Below are positions 1 through 46,299 of a stretch of DNA of 46,299 bases, one piece after another (the stretch's first letter is position 1; each line of letters starts with the position of its first letter). Source of the DNA: Pseudomonadota bacterium (GTDB lineage: Bacteria; Pseudomonadota; Gammaproteobacteria; JAKAQQ01). The DNA lies in NCBI GenBank assembly GCA_021785265.1, contig JAJYFY010000005.1, positions 1-46,299 of the forward strand, in the 5' to 3' direction. The translations under genes were made by a program, and so were the position numbers. The notes below the pieces were generated by a model that ran no database searches, was not told where the DNA came from, and was given only the letters and a program-made list of their open reading frames with translations.

Positions 1-99
1 TGGGAGTCCTCTGCATGCCCGAAATACGGAAATGCGAGCTGCCTGGCAAGGGCTACCCGGGTGAGGGGGTGAAGGAAGCCGGTGGCAAAGCGCTCGCCC
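1..99. repeat. 99-bp direct repeat, left copy
   Basis: Positions 1-99 are identical, base for base as read, to 3675-3773; identity stops at 100/3774. The repeat may extend further left because the window begins inside it. The reading frame of the truncated ppiD gene becomes recognisable exactly where the repeat ends, so the repeat probably marks a recombination or insertion junction. I do not recognise it as a named insertion sequence, and no convincing protein is encoded in it. Confidence 0.9.
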
Positions 100-1291
100 T
101 CGAAAACGGACTGCCCTGCTCACCCTGTATGCGGAACGAGAATCCCGCTACACAAAGCCTCCCCAGTGGAAGGTATCCATGATCCTGATCCGCTCCGCTA
201 CGACCCCGGTGGCCCGGAAAGCGGCCCGACAGCGGGCCCGGACGATCCTCGCGGCGCTTGACCACGGTGCGCATTTCGCGGCTCTGGCCCGACAAGACTC
301 GGAGGATCCGGCGACGGCGGCGAAGGGCGGGGCACTGGGCTGGATCACCGCCAAGGAAGTCCCCGCCTCGATGGCGCGCGCATTCGGCCACATGAAAGTG
401 GGTGCCGTGCGTGGGCCGCTGGCCACGCCATTCGGTTACGAGATCGTCAAGCTGCGCGGTCTCCGGGCCGGCCAACGCCTGTCATTCAAAGCCGCCCGAA
501 AACAGCTCATCCAGCGTTACCGGACGCAGGCGGAAATCCGCTTGTACCACCATCTCGTCCACGAGATGGGCAATCTGGCCTTCGAGGAGGATAACTCCCT
601 GTCGCCGGTGAGCCGGACTCTCGGTCTCCCGATTCGGGAGATGACCGGCATCACGCCGGCCGGGGGCAAGGGGTTGGCCGCCCTGCCCGCGGTGATCCAC
701 GCCATTTTCAAACCGAGCGTGCTCCAGGGTGGCTTGAACAGTGACCCGGTTCGCCTGCCCGGAAACCGGGCCCTGGTATTACGAGTCGTCCGGCGGAGTC
801 CGGCACGTCCGAAACGCCTCTCTCAAGTCCGCCCGATCCTCGTCCGGCAGCTCGTGGCGCAAGCTGCGCGCACGGCCGCCCGACGGGCTGCCCAAGCGGC
901 GGCGGGGCTCCTTTCGCGCGAGCCGACCTTGACGCATGTGGCCGGAGAGCCGGTCCACGGTCCCATCCGGCTGGTCCGGAACTCTCCACCCCCCGCCGGT
1001 TTCCCAGCGGCACTGGCTCCCTCCGTGTTCCGACTGTCTAATCCCGCGGCCGGGCTGTGGACGGTTCACGTTCTTTCCCTGGGCGGAGGGGATGTGGCTG
1101 TGGTTGCGGCTGGCCACGTGCGAATCCCCGGCCGGAATCATCTGGAGGGTCAGGGCCTCGGGTCGTGGACGAAAAGCCAGGAAGACGCGGAATCCGGTTT
1201 CGAGATGCAGCTTTTCCTGAACGAGCTCGAACGGGTTGGGCACGTCCGCATCAACTCCAAGGAACTCCAGGCGAGCCAGAGCGCGCTCTGA
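100..1291 (+). pseudogene. ppiD: PpiD-like periplasmic folding chaperone/PPIase, 5'-truncated
   Basis: PpiD is an inner-membrane-anchored periplasmic folding factor with a parvulin (rotamase) domain. The open frame runs without a stop from about position 100. Its first residues (LLTLYAERESRY, then PPQWKVSMILI) match the sequence that normally leads into a parvulin domain. The parvulin core follows, including KGGALGWI and the downstream VKLRG strand, and then the PpiD-type C-terminal region. The N-terminal signal anchor and SurA-like part are absent: the 99-bp repeat lies where they should be. An ATG at 179 could start a 370-residue cytosolic fragment, but without its anchor that would not work as PpiD. 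In Pseudomonas ppiD lies next to fabI, and fabI is the next core gene here (on the opposite strand), so this is probably the broken local ppiD. I am fairly sure of the family and less sure of the exact member. Confidence 0.72.
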
Positions 1292-1530
1292 ACCCCGCGG
1301 GCTGGCGCCACCCCCAGTCTCCGATGGGTGAGCCCGTCTTCCGCTATGGGGCGGTGTTGAATGATCAGTAATTGATTCTCTGAGGCCGTAACCCGGCAGG
1401 TCTCTACTACATTGGGGCGATCGCTGGCGCTTTGAGTGCTCCGTTGTCGGTGAGGCACGGTGGAGGCTGGGCGGTGAGGTGTAGACCGAGGCGTGGACAG
1501 CCCCCTTCCAGTGATTGGATCCTCCGTTGC

Positions 1531-1558
1531 TTGACAAATCTTGGGGGGGGGGTAAGGT
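1531..1558 (+). promoter_or_regulatory. Putative sigma70 promoter of CxxC/TonB-like module copy 1
   Basis: A perfect TTGACA (1531-1536) is followed 16 bp later by TAAGGT (1553-1558), with a G-run in the spacer. The second module copy has the same arrangement: TTGACAGATCT, G-rich spacer, TATGGT. The start codon lies about 75 bp downstream. The rest of the 341-bp gap (1292-1632) shows nothing else I recognise. Confidence 0.5.
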
Positions 1559-1632
1559 CGGGGGAAGGCCTCGAGGCGGGTGCCTCAGGCCATGAGCATA
1601 AGCATGTCATTGGATCCAACAGGAGGAAAGAC

Positions 1633-2521
1633 ATGAAAAAGCACATGATTCTCTACTCTCTGATCCCCATCCTTGGCCTGGCCCTCGCGGCCGCACCGGT
1701 TCAGGCCGCGCCGCGTAATCTGGTCATGGCCGAGTGCACCAGCTGCACCACGGTGGCTGCTTTTCAGGATTACGCGCAGAGCGACATTCCGTCCGGTGCC
1801 TACTATGTGAACAGTGCCGGCACGCCCCATGTGGAAGCTCTGTTCAACGTCTACATACAATCCCCAAAGCGACATGGCCGCCTTCATTGGGCTGAGCGGC
1901 GTATGCCTCTCGACGGCCGATGGCGCGCCTTGCAGTTGGAACTATGAATGGAGTGATCCCGGTTCGATCTCCGAGATGCAGCAGGACTATGAGGAAGTCT
2001 TTCCACCCTTGGGGGTCGAGATCCCCTCGAGTGTGGCCAGCACGTTCACGGGGTCGGCCCAGGCGCCGGCGATCGAGTCTTGGCTGGCCAGTGAAACCCA
2101 ATCCGATCCTCCGTCGGTGGGAACCGTGGTCTTGGGGGTTTTCCCGGACGGCTCCGATGCGGAGTATATTGTGGTGGGGTCGAGTCCATTGAGCTATGGC
2201 TTCGTATCGGAGAGCGGACATGCGTCGGACGGGGTGCCGATCGATGATGGAGGCGATACGGTCGCAGTTCCGACCTTCAACTCCCTGGGCGCTTCCTCCT
2301 ATGATTTCTCGCCTCCTCCGATCTCTTCCTCGTACATCAAACCTCTGCTCATCCTGGATGAGCCGCATCCCATTGGTGTTGCAGTTTGTTCAAACACCTG
2401 TGAACAGGGGGCGGCTGACGCCTTGCAGAACACACTCAACGGGATCATCGAAAGTATTATTTTCAACAACTTTTTGTGCGACACGGATCCGGAGGCCGCA
2501 CTTTCCTGTGGGGGGGGTTGA
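1633..2521 (+). pseudogene. Secreted CxxC protein of the duplicated module, frameshifted (copy 1)
   Basis: I do not recognise the family. Translation from ATG 1633, behind a strong RBS (AGGAGG at 1621), gives a signal peptide of about 26 residues (MKKHMILYSLIP, ending VQAA), then the motif AECTSCTT (Cys35, Cys38) and IPSGAYYV. The frame then runs out to a stop at 1947. Homology to the intact paralogue at 42391-43251 continues in the +1 frame from about 1857 (NPQSDMAAF, STADGAPC, IPSSVASTFTG, VFPDGSDAEY, SESGHA) and ends at TGA 2519-2521. A one-base insertion near 1851-1860 explains this, so it is either a pseudogene or a sequencing error. A G8 run at 2510-2517 may hide a second shift: skipping one base would extend the protein to 2609 and overlap the next gene. 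The known biology supports only an exported protein with possible disulfides. Confidence 0.75.
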
Positions 2522-2587
2522 TGGGGTCGAAGGGCAGGCGACGGTGCTGCCGGGGACGGTCCCGGGAGTGGGGGAGATCGTGTCGGA

Positions 2588-3592
2588 ATGGGGATACTCC
2601 GCGGCCTGACTGAACCGGGGAGAGGATCCCGTTTCCGTGCCCGGATGGTGTGCATGCTGGGGGCTCTATTGGCGGAAGGGATTCTCTTGGCCTTGACGGG
2701 TCTCTGGCTGGGAGGATTGTCCCCCTTCCGAGCACGGATATCTTCTCATCACCACCGGACGAGTCCGGTCCAGTGGCTGGCCCATCCCGCCCCGCCGCTT
2801 CCGGCCGTCGTGCGGCATCTGCAGGAGCCGGTCTTTCGTCCGCCACAGCTTCCCCCGCTGCCTCGGGTGGCCCGGCCAGCGTTCGGGCTTCTGGTCCAGG
2901 TCAGATCTCTCCCCCGCTCCCAACTGCGTGCCCGGATCCAGAATCTCACATTGTCGGCATTTGGGGCGGGAGACGGGAGCCGGACTCCGGGGCTCTGGGT
3001 CGACGTGCCGATTCCCGGTGCTGGCGGACTGCCCGCTACGGGATTGTCCGTTGTCCAGACCCGGTATGATTGCGGCGTGGCAGAAACCACGATAACCGGC
3101 CTGAGCTGGATGGAAGGCCGGGTCAACCGGGCGGGACGGGTGGTCTCGGCCAGGTACTTGCTACGTCCCCCGCTACCCGGGGGAGCGATGGATGATGTTA
3201 AGCGGTGGTGGTCCCGGATAAAGCGTCGCCATCTGCGCTCGCTACGCCGCTGGCGTTTTGCGCCGCTCGTGCTCGACGGGCATCCCACCGGTTTCCGTAT
3301 TATCCTGGTAGAACATGTGGTCTATTGGCGCGATCTCCCGGTCACGCGAATCTATCAGGGACGCAGCCGGCGGTACATGCCGTGTATACCGATAAATTCT
3401 GCATCGGATATGGTGTTTACCGGCCGGATGCCGCGCTGGGTGCTCTATCCCCTCAACGGCCACCGTCCCTTGGCCGTGCTTCTGGCCTACGGGGACCGGC
3501 CCGTGCCGGGCATTGCCCAGGCCACAGCCGATGTGCTCCGGCAGGTGGAAAAGGGTACGGCCCTGGAGAAAACTCCCGGAATCTCTCGTTGA
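2588..3592 (+). CDS. TonB-like periplasmic-spanning protein (copy 1)
   Basis: This 334-residue protein has a short N-terminal tail, one membrane segment (about 20-44, ALLAEGILLALTGLWLGG), a proline-rich stretch (about 58-95, with PAPPLP and PPQLPPLP) and a C-terminal domain. The C-terminal half carries TonB_C-like signatures: EGRVNRAGRVVSARYLL and, further on, LRRWRFAPLVLDGHPTGF. It then has a family-specific tail, RWVLYPLNGHRPLAVLLAYG. It is clearly homologous to 41466-42488. TonB transmits proton-motive force from ExbBD to outer-membrane receptors, but no exbB, exbD or receptor gene lies in this window, so that role is inference. It directly follows the CxxC protein gene and would overlap it if the G8 tract at 2510 were read one base shorter. 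A start at ATG 2645 is also possible. Confidence 0.7.
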   Translation: MGILRGLTEPGRGSRFRARMVCMLGALLAEGILLALTGLWLGGLSPFRARISSHHHRTSPVQWLAHPAPPLPAVVRHLQEPVFRPPQLPPLPRVARPAFGLLVQVRSLPRSQLRARIQNLTLSAFGAGDGSRTPGLWVDVPIPGAGGLPATGLSVVQTRYDCGVAETTITGLSWMEGRVNRAGRVVSARYLLRPPLPGGAMDDVKRWWSRIKRRHLRSLRRWRFAPLVLDGHPTGFRIILVEHVVYWRDLPVTRIYQGRSRRYMPCIPINSASDMVFTGRMPRWVLYPLNGHRPLAVLLAYGDRPVPGIAQATADVLRQVEKGTALEKTPGISR

Positions 3593-3674
3593 GGGACACC
3601 GCCCCACTCTTGGGAGAAGGTAGCCTGTCCACTTCCGTTTTTGGATGCGCTCGGCAGGGCGCACCCTTTTGAGG

Positions 3675-3773
3675 TGGGAGTCCTCTGCATGCCCGAAATA
3701 CGGAAATGCGAGCTGCCTGGCAAGGGCTACCCGGGTGAGGGGGTGAAGGAAGCCGGTGGCAAAGCGCTCGCCC
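3675..3773. repeat. 99-bp direct repeat, right copy
   Basis: Identical to 1-99 in the same orientation. Together the two copies bracket a segment of about 3.6 kb holding the ppiD fragment and module copy 1. The sequence just upstream (3593-3674) is non-coding and may belong to the same repeat, since the left copy is cut by the window edge. Confidence 0.9.
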
Positions 3774-4259
3774 GACGAACCGGAAGCGGGTGGAGGCGGC
3801 ACGGCGGGACGAGCGGGCAAAAAGAGGCGACGTCCGGGATATGTACGGAACGTGGTGAGGTTGATCCGACGCGCATAAGCGTGAGCGGCGTCCGTCTAGG
3901 GAGTTGTCATTTTTTAAGCGGCCTTTTTATCCTGCCGCTGCGGGTTCAAATCGACCGCGCCGACGGGTGTCCAGTTGTGTGTACGGCCCTGGCCCGCGTC
4001 CCGGATATCTCGCCTTCGCCGCTTCATAGAGGGCATGACGTTTCGCTAGGGCGCATGATCCTCACCCCGGTAACGCTGGGCCGGAATGACGACGCGAACC
4101 GAAGAGGCGAGAGTTCCCGAAAGGACAGGCGAGGCGCCGAAGATGGGCCAGTAGTCCGCGAGGCGTCGCCTCGCAGCTGAGGCTCGCACGGCGTCATCCG
4201 GGCGAACGAAATCGGAGGATCATCTGATGGAGCGGGGGGTTGAACACCGCGACTTGGGG
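3774..4259. other. Gene-poor gap with small hairpins, no recognised gene
   Basis: No open frame here resembles a known protein. Around 3912-3935 there is a short inverted repeat (AGCGGC, then GCCGCT after an 11-base loop). A tRNA-like GGGTTCAAATC lies near 3945, but its flanks do not pair as a T-arm. At 4125-4185 there are GC-rich repeated blocks (GGCGAGGCGCC and GCGAGGCGTCGCCTCGC) that could fold. Since fabI ends at 4260 on the other strand, this lies 3' of fabI. I see no clear terminator. Confidence 0.4.
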
Positions 4260-5063
4260 TTAGGACTCCCCTTCGGCCAAAGGCGGCATGCCGACAATGT
4301 GGTAGCCGCAATCGACGTAGAGCACGGTTCCGGTAATGCCACTGGCCAAATCCGAACACAGGAAGGCCCCCGCGTTGCCCACCTCCTCGAGACTGACATT
4401 GCGCTTGAGGGGTGCGCGGGACTGGACCTCGGCCAGCATCTTGCGGAATCCGGAAACCCCGCTGGCCGCGAGCGTCTTGACCGGTCCGGGTGAGAGGGCG
4501 TTCACGCGGTGTCCCTCCCGTCCGAGATCCAGGGCCATGAAGCGTACATTCGCCTCGAGACTCGCCTTGGCGGGACCCATGACGTTGTAGTTCGGAATGG
4601 CCTGGACCGCGCCCAGGTAGCTCAGGGTGAGGAGCGCCCCGGCATGTCCCTTGAGCAGGGGACGCGCCCGCTTGGCCAAGGCGGCAAAACTGTAGGCGCT
4701 GATGTCGTGGGCGATCCGGAAACTATCGCGGTCGACGCTGTCCAGATAACTGCCCTCCAGGGCCTGGCGCGGGGCATAGGCCACGGCATGGACCAGGATG
4801 TCGAATCCGTCCCAAGCCGCTTCGAGCTTGGAGAACAGGGCATCGATGGCTCCGTCATCGGCCACATCACAGGGGAAGACGCGGTTCGAACCGACCCGCT
4901 CCGCCAGTTCTCGAACCCGCTCCCCGAGCCGCTCTCCCTGGTAGGAGAAGGCCAGCTCAGCCCCCTCGCGGTGCATGGACCGGGCGATGCCCCACGCCAG
5001 GGAGCGCTCGCTCGCCACCCCCACGATGAGCGCGCGCTTGCCGTTCAGGAATCCGCCGCTCAT
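4260..5063 (-). CDS. fabI: Enoyl-[acyl-carrier-protein] reductase (NADH)
   Basis: FabI catalyses the last step of each fatty-acid elongation cycle, reducing trans-2-enoyl-ACP with NADH in the cytosol. The 267 residues match the usual length of about 262. The N-terminal dinucleotide-binding loop is [13 protein letters not shown] (15-27). The catalytic set is Tyr149 (in TLSYLG), Tyr159 and Lys166 (YNVMGPAK), spaced as in E. coli Y146/Y156/K163. The C-terminal NAD-side motif [18 protein letters not shown] is intact. It is the last gene of a minus-strand run with gloB and mltD, 15 bp after mltD ends, so it is probably co-transcribed with them. An intact FabI is the classical triclosan/isoniazid-type target; nothing suggests an unusual variant. 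Confidence 0.97.
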
Positions 5064-5078
5064 TCCGCTCCGGCGAGG

Positions 5079-7076
5079 TTAGCCGCCACTCCCGGCGGGC
5101 TGTTGGACATAGACCGTGAGTTGCTCACCCGGATAGATGAACTGGCCGGGAGAGACGTGGTTCCAACTGCTGAGCTCCGCGGTCGTGACATTGAAGTGTG
5201 CGGAAATCTGGGACAGGGAATCGCCGGGCCGCACGGTATAGGTGACGCGTCGTAGCAGGGCGTCGCCCGTCTGGGCCACCGGAGCCGGGCTTGCATTGGA
5301 TTCAAGAACGAGGCGTTGCCCCGGGTGCAGGAAGCCACCCGGTGCCAGGTGGTTCCATCGGGCCAGGGAGGCGACCGGGACGTTATAGCGCTCCGCGATC
5401 GTCCACAGTGAATCCCCGGGCGCAACCGTGTAGGTCACGGCACGGCTCACGATCCCCGACGTCGGGGCCGGCGGCACCGTCCCGCCGAGCCGGAGGCGTT
5501 CTCCGGGCTGCAGGATGGAAGCTGAGGACAGATGGTTCCAGCGGGCGATTGCGGCCATCGGGACACCGAAGCGGTTGGCGATCGTCCACAGTGAATCCCC
5601 GGGCGCAACCGTGTAGTAGCCCCCGGCCGGGACTGCGGCGGGATCGGATGCCACAGCGCCGGGAAGCTCCAGGTGCTCGCCGGGCCGGATCCATCCTGCG
5701 GGATTGAGGTGGTTCCAGCGCGCGAGGTTCGTGACCGAGACGTGGTATCGCTGGGCGATCGTCCAGAGCGAATCGCCCGGCTGGACCGTATATTCGCTTC
5801 CGCTCGTGGGGATCATGGCCACGGACGTCGGCTGTCCAGTCGGTGCGCCGAAGGGGACGTACTGGGAAAGATGGTTCATCGAGGAAGGGACGAGGATGCG
5901 CCGTCCCGCCACGATCACGTTGGAGTCGAGTTGGTTCTTGACACGTAACTGGTGGATGGTCGTTCCGAACTGTAGGGCGAGTCCGGACAGGGTGTTGCCG
6001 GGTTCCACCCGGTACGGGACCCAGGCCACGAGCTGCCGGGTGCCGAGCCGATGCAGGCCGGCCAGGAAACGGGCCAGGCGATCCTGCGGCACGAGCAGCC
6101 GGTTGGGTCCCATGGGATCCGTGGCCCAGCGATTGAAGCCCGGGTTGAGCAGGTAGAGCTTGTGCAGGCTCATGCCGAGCAGGCGGGCCGCGAGGCCCAG
6201 GTCGATCTGCCCCTTGAGCTTGACCACGCTGAGGTAGGGGAGGTCGGGGATTTTGGGCAGTTTCACGCCATAGCGGTGAGGATGCGCGATGATGTCCCGG
6301 ACCGCGAGCAGTTGAGGGACGTAGGCCTCGGTGGCGTTGGGCAGATTGAGGTTCCAGAAGTGGGTGGGCCGTCCCAGCCGCTGGTTCTCCTGGATGGCAT
6401 ATTCGACCGTGCCCGCCCCCGAATTGTAGGCGGCGAGTGCCAATAGCCAGCTGCCGAACTGGGCATGCAGATCGGAGAGGTCATCCAGAGCCGAACGGGT
6501 CGATTCCACGAGATCCCGCCTGCCATCGAACCACCAATTGATACGGATACCGAAATGTCGGGCCGTGCTCGGGATGAACTGCCAGAGGCCCACGGCTTGG
6601 GCCCCCGAATCCGCATAGGGGTCGTAGGCGCTCTCGATGAACGGCAAAAGCGCGATATCGGTCGGCATGTGCCGTTTCTGAATGGCTTTCACGATGTAGT
6701 AGAGGTAGGGTTTCGCGCGGGTTGCGGTCCGTTCCATGTAGCCCGGATGATGGGCGTACCAGTTGAGCTCGGCACGGACCCGCTCATTCATGAGATCCGG
6801 TAAGCGGAAACCGCTGCGGATGACCTGCCAGAGGTTCCGGATCCCCGGGCGCGGCTTGAAGACCAGATCTTTCCAGTGAACGAGGGGGGGGCCTGAGGGA
6901 TAGTCGGGTGGCTTGGGGCCTCCCGGCGGTAGTCCCGAAAGACTTTGGGAGACCGGGGCGGTGAGCCGGTGGACCACCGGCGGGTGGCTTTGGGAGGAGG
7001 AGAGGCCGGGGACGAGGGCGCATCCGTCGAGAGCCAGGCCCAAGGCCGCAAGGATCAGGATGAGGCGGCGTTTCAT
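5079..7076 (-). CDS. mltD: Membrane-bound lytic murein transglycosylase D with five LysM repeats
   Basis: MltD cleaves the glycan strand of peptidoglycan to form 1,6-anhydromuramic ends. The 665-residue protein begins with a lipoprotein signal (lipobox ending LDGC, Cys19). A lytic transglycosylase domain follows, with the catalytic Glu in LLPFIESAYDPYA and the fold signature SGAQAVGLWQFIPSTARHFG. The C-terminal half has five LysM peptidoglycan-binding repeats, starting at YRVEPGNTL, YTVQPGDSL, YTVAPGDSL (twice) and YTVRPGDSL. E. coli MltD has about 450 residues and fewer LysM modules, so this one is enlarged at the C-terminus. The ATG overlaps the gloB stop codon by 4 bp, which indicates translational coupling. 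Confidence 0.95.
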   Translation of the reverse strand: MKRRLILILAALGLALDGCALVPGLSSSQSHPPVVHRLTAPVSQSLSGLPPGGPKPPDYPSGPPLVHWKDLVFKPRPGIRNLWQVIRSGFRLPDLMNERVRAELNWYAHHPGYMERTATRAKPYLYYIVKAIQKRHMPTDIALLPFIESAYDPYADSGAQAVGLWQFIPSTARHFGIRINWWFDGRRDLVESTRSALDDLSDLHAQFGSWLLALAAYNSGAGTVEYAIQENQRLGRPTHFWNLNLPNATEAYVPQLLAVRDIIAHPHRYGVKLPKIPDLPYLSVVKLKGQIDLGLAARLLGMSLHKLYLLNPGFNRWATDPMGPNRLLVPQDRLARFLAGLHRLGTRQLVAWVPYRVEPGNTLSGLALQFGTTIHQLRVKNQLDSNVIVAGRRILVPSSMNHLSQYVPFGAPTGQPTSVAMIPTSGSEYTVQPGDSLWTIAQRYHVSVTNLARWNHLNPAGWIRPGEHLELPGAVASDPAAVPAGGYYTVAPGDSLWTIANRFGVPMAAIARWNHLSSASILQPGERLRLGGTVPPAPTSGIVSRAVTYTVAPGDSLWTIAERYNVPVASLARWNHLAPGGFLHPGQRLVLESNASPAPVAQTGDALLRRVTYTVRPGDSLSQISAHFNVTTAELSSWNHVSPGQFIYPGEQLTVYVQQPAGSGG
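5395..5433. repeat. 39-bp exact repeat inside mltD, unit A
   Basis: This segment, encoding the start of a LysM module (TVAPGDSLWTIA on the minus strand), is identical to 5578-5616. The units are 183 bp apart, which is the spacing of adjacent LysM modules, so one module was recently duplicated or gene-converted. Confidence 0.85.
5578..5616. repeat. 39-bp exact repeat inside mltD, unit B
   Basis: Second identical unit; see 5395-5433. The other LysM modules of mltD differ at the nucleotide level. Confidence 0.85.
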
Positions 7077-7864
7077 GCCGGGAGCTGGTTCATGGTGAAG
7101 TTATCCTTCCATTTTCTCAGGATCGTGAAAACCGCGGACGGTCCATCGAGAACCCCTCCGGCATGACGCTCGGCCGCAGCGTGTACCGCCGCCTCGCGTG
7201 TCCTCAGGAAGGGATTGACGTCGTGTTCCCGTTGGATTGAGGTCGGCAGGGTCGGTTGCTGGTTCATTCGTGCGCTTGTGGCCAGGCTTGCATATTGTGC
7301 AATCAAGGCGTTATCCGGTTCAAGCCCCGCGGCAAAGGCGAGGTTGGCGAGGGTGTATTCGTGCCCCGGGTAGACCCGGGTGGCCCCCGGGAGGCGCCCC
7401 AAGCGCTCGACCGAATCGAAGAGTTGCCCGGCTTTGCCCTCGAAGAGGCGCCCGCAGCCGGCGCTGAAAAGGGTATCGCCCGGGAAGAGGAGGCCGCCTC
7501 CCCAGTAGGCCAAATGGTCGAGGGTATGGCCGGGAACAGCCAGTACCGCGAGTTCGAGTTCGGGCCAAAGCCTGATCGCATCGTCTTCTCCGACCCTCCG
7601 GAGGGGAAGGTGTGGAAGAAGCCCGTGGGGACCATAGACGGTTGGGGTCCGGCCAGCGCTCGAGGCTAGCAGTTCCTCGACGCCCCCGGTATGATCGCCA
7701 TGGTGGTGGGTCAGCAGAATGGCCTTGAGATGGTAATGACCGTGCTCGAGATGACGACGGACCGGTTCGGGCTCTCCCGGATCGACCACGACGGCTTCGC
7801 GGCCGTTGGCCATGAACCAGATATAGTTGTCCCGGAGCGCCGGGAGCGCCGTAACCTCGATCAT
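7073..7864 (-). CDS. gloB: Hydroxyacylglutathione hydrolase (glyoxalase II)
   Basis: GloB hydrolyses S-D-lactoylglutathione to D-lactate and glutathione, completing methylglyoxal detoxification. This 263-residue metallo-beta-lactamase-fold protein has the di-metal motif THHHGDH (52-58), a second ligand His in VPGHTLDH, the metal-bridging Asp in FPGDTLFSAGCGRLFEG, and the late His in YPGHEYT. The C-terminal HAGG glutathione-site region ends with the typical LRKWKDNF. It is first in the minus-strand run, followed by mltD with a 4-bp overlap. Upstream and divergent lies the methyltransferase/rnhA/dnaQ group, an arrangement conserved in E. coli (gloB, yafS, rnhA, dnaQ). Confidence 0.96.
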   Translation of the reverse strand: MIEVTALPALRDNYIWFMANGREAVVVDPGEPEPVRRHLEHGHYHLKAILLTHHHGDHTGGVEELLASSAGRTPTVYGPHGLLPHLPLRRVGEDDAIRLWPELELAVLAVPGHTLDHLAYWGGGLLFPGDTLFSAGCGRLFEGKAGQLFDSVERLGRLPGATRVYPGHEYTLANLAFAAGLEPDNALIAQYASLATSARMNQQPTLPTSIQREHDVNPFLRTREAAVHAAAERHAGGVLDGPSAVFTILRKWKDNFTMNQLPA

Positions 7865-7928
7865 GGGCCCGATCCTACCAGATCCAGATCAGTTTCCTCG
7901 GGTGGTGCCGACCGGCGGAGGAGGGTCG

Positions 7929-8531
7929 TTGGACCTTGATCAGTGCTTTGCGACTCACGAGAGCAGGCTCATCGAACGCTTTGCCCACGGCCTGCATGGC
8001 CGCACCGCCCTCGTGATCGATGCCTGGCCCACAAGACCCCTGCCGGTTCTGCCCTTGCCGGAGGTTCTGGTTCTGCCACCCCTGTGCTGGCCGGACGGGT
8101 GCCGGGGCACCAGTCGGGCCTGGCCCTACGCCACGGGCGGCGTCGATGTCGTCCTCTGGCGGCATGCCCATGAATGCTGGCCCCTGCCGGAAAGCCTGCT
8201 CGCGGAAACCGATCGGGTGCTTGGGCCGGACGGATTGCTTTTGATCGTGGGGTTCCGCCTGCTCGGGGGCCGGCTTTGCCACCTTGTGGATCCCGGTCTC
8301 CGGTTTCCGCCTCGGACCCCGCGCGGAGTGGGCGCCGGGCTCACCCGGCTGGGTTTTGAAAAACAACGGGCGCCCGCCCGGACGGCTTCGGGCAGAGGTT
8401 GGGGACTACCCCTCCTCACGGCCGAGCTGCGGAGTCGGATGCCGCCGGGTTTTCTCCTCAATCCGGCCGGAAGGGATTGGCCGCATCTTTCGCCGAATCG
8501 CCTGTCGTGGCCTCTGCGCCGGGTGGCCTGA
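7929..8531 (+). CDS. YafS-like SAM-dependent methyltransferase, degenerate
   Basis: This 200-residue protein occupies the place of the yafS-type class I methyltransferase between gloB and rnhA. The segments ALVIDAW and GGVDVVLWRHAHECWPLPES, then DRVLGPDGLLLIVGF, follow the family pattern around strands 1, 4 and 5. The glycine-rich SAM-binding loop is not recognisable, so enzymatic activity is uncertain. I chose TTG 7929 because GGAGG precedes it by 7 bases; GTG 7902 and ATG 7863 are in-frame alternatives that would lengthen the N-terminus. Its TGA overlaps the rnhA ATG by one base. Confidence 0.7.
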   Translation: MDLDQCFATHESRLIERFAHGLHGRTALVIDAWPTRPLPVLPLPEVLVLPPLCWPDGCRGTSRAWPYATGGVDVVLWRHAHECWPLPESLLAETDRVLGPDGLLLIVGFRLLGGRLCHLVDPGLRFPPRTPRGVGAGLTRLGFEKQRAPARTASGRGWGLPLLTAELRSRMPPGFLLNPAGRDWPHLSPNRLSWPLRRVA

Positions 8532-8992
8532 TGGTCGGGGACGGTCAGGTCGAGATCTGGACCGATGGCGCCTGCAGCGGGAATCCGGGCCCGGGAGGGT
8601 GGGCGGCTTTGCTCCGGTGGCGGGATCACGAGCGGATCCTCACCGGCCATGAGGTCTTGACCACGAACAACCGCATGGAGCTCGCGGCGGTGATCGCCGG
8701 GTTGTCTGCGCTCAAGGGATCGGTCCCGGTGGTTCTTTATACCGACTCCCGCTATGTCCGTGATGGCGTGACCCGCTGGCTCGGCGACTGGAAGCGGCGT
8801 GGCTGGCGGACGGCGTCGGGAAGCGCGGTCCGCAACCGTGATCTCTGGGAGCATCTTGAAGGACTGCTCGGGAACCGGCCGATTGACTGGCAATGGGTCC
8901 GAGGACATGACGGCATCGGCTACAATGAGCGCGTGGACCGGCTGGCTCGGTCTGCTATCGCGGGATCGGGAAGTCCACCCGCCCGGAGTTGA
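8531..8992 (+). CDS. rnhA: Ribonuclease HI
   Basis: RNase HI degrades the RNA strand of RNA-DNA hybrids (R-loops, primers) in the cytosol. The protein has 153 residues, close to the usual 155. It carries the four-acid active site: Asp in TDGACSGNPGPGG, Glu in NNRMELAAVIAG, Asp in YTDSRYV and Asp in NERVDRLA. The flexible catalytic-loop His is present in VRGHDG, and the basic handle region appears as WKRRGWRTASG. The ATG at 8531 overlaps the upstream stop (TGATG). It lies 4 bp ahead of dnaQ and is co-directional with it, unlike the divergent rnhA/dnaQ pair of E. coli. Confidence 0.97.
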   Translation: MVGDGQVEIWTDGACSGNPGPGGWAALLRWRDHERILTGHEVLTTNNRMELAAVIAGLSALKGSVPVVLYTDSRYVRDGVTRWLGDWKRRGWRTASGSAVRNRDLWEHLEGLLGNRPIDWQWVRGHDGIGYNERVDRLARSAIAGSGSPPARS

Positions 8993-8996
8993 TGCG

Positions 8997-9728
8997 ATGC
9001 GGCAGATCGTTCTCGATACGGAAACCACCGGACTCCTGCCGGACGAGGATCACCGCATCATCGAGATCGCGGCGATTGAACTCGCCAACCGTCGCCCCAC
9101 GGGCCGCGACTTCTGGCACTACCTGGATCCGGGTCGACCCATTGACCCGGGCGCTACGGCGGTTCATGGCTTGCGCAATCAAGATCTCGAGGGCAAGCCC
9201 GGTTTTGCCGAGATCGCCGAGGCCTTTCTGGATTTCGTGGACGGGAGCCAGATCATCATCCACAATGCCCCATTCGATCTGGCCTTCTTGAACCACGAGC
9301 TCAGGCGGATCGGCGCCCGTGTGACGTCCCTCGAGAACCATTGCTCCATTTTGGACACGCTCCCTCTCGCCCGGCGCCAGTACCCGGGACAGAACAATAG
9401 CCTCGAGGCCCTCTGCCAACGTTTCGGCGTCGACACGTCGAACCGGCGGCATCATGGGGCCCGCCTGGATGCGTACCTTTTGGCCGAGGTCTACCGGGCC
9501 ATGACGAGAGGCCAGGCGGCACTCGGTTTCGGAACCGAGATTTCGGACCTTCCCACCGATCCCCGGGCGGGAGGATCGACCACCGGCGCCCCTCGACCCA
9601 CGGCCCGGGTGAGGGTGGATCCTGACGACTGGAGTCGGCACCGAGCCTTTCTGGCACGCATCGACCAACAGTGCGGAGGGCGGCTGGTCTGGCGTTCGGA
9701 TCTCGATCCGGAGCGGGCGGAACCGTGA
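8997..9728 (+). CDS. dnaQ: DNA polymerase III epsilon subunit (3'-5' proofreading exonuclease)
   Basis: Epsilon proofreads for the replicative polymerase as part of the alpha-epsilon-theta core. The 243 residues include the DEDDh motifs: ExoI DTETTG (7-12), ExoII HNAPFDLAFLNHEL and ExoIII HHGARLDAYLLAEVY with its catalytic His. The linker and C-terminal alpha-binding tail follow. ATG 8997 begins four bases after the rnhA stop and starts exactly at the conserved MRQIVLDTET. The stop overlaps the next gene's GTG start by 4 bp. Confidence 0.96.
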   Translation: MRQIVLDTETTGLLPDEDHRIIEIAAIELANRRPTGRDFWHYLDPGRPIDPGATAVHGLRNQDLEGKPGFAEIAEAFLDFVDGSQIIIHNAPFDLAFLNHELRRIGARVTSLENHCSILDTLPLARRQYPGQNNSLEALCQRFGVDTSNRRHHGARLDAYLLAEVYRAMTRGQAALGFGTEISDLPTDPRAGGSTTGAPRPTARVRVDPDDWSRHRAFLARIDQQCGGRLVWRSDLDPERAEP

Positions 9729-10963
9729 CGGGATCGACCGGGCTCCTAGCCGCGACGGCGGCCGTGCTGTGCGTCGCCATCGCCGCCCTGGCGACCACCG
9801 AGTGGCTCCATATACCTGAAGTCGTGGCGAGCCTCGTGGGCGGCGTGCTGATCGGTCCCCGCCTTCTCGGTTTCGTGAATCCGGCGGCCCACCTGTCCTG
9901 GGTCCGGGATTTTTTTATCCTCGGGGTCTGCCTGGTTCTTTACGAGGGTGGACGGACCTTGCGGATGCCGATTCTTCGGCGGGTCGGTGTGAGCGTCCTG
10001 ATGCTCGCCACAGTGGGTGTGTTGATCACGGCCCTGCTCATCGCGGCCTGGAGCCAGGCCTGGTGGCACCTCGGCTGGCCCTTGAGCCTCATCCTGGGCG
10101 GCGCCCTGGCCTCGACGGATCCGGCAGTCCTGATCCCCCTGGCCGACCGTCTGCGACTGCCCGCGATCCTGCGCGAAACCCTCGTGGCCGAGGCGGCCCT
10201 GAATGATGTCTTTTCGGCCCTTCTGGTTTTCGAGGGCATGCACCTATTGGCCTCCCCGACCCCCACATGGGGCGGAGGTCTCCTCTTTCTCACCACCCAG
10301 TTCGGCGTCGGCCTGGGTGCCGGCATCGTGGCCGGGCTCTTGTTCCGTTTCCTGGTCACCCATGAACGCTTCGGGTTTCTGTCCCGCTACGCCGTGCTCT
10401 TGGGCTTTGTGGCCGCACTCGCGGCTTTTGAGAGTGCTCACGAGTTTTCGGGCAGCGGCTTCCTCGCCGTGTTCGTGGCTGGTGTGCTTTCCGGACCGGG
10501 GGGGAGCCGGAAAAGCCCGCATCAGGAAGAGATGGAGCATTTCGGGACGACCACCCTCACGGTGGTTCGCCTGACCCTTTTCATTCTCTTGGGGGCACTG
10601 GCCAGCACGCTTCTGCCCGAGTTCTGGATCCATGCCACCGCCTTCCTCCTGTTGGGCCTCCTCCTCATGTTCCTGATCCGTCCGATGGTCGTCTGGCTGA
10701 CCGCCGCCTGGGATCCCTACGCCCGCTGGCGTGCACGGGAGCTTTGGTTTTTGAGCTGGGTCCGCGAGACCGGAGTGGTGCCGGCGGCTTTGGCCGGGCT
10801 GTGGCTGGCCTCGGGACTGCCCCATGCCTCACGGATGTCGGCTGCCGTTTTCGCCGTCATCATCCTCACCGTGGTCATCCAGGTTCCCACGTCGGCTCCC
10901 TGGGCCCGCCGGCTTCACCTCACCTCCCCGCCTCCTCCCGATCCCGCGGAGATTCGCTCATGA
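9725..10963 (+). CDS. CPA1-type Na+/H+ antiporter (NhaP-like)
   Basis: This 412-residue inner-membrane protein has about 12 hydrophobic segments and belongs to the monovalent cation:proton antiporter-1 family, which exchanges Na+ or K+ for H+. The core contains GGALASTDPAVLIPLADRLR, the unwound-helix DPA signature, and a later acidic motif, AEAALNDVFSALL, matching the ND-type transport site. I chose GTG 9725 because it overlaps the dnaQ stop (GTGA); a longer N-terminus would run through dnaQ. It ends overlapping the next gene (ATGA), so it is probably co-transcribed with the outer-membrane protein. The ion specificity cannot be read from the sequence. Confidence 0.88.
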   Translation: MTGSTGLLAATAAVLCVAIAALATTEWLHIPEVVASLVGGVLIGPRLLGFVNPAAHLSWVRDFFILGVCLVLYEGGRTLRMPILRRVGVSVLMLATVGVLITALLIAAWSQAWWHLGWPLSLILGGALASTDPAVLIPLADRLRLPAILRETLVAEAALNDVFSALLVFEGMHLLASPTPTWGGGLLFLTTQFGVGLGAGIVAGLLFRFLVTHERFGFLSRYAVLLGFVAALAAFESAHEFSGSGFLAVFVAGVLSGPGGSRKSPHQEEMEHFGTTTLTVVRLTLFILLGALASTLLPEFWIHATAFLLLGLLLMFLIRPMVVWLTAAWDPYARWRARELWFLSWVRETGVVPAALAGLWLASGLPHASRMSAAVFAVIILTVVIQVPTSAPWARRLHLTSPPPPDPAEIRS

Positions 10964-11571
10964 ACCGCATTCGAAGACACTTCCTCCTGCCGGTCTTCTG
11001 CCTCTTGGTCTGTGCACTCCCGCGGGTGCGGGCCGCCACCGCGGTGATCCCGGGAGCGGCGCCCAACCTGGGGCAGACCTATCTCAGCCTGAGTGACTAC
11101 ATGGGCGGTTACTCGAAGTATTTCGGCCATGAGCTCAGGGGTCCCGGCGTCAAGCTGGATTGGGCCTTCACCCAGCACGGGTTTCTGATGGCCTCCTACC
11201 GCCGGCTCGAGGTCCTGGGGACGGACACGCTGGAGCATCGGGCGGCACTCGGAGTGGGCTATGCCACCGACCCGACAGGCCAGGCTTCCGCCTACCTTTC
11301 GGCGGAGTTCGTCCGCTCGACCCTGCATCCCCCGGGCCTCGCCCGGGTCGACGACTACTGGAAAATGAGTTACGGCATCCGGCAGAACATCGAGCAATAC
11401 CTCGAACTCGACTTCGGAGTCTATGGCGAGATCAACCAGCACTTCGGGTCGCGGCGGCTCGGGGCCTTTTTGGGCTTCGGCGTCAATGTCGGCCCGTTCC
11501 AGCTCGCCACCGATTACGATCACAACTCGGATGTGAACGCACTCGTGTTCCGGTTGCGCTGCTTCTTCTGA
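10960..11571 (+). CDS. Predicted outer-membrane beta-barrel protein
   Basis: This 203-residue protein has a cleavable signal peptide of about 26 residues (RRHFLLPVFCLLVCALP, ending VRAA). The mature part alternates polar and aromatic residues (YLSLSDYMGG, GFLMASYRRL, AALGVGYAT, YLELDFGVYGE, GAFLGFGVNVG) and ends in Phe-Phe. A C-terminal aromatic residue and this alternating pattern are typical of small outer-membrane beta-barrels. I cannot place it in a named family. It overlaps the antiporter by 4 bp and precedes ugd by 42 bp. Confidence 0.7.
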   Translation: MNRIRRHFLLPVFCLLVCALPRVRAATAVIPGAAPNLGQTYLSLSDYMGGYSKYFGHELRGPGVKLDWAFTQHGFLMASYRRLEVLGTDTLEHRAALGVGYATDPTGQASAYLSAEFVRSTLHPPGLARVDDYWKMSYGIRQNIEQYLELDFGVYGEINQHFGSRRLGAFLGFGVNVGPFQLATDYDHNSDVNALVFRLRCFF

Positions 11572-11613
11572 TCCGGGACCGTCGAGCCGTCATTCCATGA
11601 GGAGTTCCCACTG

Positions 11614-12948
11614 ATGCGGATTACGATTTTCGGAACCGGATATGTCGGTCTGGTCACCGGCGCCTGTTTTGCCGAGAACGGACACGAGGTGCTCTGCATC
11701 GACGTGGATCCGGACAAGATCGAGCGGCTCCGGCGGGGCGAGATCCCGATCTATGAACCGGGACTCGAGGTGCTCGTCCGCAATAATCTCGAGCGCGGTC
11801 AGCTCCGTTTTGAGACAGACGGGGCAGCGGGTGTGGCCCACGGCCTCCTGCTCTTCATCGCCGTTGGGACTCCGCCGGGAGCCGATGGGGGGGCCGACGT
11901 GCGTCATGTCCTGGAGGTGGCGGAAACCATCGGCCGCCATCTTTCGGACTATCGCGTGGTCATCACGAAATCCACCGTGCCGGTCGGGACCACCGCCCAG
12001 GTGCAGGCGGTGATCCGTGCCGCCCTGGACCGGCGGGGGTGCCCCGCGGAGTTCGATGTCGCATCGAATCCCGAGTTCCTGAAGGAAGGTGCGGCCGTGG
12101 CCGACTTCATGCGACCGGACCGGATCCTGATCGGTACCGGAGGAATGCGGGCACGGGAACTGCTCCGGGAGGCCTATGGCCCGTTCAACCGCAACCATGA
12201 CCGCTTGCTCTGCATGGATATCACCTCCTCGGAACTCACCAAGTACGCCGCCAACGCGTTTTTGGCCACCAAGATCAGCTTCATGAACGAAATGGCCGGA
12301 CTGGCCGATGCCGTCGGTGCCGACATCGAACTCGTGCGTCAGGGCATGGGGGGCGATCCCCGCATCGGCCATCACTTCCTCTACGCGGGAGCCGGCTATG
12401 GGGGTTCCTGCTTTCCGAAGGATGTCCGCGCGCTCGGCCATCTCATGCGGAAGAAGGGGCTCGATCCCTGGATCGTCGATGCCGTGGAACGACGCAACCA
12501 AGATCAGAAGGAAATCCTGTTCCGCAAGATCCAGGCGCATTTTGGGGTATCCGGGCTTGCGGGCCGGACACTCGCCCTCTGGGGTCTGTCCTACAAGCCT
12601 CAGACGGACGACCTTCGGGAGGCGCCGAGTCTGGTTCTGATCGACCGCCTGCTCGAGGCCGGAGCCCGACTGCGCGTGCACGACCCCGCGGCCATGGACC
12701 GGGCCCGGCAACGTTTCAGTCGGACGTCGGGTCTGCACTGGTGCGGGACCCCGTTCGAGGCGGCCCAGGGTGCCGATGCCCTGGTTCTCGTGACCGAGTG
12801 GCCCGTCTACCGCAGCCCCGATCTCGACCAACTCCATCGCCTGCTCGCCGCACCGGTCGTCTTCGATGGGCGCAACCTTTACGATCCCCTCCGCATGGCC
12901 CGCGCGGGCTTCCGTTACTACGGGATCGGCCGCTTGCCGCCGGCTTGA
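11614..12948 (+). CDS. ugd: UDP-glucose 6-dehydrogenase
   Basis: Ugd oxidises UDP-glucose twice with NAD+ to UDP-glucuronate, a precursor for extracellular polysaccharide and lipid A or LPS decoration. The 444-residue protein has an N-terminal Rossmann domain (MRITIFGTGYVGLVTGACF), the conserved KSTVPVGTT (119-127), the NPEFLKEGAAV substrate region and the catalytic Cys266 in GYGGSCFPKDVRAL. A C-terminal UDP-binding domain follows. A GAGGAG ribosome-binding site precedes the ATG. No glycan-biosynthesis genes are adjacent; the upstream genes encode an antiporter and a barrel protein. Confidence 0.96.
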   Translation: MRITIFGTGYVGLVTGACFAENGHEVLCIDVDPDKIERLRRGEIPIYEPGLEVLVRNNLERGQLRFETDGAAGVAHGLLLFIAVGTPPGADGGADVRHVLEVAETIGRHLSDYRVVITKSTVPVGTTAQVQAVIRAALDRRGCPAEFDVASNPEFLKEGAAVADFMRPDRILIGTGGMRARELLREAYGPFNRNHDRLLCMDITSSELTKYAANAFLATKISFMNEMAGLADAVGADIELVRQGMGGDPRIGHHFLYAGAGYGGSCFPKDVRALGHLMRKKGLDPWIVDAVERRNQDQKEILFRKIQAHFGVSGLAGRTLALWGLSYKPQTDDLREAPSLVLIDRLLEAGARLRVHDPAAMDRARQRFSRTSGLHWCGTPFEAAQGADALVLVTEWPVYRSPDLDQLHRLLAAPVVFDGRNLYDPLRMARAGFRYYGIGRLPPA

Positions 12949-12961
12949 GCGGAGGCTCTGG

Positions 12962-13297
12962 TCAGCTGCCCAGCCGGTCCACCTTGGAGGCGCAGATGAA
13001 ATCGTTTTCAGACAGCCCGCCGATCGCATGGGTCGAATAGCGGATCCGGCATCGGCTGTAGCCCACGTCCAGATCGGGGTGATGATTTTCCTGGTGCGCG
13101 ATCCAGGCGACGGCGTTCACGAACGCCATCGTGTCGTGGAAAGTGGAAAAGGTGTAGATGCGCTCGATCTCCGTGGCTTCCGGGTTGACCTTCCAGTTGT
13201 GATGGAGTTTCTTGAGGTAGCGTTCGATTTCGGGGCGGGTCAGGGGGGCAACTCCGCCCTCGCAGGGCAGGCAGCGTTTCTCACTGAGGTCGTTCAT
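12962..13297 (-). CDS. phhB: Pterin-4a-carbinolamine dehydratase
   Basis: PhhB dehydrates 4a-hydroxytetrahydropterin, recycling the cofactor used by phenylalanine hydroxylase. The 111-residue protein has the family signature: FHDTMAFVNAVAWIAHQENHHPDL with paired His residues, then VGYSRCRIRYSTHAIGGLSENDF. The start at 13297 has AGGAGA a few bases upstream and overlaps the end of phhA by 17 bp. The phhA-phhB pairing is a conserved operon and confirms both calls. It converges on ugd with only 13 bp between the stops. Confidence 0.95.
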   Translation of the reverse strand: MNDLSEKRCLPCEGGVAPLTRPEIERYLKKLHHNWKVNPEATEIERIYTFSTFHDTMAFVNAVAWIAHQENHHPDLDVGYSRCRIRYSTHAIGGLSENDFICASKVDRLGS

Positions 13298-14123
13298 GGA
13301 GGGTCTCCTGGCGAATGGACGAGCCGGTGGAAGAGGGGGCGACCGGGGCGGGAGCAGGGAGATCGCCGAGTGACTGGGCCTTGCGCACGAGTCCGATGAT
13401 GTCGCTTTGTGCGACACGGAACAGTTCGTCGAAACTCTCGAGCACGAAGTACTGGGACTGGAAAACGTCGATCCGGTAGGGGGTCCTCAGGGTTTTGAGC
13501 GCATCAAAGGGACAGCGGATCGGGGCGGGGCTTTCCGTGGCGTAGACGGTTTCGCCGATCGAGGAGATCACGCCTGCGCCATAGGTCCGGATGCCGGAAG
13601 CGGTCCGGATCAGGCCGAACTCGATCGTGAACCAGTACAGCCGGGCCAGGATGTCCTGTTCAGCCGGCGTCCGGCAGGACAGACCGGCCTGGCCATAGGC
13701 ACGGGCGAAATCGGCGAAACGCCGGTCGGAGAGCAGGGGAACGTGGCCGAAGACCTCGTGGAACACATCCGGTTCCTCGAGGTACTCGAGTTCGTCCCGG
13801 GTGCGGATGAAAGTCGCGCAGGGAAAGGACCCTTGGGCGAGGAGTTCAAAGAAGCGTTCATTGGAGATGAGGGCGGGGACGGGAACAATCGTGACCCCGG
13901 TGAAGTCCTGCAGGCGTTCCGTGAGATCCTGACACTGCGGGATGTGATCGGGGGGAAGGCCGACCGCAGCCAATGCATCCAAGTACTCCTGGCAGCCCCG
14001 TCCTGGGAGAATCTCCATCTGACGGGCGAACAGGAGTGTCCAGATGGCCTCTTCCTCCGGGGTGTAACGGATCCGGCCATCCGCCTCGGGGATCTTGGCC
14101 GCATAGGTATGCCCGTGTCCCAT
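13281..14123 (-). CDS. phhA: Phenylalanine 4-monooxygenase
   Basis: PhhA hydroxylates phenylalanine to tyrosine using tetrahydropterin, O2 and non-haem Fe(II). The 280-residue protein has the iron-binding facial triad motif PDVFHEVFGHVPLL and the downstream Glu in the IEFGLIR segment. The aromatic-amino-acid hydroxylase core is present, including YFVLESFDELF near the C-terminus. I chose ATG 14123, preceded by GGGAGGTG at suitable spacing; the longer start at 14144 is possible. It is divergent from gcvT, and the 113-bp gap between them must hold both promoters. A TTAAAAT near 14150 on the minus strand could be its -10 element. Confidence 0.95.
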   Translation of the reverse strand: MGHGHTYAAKIPEADGRIRYTPEEEAIWTLLFARQMEILPGRGCQEYLDALAAVGLPPDHIPQCQDLTERLQDFTGVTIVPVPALISNERFFELLAQGSFPCATFIRTRDELEYLEEPDVFHEVFGHVPLLSDRRFADFARAYGQAGLSCRTPAEQDILARLYWFTIEFGLIRTASGIRTYGAGVISSIGETVYATESPAPIRCPFDALKTLRTPYRIDVFQSQYFVLESFDELFRVAQSDIIGLVRKAQSLGDLPAPAPVAPSSTGSSIRQETLHERPQ

Positions 14124-14236
14124 CTCAACACCTCCCGCGTACATTTTAACATGCCCGCGAGAGAGCCCACCCGCCCCGCGGTTCCTCTCTTTATCGGTTA
14201 TCATGACCGCGTTCCCCGGTACCCCAAGCCCGTAGA

Positions 14237-15352
14237 GTGCCCCCAACCGTGGCCGAGACTACCCCGCTTTACGATCTCCACGAGAAGGCTGGTGCCCGTT
14301 TCGTTGATTTTGCGGGCTATCTCATGCCAGTTCACTACGGTTCCCAGATTGAGGAGCACCTGATGGTGCGACGGGGAGTCGGACTGTTTGATGTCTCCCA
14401 CATGGGGATCCTGGATGTGGAAGGACCTGAGGCCACCGCTTTTTTGCGACGGGCGCTGGCCAATGACGTGGGGAAAATCAGCCCGGGTCGTGCCCTTTAC
14501 AGCTGCCTCCTCAATGATCAGGGTGGGGTGGTCGATGACCTCGTGGTCTATGCCCTTCCGACGGGCGCTTACCGGGTGGTACTGAATGCCGCGCGCAAGG
14601 CAGTTGATCAGCTCCGGCTGGCCACGTTGGCCACGCCTTACAAGGTCAGTCTGACGCCCCGGCCGGACCTCGGGCTCCTGGCGTTGCAGGGACCGGGAGC
14701 GGTCGGGGCGCTGGCCGCGTTTTTTGGCAGCACACTGGCCGAGCGCCTGTCTGCCTTGCGATCCTTTACCGCGCTTGAAACGGAGTACGGTTTTGTCGGA
14801 CGGACCGGTTACACGGGAGAGGATGGTTTCGAGATCGCGCTTTCGACCGATCTTCTGCGGCGAGCCTTCAGCACCTGGATCGAATCCGGGGTGCGCCCCG
14901 CGGGACTCGGCGCCCGCGATACCTTAAGACTCGAGGCGGGACTCAATCTCTATGGCCAGGACATGGATGAGACCACCTCTCCCCTCGAATCCAATCTGGC
15001 GTGGACCGTGGCCTTCGAGCCGGCCGATCGCGATTTCGCCGGCCGGGCGGCCCTTGAGGCCGAAGGCCGGGCGGGAGTGCGACGCACGCTCGTGGGGCTG
15101 TACCTCCCCGGCCCCGGGATCCTCCGGGCCCATCAGGATCTCGTGGATGGGGACGGTCGGGTCGTGGGGACCGTGACGAGCGGAAGCTACGCGCCGAGCC
15201 TTGGTTTTTCCATCGGCCTGGCCCGCATCCAGGGCGAATGCCCGGATGAGGCCTGGGCCCTGATCCGCGATCGCCGCCACCCGGTCCGCTGGCATCACCC
15301 GCCGTTCGTCAGGAGGGGGCACATCCTCGTCCCGACGGCCGCTGGGCGCTGA
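14237..15352 (+). CDS. gcvT: Glycine cleavage system T protein (aminomethyltransferase)
   Basis: GcvT transfers the methylene group from aminomethyl-dihydrolipoyl-GcvH to tetrahydrofolate and releases ammonia. The 371-residue protein begins with the expected ETTPLYDLHEKAGARFVDFAGY. It has the folate-site motif DVSHMGILDVEG, GRTGYTGEDGFEI and the LGARDTLRLEAGLNLYG substrate loop with catalytic Asp. Starts at GTG 14237 or GTG 14249 are both possible; neither has a strong RBS. It opens an 11-gene plus-strand block. I looked for a glycine riboswitch in the 113 bp upstream and saw none of its conserved blocks. Confidence 0.96.
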   Translation: MPPTVAETTPLYDLHEKAGARFVDFAGYLMPVHYGSQIEEHLMVRRGVGLFDVSHMGILDVEGPEATAFLRRALANDVGKISPGRALYSCLLNDQGGVVDDLVVYALPTGAYRVVLNAARKAVDQLRLATLATPYKVSLTPRPDLGLLALQGPGAVGALAAFFGSTLAERLSALRSFTALETEYGFVGRTGYTGEDGFEIALSTDLLRRAFSTWIESGVRPAGLGARDTLRLEAGLNLYGQDMDETTSPLESNLAWTVAFEPADRDFAGRAALEAEGRAGVRRTLVGLYLPGPGILRAHQDLVDGDGRVVGTVTSGSYAPSLGFSIGLARIQGECPDEAWALIRDRRHPVRWHHPPFVRRGHILVPTAAGR

Positions 15353-15381
15353 TTTTTTTTCCCCTGGAGGCTTCGAGTCTC

Positions 15382-15777
15382 ATGAGTCACGACCATCCGA
15401 ACGATCTCCTCTATACCTCAAGCCATGAATGGGTTCGCCGTGAAGCCAATGGCGAAATCACGCTCGGGGTGACCTACCATGCCCAAGAGGCCCTGGGCGA
15501 TCTCGTTTATGCCGAGACCTATCCCGTGGGCAAGCGGCTCGAAGCCGGGGATACCTGTGCCGTGGTCGAGTCGGTCAAGGCGGCATCCGACGTCTATGCC
15601 CCGGTCGCGGGAACCCTCTTGGCCGGCAACCCCGTTCTGGCCAAAACCCCGGAAATCATCAATCAGGATCCTTACGGGGAGGGCTGGCTGGTCCGGATCC
15701 GCATGGAAGCCGGCTCCGATCTGGCGGGTCTCCTGGATGCGGCGGCCTACGAACGGCTGCTCGCGGAAGGACACTGA
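15382..15777 (+). CDS. gcvH: Glycine cleavage system H protein (lipoyl carrier)
   Basis: GcvH shuttles the aminomethyl group between the P, T and L proteins on a lipoyl arm. The 131-residue protein has the lipoylation site at Lys66 in AVVESVKAASDVYAPV and the usual hammerhead fold pattern. A clear GGAGG precedes the ATG. Octanoylation by LipB, encoded at the end of the same gene block, is required for function; lipA is not in this window. Confidence 0.97.
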   Translation: MSHDHPNDLLYTSSHEWVRREANGEITLGVTYHAQEALGDLVYAETYPVGKRLEAGDTCAVVESVKAASDVYAPVAGTLLAGNPVLAKTPEIINQDPYGEGWLVRIRMEAGSDLAGLLDAAAYERLLAEGH

Positions 15778-15784
15778 GCCATCC

Positions 15785-17203
15785 ATGCCCTTCATCCCGC
15801 ACACCCCGGCAGAAACCGAGGCCATGCTGGAAAGCCTTGGCCTGCCCGACCTCGAGGCCCTGTTCGACGAGATCCCATCCGCTCTGCGGATCGGGGCTCT
15901 GCCGGAGTCGGTCCCGGAAGGGGTGGGCGAGCTTGCGCTCAGCCGGATCATGCACGAACGCGCCGATCGCCACGAGACTCCCCTGAGTTTCCTGGGCGCC
16001 GGCGCCTATGAGCACTTCATTCCGGCCGCCATCTGGGACATCGTGACCCGGGGTGAGTTCTACAGCGCCTACACGCCCTATCAGGCCGAGGCCAGCCAGG
16101 GCACCCTCCAGCTCATCTACGAGTACCAGTCGATGATGGCGGAACTCACCGGGCTTGCGGTTTCGAATGCCTCCCTCTACGACGGGGCGACGGCTCTGGC
16201 CGAAGCCTGTCTCATGGCCTGTCGCCTGGTGGGACGGGAAGTGGATCATCCGCGCGTCCTTTTGCCCGAGGCGGTCCATCCGGCCTACCGGGACGTGGTC
16301 CGGACGGTTCTCGGACCCCAGTCGATCCCGATCGAGACGGTTCCCTTCGACCCGAGGACCGGGCTGATCGATGATTGCTGGCTGGAGTCCCGCCTGTCCA
16401 CGAGCGAGGCGGGTGTTCTGGTCCTGCCCCAGCCCAATTTTTTCGGACTGATCGAACGGGTCGCGGAGTGGACGGAAGCGGCCCAGAAGCGAGGATTCCG
16501 GGTGGTGGGCCTGGTCAATCCGACCGCGCTCGCATTGCTTGAACCGCCCGGTCAGTGGGGGAGCCGGGGTGCCGATATCGCCTGTGGTGAAGGCCAACCC
16601 CTGGGGGTTCCCCTCTCCCTGGGGGGGCCCTATTTCGGGTTCATGACGACCCGTATCGACTGTGTACGCCAGATGCCCGGGCGGATCGTCGGACGCACGG
16701 TCGATCTCGAGGGTCGGCCGGGCTATACCCTCACCCTCCAGGCGCGCGAGCAGCATATCCGCAGGGCCCGGGCCACCTCCAATATTTGCACGAACCAGGG
16801 GCTTCTCGTGACGGCCGCGACCTTGTACCTGTCGCTCCTTGGCCCCTCCGGCCTGCGTCAGGTCGCCCGGGCTGCGCATGCGCGCACGCGAGAACTCGTC
16901 GAGGCCCTGACCGGACTGCCGGGTGTTCGACCCCTGTTTGAAGGGACGCCGTTCTTCCATGAATGCGCGCTCACCGCCGAGAAACCGGCGGGAGAACTGC
17001 TCGCGGCCCTCGCAGATCAGGGCATTCTGGGCGGCTATGATCTCGGCGAGTTCGATCTGAAGAAGCCCGCTTCCGCCTGGCTGGTCTGCGCGACCGAGAT
17101 GCGGACCGCTCCGGATATTGCCCGCTATCGTGAAACACTGGAGCGCGTCATGGTCCGTGGACGTGCCCCCGCCCCCCCCTCGCGCCACCCCGTCATTTCC
17201 TGA
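15785..17203 (+). CDS. gcvPA: Glycine dehydrogenase (decarboxylating) subunit 1
   Basis: This is the N-terminal half-protein of the split P protein, which decarboxylates glycine with PLP and loads GcvH. The 472-residue protein is typical of subunit 1. Signatures include FLGAGAYEHFIPAAIWDI, TPYQAEASQGTLQLIYEYQS and NASLYDGATALAEA, all conserved around the P-protein active site. The PLP lysine is on subunit 2. The ATG lies 7 bp after gcvH. A split P protein is used by Firmicutes, Thermus and some Gammaproteobacteria and differs from the fused GcvP of E. coli. Confidence 0.96.
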   Translation: MPFIPHTPAETEAMLESLGLPDLEALFDEIPSALRIGALPESVPEGVGELALSRIMHERADRHETPLSFLGAGAYEHFIPAAIWDIVTRGEFYSAYTPYQAEASQGTLQLIYEYQSMMAELTGLAVSNASLYDGATALAEACLMACRLVGREVDHPRVLLPEAVHPAYRDVVRTVLGPQSIPIETVPFDPRTGLIDDCWLESRLSTSEAGVLVLPQPNFFGLIERVAEWTEAAQKRGFRVVGLVNPTALALLEPPGQWGSRGADIACGEGQPLGVPLSLGGPYFGFMTTRIDCVRQMPGRIVGRTVDLEGRPGYTLTLQAREQHIRRARATSNICTNQGLLVTAATLYLSLLGPSGLRQVARAAHARTRELVEALTGLPGVRPLFEGTPFFHECALTAEKPAGELLAALADQGILGGYDLGEFDLKKPASAWLVCATEMRTAPDIARYRETLERVMVRGRAPAPPSRHPVIS

Positions 17204-17214
17204 GGAGAATTGCC

Positions 17215-17712
17215 ATGGCCACGATTACCCTGAAAGGCTCGACCATCCATACCAACGGCGAACTGCCGCCCCTGCAGGCACCGGCCCCCGACTTCCGGCT
17301 GGTGGCGACCGACCTCGGCATCCGAACGCTCGGCGACTATGCCGGCCGCCCGATCCTGCTCAACATTTTCCCCAGTATCGACACGCCGGTCTGTGCGCTC
17401 TCCACCCGCAAGTTCAACGAGCATGCGCAATCGCATCCCGATCCGGTTTTTCTCATGGTTTCGGCTGATCTACCCTTTGCCCACCAGCGCTTCTGCGGCC
17501 AGGCCGGACTGGCCAACGTGATTCCGCTGTCCATGATGCGGGACCGGGATTTTGCCCGCGATTACGGCGTGCTCATCGTCGATGGTCCCCTGGCGGGACT
17601 CGCGGCACGGGCGGTCGTGGTGCTCGATCCCGAAAGGCGGGTGCGCTATCGTGAACTCGTTCCCGAGATCGGCCAGGAGCCGGATTACGCGCAGGCGATC
17701 GGGGCGCTCTGA
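17215..17712 (+). CDS. tpx: Thiol peroxidase (atypical 2-Cys peroxiredoxin)
   Basis: Tpx reduces hydrogen peroxide and alkyl hydroperoxides at the expense of thioredoxin. The 165-residue protein has the peroxidatic Cys60 in FPSIDTPVCALS and the resolving Cys94 in QRFCGQAGLANV, matching E. coli Cys61/Cys95. The RBS is GAGGAG. It sits between gcvPA and gcvPB with gaps of 11 and 3 bp, so the two P-protein subunits are interrupted by an unrelated antioxidant gene. This position suggests co-expression with glycine cleavage, although a metabolic link is only inference. Confidence 0.96.
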   Translation: MATITLKGSTIHTNGELPPLQAPAPDFRLVATDLGIRTLGDYAGRPILLNIFPSIDTPVCALSTRKFNEHAQSHPDPVFLMVSADLPFAHQRFCGQAGLANVIPLSMMRDRDFARDYGVLIVDGPLAGLAARAVVVLDPERRVRYRELVPEIGQEPDYAQAIGAL

Positions 17713-17715
17713 CGG

Positions 17716-19197
17716 ATGAGCGGACTCATTTTCGACCGCTCCCGACCGGGCCGGCACGCCGGGGGACTCGCACCGGAGGTCCTGGAGTCGGTGGACGATC
17801 TGCCCGCGACCTGCCTCCGGAAGGTACCGCCGGCACTTCCTGAGGTCTCCGAGCTCGATGTGGTGCGGCACTATACGCGCCTGTCGCAAAAGAACTTCTC
17901 GATCGATACCCACTTCTATCCGCTCGGCTCCTGCACCATGAAATACAATCCCCGGGCGGCCAACCGCTTCGCCATGCTCGAGGGATTCCTCTCCGCCCAC
18001 CCGCTGGCCCCCGCCCGCTTCCAGCAGGGCTTTCTCGAGTGCGTCTTCGAACTCCAGGAAATCCTGCGGGCAGTGACCGGAATGAGTGCCGTGGTGCTGA
18101 GTCCCATGGCCGGGGCCCAGGGGGAGTTTGCCGGCATTGCCATGATCCGCCGCTACCATGCCTCGCGCGGGGATCCCGGACGAACCGAAATCCTCGTTCC
18201 GGATGCGGCCCACGGCACCAATCCGGCCAGTGCCATCATGGGCGGCTTCCGGGTACGCGAAGTGCCAACCGGACCCGACGGGGATGTCGATCTCGACGCA
18301 CTCCAGAAGGCGGTGGGACCCGCCACGGCGGGCATCATGCTCACGAATCCTTCCACCCTCGGGGTTTTCGAGCGCCGAATCGTCGAGATCGCGTCCCTGG
18401 TTCACGGCGCGGGTGGTCTGCTCTACTACGACGGAGCCAATCTCAATGCCATCCTGGGCCGGGCCCGCCCGGGGGACATGCGATTCGACATCCTGCACCT
18501 CAACCTGCACAAGACTTTCTCCACCCCGCACGGCGGCGGCGGCCCGGGTGCCGCGGCCCTCGGGGTGAGTGCGCGTCTCGAGCCCTTCCTCCCGACGCCG
18601 TTTGCAGCGCGGGATCCTGCGGGCGGCTTCTGCTGGATCGGCGCCGAAGGGCGACCGGAGAGCATCGGGCGGCTTTCGGCCTTCATGGGCAATGCCGGCG
18701 TTTTGCTCCGCGCCTATGCCTACGCCCGTCTCCTGGGACGCGGAGGCTTGCGTCGGGTCAGCACCTTCGCGGCACTCAACGCCAACTATCTGGCGCGCCG
18801 GCTCGAAGCCGCCGGTTTCGAACTGGCCTTTCCCGAGCGCCGGGCCAGCCATGAATGTATCGTGACCCTGCGCCGCGAGGCCCGTGAATACGGCGTGACG
18901 GCCATGGATTTTGCGAAGCGGCTTCTCGACTACGGCCTGCACGCCCCCACGACCTATTTCCCGATGCTCATTCCCGAGTGTCTGCTCATCGAGCCCACCG
19001 AGACGGAATCGAAGGAGACCCTCGATGCCTTCGTCGAGGCCATGAGCCGGATCCGGGCGGAGGCGGCGACCGACCCGGAACGGGTCCGGGGTGCCCCGTG
19101 GACGACACCGGTGCGCCGACTCGATGATGTCCGCGCCGCACGCGAACCCGACCTCCGCTGGCGTCCGCCGGGAGTGGGCTCCGCGGCAGAGACATGA
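17716..19197 (+). CDS. gcvPB: Glycine dehydrogenase (decarboxylating) subunit 2
   Basis: This is the C-terminal half-protein of the split P protein and carries the PLP cofactor. The 493-residue protein has the PLP Lys266 in LHLNLHKTFSTPHGGGGPG, the HFYPLGSCTMKYNPR signature near residue 70, and HGTNPASAIMGGF. It is expected to form an alpha2-beta2 complex with GcvPA. The start is 3 bp after tpx. It ends in a 4-bp ATGA overlap with the PfkB kinase gene. Confidence 0.97.
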   Translation: MSGLIFDRSRPGRHAGGLAPEVLESVDDLPATCLRKVPPALPEVSELDVVRHYTRLSQKNFSIDTHFYPLGSCTMKYNPRAANRFAMLEGFLSAHPLAPARFQQGFLECVFELQEILRAVTGMSAVVLSPMAGAQGEFAGIAMIRRYHASRGDPGRTEILVPDAAHGTNPASAIMGGFRVREVPTGPDGDVDLDALQKAVGPATAGIMLTNPSTLGVFERRIVEIASLVHGAGGLLYYDGANLNAILGRARPGDMRFDILHLNLHKTFSTPHGGGGPGAAALGVSARLEPFLPTPFAARDPAGGFCWIGAEGRPESIGRLSAFMGNAGVLLRAYAYARLLGRGGLRRVSTFAALNANYLARRLEAAGFELAFPERRASHECIVTLRREAREYGVTAMDFAKRLLDYGLHAPTTYFPMLIPECLLIEPTETESKETLDAFVEAMSRIRAEAATDPERVRGAPWTTPVRRLDDVRAAREPDLRWRPPGVGSAAET

Positions 19198-20174
19198 TCC
19201 TCGTTTCAGGTTCACTCGCCTTCGATACCGTCATGCGGTTCGAGGGTCGCTTTGCCGATCATCTTCTGGCGGATCGTCTGGCCACGCTCAGCGTGGCGTT
19301 CGAAGTGGGAATGTTGCGCCGTGATTTTGGCGGCTGTGCCGGAAACATCTGCTACTCGCTTGCGCTTTTGGGCGAACGGGCCGCTCCGTGGGGGACGGTC
19401 GGGGGGGATTTCGACAGCTACCGCGCCTGGTTCGGCCAGCAGGGCATCCCGGAGGACGGCCTGCATCGGGTGGAGGGGCTCACGGCACAGGCCTACATCA
19501 TGACGGATTCTGACAACAACCAGATTACCGCCTTCCACCCCGGCGCCATGACGCGCTCGGCCGAGGCCCCGTTTCCGAACGGCCTCGAGGGTCGGGTCCG
19601 GTTGGGGATCGTGGCTCCCGACAGTCGGGACGGCATGCGGGCCCATGCGCAGGCATTCCAGAAGCGGCGGATCCCCTACCTCCTCGACCCCGGCCAGGCG
19701 CTGGGTATCCTCGAGACCGGGGATTTCGAGGCACTGCTCAAAGGCGCGGGTGTGCTTGCCCTGAATGCCTATGAGGCCGCCCTGGTTCGCGAGCGTTTCG
19801 GTTATGACACGGCCCGGCTGGCGAACCAAGTCCAGGCGCTGGTCGTGACCCATGGCCGGGAGGGTTCCCACATCACGGTCGGTGACCGCATCTTGAACAT
19901 TCCAGCGGTCCCGCCCGAGGCGGAACTCGATCCGACCGGCTGCGGGGACGCCTATCGGGCCGGGCTGGTCTGGGGCTGGATCCGCGGTTGTGACTGGGCA
20001 GTTTCCGGCCGCATCGCGAGTCTTCTCGGCAGCTTCAAGATCGCCCATCCGGGGACCCAGAATCACCGCTTCACGCCTCCCGCATTCTGGGCGCGTTATG
20101 CCGAGGTCTTCGGCGAGCCCCCCCCCGGTTCTCTGCCCCAGCCTCGTCCTTCCTCCCCCTCTCCGCCCCGATGA
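19194..20174 (+). CDS. PfkB-family sugar/nucleoside kinase (adenosine-kinase-like)
   Basis: This 326-residue ribokinase-fold protein phosphorylates a hydroxyl on a sugar or nucleoside with ATP. The N-terminal substrate segment SGSLAFDTVMRFEGRF and the GGCAGNICYSLALLG motif resemble adenosine kinases of Proteobacteria. The catalytic Asp lies in LDPTGCGDAYRAGLVWG. Substrate identity is inferred only. It overlaps both neighbours by 4 bp. The C-terminal tail (PPPGSLPQPRPSSPSPP) is low-complexity and unusual. Confidence 0.85.
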   Translation: MILVSGSLAFDTVMRFEGRFADHLLADRLATLSVAFEVGMLRRDFGGCAGNICYSLALLGERAAPWGTVGGDFDSYRAWFGQQGIPEDGLHRVEGLTAQAYIMTDSDNNQITAFHPGAMTRSAEAPFPNGLEGRVRLGIVAPDSRDGMRAHAQAFQKRRIPYLLDPGQALGILETGDFEALLKGAGVLALNAYEAALVRERFGYDTARLANQVQALVVTHGREGSHITVGDRILNIPAVPPEAELDPTGCGDAYRAGLVWGWIRGCDWAVSGRIASLLGSFKIAHPGTQNHRFTPPAFWARYAEVFGEPPPGSLPQPRPSSPSPPR

Positions 20175-21361
20175 GCCTGCCGGTCATCCATCTCCTCCCT
20201 CACGAGGAGCGACGACTTTTGGCCGGACACCTCTGGGTGTTCGGCAACGAGATCGATACCCAAAAGTCTCCGCCCGGGCGTTTTGCATCGGGCGATCCGG
20301 TGATCCTGGCGGACGCCCGTGGCCGCCGCCTCGGGGTGGGGTACATCAATCCCCACTCGCTGATCACGGTACGTCTGCTCTCGCGCGATCCCGACACGGT
20401 GATCGATACGCGTTTCTTCCGTGGCCGACTGGAACAGGCCATCGCGACCCGTCGGCCATTCGGCATCGAACGCTTCGGGCGGCTCGTCTTCGGTGAGTCC
20501 GACCGCCTGCCGGGCCTCGTCGTGGACCGCTACGGTGATTATCTGGTCGTCCAGGTCACCACCGCGGGCATGGAGCGGTGGCGGGACGAGATCCGTGATG
20601 TCCTGGTCGACTGCTGTGCACCGGTGGGGATCCTCTTCCGCAACGATTCCGAGCCGCGGAAGCTCGAGGGGCTCCCGGGGGAGGTGGAAGTGGGGTGGGG
20701 TACGGTCCCCGAGTCCGTCACGGTTGAAGAGGGAGGGCGTGTCTTTTCGGTTTCCCCCTGGCGGGGTCAGAAGACCGGCTGGTATTACGACCAGCGCGAG
20801 CATCGCCTCCGGATCGCCCGCGAAGCACCCCGGGGTCGCGTCCTCGACGCCTTTTCCTACGTCGGCGGCTTCGGGATCAGCGCCCTGGCCGGCGGGAGCC
20901 GGGAGGCGGTTTTGATCGACCAGTCGGAAGAAGCCCTGGAGCGGGCGCGTGCGAACGCCGCCGCGAATGGACTGCCCATCCCGCGCACGCTTCCGGGGGA
21001 GGCCTTCGAACTCCTGCGGGCCCTCGGTGAGGCGGGAGAGCGTTTCGAACTCGTGATCGTGGATCCGCCGGCCTTCATCCGGCGCCGCAAGGACCAGCGC
21101 GAGGGGCTTTTGGCCTACGAGCGGCTTGTGACCCGGGCGGCGCGCCTTGTGGCCGACGGGGGCTGGCTGGTCTTCGCCAGCTGTTCCAGTCATCTCGAGC
21201 CCCACGATTTCCGGGTGGTTTTCGCCCGGGGCGTGCGCCGGGCCGGGAGAGAGGTCAGAATAGTAGCCGTGGGTGGTCAGAGTCCGGATCATCCGATTCA
21301 TCCCTGGATTCCCGAGACCGCTTATCTCCAGGTTCTCTATGGCGTGATCGAGGAAAAATAA
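20171..21361 (+). CDS. rlmI: RlmI-like 23S rRNA m5C methyltransferase
   Basis: This 396-residue class I SAM-dependent methyltransferase has an N-terminal PUA RNA-binding domain (about 1-80, with LAGHLWVFGNEI and SGDPVILADARGRRLGVGY). The SAM-binding motif is RVLDAFSYVGGFGISALAGG, and the catalytic-site motif is VIVDPPAFIRRRKDQREGLLAYERL. These match E. coli RlmI, which methylates C1962 of 23S rRNA. The final Cys-rich strand is FASCSSHLEPHDF. It overlaps the upstream kinase gene (ATGA) and abuts lgt (TAATG). Confidence 0.88.
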   Translation: MSLPVIHLLPHEERRLLAGHLWVFGNEIDTQKSPPGRFASGDPVILADARGRRLGVGYINPHSLITVRLLSRDPDTVIDTRFFRGRLEQAIATRRPFGIERFGRLVFGESDRLPGLVVDRYGDYLVVQVTTAGMERWRDEIRDVLVDCCAPVGILFRNDSEPRKLEGLPGEVEVGWGTVPESVTVEEGGRVFSVSPWRGQKTGWYYDQREHRLRIAREAPRGRVLDAFSYVGGFGISALAGGSREAVLIDQSEEALERARANAAANGLPIPRTLPGEAFELLRALGEAGERFELVIVDPPAFIRRRKDQREGLLAYERLVTRAARLVADGGWLVFASCSSHLEPHDFRVVFARGVRRAGREVRIVAVGGQSPDHPIHPWIPETAYLQVLYGVIEEK

Positions 21362-22203
21362 TGCTCCACTACCCGACTATCAATCCCGTGGCGCTTGCCC
21401 TCGGCCCCCTGGCCATCCACTGGTATGGCCTCATGTACCTTTTGGGCATCGTCTCCGGCTGGTGGCTCCTGCACCGCCGGATCCACCGCCGGATCACCGG
21501 CTGGACCGATGACCAGCTCATCGACCTCATCTTCTACGCCGCCCTCGGCGTGATCGTGGGGGGACGCCTCGGCTACGTCCTGCTTTACAACCTGCCCTAT
21601 TACTGGGCCGCCCCGCTCCGGGTGTTCCAGGTCTGGGATGGTGGCATGTCCTTCCATGGTGGTCTTCTCGGGGTGATCGCGGGGATGGCCCTCTACGGGC
21701 GGAAGACCGGCCGCAACGTCTTCGATCTGACCGATTTCATCGCGCCGGTCGTGCCGCTCGGGCTCATGGCGGGTCGGGCCGGAAACTTCATCAACGGGGA
21801 ACTCTGGGGGCGCGTGAGCCGGGCACCCTGGGCGATGCAGCTGCCCTGCACGAACCCGCGTTTCTATGCCTATTGCGGTTATGTGGGCCCCGGCTGGAGC
21901 CCGCCCCATGCCCCCTCCCAGCTCCTCGAGCTCCTGCTCGAAGGGATCGTGATGTTTGTCGTGCTGTTTGCATTTTCCGCCCGATCCCGCCCGCGCATGG
22001 CGCTATCCGGCCTCTTCGCTCTCCTCTACGGCGTATTCCGCACGCTGGCCGAGTTCATCCGGCTGCCCGATCCCCAGCTCGGCTATCTCGCCTTCGGCTG
22101 GATGACCATGGGTCAGGTTCTGTCGATTCCCATGATCTTCGTGGGGGCCCTCATGCTCTACCTGGCCTACCGGGAACCCGCCATGGCCGCCCCGGCGCTC
22201 TGA
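21361..22203 (+). CDS. lgt: Prolipoprotein diacylglyceryl transferase
   Basis: Lgt attaches diacylglycerol to the lipobox cysteine of prolipoproteins in the inner membrane. The 280-residue protein has seven hydrophobic segments and the signature [14 protein letters not shown]. The essential N-terminal [11 protein letters not shown] is also present. Its substrates in this window include MltD and the 41014-41469 lipoprotein. The lgt-thyA order is conserved in many Proteobacteria. The ATG overlaps the rlmI TAA. Confidence 0.97.
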
Positions 22204-22213
22204 CGGGGACGGT

Positions 22214-23005
22214 GTGCGGGCCTATCACGACCTCCTCCAGGAGACCCTGGAGCAGGGGACGCCCAAGACCGACCGGACGGGGGTCGGTACCCTTTCCGTG
22301 TTCGGCCGACAGCTCCGTTTTGATCTCCGCCAGGGCTTCCCGGCCGTGACGACCAAGCGGCTGCATTTCCGGTCCGTCGCCGAGGAGTTGCTCTGGTTCC
22401 TGCGTGGGGAGACCAACGTGCGGTCACTTCAGGAGCGTGGCGTCACGATCTGGGACGAATGGGCAGATGCAGCGGGGGAGCTCGGTCCCATCTACGGCGC
22501 CCAGTGGCGGCGCTGGCCGGCCCCGGAAGGGGCGATCGACCAGATCGAGAACGTGCTCCGGGGACTCCGGCAGGATCCCGATTCCCGGCGCCATGTGGTG
22601 TCCGCCTGGAATGTCGCGGAGCTTGCGAAAATGGCGCTCGCCCCCTGTCACCTGCTCTTTCAGTTCTACGTGGCGGAAGGGCGCCTGTCCTGTCAGGTCT
22701 ACCAGCGCAGTGCCGATCTCTTTCTCGGTCTTCCCTTCAACCTCGCCTCCTACGCGCTTCTGACCCACCTCATGGCGGATGCAGTCGGTCTCGGGGTGGG
22801 CGAGCTCATCTGGACGGGGGGGGACTGCCATCTCTACCGGACTCATCTCGAGGTGGTCCGGATCCAGCTCGGACGGGAACCCTATCCGCTCCCGCGTCTC
22901 GTGATCGTCCAGCACCGGGATTGTCTGGCCGACTATGCCTGGGGGGATTTCCGGCTTGAGGGCTACCGTCACCATCCATCACTCACGGCCCCGGTGGCCG
23001 TCTAG
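22214..23005 (+). CDS. thyA: Thymidylate synthase
   Basis: ThyA methylates dUMP to dTMP using methylene-tetrahydrofolate. The 263-residue protein has the nucleophile Cys145 in [13 protein letters not shown], the dUMP phosphate-binding Arg in DRTGVG and [11 protein letters not shown], and [13 protein letters not shown]. It uses a GTG start. Folate from the glycine cleavage system, encoded by the same block, feeds this reaction: GcvT makes the methylene-THF that ThyA consumes. It lies 10 bp after lgt. Confidence 0.97.
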
Positions 23006-23015
23006 GCGGCCGGAC

Positions 23016-24290
23016 ATGGATTTCAGGGACGCGGCGGCGCGGGACCAGGAGGAGCCCTGGTGCCGACTCGCCGACTCCTTCGTCCGTCCCCGGGATGCCG
23101 GCCACCGCCCGCTGGCCTATCTGGCCGGCCACTCTCTGGGACTCTGCCATCGCGGAGTCAGATCCTGTCTCGAGCGGGAGTTGGACGCGTGGGGTCGGCT
23201 CGGCATCCAGGGTTACGAGCAGGCCACACCCTCCTGGCTGCGTTATGCCCATGATCTCCGACCCCTTCTGGCCCCCCTTCTCGGGGCTCATCCGGACGAG
23301 ATCGCGGTTCTCAACTCACTCACGGTCAATCTCCATTTCCTTCTTGCCCGCTTTTACCGCCCCACTCGGAACCGCCGGCAGATCCTGATCGATAAGCCGG
23401 TCTTCCCCTCCGACCGTCATGCCCTGGTTTCGCAGATCCACTGGCATGGAGGAGATCCCGCGACCGACCTGGTCGAGATCGGTCCCGCCCCCGGCCATAG
23501 CCGGCTGGATCCGGATGTACTCACGGAAGCGATCACGGCGGCCGGCGAACGTCTGGCCCTGGTCTGGGTGGGTGGCGTGAACTATCTCACCGGTCAGAAG
23601 CTGCCCCTGGCTCGACTCGCGCGGGCCACCCACGCGGTGGGCGCATCGTTCGGGGTCGATCTGGCCCATGCCATCGGCAATGTGCCGCTCGCCCTCGATC
23701 GGGAGGGCGTCGATTTTGCGGTCTGGTGCTCCTACAAGTACCTGAACGGCGGGCCGGGTGCGGTGGGCGGGCTCTATGTGCGCGCCGATCCCGTGGACGG
23801 CGTTCCGCCCCCCATGCTCGCCGGCTGGTGGGGTCATGAGGAGAAAACGCGTTTTCTCATGGGGCCGGACTTCCAGCCGGAAGCCGGAGCGCTCGGTTTC
23901 GCCGTGAGCAACGTGCCGGTGCTGGCCACGGCACCGCTCTGGGCCACGCTCCCGCTTTTTGCGGAACACTCCCTGGACCGGCTGATCACGCGACGCGAGG
24001 CTGTGATCGCCTTTCTGAGGGAGCAGCTGTCCCTCCAGCCGGTGGCCGGACTCGAGTGCATCACGCCGGAGGAGCCTCTCGAACGTGGCGCTCAACTCTC
24101 CTTTCGGGTGAGTCCTCCCCTGCCCGAGGGAGCGGATTTCATCCGGGCGCTCGGGTCACTGGGCGTCGTCGGCGACTGGCGCGAACCCCGCATCCACCGG
24201 ATCGCCTTTGCCCCTCTCTACAACGGCTTTACGGATGCCGTGCGCTGGCACGAAGCGATGTGCCGTCTGGCTCGGCGCGGCCGCACGTGA
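23016..24290 (+). CDS. kynU: Kynureninase
   Basis: KynU is a PLP enzyme that cleaves L-kynurenine to anthranilate and L-alanine. The 424-residue class V aminotransferase-fold protein has the PLP Lys241 in VWCSYKYLNGGPGAVGG and the Asp of the cofactor site in SFGVDLAHAIGN. Also present are YLAGHSLGL near residue 35 and LNSLTVNLHFLLARFYRPT. No tryptophan dioxygenase or formamidase gene lies in this window, so the pathway context is missing. A start at ATG 23016, ten bases after thyA, fits best. It overlaps lipB by 4 bp. Confidence 0.9.
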   Translation: MDFRDAAARDQEEPWCRLADSFVRPRDAGHRPLAYLAGHSLGLCHRGVRSCLERELDAWGRLGIQGYEQATPSWLRYAHDLRPLLAPLLGAHPDEIAVLNSLTVNLHFLLARFYRPTRNRRQILIDKPVFPSDRHALVSQIHWHGGDPATDLVEIGPAPGHSRLDPDVLTEAITAAGERLALVWVGGVNYLTGQKLPLARLARATHAVGASFGVDLAHAIGNVPLALDREGVDFAVWCSYKYLNGGPGAVGGLYVRADPVDGVPPPMLAGWWGHEEKTRFLMGPDFQPEAGALGFAVSNVPVLATAPLWATLPLFAEHSLDRLITRREAVIAFLREQLSLQPVAGLECITPEEPLERGAQLSFRVSPPLPEGADFIRALGSLGVVGDWREPRIHRIAFAPLYNGFTDAVRWHEAMCRLARRGRT

Positions 24291-25003
24291 AGCGGGCCGA
24301 CCGGCCGGTGGGAGATCCAGCCTCCCCGTCCCTTCCGGCGGAGCCGGTCTGCCGCTGGCTCGGACTCGTGGATTACCGGACCACCTGGCAGGACATGATG
24401 GATTTTACGGAACGGCGAAGCCCGGAGCGCGTGGACGAAATCTGGTTTCTCGAGCATCCGCCGGTCTATACGCTGGGCCTGAATGGGCACCTCGAGCACC
24501 TCCTCGACCCCGGTTCGATCCCCGTGATCCCGACCGACCGGGGCGGACAGGTCACCTACCATGGACCGGGTCAGCTCGTCGTCTACCCGCTGATTGCCCT
24601 GGCGCGCCGGAGCGTGGGCCCACGGCAGCTGGTCCGCCTGCTTGAACAGGCGACCATCGACTGTCTCAGGGATTTCGGCATCACGGGCCATGGCCGGGCC
24701 GAAGCGCCCGGGGTCTATGTGGAATCACGCAAGATCGCCTCGATCGGCCTGCGGATCCGACGCGGGGCCAGTTATCACGGCCTCGCACTCAACGTGTCGA
24801 ACGATCTTGGGCCTTTTCTCGGCATCCATCCCTGCGGATTCCGGGGACTCGAGATGACCCGGGTCGCCGATTGCGGGGGGCCGAGTGATCTCGAGGTGGT
24901 GGGCCACCGCCTCGAAGCCCATCTCCTGTCCCAGCTGCGGTCGCTTCCGAGAGGGGCCGCTTCGGTTCAGGCGGACGGAGGGGGGGCTTCGAGGAAGGCC
25001 TGA
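24287..25003 (+). CDS. lipB: Octanoyl-[ACP]:protein octanoyltransferase
   Basis: LipB transfers octanoyl from ACP to a lysine of lipoyl domains, the first step of de novo lipoylation. The 238-residue protein has the signature RGGQVTYHGPGQLVVYPL, the catalytic Lys149 in SRKIASIGLRI and the nucleophile Cys183 in GIHPCGFRGLEMTRV. GTG 24287 overlaps the kynU stop (GTGA). Its position in the same plus-strand block as gcvH makes functional sense, since GcvH needs lipoylation. Its last 37 bases overlap the convergent dat gene. Confidence 0.96.
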   Translation: MKRADRPVGDPASPSLPAEPVCRWLGLVDYRTTWQDMMDFTERRSPERVDEIWFLEHPPVYTLGLNGHLEHLLDPGSIPVIPTDRGGQVTYHGPGQLVVYPLIALARRSVGPRQLVRLLEQATIDCLRDFGITGHGRAEAPGVYVESRKIASIGLRIRRGASYHGLALNVSNDLGPFLGIHPCGFRGLEMTRVADCGGPSDLEVVGHRLEAHLLSQLRSLPRGAASVQADGGGASRKA

Positions 25004-25836
25004 AGTCTTTTCTGGAACGCCGCCCGGATGCGCTGGTAGGCGGGTCCCGGCCGTCCGCTTCCGACCGGTCGTCCCTCGATCCGGGTCACAGGAGCCAGGA
25101 TGCGGCGGGTACTGGTCAGCCAGACCTCGTGAGCGGTCCCGAGATCATCGGCCGTGAGCGTCCGCCGGCGGGTACGGAAGCCGCTTTGCTCGGCCAGCTC
25201 GAGAACGAGATCCCGGGTGACGCCGGCCAGGAGCAGGGGCCCGTCCGGGGGGCTCGACACCGTGTTGCCATGGAGGGCCAGGACATTGCTCGAGGTTCCC
25301 TCGAGGACGCATCCGTCACGCACGAGGAGCGCCTCTCCGGCGCCGACTTCCCGTGCCGACTCGCGCAATAAAACATTGGCGAGGAGAGCCGTGGACTTGA
25401 TGTCACAGCGCTGCCAGCGGAAATCCGGACGCAGGACCACGGTCATGCCCTGCGCTTCGAGCGCGGGATCGGGAGGCAGGGCCGGCTGAGTCAGGGCAAA
25501 GACCGTGGGGGCGAGGTCCGCCGGAATCCGGTGGTCGCGCACCGGTTCGGTCCCCCGGGTGACCTCGAGGTAGACCGAGAGATCGCCGCCTCCGTTGACC
25601 TCGATCAGATGGGCGAGCAGCCGGTGCCAGTCGGACTCCCGATACGGGTTCTTGAGATCCAGGGCGGCCAGGCTGCGCTCCAGTCGCGCGTAGTGGGGGG
25701 TCCAGAGAAACAGCCTGGAGCCGTAGACGGGAATCACCTCGTAGACGGCATCGGCGAAGAGAAAACCCCGGTCGAGAGGTGAAATGCGGGCTGCCGCCAC
25801 CGGCAGGAAGGCCCCGTTCAGGAAGACTGTGTCCAC
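24967..25836 (-). CDS. dat: D-amino acid aminotransferase
   Basis: This fold-type IV PLP aminotransferase interconverts D-alanine and D-glutamate, both peptidoglycan precursors. The 289-residue protein has the PLP Lys147 in RCDIKSTALLANVLL and the substrate-binding region YLEVTRGTEPVRDHRIP. The cofactor motif EGTSSNVLAL is also present. Branched-chain aminotransferases and ADC lyase share this fold, but the VTRGxxxRDH motif favours D-amino acids. It is the last gene of the cell-wall run, 2 bp after dacC. Confidence 0.9.
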   Translation of the reverse strand: MDTVFLNGAFLPVAAARISPLDRGFLFADAVYEVIPVYGSRLFLWTPHYARLERSLAALDLKNPYRESDWHRLLAHLIEVNGGGDLSVYLEVTRGTEPVRDHRIPADLAPTVFALTQPALPPDPALEAQGMTVVLRPDFRWQRCDIKSTALLANVLLRESAREVGAGEALLVRDGCVLEGTSSNVLALHGNTVSSPPDGPLLLAGVTRDLVLELAEQSGFRTRRRTLTADDLGTAHEVWLTSTRRILAPVTRIEGRPVGSGRPGPAYQRIRAAFQKRLQAFLEAPPPSA

Positions 25837-25838
25837 GG

Positions 25839-26990
25839 CTAGAAGAGCTGACCGATTTCGTCCATCAACTGTTCGAACCAGTTGCCGCGCTTGACGGCCA
25901 GGAGCGGATAGAGCGGTCGGGTGAGCAGCAGGTGGTGCCCGAGCATCACCCGTAGCGTCCCTACCGTCTTGTGGGTTTCGACCGGTGCATCCAGGTGTTT
26001 GGGAACGACCAGGACCGCCTTGAGCGAGCGGTAGTTCAATCGCGGGACGGTCACCCAGAGCGACCGGGTGAGGCCTACCGGAACCGAGCCGTGGGACCCC
26101 AACGCGACCCGGATCCGGCCGAGTGCGACGCCCTTCCGGTAAAGTTCGTGGTCATGGAAAAAATTGAAACCCCAGTTGAGGAGCGCCTGGGCATCGTTGA
26201 CCCGGGCATTCCAGGACGGTGCGCCCATGACGACCGCGATGAGCCGCATGCCATTCTGGATACCGGAGGCGTCCATGCAATAGCCGGCCTGATCGGTAAA
26301 GCCGGTCTTGAGCCCGTCGACCCAGGAGTCCATCCAGAGCAGGCTCACCCGGTTCTCCTGAGTGATATGGTCCCAGGTGAAGGTCTTGATCGCGAAGTAG
26401 CGGTGGTACTCGGCGGGAAAAGTACGGATGATGTCGCGGGACAGGCGGGCGATGTCGAGTGCACTGCTGTAATGATCCGAAACCGGAAGACCATCGACGT
26501 CCGCATAGTGGGTATTGTGGAGGCCGAGTTTTTTGGCATAGCGGTTCATCAGGCTGACCATCGCCGCACGGGTGCCCGCCACCGCCTGGCTCAGGGCCAC
26601 GGCGGCATCATTGCCGGAGTCGACGATGAGTCCCTTGAGCAGGTCGTTCACGGTGACGTGGCTTCCCGGCAGGAGGAACATGCGAGAACCGCCGGTCCGC
26701 CAGGCTGCGGTCGAGATGGTGAAACGCTCGTTCGGATGGATCGCGCCGGCCTTGAGGGCGGAGAAGGTGATGTAGGCCACCATGAGCTTGGTGAGACTGG
26801 CGGGCGCCAGGTGCTGGTCGACCTCGTGCCGGGCCAGAATCTGGCCGGTGCGGCCATCCAGGAGCACCCAGCTTTTGGCGTTGAAGCTCGGGGCGGGCGG
26901 GATCGGGAAGCCGGCGTGGGCAAGCGGGGCCAGGGCACAGAGGATGACGGCCAGGATCAGGGTTTCAAGGCGGCGGGTCTGGGATTTCAA
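25839..26990 (-). CDS. dacC: D-alanyl-D-alanine carboxypeptidase (PBP5/6 family)
   Basis: This low-molecular-weight penicillin-binding protein trims the terminal D-Ala from peptidoglycan stem peptides in the periplasm. The 383-residue protein has a signal peptide ending AHA at about 26. The three active-site motifs are SLTK (Ser65), SGN (in VDSGNDAAVALS) and KTG (in VDGLKTGFTDQAGYC). The C-terminal domain ends with an amphipathic helix (NWFEQLMDEIGQLF), the usual membrane anchor. It sits between rlpA and dat in the mre operon. Confidence 0.95.
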   Translation of the reverse strand: MKSQTRRLETLILAVILCALAPLAHAGFPIPPAPSFNAKSWVLLDGRTGQILARHEVDQHLAPASLTKLMVAYITFSALKAGAIHPNERFTISTAAWRTGGSRMFLLPGSHVTVNDLLKGLIVDSGNDAAVALSQAVAGTRAAMVSLMNRYAKKLGLHNTHYADVDGLPVSDHYSSALDIARLSRDIIRTFPAEYHRYFAIKTFTWDHITQENRVSLLWMDSWVDGLKTGFTDQAGYCMDASGIQNGMRLIAVVMGAPSWNARVNDAQALLNWGFNFFHDHELYRKGVALGRIRVALGSHGSVPVGLTRSLWVTVPRLNYRSLKAVLVVPKHLDAPVETHKTVGTLRVMLGHHLLLTRPLYPLLAVKRGNWFEQLMDEIGQLF

Positions 26991-27056
26991 GGAGGGCTCC
27001 GTCGGGCAGGCGGTGGCGGCTATTTTACCCCGGCCGCAGTCTGGGTCTGGGTTCGA

Positions 27057-27842
27057 TCAACGGATGATGACCTCCGTGTTCGGATAGCCCAGAACCGTGA
27101 GACGCTGGGCGAGGCGGTCAAGTTCCCGAACGTGTCCGAGCGGGCCCACCTGGAGGATGTAGAGGATCCGGTGGTGGCGCCGGAGGGGGAACAGCCGGAG
27201 CGGGCGAATGCCTTTCTTCATGAGATGGAGTTCGAGCGCGAGGGCTGATCCGCGCCGGGCGTAGGCCCCCACCTGGAGATACATGCGGGGCGGGTGACCG
27301 AGTGGATTATGGGGCAGGGGGGGTGGGGCGAGGCGATAGCGCTCGGCGCCCGGGAGCACGGGGTGGGGAATGGCCTGGACGTCGACCAGGGCGGTGCCGC
27401 GGGCAATCATGCCCAGCCGTCGGGCCGCCGCATAGGACAGATCGATGATGCGGTGTGAGACGAAAGGGCCCCGATCGTCGATGCGGACATTGACCCTTCG
27501 GCCGTTCACGAGGTCGGTGACCCGGACCCAGGTGCCCAAGGGCAGGGTCTTGCTCGCCGCGGTCAGCGCGGCGGGATTGTAGGGAATGCCGCTCGCCGTG
27601 GGCTTGCCGATCGAATGGAGGCCGTACCAGGAGGCGATTCCCCGCTGGTTGTAGCCCAAGGCATCGCGGAGCACGTAGTAGCGGCGCCCGCCGACCACGT
27701 AGGAGGCGCTCGTGGCGCCCTGGACGGGCCGTGCCGTTCGTCTCGGGAACGGTGCACAGGCGGCGAGCAGGAGGAGCCCCAGTCCGAGGAGGGCTCGGGG
27801 AAACCACGGCCCGTCAGGACGGTCCCGCGAGGTGCAGTGCAA
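27057..27842 (-). CDS. rlpA: RlpA septal-ring lytic transglycosylase
   Basis: RlpA cleaves naked glycan strands at the septum. The 261-residue protein is a predicted lipoprotein (lipobox LLAAC, followed by APFPRR). It has a double-psi beta-barrel domain with GIASWYGLHSIGKPTASG and VRIDDRGPFVSHRIIDLSYAAA, carrying the catalytic-type Asp and His residues. A C-terminal SPOR-like domain (MYLQVGAYARRGSALALE) binds denuded peptidoglycan. I used the TTG at 27842, which overlaps mltB by 29 bp; I see no better in-frame start before the hydrophobic segment. Confidence 0.93.
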   Translation of the reverse strand: MHCTSRDRPDGPWFPRALLGLGLLLLAACAPFPRRTARPVQGATSASYVVGGRRYYVLRDALGYNQRGIASWYGLHSIGKPTASGIPYNPAALTAASKTLPLGTWVRVTDLVNGRRVNVRIDDRGPFVSHRIIDLSYAAARRLGMIARGTALVDVQAIPHPVLPGAERYRLAPPPLPHNPLGHPPRMYLQVGAYARRGSALALELHLMKKGIRPLRLFPLRRHHRILYILQVGPLGHVRELDRLAQRLTVLGYPNTEVIIR

Positions 27843-28794
27843 GTTCGAAGACCGCCATGGTGTAGTTGACGCTCGGGTTGTAGGCCATGAGGCTCTGGAA
27901 GTTGGGCAGCGTGAGCCAGTAGTGGGTATCGGTGAGTCCCGGCCGGGTCACGAGCTCCACGGTCAGCTGGTTGGACAGGCGGCGGGGAATGAGGAGGCCG
28001 GCCCGGCGCAGGGCCCGGGGATGGGTCGGGGTTTCGAGGAGATCGGGGCCGGGGGGCGGGCGGTTGGGGGCGAGGGCGACCTCGATGGCGACGGGCTGGC
28101 CGGGCTGCCAGCCTTTGGCCCGGAGGTAACGCGCCACGCTGTCGATCGCATCCTTCATGCTGGTGAAAAGGTTGGCCCGTCGACCCGGTGCCGTGCCGAT
28201 GGCGTAGCGCAGATAGGTGTTCGGCATGAATTGGGGGATGCCGAGCGCGCCGGCGTAGGAACCGCGGAGTGCCGCCGGATTGAAGTGCTCGCGCCGGCAG
28301 AGACGGAGAAAGCCGCTCAGCTCATGGCGGAAGAACGCCCCCCGGCTCGGATCTCCGAAGGCCAGCGTACTCAGGCTGTCCAGTGCCGGAATCTCGCCGG
28401 TGATCCGTCCGTAGTTGGTCTCGACGCCGAGAATGGCGGCAATGATCGAACCGGGGACGCCGAATTGCTGTTCCTCCTGGTGGATGGATTGGGCATGGGC
28501 CCGAAGCCAGCTCTTCCCGAGCCGGATCTTTTCCGGGTTGACAAAGAGTTGCCGGTAGCGGCGCCAGGGCAAGGCTTCGTAGGGATGGTGGATCAAGGCG
28601 ATGACACCCGGCAGGAGACGGGCCTTGCGGAAGAGCGCCGTGAGCGCTTGGGCGTCGAAATGGTGGACGCGGACCATGTGCGCGATGAAGTGTCGGACCG
28701 TCTGGGTCGGGAGACCTGCAGTCGCCAGCGGGGCTGCGGTGATTGGGCATCCGAGGCAGGAGAGACAGACCAGGGCGAGAAGGGTGCGGCGCAT
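27814..28794 (-). CDS. mltB: Lytic murein transglycosylase B
   Basis: MltB-type enzymes cleave the MurNAc-GlcNAc bond to form 1,6-anhydro products. The 326-residue protein has a signal sequence; the Cys residues near 13 and 16 do not form a standard lipobox, so it may be soluble in the periplasm. The catalytic Glu is in ILGVETNYGRITG, and the SLT-2-family motif GALGIPQFMPNTYLRYA follows. It is one base downstream of rodA and overlaps rlpA by 29 bp. mrdA-rodA-mltB-rlpA-dacC is a conserved gammaproteobacterial order. Confidence 0.95.
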   Translation of the reverse strand: MRRTLLALVCLSCLGCPITAAPLATAGLPTQTVRHFIAHMVRVHHFDAQALTALFRKARLLPGVIALIHHPYEALPWRRYRQLFVNPEKIRLGKSWLRAHAQSIHQEEQQFGVPGSIIAAILGVETNYGRITGEIPALDSLSTLAFGDPSRGAFFRHELSGFLRLCRREHFNPAALRGSYAGALGIPQFMPNTYLRYAIGTAPGRRANLFTSMKDAIDSVARYLRAKGWQPGQPVAIEVALAPNRPPPGPDLLETPTHPRALRRAGLLIPRRLSNQLTVELVTRPGLTDTHYWLTLPNFQSLMAYNPSVNYTMAVFELALHLAGPS

Positions 28795-28795
28795 A

Positions 28796-29950
28796 TCAGC
28801 GGGCGTTCAAGAGACGGGGTTCGCGCGAGAGGTTCATGACGCTCCCGAATCCGGCCATGAGGGTCACGATGGAAGAGCCTCCGAAGCTCACGAATGGCAG
28901 TGGCTCGCCCACCACCGGCAAGAGTCCGGACACCATGCCCACGTTGACGATGAGGTAGAGGAAGATGATGAAGGCCAGAGTCGTGGTCCACATCTGCCCA
29001 AAGCGGCTATCCATCCGTAAGGCCAGCCACAGGGTCCGCTGGATCAGCAAGAGGAACAGCAGAATGAGTGCGAGAGCGCCGAGCAGCCCGAACTGTTCCC
29101 CGATGACGGCGAAGATGAAGTCGGTGGTGCTTTCCGGCAGGAAGTCGAGCCGGGTCTGGCTGCCGTGGAGCAGTCCGCGTCCAAAGAGACCGCCTGAGCC
29201 CAGGGCGATCTGGGACTGGATGATGTGATAGCCGGCACCCAGGGGGTCGCGTTCCGGATTCAAGAAAATGAGGATCCGTTCCTGCTGGTACTGGTGCATG
29301 AAGTGCCAGGCGATGGGAGCGCAGGCGGCGATCAAGAGCAGGCCGATGGCGAGGTAGCGCCAGCGGATTCCGGACAGGAAGAGGCAGAAGATGCCGATCA
29401 GGCCGATGAGGAGGGCGGAACCCAGGTCGGGCTGTTTCAGGATGAGGGCCAAGGGAAGACCGGTCAGGACCAGGCTCAAGCCGATGCGCTTCCAGTCCGG
29501 TGGAGGGGAGGTGGCGGCGAGAGCGCGGGTCAGCATGAGGGGGAGTGCGAGGAGCATGAGTTCGGTGGGCTCGAGCCTCACGAAACCGAGATCGAGCCAG
29601 CGCTGGGCCCCCAGTCGGGTGTGTCCGAAGACCAGAACAGCGGCCAGGAGCAGGAGCGAGGCGCCGTAAAACCAGGGAGCGGCCAGTCGGTAGTAGACCG
29701 GCGGAACCTGGGCCACGGTGATCAGGACGGCGAAGCCCAGAAGCACCCGGATCAGCTGTTTTTCGACGAGCGTGAAGTGGCCGTGTCCGGCGCCATAGAG
29801 GGACACGAGCCCGAAGAGGGCCAGGAGGGCCAGTTCGACCAGGAGGGTCCCATCGAGATGCAGATAGGCGGTCCATCCGGGACCAAGATTCTCGGCGTCC
29901 CGGATGCGGTGACTCGAGTCGGGGATCGGAAGAGCGATACGGCTGGCCAC
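28796..29950 (-). CDS. rodA: Rod-shape peptidoglycan glycosyltransferase RodA
   Basis: RodA is the SEDS-family polymerase that extends glycan strands during cell elongation, paired with PBP2. The 384-residue protein has about ten membrane segments. Characteristic stretches are QPDLGSALLIGLIG, RDPLGAGYHIIQSQIALGSGG and, near the C-terminus, MVSGLLPVVGEPLPFVSFGG. A GTG start at 29950 gives a cytosolic N-terminus of about 30 residues. It follows mrdA after 57 bp. Confidence 0.96.
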   Translation of the reverse strand: MASRIALPIPDSSHRIRDAENLGPGWTAYLHLDGTLLVELALLALFGLVSLYGAGHGHFTLVEKQLIRVLLGFAVLITVAQVPPVYYRLAAPWFYGASLLLLAAVLVFGHTRLGAQRWLDLGFVRLEPTELMLLALPLMLTRALAATSPPPDWKRIGLSLVLTGLPLALILKQPDLGSALLIGLIGIFCLFLSGIRWRYLAIGLLLIAACAPIAWHFMHQYQQERILIFLNPERDPLGAGYHIIQSQIALGSGGLFGRGLLHGSQTRLDFLPESTTDFIFAVIGEQFGLLGALALILLFLLLIQRTLWLALRMDSRFGQMWTTTLAFIIFLYLIVNVGMVSGLLPVVGEPLPFVSFGGSSIVTLMAGFGSVMNLSREPRLLNAR

Positions 29951-30007
29951 AACGGATGCACGCTGGTGAGGCTACCAGTGTGCCACATCCGCCCGGCTCG
30001 AGGAAGA

Positions 30008-31918
30008 TCAGTGCCGAATGGCGGTGGGGTCGTGATCCGTGAGCGAGGCGTAGGGGTGGCGCTCGGGTGGCAGTCCCAGGGATTCGAGGTAGGCCTCGAT
30101 GAGGCGACGGGCGATCGGAGCCCCGGTCACCGCACCGGCGACGCCATGTTCGACGAAGACCGCCACCGCGATCCGGGGATGGGGAATCGGACCGAAGGCG
30201 ATAAAGACCGCATTGTCCCGCTCTTTCTTGGGCAGCAAGTGGTAGTTCCCGAAATAGCTCCGGTCCAGGTCACTGACTTGGGCGGTTCCGGTCTTGCCCG
30301 CGAGCGGATACAGGAGGCCGGCATCGATGCCGTGCGCAGTACCCGTGGGATTCCAGATCACGCTTTCCATATCCCGGATCACGGTGTGCCAGAGTCCGGG
30401 ACGATCGAGGCGGATCGGCGACTCGACCTCCGGGATCATGCGGTCGATGCGGTGGTTCATGGGATCGAGAATGGCATGGATGACCCGGGGGCGGAAGCGG
30501 TGGCCATGGTCGGCGAGGGTGCCTAGCGCCACGGCCATCTGCAGCGGCGTCACGAGCCAGAATCCCTCGCCGATTCCGGAGATCACGGTATCTCCCTCGT
30601 ACCAGGGCTTGCCCGTATGGGCGAGCTTCCAGGCCGGTGAGGGTAAGACGCCGGCGCGGGCCCCGATGAGGTCGATCGGGGGGCGGTGGCCGAAGCCGAA
30701 CCGGCTGACGAAGGTGTCCAGCCGGTGGATGCCCAGGTCGACCGCCATGTGGTAGAAGAAGACATCGACCGACTGGGTGATGGCTTTGCGCAGGTTGGTG
30801 ATCCCGTGTCCCCAGGGCTGCCAGTCGTGGTAGACATGGGTGGTGCCCGGAAGGACAAAAGTGCCCGGACAGTAAATGGTGGTTTTCGTGGTGATCACCC
30901 GGTCGTTCAGGACCGCCAGGCTGATGAATGGTTTGATGGTGGAGGCCGGAGCGTATTCTCCCTGGAGGGCACGGTTGAACAAGGGGCGGAGCGGGTTATC
31001 GGCAAGACGGTGGTAGGCAGCATCGCTGATCCCGCTCACGAAGAGATTGGGGTTGTAGCTCGGGGTGCTGGCCATGGCGAGGATGCCGCCGGTCCGGGGG
31101 TCGATGGCCACGACCGCACCCGCATTGTGGCCGAGCGCGGCATGGGCGATGGCCTGGAGGCGGGCGTCGATCGTCAAGATCAGCGAGTCTCCGGGCACGG
31201 GAGGAACCGTCCTGAGGTCGCGGACCAGGCCACCGGCCACGTTGATCTCGACGGTCCGTCTCCCCGGGATCCCGTAGAGCAGATTCTCGAAGCTGAGCTC
31301 GAGCCCTTCCTGGCCCACGTCCGAATCGGCGTTGTAGAGCTTGCCCGGGTTCCTGCGGAGTTCCCGTGAATGGATGGGGCCGACGTAACCCAATAGGTGT
31401 GCGCCGATGGGTCCGAGTGGATAGAAGCGCTTGAGATGGGCCTCGATACTCACGCCGGGCAGTCGCGACAGGTTGACGGCGAGCCGGGCGGCGCTCCGGG
31501 AACTCATGTCGCGGCGGATCGGGACCGGTTCATAGGGGGGTTCGACCCGGACCAGCTGCCAGAACAGCCGGAGATCCTCCGGTCGGAGCGGCACGAAGGC
31601 TTTGATCTGTCGGATCGTCTGGCGCAGGTTCCGGACCTCATCCCGGTTGATCACGAGTTCGTAACTCGGGATGTTTTCCGCGAGGATGATGCCATGGCGG
31701 TCCGTGATGAGCCCGCGTGGGGGATCGATGGGCAGTGTGCGGATCCGGTTGCCACGGGCCAGGGCATCGAAGTGCCGGTGGTCGATGAGCTGGAGGGCAA
31801 CCAGCCGAACCACGATGGCTGCGACCAGGAGAGCGCCGACGAGGAGGGCCAGGATCAGTCGGCGACGGAACAGGCGGTATTCCCGTGAGGGATTGGGAAC
31901 CGGTGCGGCCGTGTTCAT
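30008..31918 (-). CDS. mrdA: Penicillin-binding protein 2 (elongasome transpeptidase)
   Basis: PBP2 cross-links peptidoglycan during elongation together with RodA. The 636-residue protein has one N-terminal transmembrane helix (about 20-42) and a pedestal domain. The transpeptidase domain has the nucleophile in STIK (Ser326-Lys329), an SVD motif near 383 and KTGTAQ at 542-547. It lies between mreD (4-bp gap) and rodA (57 bp). Confidence 0.97.
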   Translation of the reverse strand: MNTAAPVPNPSREYRLFRRRLILALLVGALLVAAIVVRLVALQLIDHRHFDALARGNRIRTLPIDPPRGLITDRHGIILAENIPSYELVINRDEVRNLRQTIRQIKAFVPLRPEDLRLFWQLVRVEPPYEPVPIRRDMSSRSAARLAVNLSRLPGVSIEAHLKRFYPLGPIGAHLLGYVGPIHSRELRRNPGKLYNADSDVGQEGLELSFENLLYGIPGRRTVEINVAGGLVRDLRTVPPVPGDSLILTIDARLQAIAHAALGHNAGAVVAIDPRTGGILAMASTPSYNPNLFVSGISDAAYHRLADNPLRPLFNRALQGEYAPASTIKPFISLAVLNDRVITTKTTIYCPGTFVLPGTTHVYHDWQPWGHGITNLRKAITQSVDVFFYHMAVDLGIHRLDTFVSRFGFGHRPPIDLIGARAGVLPSPAWKLAHTGKPWYEGDTVISGIGEGFWLVTPLQMAVALGTLADHGHRFRPRVIHAILDPMNHRIDRMIPEVESPIRLDRPGLWHTVIRDMESVIWNPTGTAHGIDAGLLYPLAGKTGTAQVSDLDRSYFGNYHLLPKKERDNAVFIAFGPIPHPRIAVAVFVEHGVAGAVTGAPIARRLIEAYLESLGLPPERHPYASLTDHDPTAIRH

Positions 31919-31922
31919 CCGC

Positions 31923-32405
31923 TCAGTGTATCCGGTATCGGCGGCGCAGCCTGCGCAGGGGGAAAAAAACCACGGGCCAGAGGGCTGTGCTCACGAGAAC
32001 CGGCAGTGCGTAAGGCAGGATCGGGCCGGTTTTCGAGGTGAGTCCGTTGATCCAGAAGATCGCAAACTCGTAGACGAAGAGATTGAGGCCGACGAACAGC
32101 ATCTGGAGTCCCATCGGGAGATTGCGGATCCGGAGGTGATAGCGCGACATCATGTAGGCAAAGACCGATAAAGCGAGCGCATGTTCCCCAAAAGGGCTGG
32201 CCATCGCCGCATCGGCCAGGAGGCCGGCCGCCCAGGCGGTGAAAACACCCATCCGCCGTGGGGCAGCCAGGCACCAGTAGCCGGTGACGAGTGGCAGCCA
32301 GAGCGGCCGGCCCAGGAGGTAGGCGTGAGGGTAGGGCAGGACCGTGACGAGGATGGCCGCGAGCAGCGTGGCCGCAATGAAGGCGTAGGCGCGTAGACCC
32401 GTCAC
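31923..32405 (-). CDS. mreD: Rod shape-determining protein MreD
   Basis: MreD is an integral membrane scaffold of the elongasome. The 160-residue protein is hydrophobic, with about five membrane segments, and shares the family core (RPLWLPLVTGYWCLAAPRR, GLLADAAMASPFGEHALALS). It starts in a 4-bp ATGA overlap with mreC and is followed by mrdA. MreD sequences are poorly conserved, but the position and topology are decisive. Confidence 0.93.
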   Translation of the reverse strand: MTGLRAYAFIAATLLAAILVTVLPYPHAYLLGRPLWLPLVTGYWCLAAPRRMGVFTAWAAGLLADAAMASPFGEHALALSVFAYMMSRYHLRIRNLPMGLQMLFVGLNLFVYEFAIFWINGLTSKTGPILPYALPVLVSTALWPVVFFPLRRLRRRYRIH

Positions 32406-33286
32406 CGGGCAGGACTGTGGGGAGGGGGGTGTCCGGCGGGACCGATCAGCACCAGCAGTTCACGGTCTTCGGACAGGGCCGCCAGCGGGCGCGCCGTGAC
32501 ATAGGCGAAGGAACGATCGGGCCGGGCTTCGACGCGGGTGACCACCGCCACCGGGAATCCATGCGGATAATGACCACCCAGCCCGGAGGAGATGAGCAGT
32601 TGACCGGGACGGATGCCGGTCGGCTGGTTCGAAATGAAGGGCAGCCGAAGACGCGCCGGCGAGCCGGTGCCGACGGTGAAGGTCATAAGACCGGTCGCCG
32701 CCACCTCGACCGGAACCATCTGTCCGGGGTCGGTGATGAGCAGGACCCGGGCCGTGTGATGGGTCGTGGAGACGATCTGGCCGACCAGCCCTCGGGCATC
32801 GACCACGGCCTCGCCCGGGTTCAAGGTGAGGGCCGGGCCGGCGCCGACGAGGAGTTCCTGGCGGTAGGGATTGAGGTCGACGCGGAGCACATGCACGACC
32901 CGGTAGGCCTGTTTCAGGGTCCGGGCCCGGCCCAAAAGGGCCTTCAAACGCTGGTTCTCGAAGACCAGGGAACGATCACGGGTCAGGCGGGCGCGTAGCC
33001 GGAGCAGGCGGTGCTCGAGGATCTGGATCCGTTCTTCCAAGACCTCGTGGCCGGTGAAGGTCGGTCCGATCGAGGCAATCGCCGAGACCGTCGCGGCGAC
33101 CGGCTGCTCGATGACCGTCCCCAGACGGGTCGCAAAAACGGAAAGTGGACTGCCGGCCGGTTCCCCATGGGAGAGCACGAGGAGGATGACCGAGGCGGTC
33201 AAGGCGCAGGCGAGACGCAGAGCCAGAAAAGACTGGCGGTGGAAGAGGCTGACGGGAGTCCGGTTGCGCGACGGCCAGAACCGCAT
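32402..33286 (-). CDS. mreC: Rod shape-determining protein MreC
   Basis: MreC is a periplasmic, membrane-anchored elongasome organiser that activates PBP2-RodA. The 294-residue protein has an N-terminal transmembrane helix (about 24-41) and a coiled-coil segment (about 80-120, rich in ILEHRLLRLRARL). The beta-rich C-terminal domain includes GEAVVDARGLVGQIVSTT. It lies 3 bp after mreB and overlaps mreD by 4 bp. Confidence 0.95.
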   Translation of the reverse strand: MRFWPSRNRTPVSLFHRQSFLALRLACALTASVILLVLSHGEPAGSPLSVFATRLGTVIEQPVAATVSAIASIGPTFTGHEVLEERIQILEHRLLRLRARLTRDRSLVFENQRLKALLGRARTLKQAYRVVHVLRVDLNPYRQELLVGAGPALTLNPGEAVVDARGLVGQIVSTTHHTARVLLITDPGQMVPVEVAATGLMTFTVGTGSPARLRLPFISNQPTGIRPGQLLISSGLGGHYPHGFPVAVVTRVEARPDRSFAYVTARPLAALSEDRELLVLIGPAGHPPPHSPAR

Positions 33287-33289
33287 GGC

Positions 33290-34342
33290 TCAGCGGACTT
33301 GGGACAGCGGAATCGGAATCCGGCCGGAGGTTTCCAGCATCTCGAGCACGCGGCCGCCGCCCCGGGCCACGCAGGTCATGGGATCCTCGGCCACGATCAC
33401 GGGGATCCCGGTTTCCTCGGTGATCAGCTTGTCCATGTCGCGGAGCAGGGCGCCGCCGCCGCTCAGGACGATTCCGCGTTCCGAGATATCGGCGGCGAGT
33501 TCAGGCGGGGTCTGTTCCAGGGTCTGGCGAATGGCGTCGATGATCCCGCTCAGCGGCTCCTGGAGTGCTTCCAGGACCTCGTTGCTGTTGATGGTGAGAC
33601 TGCGGGGAACCCCCTCGGAGAGGCTGCGGCCGCGCACCTCGAAATCGCGAATCTGCTGGGTCGGAAACGCGCAGCCGATCTCGATCTTGATCCGTTCGGA
33701 CGTGGACTCTCCGATCAGGAGGTTGTAGTTCCGTCGGATGTACTGCTGGATGGCCTCGTCGAAGCGGTCGCCACCGAGCCTGACCGACTGGGCGAAAACG
33801 ATCCCGTTGAGCGAGATGACCGCGGCTTCGGAGGTTCCCCCGCCGATATCGAGGACCATGGCACCCTTGGCTTCGTGAATGGCCAGCCCCGCCCCCAGGG
33901 CGGCTGCCACAGGTTCCTCGAGCAGGTACACCTGGCGGGCGCCGGCCCCGTGAGCAGAGTCCAAAATCGCCCGTCGTTCCACCGGATTCGAACCGAACGG
34001 CACGCAGACCACGACCCGTGGACTCAGGGGCAACCACTGTTGGCTTTGCGCCTTGCGGATGAAGTGTTTCAGCATCTGTTCGGTCAGGGTAAAGTCGGAG
34101 ATCACGCCATTCTTGAGCGGCCGGATGGCCGAGATGTGACCGGGCGTGCGTCCGAGCATCATCTTGGCCTCGGCGCCGTAGGCCTCGATCTTGCGGTTTC
34201 CGTGATCGGACTCTTCACGGACGGCGACCACGGATGGCTCGTTCAGGATGATCCCCTGTCCGCGAACGTAGATCAGCGTGTTGGCTGTGCCGAGATCAAT
34301 GGAAAGATCGGTTGAAAAGTAGCGCGTCAGGCGGGAAAACAT
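33290..34342 (-). CDS. mreB: Rod shape-determining protein MreB (actin homologue)
   Basis: MreB forms membrane-associated filaments that guide lateral wall synthesis. The 350-residue protein has the N-terminal amphipathic [10 protein letters not shown] and actin-fold ATP-binding motifs: [15 protein letters not shown] (phosphate 1), [14 protein letters not shown] (phosphate 2) and [17 protein letters not shown] (adenosine). I chose ATG 34342 because it starts at the conserved MFSRL. It is the promoter-proximal gene of the nine-gene minus-strand wall operon and is divergent from gatC. Confidence 0.97.
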
Positions 34343-34359
34343 GGGATTTTGTTCGCCGG

Positions 34360-34376
34360 AGAGTATGCGATACTCT
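34360..34376. promoter_or_regulatory. Inverted repeat in the mreB/gatC intergenic region
   Basis: AGAGTAT and ATACTCT flank a 3-bp centre, giving a perfect 7-bp inverted repeat 18 bp upstream of the mreB start. It lies in the 99-bp gap shared by two divergent, presumably essential operons. A second smaller palindrome, GGTA-AAA-TACC, is at 34406-34416. Either could be an operator, but no regulator is known to me; a role is inferred only from symmetry and position. Confidence 0.35.
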
Positions 34377-34441
34377 ATCAACCGTACCGCAGGGACGCAA
34401 GAGTTGGTAAAATACCGATCGGGTTTTCTCCCCAGGTTTTC

Positions 34442-34726
34442 ATGCTCTCCGCCGAGGAAGTCAAACGACTCTCAGTCCTGGCGCGCCTCGAGGTGCGTCC
34501 CGAGGACCAGGACCGCCTGGTCCGGGAACTGGACCGGATTCTCGGCTTCGTTCGTCAACTCGAGGCCGCCCCCACCGGGGAGATCGAGCCTCTGGTGCAT
34601 CCTCTGGATCTGATCCAACCTCTCCGCGATGACGAGGTCCGTGAGCCGGTGGATCGCGAGGCGATCCAGAAGGCCGCTCCGGATGTGGCCGAGGGTTACT
34701 ACCGGGTGCCGCGGGTGATCGAGTGA
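34442..34726 (+). CDS. gatC: Asp/Glu-tRNA amidotransferase subunit C
   Basis: GatC stabilises the GatA-GatB heterodimer that amidates Glu-tRNA(Gln) and/or Asp-tRNA(Asn). The 94-residue protein has the family pattern [17 protein letters not shown], a long linker helix, and the C-terminal [17 protein letters not shown] 34442 starts at the conserved MLSAEE. It is divergent from mreB. No glnS or asnS gene is visible here, so which tRNA is served cannot be determined. Confidence 0.95.
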
Positions 34727-34739
34727 GCGTCCCTCATCC

Positions 34740-36179
34740 ATGAAACTCCGCTCCCGGGTTCCGGAACTCGTCGCGGCGACGGCCCGCGAGACCCGTTCGG
34801 CGCTCGAGTATTACCGGGAACGCATTCGCGTCCTCAATCCCCGGCTCAATGCCTTCATCACCCCGGTGGATCCGCAAGCGCATCCGGCGACCGGCGCTCC
34901 GGGTACCCGCCGGCTTGCCGGATTGCCGATCGCCCACAAGGACCTCTTCGTGACCCGCGGCATTCCCACCACCTGTGGGTCCCGCATGCTCGCCGGGTTC
35001 GTCCCCCCTTACGATGCCTGTGTCGTGGAACGGCTGGATCTGGCGGGTTGCACCTTGATCGGGAAGACCAACATGGACGAGTTTGCCATGGGTTCGTCGA
35101 ACGAGACGAGCGCATTCGGTCCGGTGCGGAATCCCTGGAATCTGGAGCGGGTGCCGGGCGGCTCATCGGGCGGATCCGCCGCCGCGGTGGCGGCCGGATT
35201 GGTGCCCGTGGCGACGGGAACCGATACCGGAGGGTCCATCCGTCAGCCGGCTGCCCTGTGCGGGATCACCGGGATCAAGCCGAGCTATGGCCGGGTCTCC
35301 CGATTTGGCATGATCGCTTTTGCCTCGAGCATGGATCAGGCCGGGGTTTTGGCCCGTTCAGCCGAGGATGCCGCCTGGGTGCTCCGGGAGATGGCCGGGC
35401 ACGATCCCCGGGATTCGACCAGTGTCGGGCTGCCGGTGCCGGATTATGTGGCGGCGCTGACCCGCGGCGTCCGCGGACTCCGGATCGGCATCGTCCAAAA
35501 CTTCTTCGACGAGGGCCTGTGGCCGGCCGTGGCCGACCGGATCCGGGAGGCCTTGTCCGTCCTGGAGGCGGCCGGTGCACAGCTCATCGATATCACGCTT
35601 CCGCACCTGTCGCTCTCCGTGCCGGTCTACTATGTGCTTGCCCCCGCCGAATGCTCCTCGAACCTGGCCCGCTATGACGGGATCCGCTACGGTCACCGGG
35701 CCCGTGATCCGGTGGATCTGACCGATCTCTACTGCCGTTCACGCAGTGAAGGCTTCGGGGCGGAGGTGCAGCGCCGTATCCTGATCGGGACCTATGTCCT
35801 GTCGCACGGCTACTACGATGCCTACTACCTCAAGGCGCAGCGGGTCCGACGTCTCATCCGCAACGATTTCCTCAAGGCCTTCGAGTCGGTGGATCTCCTG
35901 GCCGGACCGACGACTCCGACCCCGGCGTTCCGGCTGGGTGAAAAGACCGCGGATCCGCTCACGATGTATCTCAACGACATCTACACGATTGGCGTCAACC
36001 TCGCGGGGCTGCCGGCGCTTTCCGTGCCGGCGGGCCTGGTCGAGGGCCTGCCGGTCGGCTTGCAGCTGATCGGGCGCGATTTCGACGAGGAGACGCTCTT
36101 TGCCGCTGCCGCCGATTTCCAGGGGCGGACCGACTGGCATCGCGCCGAGCCTCCCGGCTTCGAGGAGGGCTCGGGATGA
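34740..36179 (+). CDS. gatA: Asp/Glu-tRNA amidotransferase subunit A
   Basis: GatA is the glutaminase subunit, releasing ammonia from glutamine. The 479-residue amidase-signature protein has the Ser-cisSer-Lys triad: Lys67 (AHKDLF), Ser142 ([11 protein letters not shown]) and Ser166 ([10 protein letters not shown]). It starts 13 bp after gatC and overlaps gatB by 4 bp. Confidence 0.97.
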
Positions 36180-37618
36180 GCTGGGAGACCGTGATCGGGC
36201 TCGAGGTGCACGTCCAGCTTTTGACCGAGAGCAAGATTTTTTCGGCTACTCCCACCCGTTACGGGGCGTCGCCGAATACACAGGCGGGACTCATCGATCT
36301 GGGGTATCCCGGTGTTCTGCCGGTACTCAACCGGCGCGCGGTCGAACTGGCGGTGCGCTTCGGGTTGGCCATTGGGGCCACGGTCTCGCGCCGCTCGGTC
36401 TTCGCCCGCAAGAACTACTTTTATCCGGACCTGCCCAAGGGCTACCAGATCAGCCAGTACGACCAGCCGATCGTCCAGGGCGGGGCGCTCGAGATCCCGC
36501 TGCCGGAAGGTATCGTGAAGCGCGTGGGGATCACCCGGGCCCATCTCGAGGAGGATGCCGGAAAATCGGTTCATGACCGTTTTCCGGAGGCGAGCGGGAT
36601 CGATCTCAACCGCGCGGGAACGCCGCTCCTCGAGATCGTCTCCGAACCGGACCTCCGTTCGCCCACTCAAGCGGTCGCCTACCTCAAGGCGCTCCATACG
36701 CTCGTCCGCTACCTCGCGATCTCCGACGGCAACCTCCAGGAAGGCTCTTTCCGCTGTGATGCCAACCTCTCGGTCCGGCCGACCGGCGAGACCCGTCTCG
36801 GTATTCGCTCGGAGATCAAAAATCTGAACTCCTTCCGTTTTGTCGAGCAGGCCCTCCGTTATGAAGCTGACCGACAGGTCCAGCTGCTTGAGGCGGGTGG
36901 TCAGGTCGTCCAGGAAACCCGCCTGTATGATCCCGACCGACGGGAAACCCGCCCGTTGCGGAGCAAGGAGGAAGCGCACGATTACCGCTATTTCCCCGAT
37001 CCCGACCTCCTGCCCTTGGTGCTCGAGGAGACGTTCATCGACGAGGTCCGATCGGCGTTGCCGGAACTGCCGACCGCCAAGCGCGAGCGTTTCCAGTCCG
37101 CATACGGTCTCGGGGCCTATGATGCCGCCGTTCTGACCCAGTCCCGCGATCTCGCCGATTACTACGAGTCCGCTCACCGGGCCGGTGCCCCTGATTCCAA
37201 GCTTCTGGCCAACTGGATCCTGGGCGAGGTCTTGGCCAAGCTCAACCGAGACCATCTCGAGATCGATCAGGTTCCGGTCCCGGCCTCCATGCTGGCGCTC
37301 CTGCTCGTCCGCATCGCGGATGGAACCCTGTCCGGCCCCTTGGCTAAGACCGTGTTCGAGACTCTCTGGGCGGGCGAGGGATCCGTGGACGAGATCATCG
37401 ATGCGCGGGGCCTGCGCCAGGTGAGCGATACCGGCGCCCTCGAGCAGGTGATCGAAGACACGATTGCCGCCCATGCCACGCAGTGGACCGAGTATTGCGC
37501 GGGGCGTGACAAGCTTTTGGGTTTCTTCGTGGGCCAGGTCATGCAGGCCACCCAGGGTCGCGCCAACCCCCAGACCCTGAATGCCCTGATCCAAAAGCGC
37601 CGGGAGCGTTCCGGCTAG
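36176..37618 (+). CDS. gatB: Asp/Glu-tRNA amidotransferase subunit B
   Basis: GatB activates the tRNA-bound Glu or Asp with ATP and accepts the ammonia channelled from GatA. The 480-residue protein begins with the signature [20 protein letters not shown], and also has [20 protein letters not shown] and [17 protein letters not shown]. The C-terminal YqeY-like tail domain is complete. Its stop codon overlaps the convergent moeB-like gene by 4 bp. Confidence 0.97.
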
Positions 37619-38379
37619 AGTCGATTCGCGGCAGGCGTCATCCGGCAGACCGGGCAGGCCGGGTCCCGGGTCATCCGGCTGGAACGGAGACGGCCCGAGC
37701 GGGCGTCCCACCCCCAGAGCACTCCAAGCCAGGGACTGTTCCCGCCGAGAAGCAGGTCAAGGGTAGCCTGGGCCGCGAGACTGCCGATCAGGCCGGCGAC
37801 TGGGCCCGAGACGCCGTTTGTGGTACACCGCATCGGGTCCTCGACCCCATCTTCCGGATAAAGGCAGGCATAGCAGGCGGTGCCGGCCTGCTCAAAATCG
37901 AAAGCGAGGAGTTGCCCGCGCTGTCCCAGGCAGGAGGCGCTGACCAGTTTCCGGCCGTGCCGCACGCAGAGCCGGTTGATGTCGTAGCGGGTGGCGTAAC
38001 GATCGGTCGTGTCGAGGACGAGATCTGCCGCGCGGATCTCGTCCTCGAGTTCGGGGCTGGACAGACGATGGGGGAGGGCCTCGATCCGGATGCCCGAGTT
38101 TTGGGTGTGGAGACGGGCCTCGGCGGCCTGGGTCTTGGGTTGACCGATGTCATTTTCGCCATAAAGCAGCTGGCGGTGGAGGTTGGTTTCATCCACGGTA
38201 TCGAAGTCGTTGACCGCGAGCGTACCGATCCCGGCGGCTGCGAGATACAGCGAGGCGATCGAGCCCAGCCCGCCCAACCCGACCACGAGGACGCGGGAAC
38301 GGGCGAGCCGCATCTGACCTGGGGTTCCCCAGCCCGGCAGGACCGTCTGGCGGACGTACCGCATCACGGAGCTGTCCAT
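37615..38379 (-). CDS. moeB: MoeB/ThiF-family adenylyltransferase
   Basis: MoeB and ThiF adenylate the C-terminal Gly of MoaD or ThiS for molybdopterin or thiamine sulfur transfer. The 254-residue protein has the nucleotide-binding motif [21 protein letters not shown], the Zn cysteines C169/C172 (CYAC) and C242/C245 (CPVC), and the conserved Cys185 in [11 protein letters not shown]. No rhodanese extension is present. The family member cannot be fixed because neither moaD nor thiS lies nearby. Confidence 0.88.
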
Positions 38380-38420
38380 GCCTGTTATTATGTCAGGTTC
38401 ATGCAGGCGGATGGCTGATC

Positions 38421-39056
38421 ATGCTCGAGGTCTATCTCAAGTCCTTTACGGCATTGATCGCGCTCCTCAATCCCATTGGTGCCATCCCGATCTTCATTAA
38501 CCTGACCCAAAGCCAGATCGAGAACCAAAGGCGGAGGACGGCACGCAATGCGGCGTTCACCGTGCTGGCGGTCCTCTGGGTGAGTTTTTTCAGCGGCAGC
38601 CTGCTCCTGTCTTTTTTCGGCATCAGCATTGCCTCGTTCCGGATCGCAGGAGGTCTCCTCATCCTCCTGATCGCACTGGCCATGCTGCAAGCCAAGCCCA
38701 GTGCGGTCAAGCAGACCGATGAAGAGATCGAGGATTCGTCACTGCGCGAGAACGTGGCAGTGGTACCCCTGGGCATCCCCCTCCTGGCTGGCCCCGGGGC
38801 CATCAGCACCGTCATTCTCTATGCGCAGAAGCATTCGTCGTTGGTTTATGACCTGGTCGAAGCCGCCGTGATCGCGCTCAGCGTGCTCGTGACCTGGTTG
38901 TGCCTGCGCGGGGCCCCTTATCTGGCCCGCTGGCTCGGCAAGACCGGTATCAACGTGTTTACCCGGATCATGGGTCTCATCATGGCCGCGATCGGCGTGG
39001 AATTCATCGCGAAGGGAATCCAGGCGCTCTTTCCGCTCTTGATGAGCCGGGGCTAA
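38421..39056 (+). CDS. marC: MarC-family integral membrane protein
   Basis: This 211-residue membrane protein has six hydrophobic segments. MarC-family landmarks include LIALLNPIGAIPIFINLT near the start and VVPLGIPLLAGPGAISTVIL in the middle. The family was once linked to multidrug resistance, but its function is unresolved. It is divergent from the moeB-like gene with a 41-bp gap. It is the last core-like gene before the right-hand accessory island. Confidence 0.9.
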   Translation: MLEVYLKSFTALIALLNPIGAIPIFINLTQSQIENQRRRTARNAAFTVLAVLWVSFFSGSLLLSFFGISIASFRIAGGLLILLIALAMLQAKPSAVKQTDEEIEDSSLRENVAVVPLGIPLLAGPGAISTVILYAQKHSSLVYDLVEAAVIALSVLVTWLCLRGAPYLARWLGKTGINVFTRIMGLIMAAIGVEFIAKGIQALFPLLMSRG

Positions 39057-39125
39057 GCCCCCGCACCGCGCAAGCTCCGTCTTGAGGCAGGGGAACACCC
39101 ATCCTTTCGGGGATAGGAGTGAGCA
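39057..39125 (+). mobile_element. IS200/IS605-like end remnant (possible guide-RNA-type 3' end)
   Basis: Directly after the marC stop lies AAGCTCCGTCTTGAGGC followed by an imperfect hairpin (CCCATCC, TTTC, GGGGATAGG) and GTGAGCAC. This resembles right ends of IS605-family elements as I remember them. No tnpA or tnpB is present, so it is at best a scar. The call rests on pattern recall and is tentative. Confidence 0.3.
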
Positions 39126-39279
39126 CCGCCCGGTCGGGTGGCTATTGTCCTACCACTCTCCAAGGTGCCTCCCGATGAACTCCGCTGGTAGCGAGCTCGA
39201 TGTCCCCCCAGGGTCGGCGGTGTCCAAAGTGGTGCCTCAATGCATAAAGCTCGCGAGGAGACCCTTTTTAGCGACGACC

Positions 39280-39760
39280 CGGGTGATCGAGGCGGGGGGG
39301 CTGGGGGGGAAGGCGGCGATCGAGTGGTCGGATGCGCAGCGGCGGAAGGCCGGGCTGGGGTCGGGCCGGCAGGAGATCGAGGCAATTCGGGAGCGCTGGG
39401 CGGTGCTCACGAACGAGCGTCTGCTGGCGCACGGGATCCGGATTGATCATCGGAGTCTCGAGGCGCAGCGGGTGGAGCGGGAGCCAGCGGTGGTGGGTCT
39501 GGAGCGGCGGGGGGTGGTGACGGAGGTGGGGAAGCGTGTGGAGCGGGAGGCGCTGGCGGCGGGGCAGCGGCGACTGGAGCGGGCGGCCGAGCTGGGTCGG
39601 GTGGAGCGGGAAGGTCGGGTGCTGGCGGTTTCGATTGTGGACGTCTCATGCGATCTGGCGGCGGCGAAGCGGGAGCGGGAGCGGCTACTGGCCCGGGAGC
39701 GGGGCGGGGCGGGAAGGACCGGAACTCGACCGGTAGAATACGCAGGAATTCGCCAGCGCT
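39280..39760 (+). pseudogene. MobA/MobL-type relaxase remnant
   Basis: MobA/MobL relaxases nick plasmid or integrative-element DNA for conjugal mobilisation. The frame here reads AIEWSDAQRRKAGLGSGRQE, then IRERWAVLTNERLLAHGIRI, DHRSLEAQRVEREPAVVG and LERRGVVTEVGKRV. This is the characteristic block that follows the nuclease domain in this family (IDHRSL..QGI.REP, MERRGI.TE.G). The N-terminal catalytic histidine domain is missing and the protein loses similarity after about 39720. A possible tail of the same gene lies at 40786-40937. An open frame runs from 39082 to 39804, but its first third looks unrelated. Confidence 0.72.
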
Positions 39761-39924
39761 TCCTGATCTATCGCGGCCAAAGTGGGCCCCTTCATCGGCC
39801 TTGAATGCCGAACCCTACACCTTCCTCTTGCCTACGCTCATCGTCCCCTCCTTGCCAGACGCCTGAAGCGCTGCCGGGCCTAATTGATTCGATGCCACCG
39901 GCGGGTTCATGAATGTCTGGGCGG

Positions 39925-39953
39925 TTGACATAGTGATTATTATTCACCATACT
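39925..39953 (+). promoter_or_regulatory. Promoter of the DUF4160/DUF2442 pair with operator-like repeat
   Basis: TTGACA (39925-39930), a 17-bp spacer and CATACT (39948-39953) form a good sigma70-type promoter just ahead of ATG 39962. The spacer contains GTGA-TTATTAT-TCAC (39933-39947), an inverted repeat placed exactly between -35 and -10. That is where an autoregulating DNA-binding partner would act. The AT-rich spacer contrasts with the GC-rich surroundings. Confidence 0.55.
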
Positions 39954-39961
39954 GGAAGCCG

Positions 39962-40201
39962 ATGGCCACTCTGCACCGTGCCCGGAACTGGAAGATTCAG
40001 GTGTTCGGGCGAGAGCACGGTGTGCCGCACTTTCACGTGTGGACGCCGAATGCCGCGGCGGTGGTCGCGATCGATACCCTGGCGGTGCTGAGCGGGTCGG
40101 TGGATACGGGAGTTCTCGAGGAAGCGCGCGCGTGGGCCACTGGACATCGCGCCGAGCTCACGGCGGAATGGCGCCGCCTCAATCCGGAGAAGCAAGAGTG
40201 A
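39962..40201 (+). CDS. DUF4160 domain protein
   Basis: This 79-residue protein matches the DUF4160 pattern: a start rich in basic residues, WKIQVFGREHGVPHFHVWTP with clustered His residues, and a C-terminal helix (LEEARAWATGHRAELTAEW). DUF4160 genes are commonly found just before DUF2442 genes in mobile regions and are suspected to form toxin-antitoxin-like pairs, but the biochemical role is unknown. The gene has its own promoter and overlaps the next gene by 4 bp (GTGA). Confidence 0.78.
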   Translation: MATLHRARNWKIQVFGREHGVPHFHVWTPNAAAVVAIDTLAVLSGSVDTGVLEEARAWATGHRAELTAEWRRLNPEKQE

Positions 40202-40638
40202 AACTCAAGATCACGCGAGTCGAGACCCTGCCGCCGGCGAGGCTGCGCGTCACGTGGGAGAGCGGCAAGCAAAGCGAGGTCGACGTCGGGGAGTATCTTC
40301 AGACGCCCGGGCACGAGCGGCTGCGGGATCCGACCTTTTTTGCGACCGTCCAGGTGGAAGCATGGGGCCATGGTGTCGAGTGGCCGGCGGCAGACATTGG
40401 AATTCCGGCGCCGGCTCTCTACAGGCTGTCGAAGGAGCAGTCGGGGGACGCGTTTCCGACCGCGGAGTTCAACGTCTGGATGGAGCGGCATGGCCTGTCG
40501 CTCTCCGCCGCTGCCCGGGCGCTGCATTTGACGCGGCGAACCATCATCTACTACAGCACGGGGGCCAAGCCCATCCCGGTCTACATCGGCCTTGCCTGCA
40601 GGGGCTGGGAGGCCATTCATCGAAAGCGCGTCGCGTAG
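40198..40638 (+). CDS. DUF2442 plus helix-turn-helix protein
   Basis: This 146-residue protein has two parts. Residues 1-75 match DUF2442 (ITRVETLPPARLRVTWESGK, then VEAWGHGVEWPAADIGIPA). Residues 95-140 form a helix-turn-helix (MERHGLSLSAAARALHLTRR, TIIYYSTGAKPIP) that could bind the operator-like repeat upstream of 39962. It partners the DUF4160 gene with a 4-bp overlap. It would fit an antitoxin or autoregulator role, which is inference. Confidence 0.75.
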   Translation: MKLKITRVETLPPARLRVTWESGKQSEVDVGEYLQTPGHERLRDPTFFATVQVEAWGHGVEWPAADIGIPAPALYRLSKEQSGDAFPTAEFNVWMERHGLSLSAAARALHLTRRTIIYYSTGAKPIPVYIGLACRGWEAIHRKRVA

Positions 40639-40783
40639 TCGCTGATCTGTCGCCTCGGCTTCTCACCGCTGCGGCCCGGCGGAGGACGTCTTTCAAGGCG
40701 CGGGCCTGTTCGCGTCCGATACCCAGCACGGATTGAAACACCCGTGCCTTGATGATGGCGTGATCACCGCCAGGGAGTTCCAT
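40544..40783 (-). pseudogene. DUF6883-like gene remnant
   Basis: The first 40 residues read MELPGGDHAIIKARVFQSVL and then GIGREQARALKDVLRRAA. DUF6883 proteins, as I recall them, start with LPNG..A and later have a KARVF...LG...LRDAL block. Here the roughly 20 residues that should separate these two parts are missing, and the C-terminus runs into unrelated sequence. I read this as a decayed fragment with an internal deletion. Confidence 0.4.
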
Positions 40784-40785
40784 AC

Positions 40786-40937
40786 GGGAGGCGCTCGCGG
40801 CGGGTCAGGTGGGTCAGCGGGTGTTGGCGCCGGAGTTTCTTGGGCGGGTGCTGGGCCACGCGGCGGCGCGGGGGCAGAAGCCGCCGGAGCGCTCACGTAA
40901 TCGGATCCGTTCGCGCGATTACGGGCCTGAACGCTGA
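40786..40937 (+). pseudogene. Possible C-terminal scrap of the relaxase gene
   Basis: The frame reads REALAAGQVGQRVLAPEFLG, later RSRNRIRSRDYGPER and a stop. REALAAGQ and LGRV also occur at 39540-39600 in the relaxase remnant, and a basic tail is common at relaxase C-termini. The resemblance is short and compositionally biased, so this is tentative. If correct, the DUF4160/DUF2442 pair and the DUF6883 scrap interrupt the relaxase gene. Confidence 0.25.
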
Positions 40938-41013
40938 GCGCCCGTAGATGGATCCCTAATTGCGATCCAGTCCTGAGGTCACTCCCGCATCAGACCTCAT
41001 GCATCCTTGGGTC

Positions 41014-41469
41014 TCATGGCTTCGGGGAAGGGGCGGTACCGGGAATCAGGATCTTCAGGATGTGGCTCAGGTGGGGGTTCCAGTGTCGGACGTAGATCGC
41101 CTCAGCCCGTTTCACGAGCACTTCTATACAGCCATTGGTCAGGTCCTGAGCGCTGGGTTTATCTTTCCATGGGATGAGCAGGATCCCGTTGGCGCCGAGG
41201 TGCGCTGCGGCGCGCGCATCCCGCATCAGGATCGATAGGTTTATTCTGGCGCATCCCCCCAGGATCAGTCCCGTATGGGCCAGTCGAGCCACGATTGTGA
41301 AGTGTTTCGGGACCAGCGGGGACACAAAGACCATGACTTGCTGGACGGGAATGCTCGAATGGGCGGGGCCTACGACCACCGGGGTCGAGTAGCAGGCGGA
41401 AAGCCCCAGGGTGATGGCTCCGATCATCAGGACGGATCGCCCCCCGACCCAGAGGCTCCTTCCCTTCAT
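41014..41469 (-). CDS. Predicted lipoprotein, third gene of module copy 2
   Basis: I do not recognise the family. This 151-residue protein has a lipoprotein signal: a hydrophobic stretch from about 13, then LGLSAC with Cys26 as the lipid-attachment site. The mature part includes VMVFVSPLVPKHFTIVARL and DARAAAHLGANGILLIPW. That pattern (a beta strand, then a helix ending in GAN plus a hydrophobic strand) recurs in several small bacterial lipoproteins. It overlaps the TonB-like gene by 4 bp (ATGA) and is therefore translationally coupled. Module copy 1 has no counterpart. Confidence 0.7.
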   Translation of the reverse strand: MKGRSLWVGGRSVLMIGAITLGLSACYSTPVVVGPAHSSIPVQQVMVFVSPLVPKHFTIVARLAHTGLILGGCARINLSILMRDARAAAHLGANGILLIPWKDKPSAQDLTNGCIEVLVKRAEAIYVRHWNPHLSHILKILIPGTAPSPKP

Positions 41470-42488
41470 GGTCGAGTGTCGCCGGCCTGGAGACGTCTTT
41501 CAATCCGAAGGACTGCCCAGGTCGTGGCCTGGGCGACATCCAGAATGGGATAAGAACCGAGGGCTAAAAGCACAGCCAGGGGGTGGTGCCCCGGGATCGG
41601 ATAAAGAACCCAATGCTGATTTAAGAGTTCATTAGATCCACCGAAATCTGATCGGGTATGAAGGGCAAACAGGGGGTGCCGAAGATGCTCGGTCGGTATA
41701 GCCGTTCCCACATGTCTCCACCAGAGTGGAATGACAATGTGAAAGCCTGAATGGTGTCCATGCAGGCTCAGTGGCGCAAACCGCCAACTCCGGATCCAGA
41801 TTTTCGTGAGGTAGATGAAGGATTCTCCGAGCTGGGACTGCAAAACGGTGAGGCGGACTACCCGACCGCTCTGATTGACGTATCCCTCGATCCAGATGTA
41901 GCGAGGGGGCACGATGTCGACATTTCTTTTATGTGGCACGGGCCCCCAGCTGATCAGTTTTACCCGGTAGGGGGTCGCCGGGAGGCCTCCTCCCCCCGGG
42001 ATGGGAATGTTCACAGAGATCCCGTGCATCACTCCATCTCCGGCACCCGGGTTGGGCAAGGCCTGGAGCAGGCTCCCTCGTTGTACTTCGACCCGCACCG
42101 CTAGACCGGCAAGCCCACTCGGTCCGGATCCCAATCGCAAGGGGGGTGGGGTGGGAACCGCAATCGCCTGATGTGGGATCCGCTGACGCGGTGGGGTGAT
42201 CGGCGTCGGCTGAACCTGCCTGATCCAGTGGATGACCCTGTGGTGAATCAAAGCCCGAATGAATGGCTTGGGGCTCTCTGTGAAATGCTGGATCCAGAAG
42301 GCAAAGCCCACAAGGATCAGGCACTCGAGAACCCCAGCCAAAACCCATCGCAGGCTTTTTCCCCGCACCGTCCCGGTACCCAAACAAGACTTAGGGGATG
42401 CTTCCAGGAAAGTTATCCCAGTATGAAAATTCTGTTGGTTGGTCCTGGTAGTTTTGTACATTTGATTCCAGGAAACTTTCCAATGCAT
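41466..42488 (-). CDS. TonB-like protein (copy 2)
   Basis: This protein is homologous to 2588-3592. It has a membrane segment (LRWVLAGVLECLILVGFAFW), a proline-rich periplasmic stretch (QPTPITPPRQRIP, PTPPPLRL) and a TonB_C-like domain (EGYVNQSGRVVRLTVLQS, IRSWRFAPLSLHGHHSGF). The shared module-specific tail is WVLYPIPGHHPLAVLLALG. The start is uncertain. I give ATG 42488 because AAGGGGG lies 9 bp upstream, but it overlaps the preceding gene by 98 bp. GTG 42368, after that gene's stop and just before the membrane segment, is an alternative with a poor RBS. The N-terminal part before the membrane segment is not conserved with copy 1. Confidence 0.7.
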   Translation of the reverse strand: MHWKVSWNQMYKTTRTNQQNFHTGITFLEASPKSCLGTGTVRGKSLRWVLAGVLECLILVGFAFWIQHFTESPKPFIRALIHHRVIHWIRQVQPTPITPPRQRIPHQAIAVPTPPPLRLGSGPSGLAGLAVRVEVQRGSLLQALPNPGAGDGVMHGISVNIPIPGGGGLPATPYRVKLISWGPVPHKRNVDIVPPRYIWIEGYVNQSGRVVRLTVLQSQLGESFIYLTKIWIRSWRFAPLSLHGHHSGFHIVIPLWWRHVGTAIPTEHLRHPLFALHTRSDFGGSNELLNQHWVLYPIPGHHPLAVLLALGSYPILDVAQATTWAVLRIERRLQAGDTRP

Positions 42489-43251
42489 TTGTCCCAGCCC
42501 CCTTGGCCTTACCAAGGATGGCTTGATCGTACGCCGTTTCCCGCTGGATTGATGCCACAGCCTGTTTCAGGTTGAAAAAGGCCGAGCTGGTTACAAAGGT
42601 ATATTGGGGGGGGCTCACGACCTCACCCGAATCGTTCTCGGGATCCCCATTGGCGGCATGACCACTATCCAGCACAAAAGTGAAGCTCAAGGGACTGGTT
42701 CCCGTGACCTGATACTCTGCGCTCGACCCGTCCGGAAAGATCGTCAGGAGCACAAAACCAAGCGGTGGATTACTGGATTGGGATGTCAGATAGCTGTTGA
42801 GCCAGGCACTCACGGCCGAGGCCTGGGAGGTGCCGGTAAAGGTGCTGGCCACGCTGGAGGGAATCTGGATTCCCGTGGAGGGAGCCAGCATAGAGAACGC
42901 ATTTTGTTCCTCTGTGCTCGTCCCCGTCAGGTTGTCCCAGCTGATATCCCAGGTGCAGGGGGCACCATCTGAGGTCGAAATGCAGGGACCATGGGCGGTG
43001 ATCTCCGAAGCAAGCGAATCATCCGGATTGAAGATCGCAAATGGCACCTCCATTTTCTCTCCCGTCGAGGTCCAGAAATAGGCTCCCGATGGAATATTGC
43101 TCTGGGCATAAGCCTGGAACTGGGCTGCGGTCGTACAGCTGGTACAAATATCGGTGGCGATATTGTTGGCCGCCTGGGCAGGGCTGGTCGACCAGACGGT
43201 CAGGACCAGTCCGCAGAGGGGGATCAAGAAAAAAATCACATGCTTTTTCAT
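42391..43251 (-). CDS. Secreted CxxC protein of the duplicated module (copy 2, intact)
   Basis: I do not recognise the family. This 286-residue protein has a signal peptide cleaved near PAQA/ANN (27/28). It then has CTSCTT (Cys36, Cys39), IPSGAYFW, a second cysteine pair in GPCISTSDGAPCTW, IPSSVASTFTG, TIFPDGSSAEYQV and DSGHAANGDP. Four cysteines in the mature protein suggest disulfides or a CxxC redox/metal site; nothing confirms either. Copy 1 (1633-2521) shares all these motifs. ATG 43251 has AAAGGAGA 9 bp upstream and matches the MKKH start of copy 1; in-frame starts further upstream are unlikely. It opens a three-gene operon. Confidence 0.8.
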   Translation of the reverse strand: MKKHVIFFLIPLCGLVLTVWSTSPAQAANNIATDICTSCTTAAQFQAYAQSNIPSGAYFWTSTGEKMEVPFAIFNPDDSLASEITAHGPCISTSDGAPCTWDISWDNLTGTSTEEQNAFSMLAPSTGIQIPSSVASTFTGTSQASAVSAWLNSYLTSQSSNPPLGFVLLTIFPDGSSAEYQVTGTSPLSFTFVLDSGHAANGDPENDSGEVVSPPQYTFVTSSAFFNLKQAVASIQRETAYDQAILGKAKGAGTNALESFLESNVQNYQDQPTEFSYWDNFPGSIP

Positions 43252-43316
43252 GACAGGTCTCCTTTGGGTCCATTGACATTTTTGGACTTGAGACATCTGC
43301 ACCAAGCTCTTTTCGG

Positions 43317-43345
43317 ACCATACCCTTCCCCCGGAGATCTGTCAA
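43317..43345 (-). promoter_or_regulatory. Putative promoter of CxxC/TonB-like module copy 2
   Basis: On the minus strand TTGACA (43345-43340) is followed by a 17-bp, G-rich spacer and TATGGT (43322-43317). The start codon lies 66 bp further on. The sequence TTGACA-ATCT-G-rich-AGG(T) is shared with the promoter at 1531-1558. Confidence 0.5.
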
Positions 43346-43435
43346 ACAGCGGGCAGGAACAGATGGATTTACGTTTCCTTTCGGCTTGCGGGATCTGGTG
43401 GCGGTAGCGTCATGAGACCGCACCGCTCGCAGATT

Positions 43436-43636
43436 TCAAGCGGTGCCAAAGCCATAGTCAATGGACTGTGGCGTAGCCCCCGTCTTCGCGGCTTGCAGAA
43501 TCTCGATGCCGACGACATGACCCGCCTGGTCAAGGTCCAGGATCACTCCCGGTCTGGTCTCCTCGCACTCGCTGACGGGATGATCGCTGATCCGCAAGGT
43601 CAGGGTATCGGTTTCCGGGTCGTAGCGTACTTTCAT
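43436..43636 (-). CDS. DUF2283 domain protein
   Basis: This 66-residue protein has the DUF2283 pattern: MKVRYDPETDTLTLRISDHP near the start, then GVILDLDQAGHVVGIEILQA. Such proteins often sit next to DUF4258 or other putative toxin genes in mobile regions, and their function is unknown. No intact partner is visible: upstream (43637-43781) there is only a 145-bp gap before the divergent resolvase. GGAGAA precedes the ATG by about 10 bp. Confidence 0.8.
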   Translation of the reverse strand: MKVRYDPETDTLTLRISDHPVSECEETRPGVILDLDQAGHVVGIEILQAAKTGATPQSIDYGFGTA

Positions 43637-43781
43637 AGCGTTGCGTTCTCCAGTACTTCGGGATCTTGCGGGTCTGGTAAACGGTCGTTTGATGGACAGC
43701 CCGCCGGGACACAAATTAAGGGGGGTAAAGCCTCCGTTTGGTGTTAGATTACTCGTCAGCTTTTCAATGTCGTGAAAACCT

Positions 43782-44357
43782 ATGGCATCCCATCGACTGG
43801 GCTACGCCCGGGTCTCGACCGAGGACCAGAGTCTGGACCTGCAGCGTGACGCCCTCGGGCAGGCCGGATGCGACCGGATCTATGAGGAGCGGGCCAGCGG
43901 GAAAAGCACCGATCGGCCCGAGCTCGACGAATGTCTGGTGGATCTCCGCCCGGGAGATCGCCTGATCGTGTGGCGACTGGATCGGCTGGGCTGCAGTCTG
44001 CCCGATCTGGTCCGCATCCTGGGCGAGCTCGAGCAACGGGGCATCGGCTTCGAGAGTCTGGCCGAACGCATCGAGACGGGGAGTGCCACCGGGAAGCTGA
44101 TTTTCCATGTGTTTGCCGCCCTGGCCGAGTTCGAACGGAATCTGATCCGGGAGCGGACCCAGGCCGGCCTGGCCGCCGCCCGGGCGCGGGGGCGCTCCGG
44201 GGGGCGGAAGCCCAAGATCGGCGAGCGGGAACGTCGCGAGATTCGGGCGCTTTACGAGTCCAGAACCATCGCGGTGTCCGATATCGCACGGCGTTATGGT
44301 GTCTCACGCACGACGCTTTACAAGCACCTGAGCGAAACAGCACCTCTGGGGCGTTGA
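43782..44357 (+). CDS. Serine recombinase (resolvase/invertase family)
   Basis: Small serine recombinases resolve cointegrates or invert DNA through a 5'-phosphoserine intermediate. The 191-residue protein has the nucleophile Ser12 in LGYARVSTEDQSLDLQRDAL and the catalytic Arg set including LIVWRLDRLG. It also has the long E-helix region (AALAEFERNLIRERTQAGLA) and a C-terminal helix-turn-helix (TIAVSDIARRYGVSRTTLYK). It is full-length. No cognate transposase of the Tn3 type is in the window. A res or inversion site would be expected in 43637-43781, but I cannot define one. Confidence 0.93.
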   Translation: MASHRLGYARVSTEDQSLDLQRDALGQAGCDRIYEERASGKSTDRPELDECLVDLRPGDRLIVWRLDRLGCSLPDLVRILGELEQRGIGFESLAERIETGSATGKLIFHVFAALAEFERNLIRERTQAGLAAARARGRSGGRKPKIGERERREIRALYESRTIAVSDIARRYGVSRTTLYKHLSETAPLGR

Positions 44358-44540
44358 AACCCGGCGCCGACCGCAGGGGGGCGGGGGCTTATGCTAAAGC
44401 CTGTATTAAGTCAACTGTAAGGATGACCGTCCCTATGGGTTTTTGAGTCTTTGACGAGGCGCTGGCGCACCGTACCGGTACCCCCGACACGTTCCCGATG
44501 ATAACATCTGGAAAATGCCCCGAGATTGGATTATCCTGTG

Positions 44541-44596
44541 TTTAACAAGACCCGCCACGCCTCTCCACGGAAGCGCACCAGGGCGGGTTGTTTTTT
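44541..44596 (+). ncRNA. Structured RNA candidate upstream of the abi gene
   Basis: AACAAGACCCGCC (44544-44556) pairs with GGCGGGTTGTT (44582-44592), giving an 11-bp stem with a 2-base bulge. The 25-base loop can form a small inner stem (CGC/GCG). A T6 run follows at 44591-44596, like a Rho-independent terminator. TATCCT at 44533 could be the -10, so transcription would start at the foot of the stem. A conserved 'abiF RNA' motif has been described upstream of abiF-type genes; whether this matches its consensus I cannot test. A plain terminator of the upstream resolvase is the main alternative. Confidence 0.45.
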
Positions 44597-44612
44597 GCGC
44601 GGTGCTAGCCCC

Positions 44613-45000
44613 ATGAAGTACGCCAAGCCCGCATTATCGCTGGACGAGCAGATCGACCAGCTGGCCCGCCGGGGCATGCACATCCCTGATCGCGAAAGCG
44701 CCACCCACACCCTCCGGCATATCAACTACTACCGCCTGCGCGCCTACTGGCTGCCCTTCGAAATTCCGTCCGAGGTCGGTGGAGACCACACATTCCGCCC
44801 CGGCACCGCATTCCCGGACGCCGTTGCGCTGTACGCCTTTGATCGCCGCCTGCGGCTGCTGGTCATGGACGCCATCGACCGCTTCGAGGTGTCGTTGCGC
44901 ACCCGCTGGGCGCATGTGCTGGCCATGCGTCACGGCCCGCATTGCTACCTAGACGTCAATCTGTTCCGCAGGCCGCGCGAGCACGAAAAGTGGATGTATC
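44613..45000 (+). pseudogene. Abi_2 (AbiD/AbiF-type) abortive-infection protein, 3'-truncated
   Basis: Abi_2-family proteins abort phage infection. The preserved N-terminal part has the family landmarks: YAKPALSLDEQIDQLARRGM, HTLRHINYYRLRAYWLPFE and LYAFDRRLRLLVMDAIDRFE, then VSLRTRWAHVLAMRHGPHCY. Similarity stops near REHEKW (about 44990), after which the frame runs into unrelated sequence and ends at 45023. Family members are about 300 residues long, so more than half is lost. The start at ATG 44613 has no clear RBS. Confidence 0.8.
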
Positions 45001-45169
45001 CAAGTACCGGTGGTATCCGGTGATCGGGTTGGGGCTGTTTTATCCGGCAGGGACAGGGAGTGCAGATGGAGGTTTGTATCCCTGGGTGGTGGCGGATCTG
45101 GGGAACGGGCATCCGGATGTTATTGGGATTCATCGTTTCAAGGGGATGATGATTATTTTGTATGGGGAG
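45001..45169. other. Unassigned 170-bp segment between abi fragment and IS3 element
   Basis: This stretch is less GC-rich than its surroundings. One frame, open from before 45000 to 45208, reads KYRWYPVIGLGLFYPAGTG and then GGLYPWVVADLGNGHPDVIG. It looks protein-like but I do not recognise it. It is probably the tail of another gene brought in when the abi gene was broken. Confidence 0.35.
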
Positions 45170-45230
45170 TGGAGTGCCCCCGATTTTTCGGACCGAAGTC
45201 AGGTTTAGGATAGCCAGATGGGGGTACGAG

Positions 45231-45491
45231 ATGAAGAAGCGGTATTCGGAAGAGCAGATCGTCAAGATTCTGGGCGAAGCGGCTGGGCACGGTATGCCCG
45301 CGACGGCGCGCAAGTACAACGTATCGGAGCAGACGCTGTATCTGTGGCGCCGGCGGTTCGAGGGGATGGAAGTTCGCCAGGTGGTCGAGCTCAAGCGCCT
45401 GCAGCAAGAGAATGCGCGGCTGAAGAAGCTGGTGGCCGAGCGGGATCTGGAGCTTGAAGTGGTGAAGGAGATCGTCGCAAAAAAACTCTGA
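45231..45491 (+). CDS. IS3-family transposase OrfA (helix-turn-helix)
   Basis: OrfA binds the element's ends and regulates transposition. The 86-residue protein has the HTH (KKRYSEEQIVKILGEAAGHG, KYNVSEQTLYLWRRRF) and a leucine-zipper-like coiled coil (VVELKRLQQENARLKKLVAE). I chose ATG 45231 at the conserved MKKRYSEEQ. The last codons overlap the frameshift site. Confidence 0.93.
   Translation: MKKRYSEEQIVKILGEAAGHGMPATARKYNVSEQTLYLWRRRFEGMEVRQVVELKRLQQENARLKKLVAERDLELEVVKEIVAKKL
45479..45485 (+). promoter_or_regulatory. Programmed -1 frameshift site (A7) of the IS3 element
   Basis: Seven consecutive A residues occur two codons before the orfA stop. In frame the sequence reads GCA AAA AAA CTC TGA; slipping back one base gives AAA ACT CTG AGC GTG TCG, which enters the orfB frame. 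This is the standard IS3-family mechanism for making the OrfAB transposase. Confidence 0.75.
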
Positions 45492-45493
45492 GC

Positions 45494-46299
45494 GTGTCGG
45501 CACGGCGAGAGTGTGCCCGGCACGCGCAACACTGCGGGGTCAGCCAAGTGCGGGCGTGCCGGATATTTCGTACTGCGCGTTCGACGTTGCACTACGAAGC
45601 GAAACGCCCGTCCCAGGAGGCGGCGCTGGTTGAATGGATGCGCAAACGGGTAGGCGAGCAGCCCGATTGGGGCTATCGGCTGGTCTGGGGGCGTGCCCGC
45701 AATCAGGGTTGGCACGTCAGCCTCAATCGGGTACACCGGCTATGGCAGCAATACGCCCTGCAGCAGCCTCAACGGGTGCCGCGGCGCAAGCTGGTCACCG
45801 GGGCGAAGCTCACTCCCGCGCCACGGTTGCGCAATCACATCTGGTGCTATGACTTCGTGCATGATCGGGACGCGGCGGGGCGGGTCATTCGCTGCCTCAC
45901 TGTGAAGGACGAAGCGAGCGCCTATGCGCTCGCGGTGGTGCCCGCCCGTGCGTACAACGCGGCTGACGTGCGTGCCGTTCTCAAGCGGCTCGTCCGGGAA
46001 TATGGTTATCCGGCGTATCTGCGCAGCGACCGGGGCAGCGAGTTCATGGCGGCCGATCTGCGGGAGTGGCTCGCGGCGAATCGTATCCAACCTGCTTATA
46101 TTGACGCCGGCAAGCCTTGGCAGAACGGATCGAGCGAGAGCTTCAACGGTACACTGCGCCGGGGTTGCCTCAATCGCTACGAGTTTCACGGCCTTGAGGA
46201 CGCAAGAATTCGGATGGAGCAATGGCGGCGGATCTACAACGAGGTCCGCCCACACAGTCGGCTGGGCTACTCGCCACCCGCCTCAGCCTACTTCCTGGA
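45494..46299 (+). CDS. IS3-family transposase OrfB (DDE integrase core), partial
   Basis: OrfB carries the retroviral-integrase-type catalytic domain. Read from about 45494 (GTG, or by -1 frameshift from orfA), the open frame continues to the window end without a stop. It contains SARRECARHAQHCGVSQV, an HTH-like region, GYRLVWGRARNQGWHV, and the DDE triad: Asp in WCYDFVHD, Asp in YLRSDRGSEF, Glu in NGSSESFNGTLR. The C-terminal RIYNEVRPHSRLGYSPP is also present. Only the last few residues are missing. It appears intact. Confidence 0.92.
   Translation, partial: MSARRECARHAQHCGVSQVRACRIFRTARSTLHYEAKRPSQEAALVEWMRKRVGEQPDWGYRLVWGRARNQGWHVSLNRVHRLWQQYALQQPQRVPRRKLVTGAKLTPAPRLRNHIWCYDFVHDRDAAGRVIRCLTVKDEASAYALAVVPARAYNAADVRAVLKRLVREYGYPAYLRSDRGSEFMAADLREWLAANRIQPAYIDAGKPWQNGSSESFNGTLRRGCLNRYEFHGLEDARIRMEQWRRIYNEVRPHSRLGYSPPASAYFL

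Follow-up and report, generated by a model that had tools for sequence, protein, structure and literature searches.

We found that the secreted CxxC protein encoded twice in the window, that is, in the whole analysed stretch of 46,299 nucleotides, belongs to an undescribed protein family, here called A, which nearly always travels with a TonB C-terminal domain (CTD), a lipoprotein, or both. The interpretation that we favour, though only tentatively, is that of a paralogous family of extracellular A proteins with a dedicated periplasmic TonB-CTD/lipoprotein module for their export, anchoring, or display. A preliminary description of this DNA had placed a homologous pair of A and a TonB-like partner, here called B, at 1633-3592 on the plus strand and at 43251-41466 on the minus strand, and both pairs are indeed there, with all the motifs said to be shared by the A copies (CTSCTT, IPSGAY, STxDGAPC, IPSSVASTFTG, and FPDGSxAEY) and by the B copies (WRFAPL and the WVLYP..GH.PLAVLLA tail). 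Three points of that description had to be changed: the “two-gene module” usually consists of three genes, or of A plus a fused protein called C′, the third gene of copy 2 (C2) having been overlooked; copy 1 is not an intact pair, given that A1 is frameshifted around 1852-1855 and only B1 is whole; and the two pairs are members of a larger family. The features of both copies are as follows:

1633..2521, plus strand: A1, gene for a secreted CxxC-family protein, frameshifted, with the signal peptide and the first ~71 residues in one frame and the rest in another
2588..3592, plus strand: B1, TonB-like partner, intact, with an N-terminal helix, a Pro-rich linker, a TonB-CTD-like domain, and the conserved WVLYP tail
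41014..41469, minus strand: C2, small basic lipoprotein, third gene of the module, with the lipobox LSAC and an ATG that overlaps the B2 stop
41466..42368, minus strand: B2, TonB-like partner, with a GTG start ~22 bp past the A2 stop
42391..43251, minus strand: A2, secreted CxxC-family protein of 286 aa, with a core at ~residues 25-209 followed by a variable tail
43252..43353, minus strand: conserved DNA upstream of A2, common to the copy at C48 (85% over upstream plus core)

In copy 1, residues 1-71 of A1 are encoded at 1633-1845 and residues 72-225 at 1850-2302, with four surplus bases at 1852-1855 relative to the nearest intact relative (G001:C12). The 3′ part compared with this relative gives a dN of 0.10 and a dS of 0.70, and therefore any disruption of A1 is recent, or else it is an assembly error; A1 is thus a pseudogene or possibly the product of such an error. 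The open frames of A2, B2, and C2 are undisturbed, and C2 is probably translationally coupled to B2. Upstream of A2, there is a sigma-70-like TTGACA-17-TATGGT match at 43345-43317 that, taken alone, is no better than those of shuffled sequences. As for the surroundings, a PpiC-type peptidyl-prolyl isomerase gene lies 5′ of copy 1 on the same strand (179-1288, plus; PF00639, 4.6e-19), whereas copy 2 is adjoined by a cluster of a DUF2283 gene, a serine resolvase, and a transposase orfA (43436-46299). An Abi_2/AbiD-like abortive-infection gene at 44613-45020 (plus), matching only the first part of its profile, is probably truncated (136 aa vs. 277 in the profile), and a DUF4160-DUF2442 gene pair stands at 39962-40635 (plus).

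The association of A with its partners was followed by scanning every locus with HMMs of the A, B, and C families, on gene tables made with a simple codon-usage caller rather than a standard annotator. Of the 24 A loci with 300 bp or more of downstream sequence, 23 had B, C, or C′ as the next partner on the same strand, the single exception being a short A fragment (L177), and the co-occurrence that the preliminary description had proposed to tabulate across genomes is therefore far above chance. The third family, C, is that of C2, and in C′, a TonB-CTD-like domain is joined to C within one protein. A lipobox occurs in two C′ proteins, and most of the others have a cleavable-looking signal. 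The gene orders found were:

A-B-C: window copy 2, L083, L057, L062, L063, L066
A-B: window copy 1, L064, L076, and remnants in L069
A-C-B: L079
A-C-C-B: L082
A-C: L071, L081
A-C′: L058, L059, L060, L061, L062, L073, L078, L080, and a remnant in L083

At two of these loci, L061 and L076, A is cut off from its partner by an insertion sequence or transposase gene. L062 (G001:C9) carries tandem modules, A-C′ and then A-B-C, where the end of B, C, and the following DNA are 96% identical to the G001:C25 copy, a clear recombination tract. The partners are also present without A at L065, L072, L077, and L162-L165, so that the dependence runs one way, and B, C, and C′ may have other roles. Other genes recur in these neighbourhoods. 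Related exported proteins of ~515 aa, which by eye resemble S10 carboxypeptidases, are encoded a few kb at most from A or C′ (L066 1557-3098, L071 1984-3546, L081 5055-7212, and L164 7198-8760), and an exported family of ~200-240 aa with a conserved WRTTKLxRILVxGHR stretch occurs near A genes (L063 10062, L066 10946, and L177 3792). At L074 (G004:C30, 475-10836), a divergent A gene lies near a pilin-like operon that includes a PKD/subtilase-like protein of 607 aa, the pilins being equally poor in Lys and Arg.

The family has a narrow distribution. The genome of the window (1.78 Mb in 125 contigs, 85% complete) contains at least two further A copies, one at C48 with its own B and C and one at a contig edge (C78), besides remnants, and in total ~30 A copies and remnants were found in eight of nine genomes of a single family, with up to eleven matches per genome; the one A-negative genome is 65% complete. 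Among 365 further genomes of the class, none gave an A match, and in a phylum-wide sample of 398 genomes, the only match outside the window's own genome was marginal (G531, E 0.007) and was taken as chance among that number of genomes. Together, these ~760 other genomes thus contained no convincing A, nor did any match appear in viral contigs or plasmids. C-like genes, for their part, occur in five other sampled genomes of the class, and C-like lipoproteins and C′ also stand alone elsewhere in the family. This uncultured bacterial lineage is probably acid-loving, a premise that rests on protein composition and on the kind of sample set, whose habitat would be acid mine drainage.

The amino acid composition separates A from its partners. 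Mature A proteins have 1-3% Lys plus Arg, a pI of ~4.1-4.3, and mostly 16-25% Ser plus Thr, in contrast to B and C, with 10-15% Lys plus Arg and a pI of ~10-12. When the 329 local genes are ranked by Lys/Arg content, all 17 called A genes are among the poorest 26, the rest of which include pilin-like proteins along with further exported or membrane proteins. Given this pilin-like company and the basic partners, we infer an exposed location of A outside the cell, and the compositional contrast fits an A located outside with partners inside. The cysteines C36 and C39 of A are nearly always kept, while the two cysteines of a second pair are either both there or both missing.

A matched nothing in Pfam, NCBIfam, PHROGs, or PADLOC, and the PDB sequence search returned nothing for A or C. 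The model of A has a fairly confident core (~residues 30-215) and a low-confidence tail, and Foldseek gave no credible match to it among PDB and viral structures, the best viral one (E 2e-3) having been discarded at a TM of 0.18 and an rmsd of 12.5. The mature N-terminus of A may contain a TonB-box-like strand. The relation of B to TonB, which the preliminary description had proposed, is borne out by four lines of comparison. In the same four family databases, the searches with B and C gave only weak matches to TonB_C in a few partners, PF03544 matching two of 13 B members (best E 8e-5); the PDB sequence search with B ranked solely TonB CTDs (E 0.18-0.39) above a single chance match; by hhalign, B and the TonB of the lineage itself aligned with an E of 1e-4 and a probability of 57%; and B is homologous to the C-terminal half of C′ (hhalign 91%, E 9e-7, 127 columns), so that C and the TonB-like domain are tied together by the fused and split forms. 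C′ was modelled with AlphaFold2 (mean pLDDT 71.6), and all of the top 11 PDB matches of the model were TonB CTDs (E 6e-3 to 0.15), the best with a probability of up to 1.00 and a TM of 0.64 by target, and the predicted fold of this part of C′, to which B is homologous, is that of a TonB CTD. After the TonB CTDs, the C′ model matched DUF74/YbjQ structures (3qkb, probability 0.51-0.69 and E 0.15-0.19, at moderate model confidence), a family to which we take 1vr4 to belong as well; C itself has no Pfam match and an hhalign probability of 7% with E. coli YbjQ, and a YbjQ/DUF74-like fold of C2 is possible.

The architecture described for B was likewise recovered, with one N-terminal hydrophobic helix (best 19-aa mean hydropathy of 2.0-2.5), a Pro-rich linker (7-12% Pro), and a divergent TonB_C-like C-terminus; C′ is not built in this way. 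The motor-binding SHLS motif (SxHxLxS) of TonB and TolA (PMC12204202) is missing in the B helix, which has AxxxE/D instead. Likewise, the lineage's TonB at C22, beside a TonB-dependent receptor, has AxxxE/D without the canonical His, and the missing SHLS is therefore not decisive for or against motor coupling. No ExbB/ExbD or TonB-dependent receptor gene appears near the loci in the neighbour tables, in agreement with what had been stated for the two window pairs, and exbBD-like and tolQRA genes sit elsewhere in the genome, with ExbD-family genes on C43 and C123 only. The transmission of energy, suggested earlier as a role of the partner, is unlikely as the function common to all modules, because the same CTD rides at many loci on C′ as a lipoprotein or exported protein without the inner-membrane anchor, whereas periplasmic binding can be a shared role. 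For this reason, export, anchoring, or display is preferred for A, and the fused lipoprotein-TonB-CTD argues that such a domain can function even when it is not linked to an inner-membrane motor in the usual way.

The evolution of the module combines constraint and exchange. The A core shows a dN/dS of ~0.1-0.25 in most pairs, but identity past the SGHxxxGxPxxDSG motif falls to 26-72%. Two copies of one genome are ~96% identical from ~130 bp upstream through the core, but their tails are only 55% and their partners 46% identical, and in other pairs, 92-99% identity is confined to the first 75 codons, all of which indicates that the upstream DNA and head recombine between copies. The earlier proposal of selection rather than recent duplication thus stands as to purifying selection on the core, but not for those parts that are recent recombinants, where upstream DNA and head, 95-99% identical at the DNA level, are joined to divergent tails and partners. 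The identity of the A tail tracks that of C given the core (partial Spearman 0.68, Mantel p 0.0002), a lead only, given that these ten loci are a small and related sample, and no correlation was found with B (Mantel p 0.65). Several A copies have decayed.

Bringing these features together, we infer an extracellular A to which the TonB-CTD binds, in a module that serves export, anchoring, or display and not uptake. A would be exported by Sec, fold in the periplasm, with its CxxC and second cysteine pair, and come to lie in acid surroundings, either on the cell surface or outside the cell. A dedicated periplasmic binding arm for A or for its outer-membrane exit site would be formed by the TonB-CTD-like domain, placed either on B, which has an inner-membrane anchor and a Pro-rich linker, or fused to the lipoprotein or exported C′, while the C domain, as an outer-membrane-type lipoprotein, would hold the arm or A at the outer membrane. 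The 23/24 association, the operon-like spacing, the signal and lipoprotein sequences, the TonB-CTD matches of the C′ model, the fused and split forms, the Lys/Arg contrast, and the precedents of FusB and PopC/Oar speak for this mechanism; against it count the absence of an encoded outer-membrane component at the A loci, the lack of a known fold or family for A, the partners without A, and a tail that tracks C and not B. The more specific proposal that the TonB-CTD directly handles an outgoing, acid-adapted surface or secreted A by means of the TonB-CTD/lipoprotein apparatus, as a new outward-acting use of the domain, we consider rather improbable. If the favoured interpretation is right, TonB-type domains would be extended from import to export or surface anchoring, and the ~30 shuffled variants would be a natural set for locating the part of A recognised by its partner.

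Also unlikely is a dedicated Ton uptake system, in which A would be a secreted scavenger comparable to the hemophore HasA, and B a TonB paralogue powering the import of its ligand, as HasB (PMC9008036), through a receptor encoded elsewhere. The helix, linker, and TonB-CTD-like domain of B, its AxxxE/D shared with the TonB that stands beside a receptor, and the ExbBD-like genes of the genome agree with it, but every locus lacks a receptor and a type I exporter, SHLS is missing, C′ carries the CTD at many loci without an inner-membrane anchor, and scavengers do not usually come in so many copies with variable tails. The variable tails might suggest instead polymorphic recognition or antagonism, with the A head serving for delivery or display, the tail as effector or recognition part, and C or C′ as its cognate partner or protector. 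A does have a conserved N-terminal and a variable C-terminal part, as polymorphic toxins do, together with recombining upstream DNA and core in sharp contrast to a divergent tail and partner, the tail-C relation over ten loci, and several degraded copies; its tails, however, are short (48-112 aa) and graded rather than unrelated, A matches no toxin or defence family, the partners are conserved homologues and not diverse immunity genes, the tail is uncorrelated with B, and the sample is small and phylogenetically linked, so that this reading is hardly likely.

Equally, we give a low probability to a loose linkage in which A, either periplasmic or secreted, would be an acid-stable protein with a structural or metal-binding role, and its partners B and C would be general envelope proteins with no role in assembly or transport; the solitary C-like lipoproteins and C′ and the C-like genes of other class members agree with it, but not the fact that A is almost always accompanied by a TonB-CTD/C partner, in several orders and in fused or split form. 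A mobile or selfish gene cassette is very improbable: the copies do stand at different sites, several of them near insertion sequences and copy 2 near the resolvase and transposase, but no integrase or transposase was seen to accompany the unit consistently, the insertion sequences at L061 and L076 split A from its partner and hence disrupt it, it was not found in viral contigs and plasmids, and its core is under purifying selection.

Compared with known systems, B resembles the TonB/TonB_C proteins (PF03544, including HasB and FusB) in its single N-terminal helix, Pro-rich linker, and beta-beta-alpha-beta CTD, and the model of the homologous C′ domain matches the TonB and FusB CTDs. It differs in that the family model misses most B members, in a further conserved stretch at the C-terminus (WVLYP..GH.PLAVLLA), in the missing SHLS motif, in the lack of an adjacent ExbBD or receptor, and in a domain that also rides on C′. 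The C domain model is weakly similar to YbjQ/DUF74 (3qkb), and C has an “A..LGAN”-type helix motif in common with YbjQ of E. coli and, more loosely, with the lipoprotein RcsF, but this sequence similarity is not significant (hhalign probabilities of 7% and 1%), and C differs from YbjQ/DUF74 also in its lipoprotein form and its occasional fusion to a TonB-CTD. The linkage of a secreted protein gene with a TonB-like gene recalls HasA-HasB, although the A modules have no receptor or type I exporter, a familyless A, and an extra C gene. FusB, in turn, is TonB-like and directly binds a protein as its substrate (PMC7593965), and PopC/Oar is a case of Ton-dependent protein secretion (PMC6434023); the A loci differ from the latter in lacking a TonB-dependent transporter, but resemble it in that a Ton-like component possibly helps to move a protein outward.

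Follow-up and report, generated by a model that had tools for sequence, protein, structure and literature searches.

Among the closest described counterparts of the locus analysed here is AbiF-RCd22 of C. difficile phi027, where RCd22 and abiF share a promoter and most transcripts end before the toxin (PMC12373285). RCd22 counters AbiF both in cis and in trans, in trans by binding the toxin, and the RNA antitoxin of C. difficile AbiF also attenuates the toxin gene (PMC12373285). Toxicity of C. difficile AbiF depends, according to the same paper, on the conserved residues R202 and H207, which line up with PbAbiF R210 and H215. In a review (PMC12737573), each PbAbiF monomer is said to bind one RNA. 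Papers tie the RNA-antitoxin family of the abiF RNA to the origin of Cas13.

The stretch of DNA that we examined (46,299 nucleotides, henceforth the window) is the whole of contig JAJYFY010000005.1 (label G000:C93), from a genome of 1.78 Mb that is split into 125 contigs and 85% complete. The following features lie near its right end:

44509–44537, plus strand: promoter-like element, weak, TGGAAA-17-TATCCT (matrix scan; spacing to the hairpin in relatives)
44551–44588, plus strand: abiF RNA motif (RF03085), putative antitoxin RNA (Rfam, held-out model, covarying pairs)
44588–44596, plus strand: T-tract 3′ of the hairpin, likely terminator (sequence; relatives)
44613–45023, plus strand: truncated AbiD/F (Abi_2) open reading frame, 136 codons (Pfam, PADLOC, our own profile)
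45035–45169, plus strand: piece of a gene for an FG-GAP-like repeat protein, to which the abi fragment is joined (identity to an ORF of genome G006)
45231–46299, plus strand: IS3-type element, with orfA at 45231–45491 and orfB from 45494 to the contig end

Very probably, this locus is what remains of an AbiF (AbiD/F) toxin–antitoxin module, the toxin of which was cut by a rearrangement while the antitoxin RNA was kept. AbiF with its RNA has already been published (PMC12373285), and the window probably holds a degraded copy of that known system, not a new kind. Transcription from about 44545 would yield a short RNA that folds into the abiF hairpin and terminates at the T-tract it carries; the toxin gene would be reached by occasional read-through only. 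From the published work on AbiF we infer that the folded RNA would bind the AbiF protein as an antitoxin, that it would attenuate the toxin gene, and that the intact ancestor of the module would have been toxic. The rearrangement would have cut the toxin after about codon 128, joining it to the FG-GAP-like fragment with the IS3 element adjacent, and would have removed the HEPN catalytic motif. What is left of the toxin should therefore have no RNase activity, which would leave the module defused.

Comparison with AbiF-RCd22 (PMC12373285) brings out the common plan: an abiF RNA before an Abi_2 gene, an upstream promoter for the two together and a terminator before the toxin. In RCd22, however, the motif occurs twice and the terminator is a hairpin apart, whereas the window has one copy, in a hairpin with its own T-tract; and the AbiF-RCd22 toxin is intact while that of the window is truncated. 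The window fragment aligns (E 1.1e-14) to residues 7–126 of the 300-residue chain of PbAbiF, the structure of which is known with its RNA (PDB 8vz6); R210 and H215 (PMC12373285) lie beyond the aligned part and have no counterpart in the fragment. Relatives are found at two rhizobial plasmid loci (NZ_CP118612.1 and NZ_CP104991.1), about 60% identical to the window fragment, with an abiF hairpin upstream that has a longer inner hairpin than that of the window and with intact toxins of 303 and 299 aa, respectively, carrying RNICAH. In the same class, the AbiF locus G072:C84 is 59% identical over residues 2–128 of the window fragment; its RNA is as long as that of the window and its stem lies 61 nt from the start codon (62 in the window), but its toxin is intact (299 aa). 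Antitoxin RNAs of type III systems of the ToxIN kind consist of tandem repeats. The window RNA, in contrast, is a single short hairpin of the AbiF kind. Where the initial annotation saw the order promoter, RNA, terminator, protein of type III toxin–antitoxin loci and of the abiF motif, the abiF half of the comparison is borne out by RF03085 and by our held-out model; ToxIN-like repeats and a separate terminator are not there.

The hairpin at 44551–44588 (plus strand) reads CCCGCCACGCCTCTCCACGGAAGCGCACCAGGGCGGGT, then TGTTTTTT. The Rfam model of the abiF RNA, a scan with which had been proposed in the initial annotation, matches it over its full length (1–37 of 37), scoring 38.1 bits where the gathering cut-off is 37, a margin of only 1.1 bits (E 0.0018 over the whole window, 1.2e-5 over 301 bases); RF03085 finds nothing else in the genome at E up to 1. 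The ATG of the Abi_2 frame, at 44613, stands 62 nt past the first stem base, and the layout from RNA to gene is the same in relatives. RNAfold gives 11 outer pairs, seven of them contiguous (A44550–T44588, then CCCGCC with GGCGGG) and the other four, AACA with TGTT, past a 2-nt bulge. Stem, T-tract and abi start are thus where they had been placed by eye, but the four distal pairs are unconserved. What lifts the hairpin above chance is the family match, with RF03085 and the held-out model, rather than its folding energy, which is ordinary (z −0.64; 50 of 200 shuffles are equally stable). A terminator scan of 43500–46299 did not return the hairpin; the loop limit of that scan is 3–8.

Upstream hairpins were gathered from 33 AbiF loci, with hairpin starts picked by eye: besides the window and a second copy in its genome, the set comprises 28 loci of other genomes and three on plasmids. 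A model, R1, was built from 28 of these; neither the window nor the second copy was used for it, nor were three divergent hairpins. With filters off, R1 gives the window RNA 55.1 bits (E 1.7e-12) over 44548–44599, the runner-up in the window reaching 7.7 bits; hence one motif copy in the window. Over the genome, two matches are strong, that in the window (E 6.8e-11) and C56:4800–4861 (44.8 bits, E 3.6e-8), and three further ones at E 0.36 or worse. The structure comprises seven outer pairs and three inner ones (an inner CGC/GCG helix). It is formed in 96.1% of the cells of the 33-locus alignment, a percentage that is favoured because the structure was derived from the row of the window, in which, by the same token, all ten pairs form. 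Changes on both sides are seen for eight of the ten conserved pairs across the 33 loci. None of 500 shuffles reaches any of five measures, and slid structures drop to 36–51% paired. The unpaired conserved letters also match in the window RNA. Both the match and the pairs are direct readings of the DNA: the small RNA that had been spotted by eye is confirmed, and takes its place in an RNA-antitoxin family. Conservation of the full 11-pair stem was rejected, all four distal pairs forming in one of the 33 loci, namely the window. Independently of R1, RF03085 was applied to 32 other abi loci: in 21 it finds a match (E up to 5) immediately ahead of the gene, and eight of these matches reach the cut-off; the remaining 11, the second copy of the window's genome among them, have no match at that E.

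The putative promoter of the initial annotation is a weak one: a matrix scan, using sigma-70 frequencies, retains TGGAAA-17-TATCCT, equalled or bettered in 4.7% of shuffles, while a consensus promoter scan found none. From the −10 end to the stem there are 13 nt, compared with 11–14 nt in 31 of the 33 loci. The T-tract, TTGTTTTTT at 44588–44596, has its like everywhere, with five to seven T in the eight bases directly 3′ of the hairpin in all 33 loci. Contrary to what had been supposed, no separate terminator follows the RNA: the abiF hairpin itself bears the T-tract, so that antitoxin and terminator may form one element.

The protein half had been described as truncated, and indeed its identity and its truncation are both clear. 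Pfam Abi_2 (PF07751) matches at E 5.9e-25 (89.1 bits against a cut-off of 25.6), at profile positions 2–96 of 184 only; the PADLOC AbiD match covers positions 2–119 of 277. A profile of 29 relatives deemed intact by their length (288–353 aa) aligns over model positions 3–129 of 302, homology ending at residue 128 (about 44996). RNxx[AS]H lies at residues 201–233 in all 29 of them; this HEPN catalytic motif, of the RNxxAH type, is missing from the window ORF, homology stopping before the motif region. The truncation and the loss of the motif, too, are read directly from the DNA. When the C-terminal half of the toxin was sought elsewhere in the genome, the best E was 0.08. Shuffling the letters of the abi half gave a mean of 2.8 stops, with none in 5.7% of shuffles, which is weak evidence that the frame was still coding recently. 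A scan of genome contigs with the fragment gave two relatives.

The genome of the window has a second abiF-RNA/AbiF locus (L058, C56:4800–5125), within which contig C56 (5125 bases) ends, 85 codons past the start. Its RNA has an inner hairpin of a type distinct from that of the window, so that two AbiF modules of different types have reached this genome. The C56 RNA resembles those of G005 and G003, both genomes from the same family: G005, the toxin of which is intact, and G003, where downstream of the RNA (35 bits) no toxin was found; a transposase-like ORF, recognized by eye, lies there on the other strand.

Antitoxin RNAs without an intact toxin are by no means peculiar to the window. In a class survey, R1 was run on 369 genomes, giving 40 matches of at least 40 bits, and a toxin was sought within up to 1400 bases downstream of each: it was intact for 24, partial or broken for nine (among them the window, as well as C56 and G314, where a contig end interrupts the gene) and not found for seven. 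A phylum survey on 398 genomes gave 33 matches passing E 1e-6, of which 30, all above 41 bits, had not yet been counted; here 17 toxins were intact, ten partial or broken and three not found. For the 70 RNAs together, 41 toxins are intact, 19 partial or broken and ten not found, so that 29 of 70 RNAs are without an intact toxin, with the caveats that in G238, G272 and G419 a single toxin serves neighbouring RNAs and so is counted twice, that sequencing errors could account for the broken genes of G310, G285, G330:C7 and G650, in which both halves are present but in different frames, and that G692 leaves just 369 bases to the contig end. Short AbiF remnants were recognized by eye in at least two of the "not found" loci (G081:C20 and G393:C83). 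R1 matches below 34 bits, many about 30 bases long and resembling plain terminators, were dropped; of 47 R1 matches, seven at 34–40 bits were classified but stand outside the 70. Conversely, an upstream hairpin precedes 28 of the 29 intact toxins (weakly in L033 and L034), L037 being the intact toxin that has none. The proportions are rough, because the toxin set was found with the N-terminal half of the window and R1 was trained on toxin-adjacent RNAs, yet the asymmetry fits the rule that an antitoxin can go only once its toxin is gone, and is what the logic of antitoxins predicts.

These orphans are, to our mind, the part of the result worth following, for the census yields a natural set of orphan RNA antitoxins with which to ask about their upkeep as immunity genes. 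One may speculate, at long odds, that toxinless abiF RNAs form a recurrent class, selected as trans immunity against AbiF of mobile elements or sister loci, or else put to new use in attenuating defence genes next to them, those for type I restriction subunits for example; the window, its toxin recently cut, would be an early member. In a selection of loci where the toxin is absent or broken, Pfam placed type I restriction genes 3′ of the RNA, HsdR in G232 and G080, HsdS in G427 and G541, and Fic then HsdR in G509; for RNAs below 40 bits, it found Fic in G176 and AbiEii in G189:C8. This association may only reflect the usual location of AbiF, since an intact AbiF on plasmid pNS6003 sits among restriction genes as well, after those of a DNA methyltransferase and of a restriction subunit S and before a helicase gene. 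The titles and abstract openings that were searched, with few subscription journals among them, revealed no paper on orphan abiF RNAs. At L101:173–1886, an abiF RNA match of lower score (37.2 bits), with no AbiF toxin, is upstream of a pair formed by an AbiEi-like gene (below cut-off) and AbiEii. L091 and L092 (G122:C146 and G122:C279) are near-identical toxinless abiF RNAs facing, by eye, an integrase-like ORF on the other strand; the G122 genome also has two intact AbiF loci.

Could the window RNA, then, still work as an orphan antitoxin in trans, against the second AbiF locus on C56 or against AbiF toxins of plasmids or phages? This has the same anatomy as a degraded module and differs from it in present function. 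We consider it unlikely, despite the retention of all ten conserved pairs, the presence of that second locus, the recurrence of RNAs without intact toxin and the ability of RCd22 to act in trans (PMC12373285). The C56 RNA differs in its inner hairpin and precedes a toxin start of its own, and so needs no help, and many genomes with orphan RNAs lack an intact AbiF match. Moreover, high-scoring RNAs are seen by construction, so that retention is no evidence of selection, and the abi frame being still open, the loss may be recent.

The remains of a rearranged AbiF module also have to be weighed against an artefact, because the contig comes from a fragmented genome and the break could be a mis-join. 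Immediately after the break, the fragment at 45035–45169 shares 62% identity with a portion of an ORF of 489 aa (FG-GAP_3) in G006, a genome of the same family; the 88-aa ORF that spans it has no Pfam match. In the IS3-type element, orfA carries HTH_Tnp_1, two of the eight plasmid matches listed are annotated as IS3 family transposase, and orfB was named by eye. Foreign FG-GAP-like sequence at this place means that abi was joined to unrelated DNA, not simply split by the insertion sequence. An assembly in 125 contigs, 85% complete, with this contig ending within an IS element, lends some colour to a mis-join hiding a real locus with an intact toxin, but a search of the genome with 44960–46299 gave nothing at E up to 0.01 apart from the segment itself, which leaves no repeat to explain the join, and no toxin C-terminus was found in the assembly; we regard this as improbable.

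Least of all do we credit, and here we reject, a plain terminator resembling the abiF RNA by chance: its GC-rich stem with T-tract, its ordinary folding energy and a score barely over the Rfam cut-off would suit one, but the held-out model (55.1 bits; E 1.7e-12 in the window, 6.8e-11 in the genome), the position 62 nt before an AbiF start and the matching unpaired letters speak against it.

As for the surroundings, just upstream of the abiF RNA are a serine resolvase-type gene (43782–44357, plus strand) and a DUF2283 gene (43436–43714, minus strand), and far from it, at 3729–3896 of the window, Rfam finds group-II-D1D4-3, a part of group II introns (58 bits). Among relatives, a tRNA gene lies roughly 230–420 bases upstream of the AbiF start in L011, L012, L013 and L014, as at island insertion sites.
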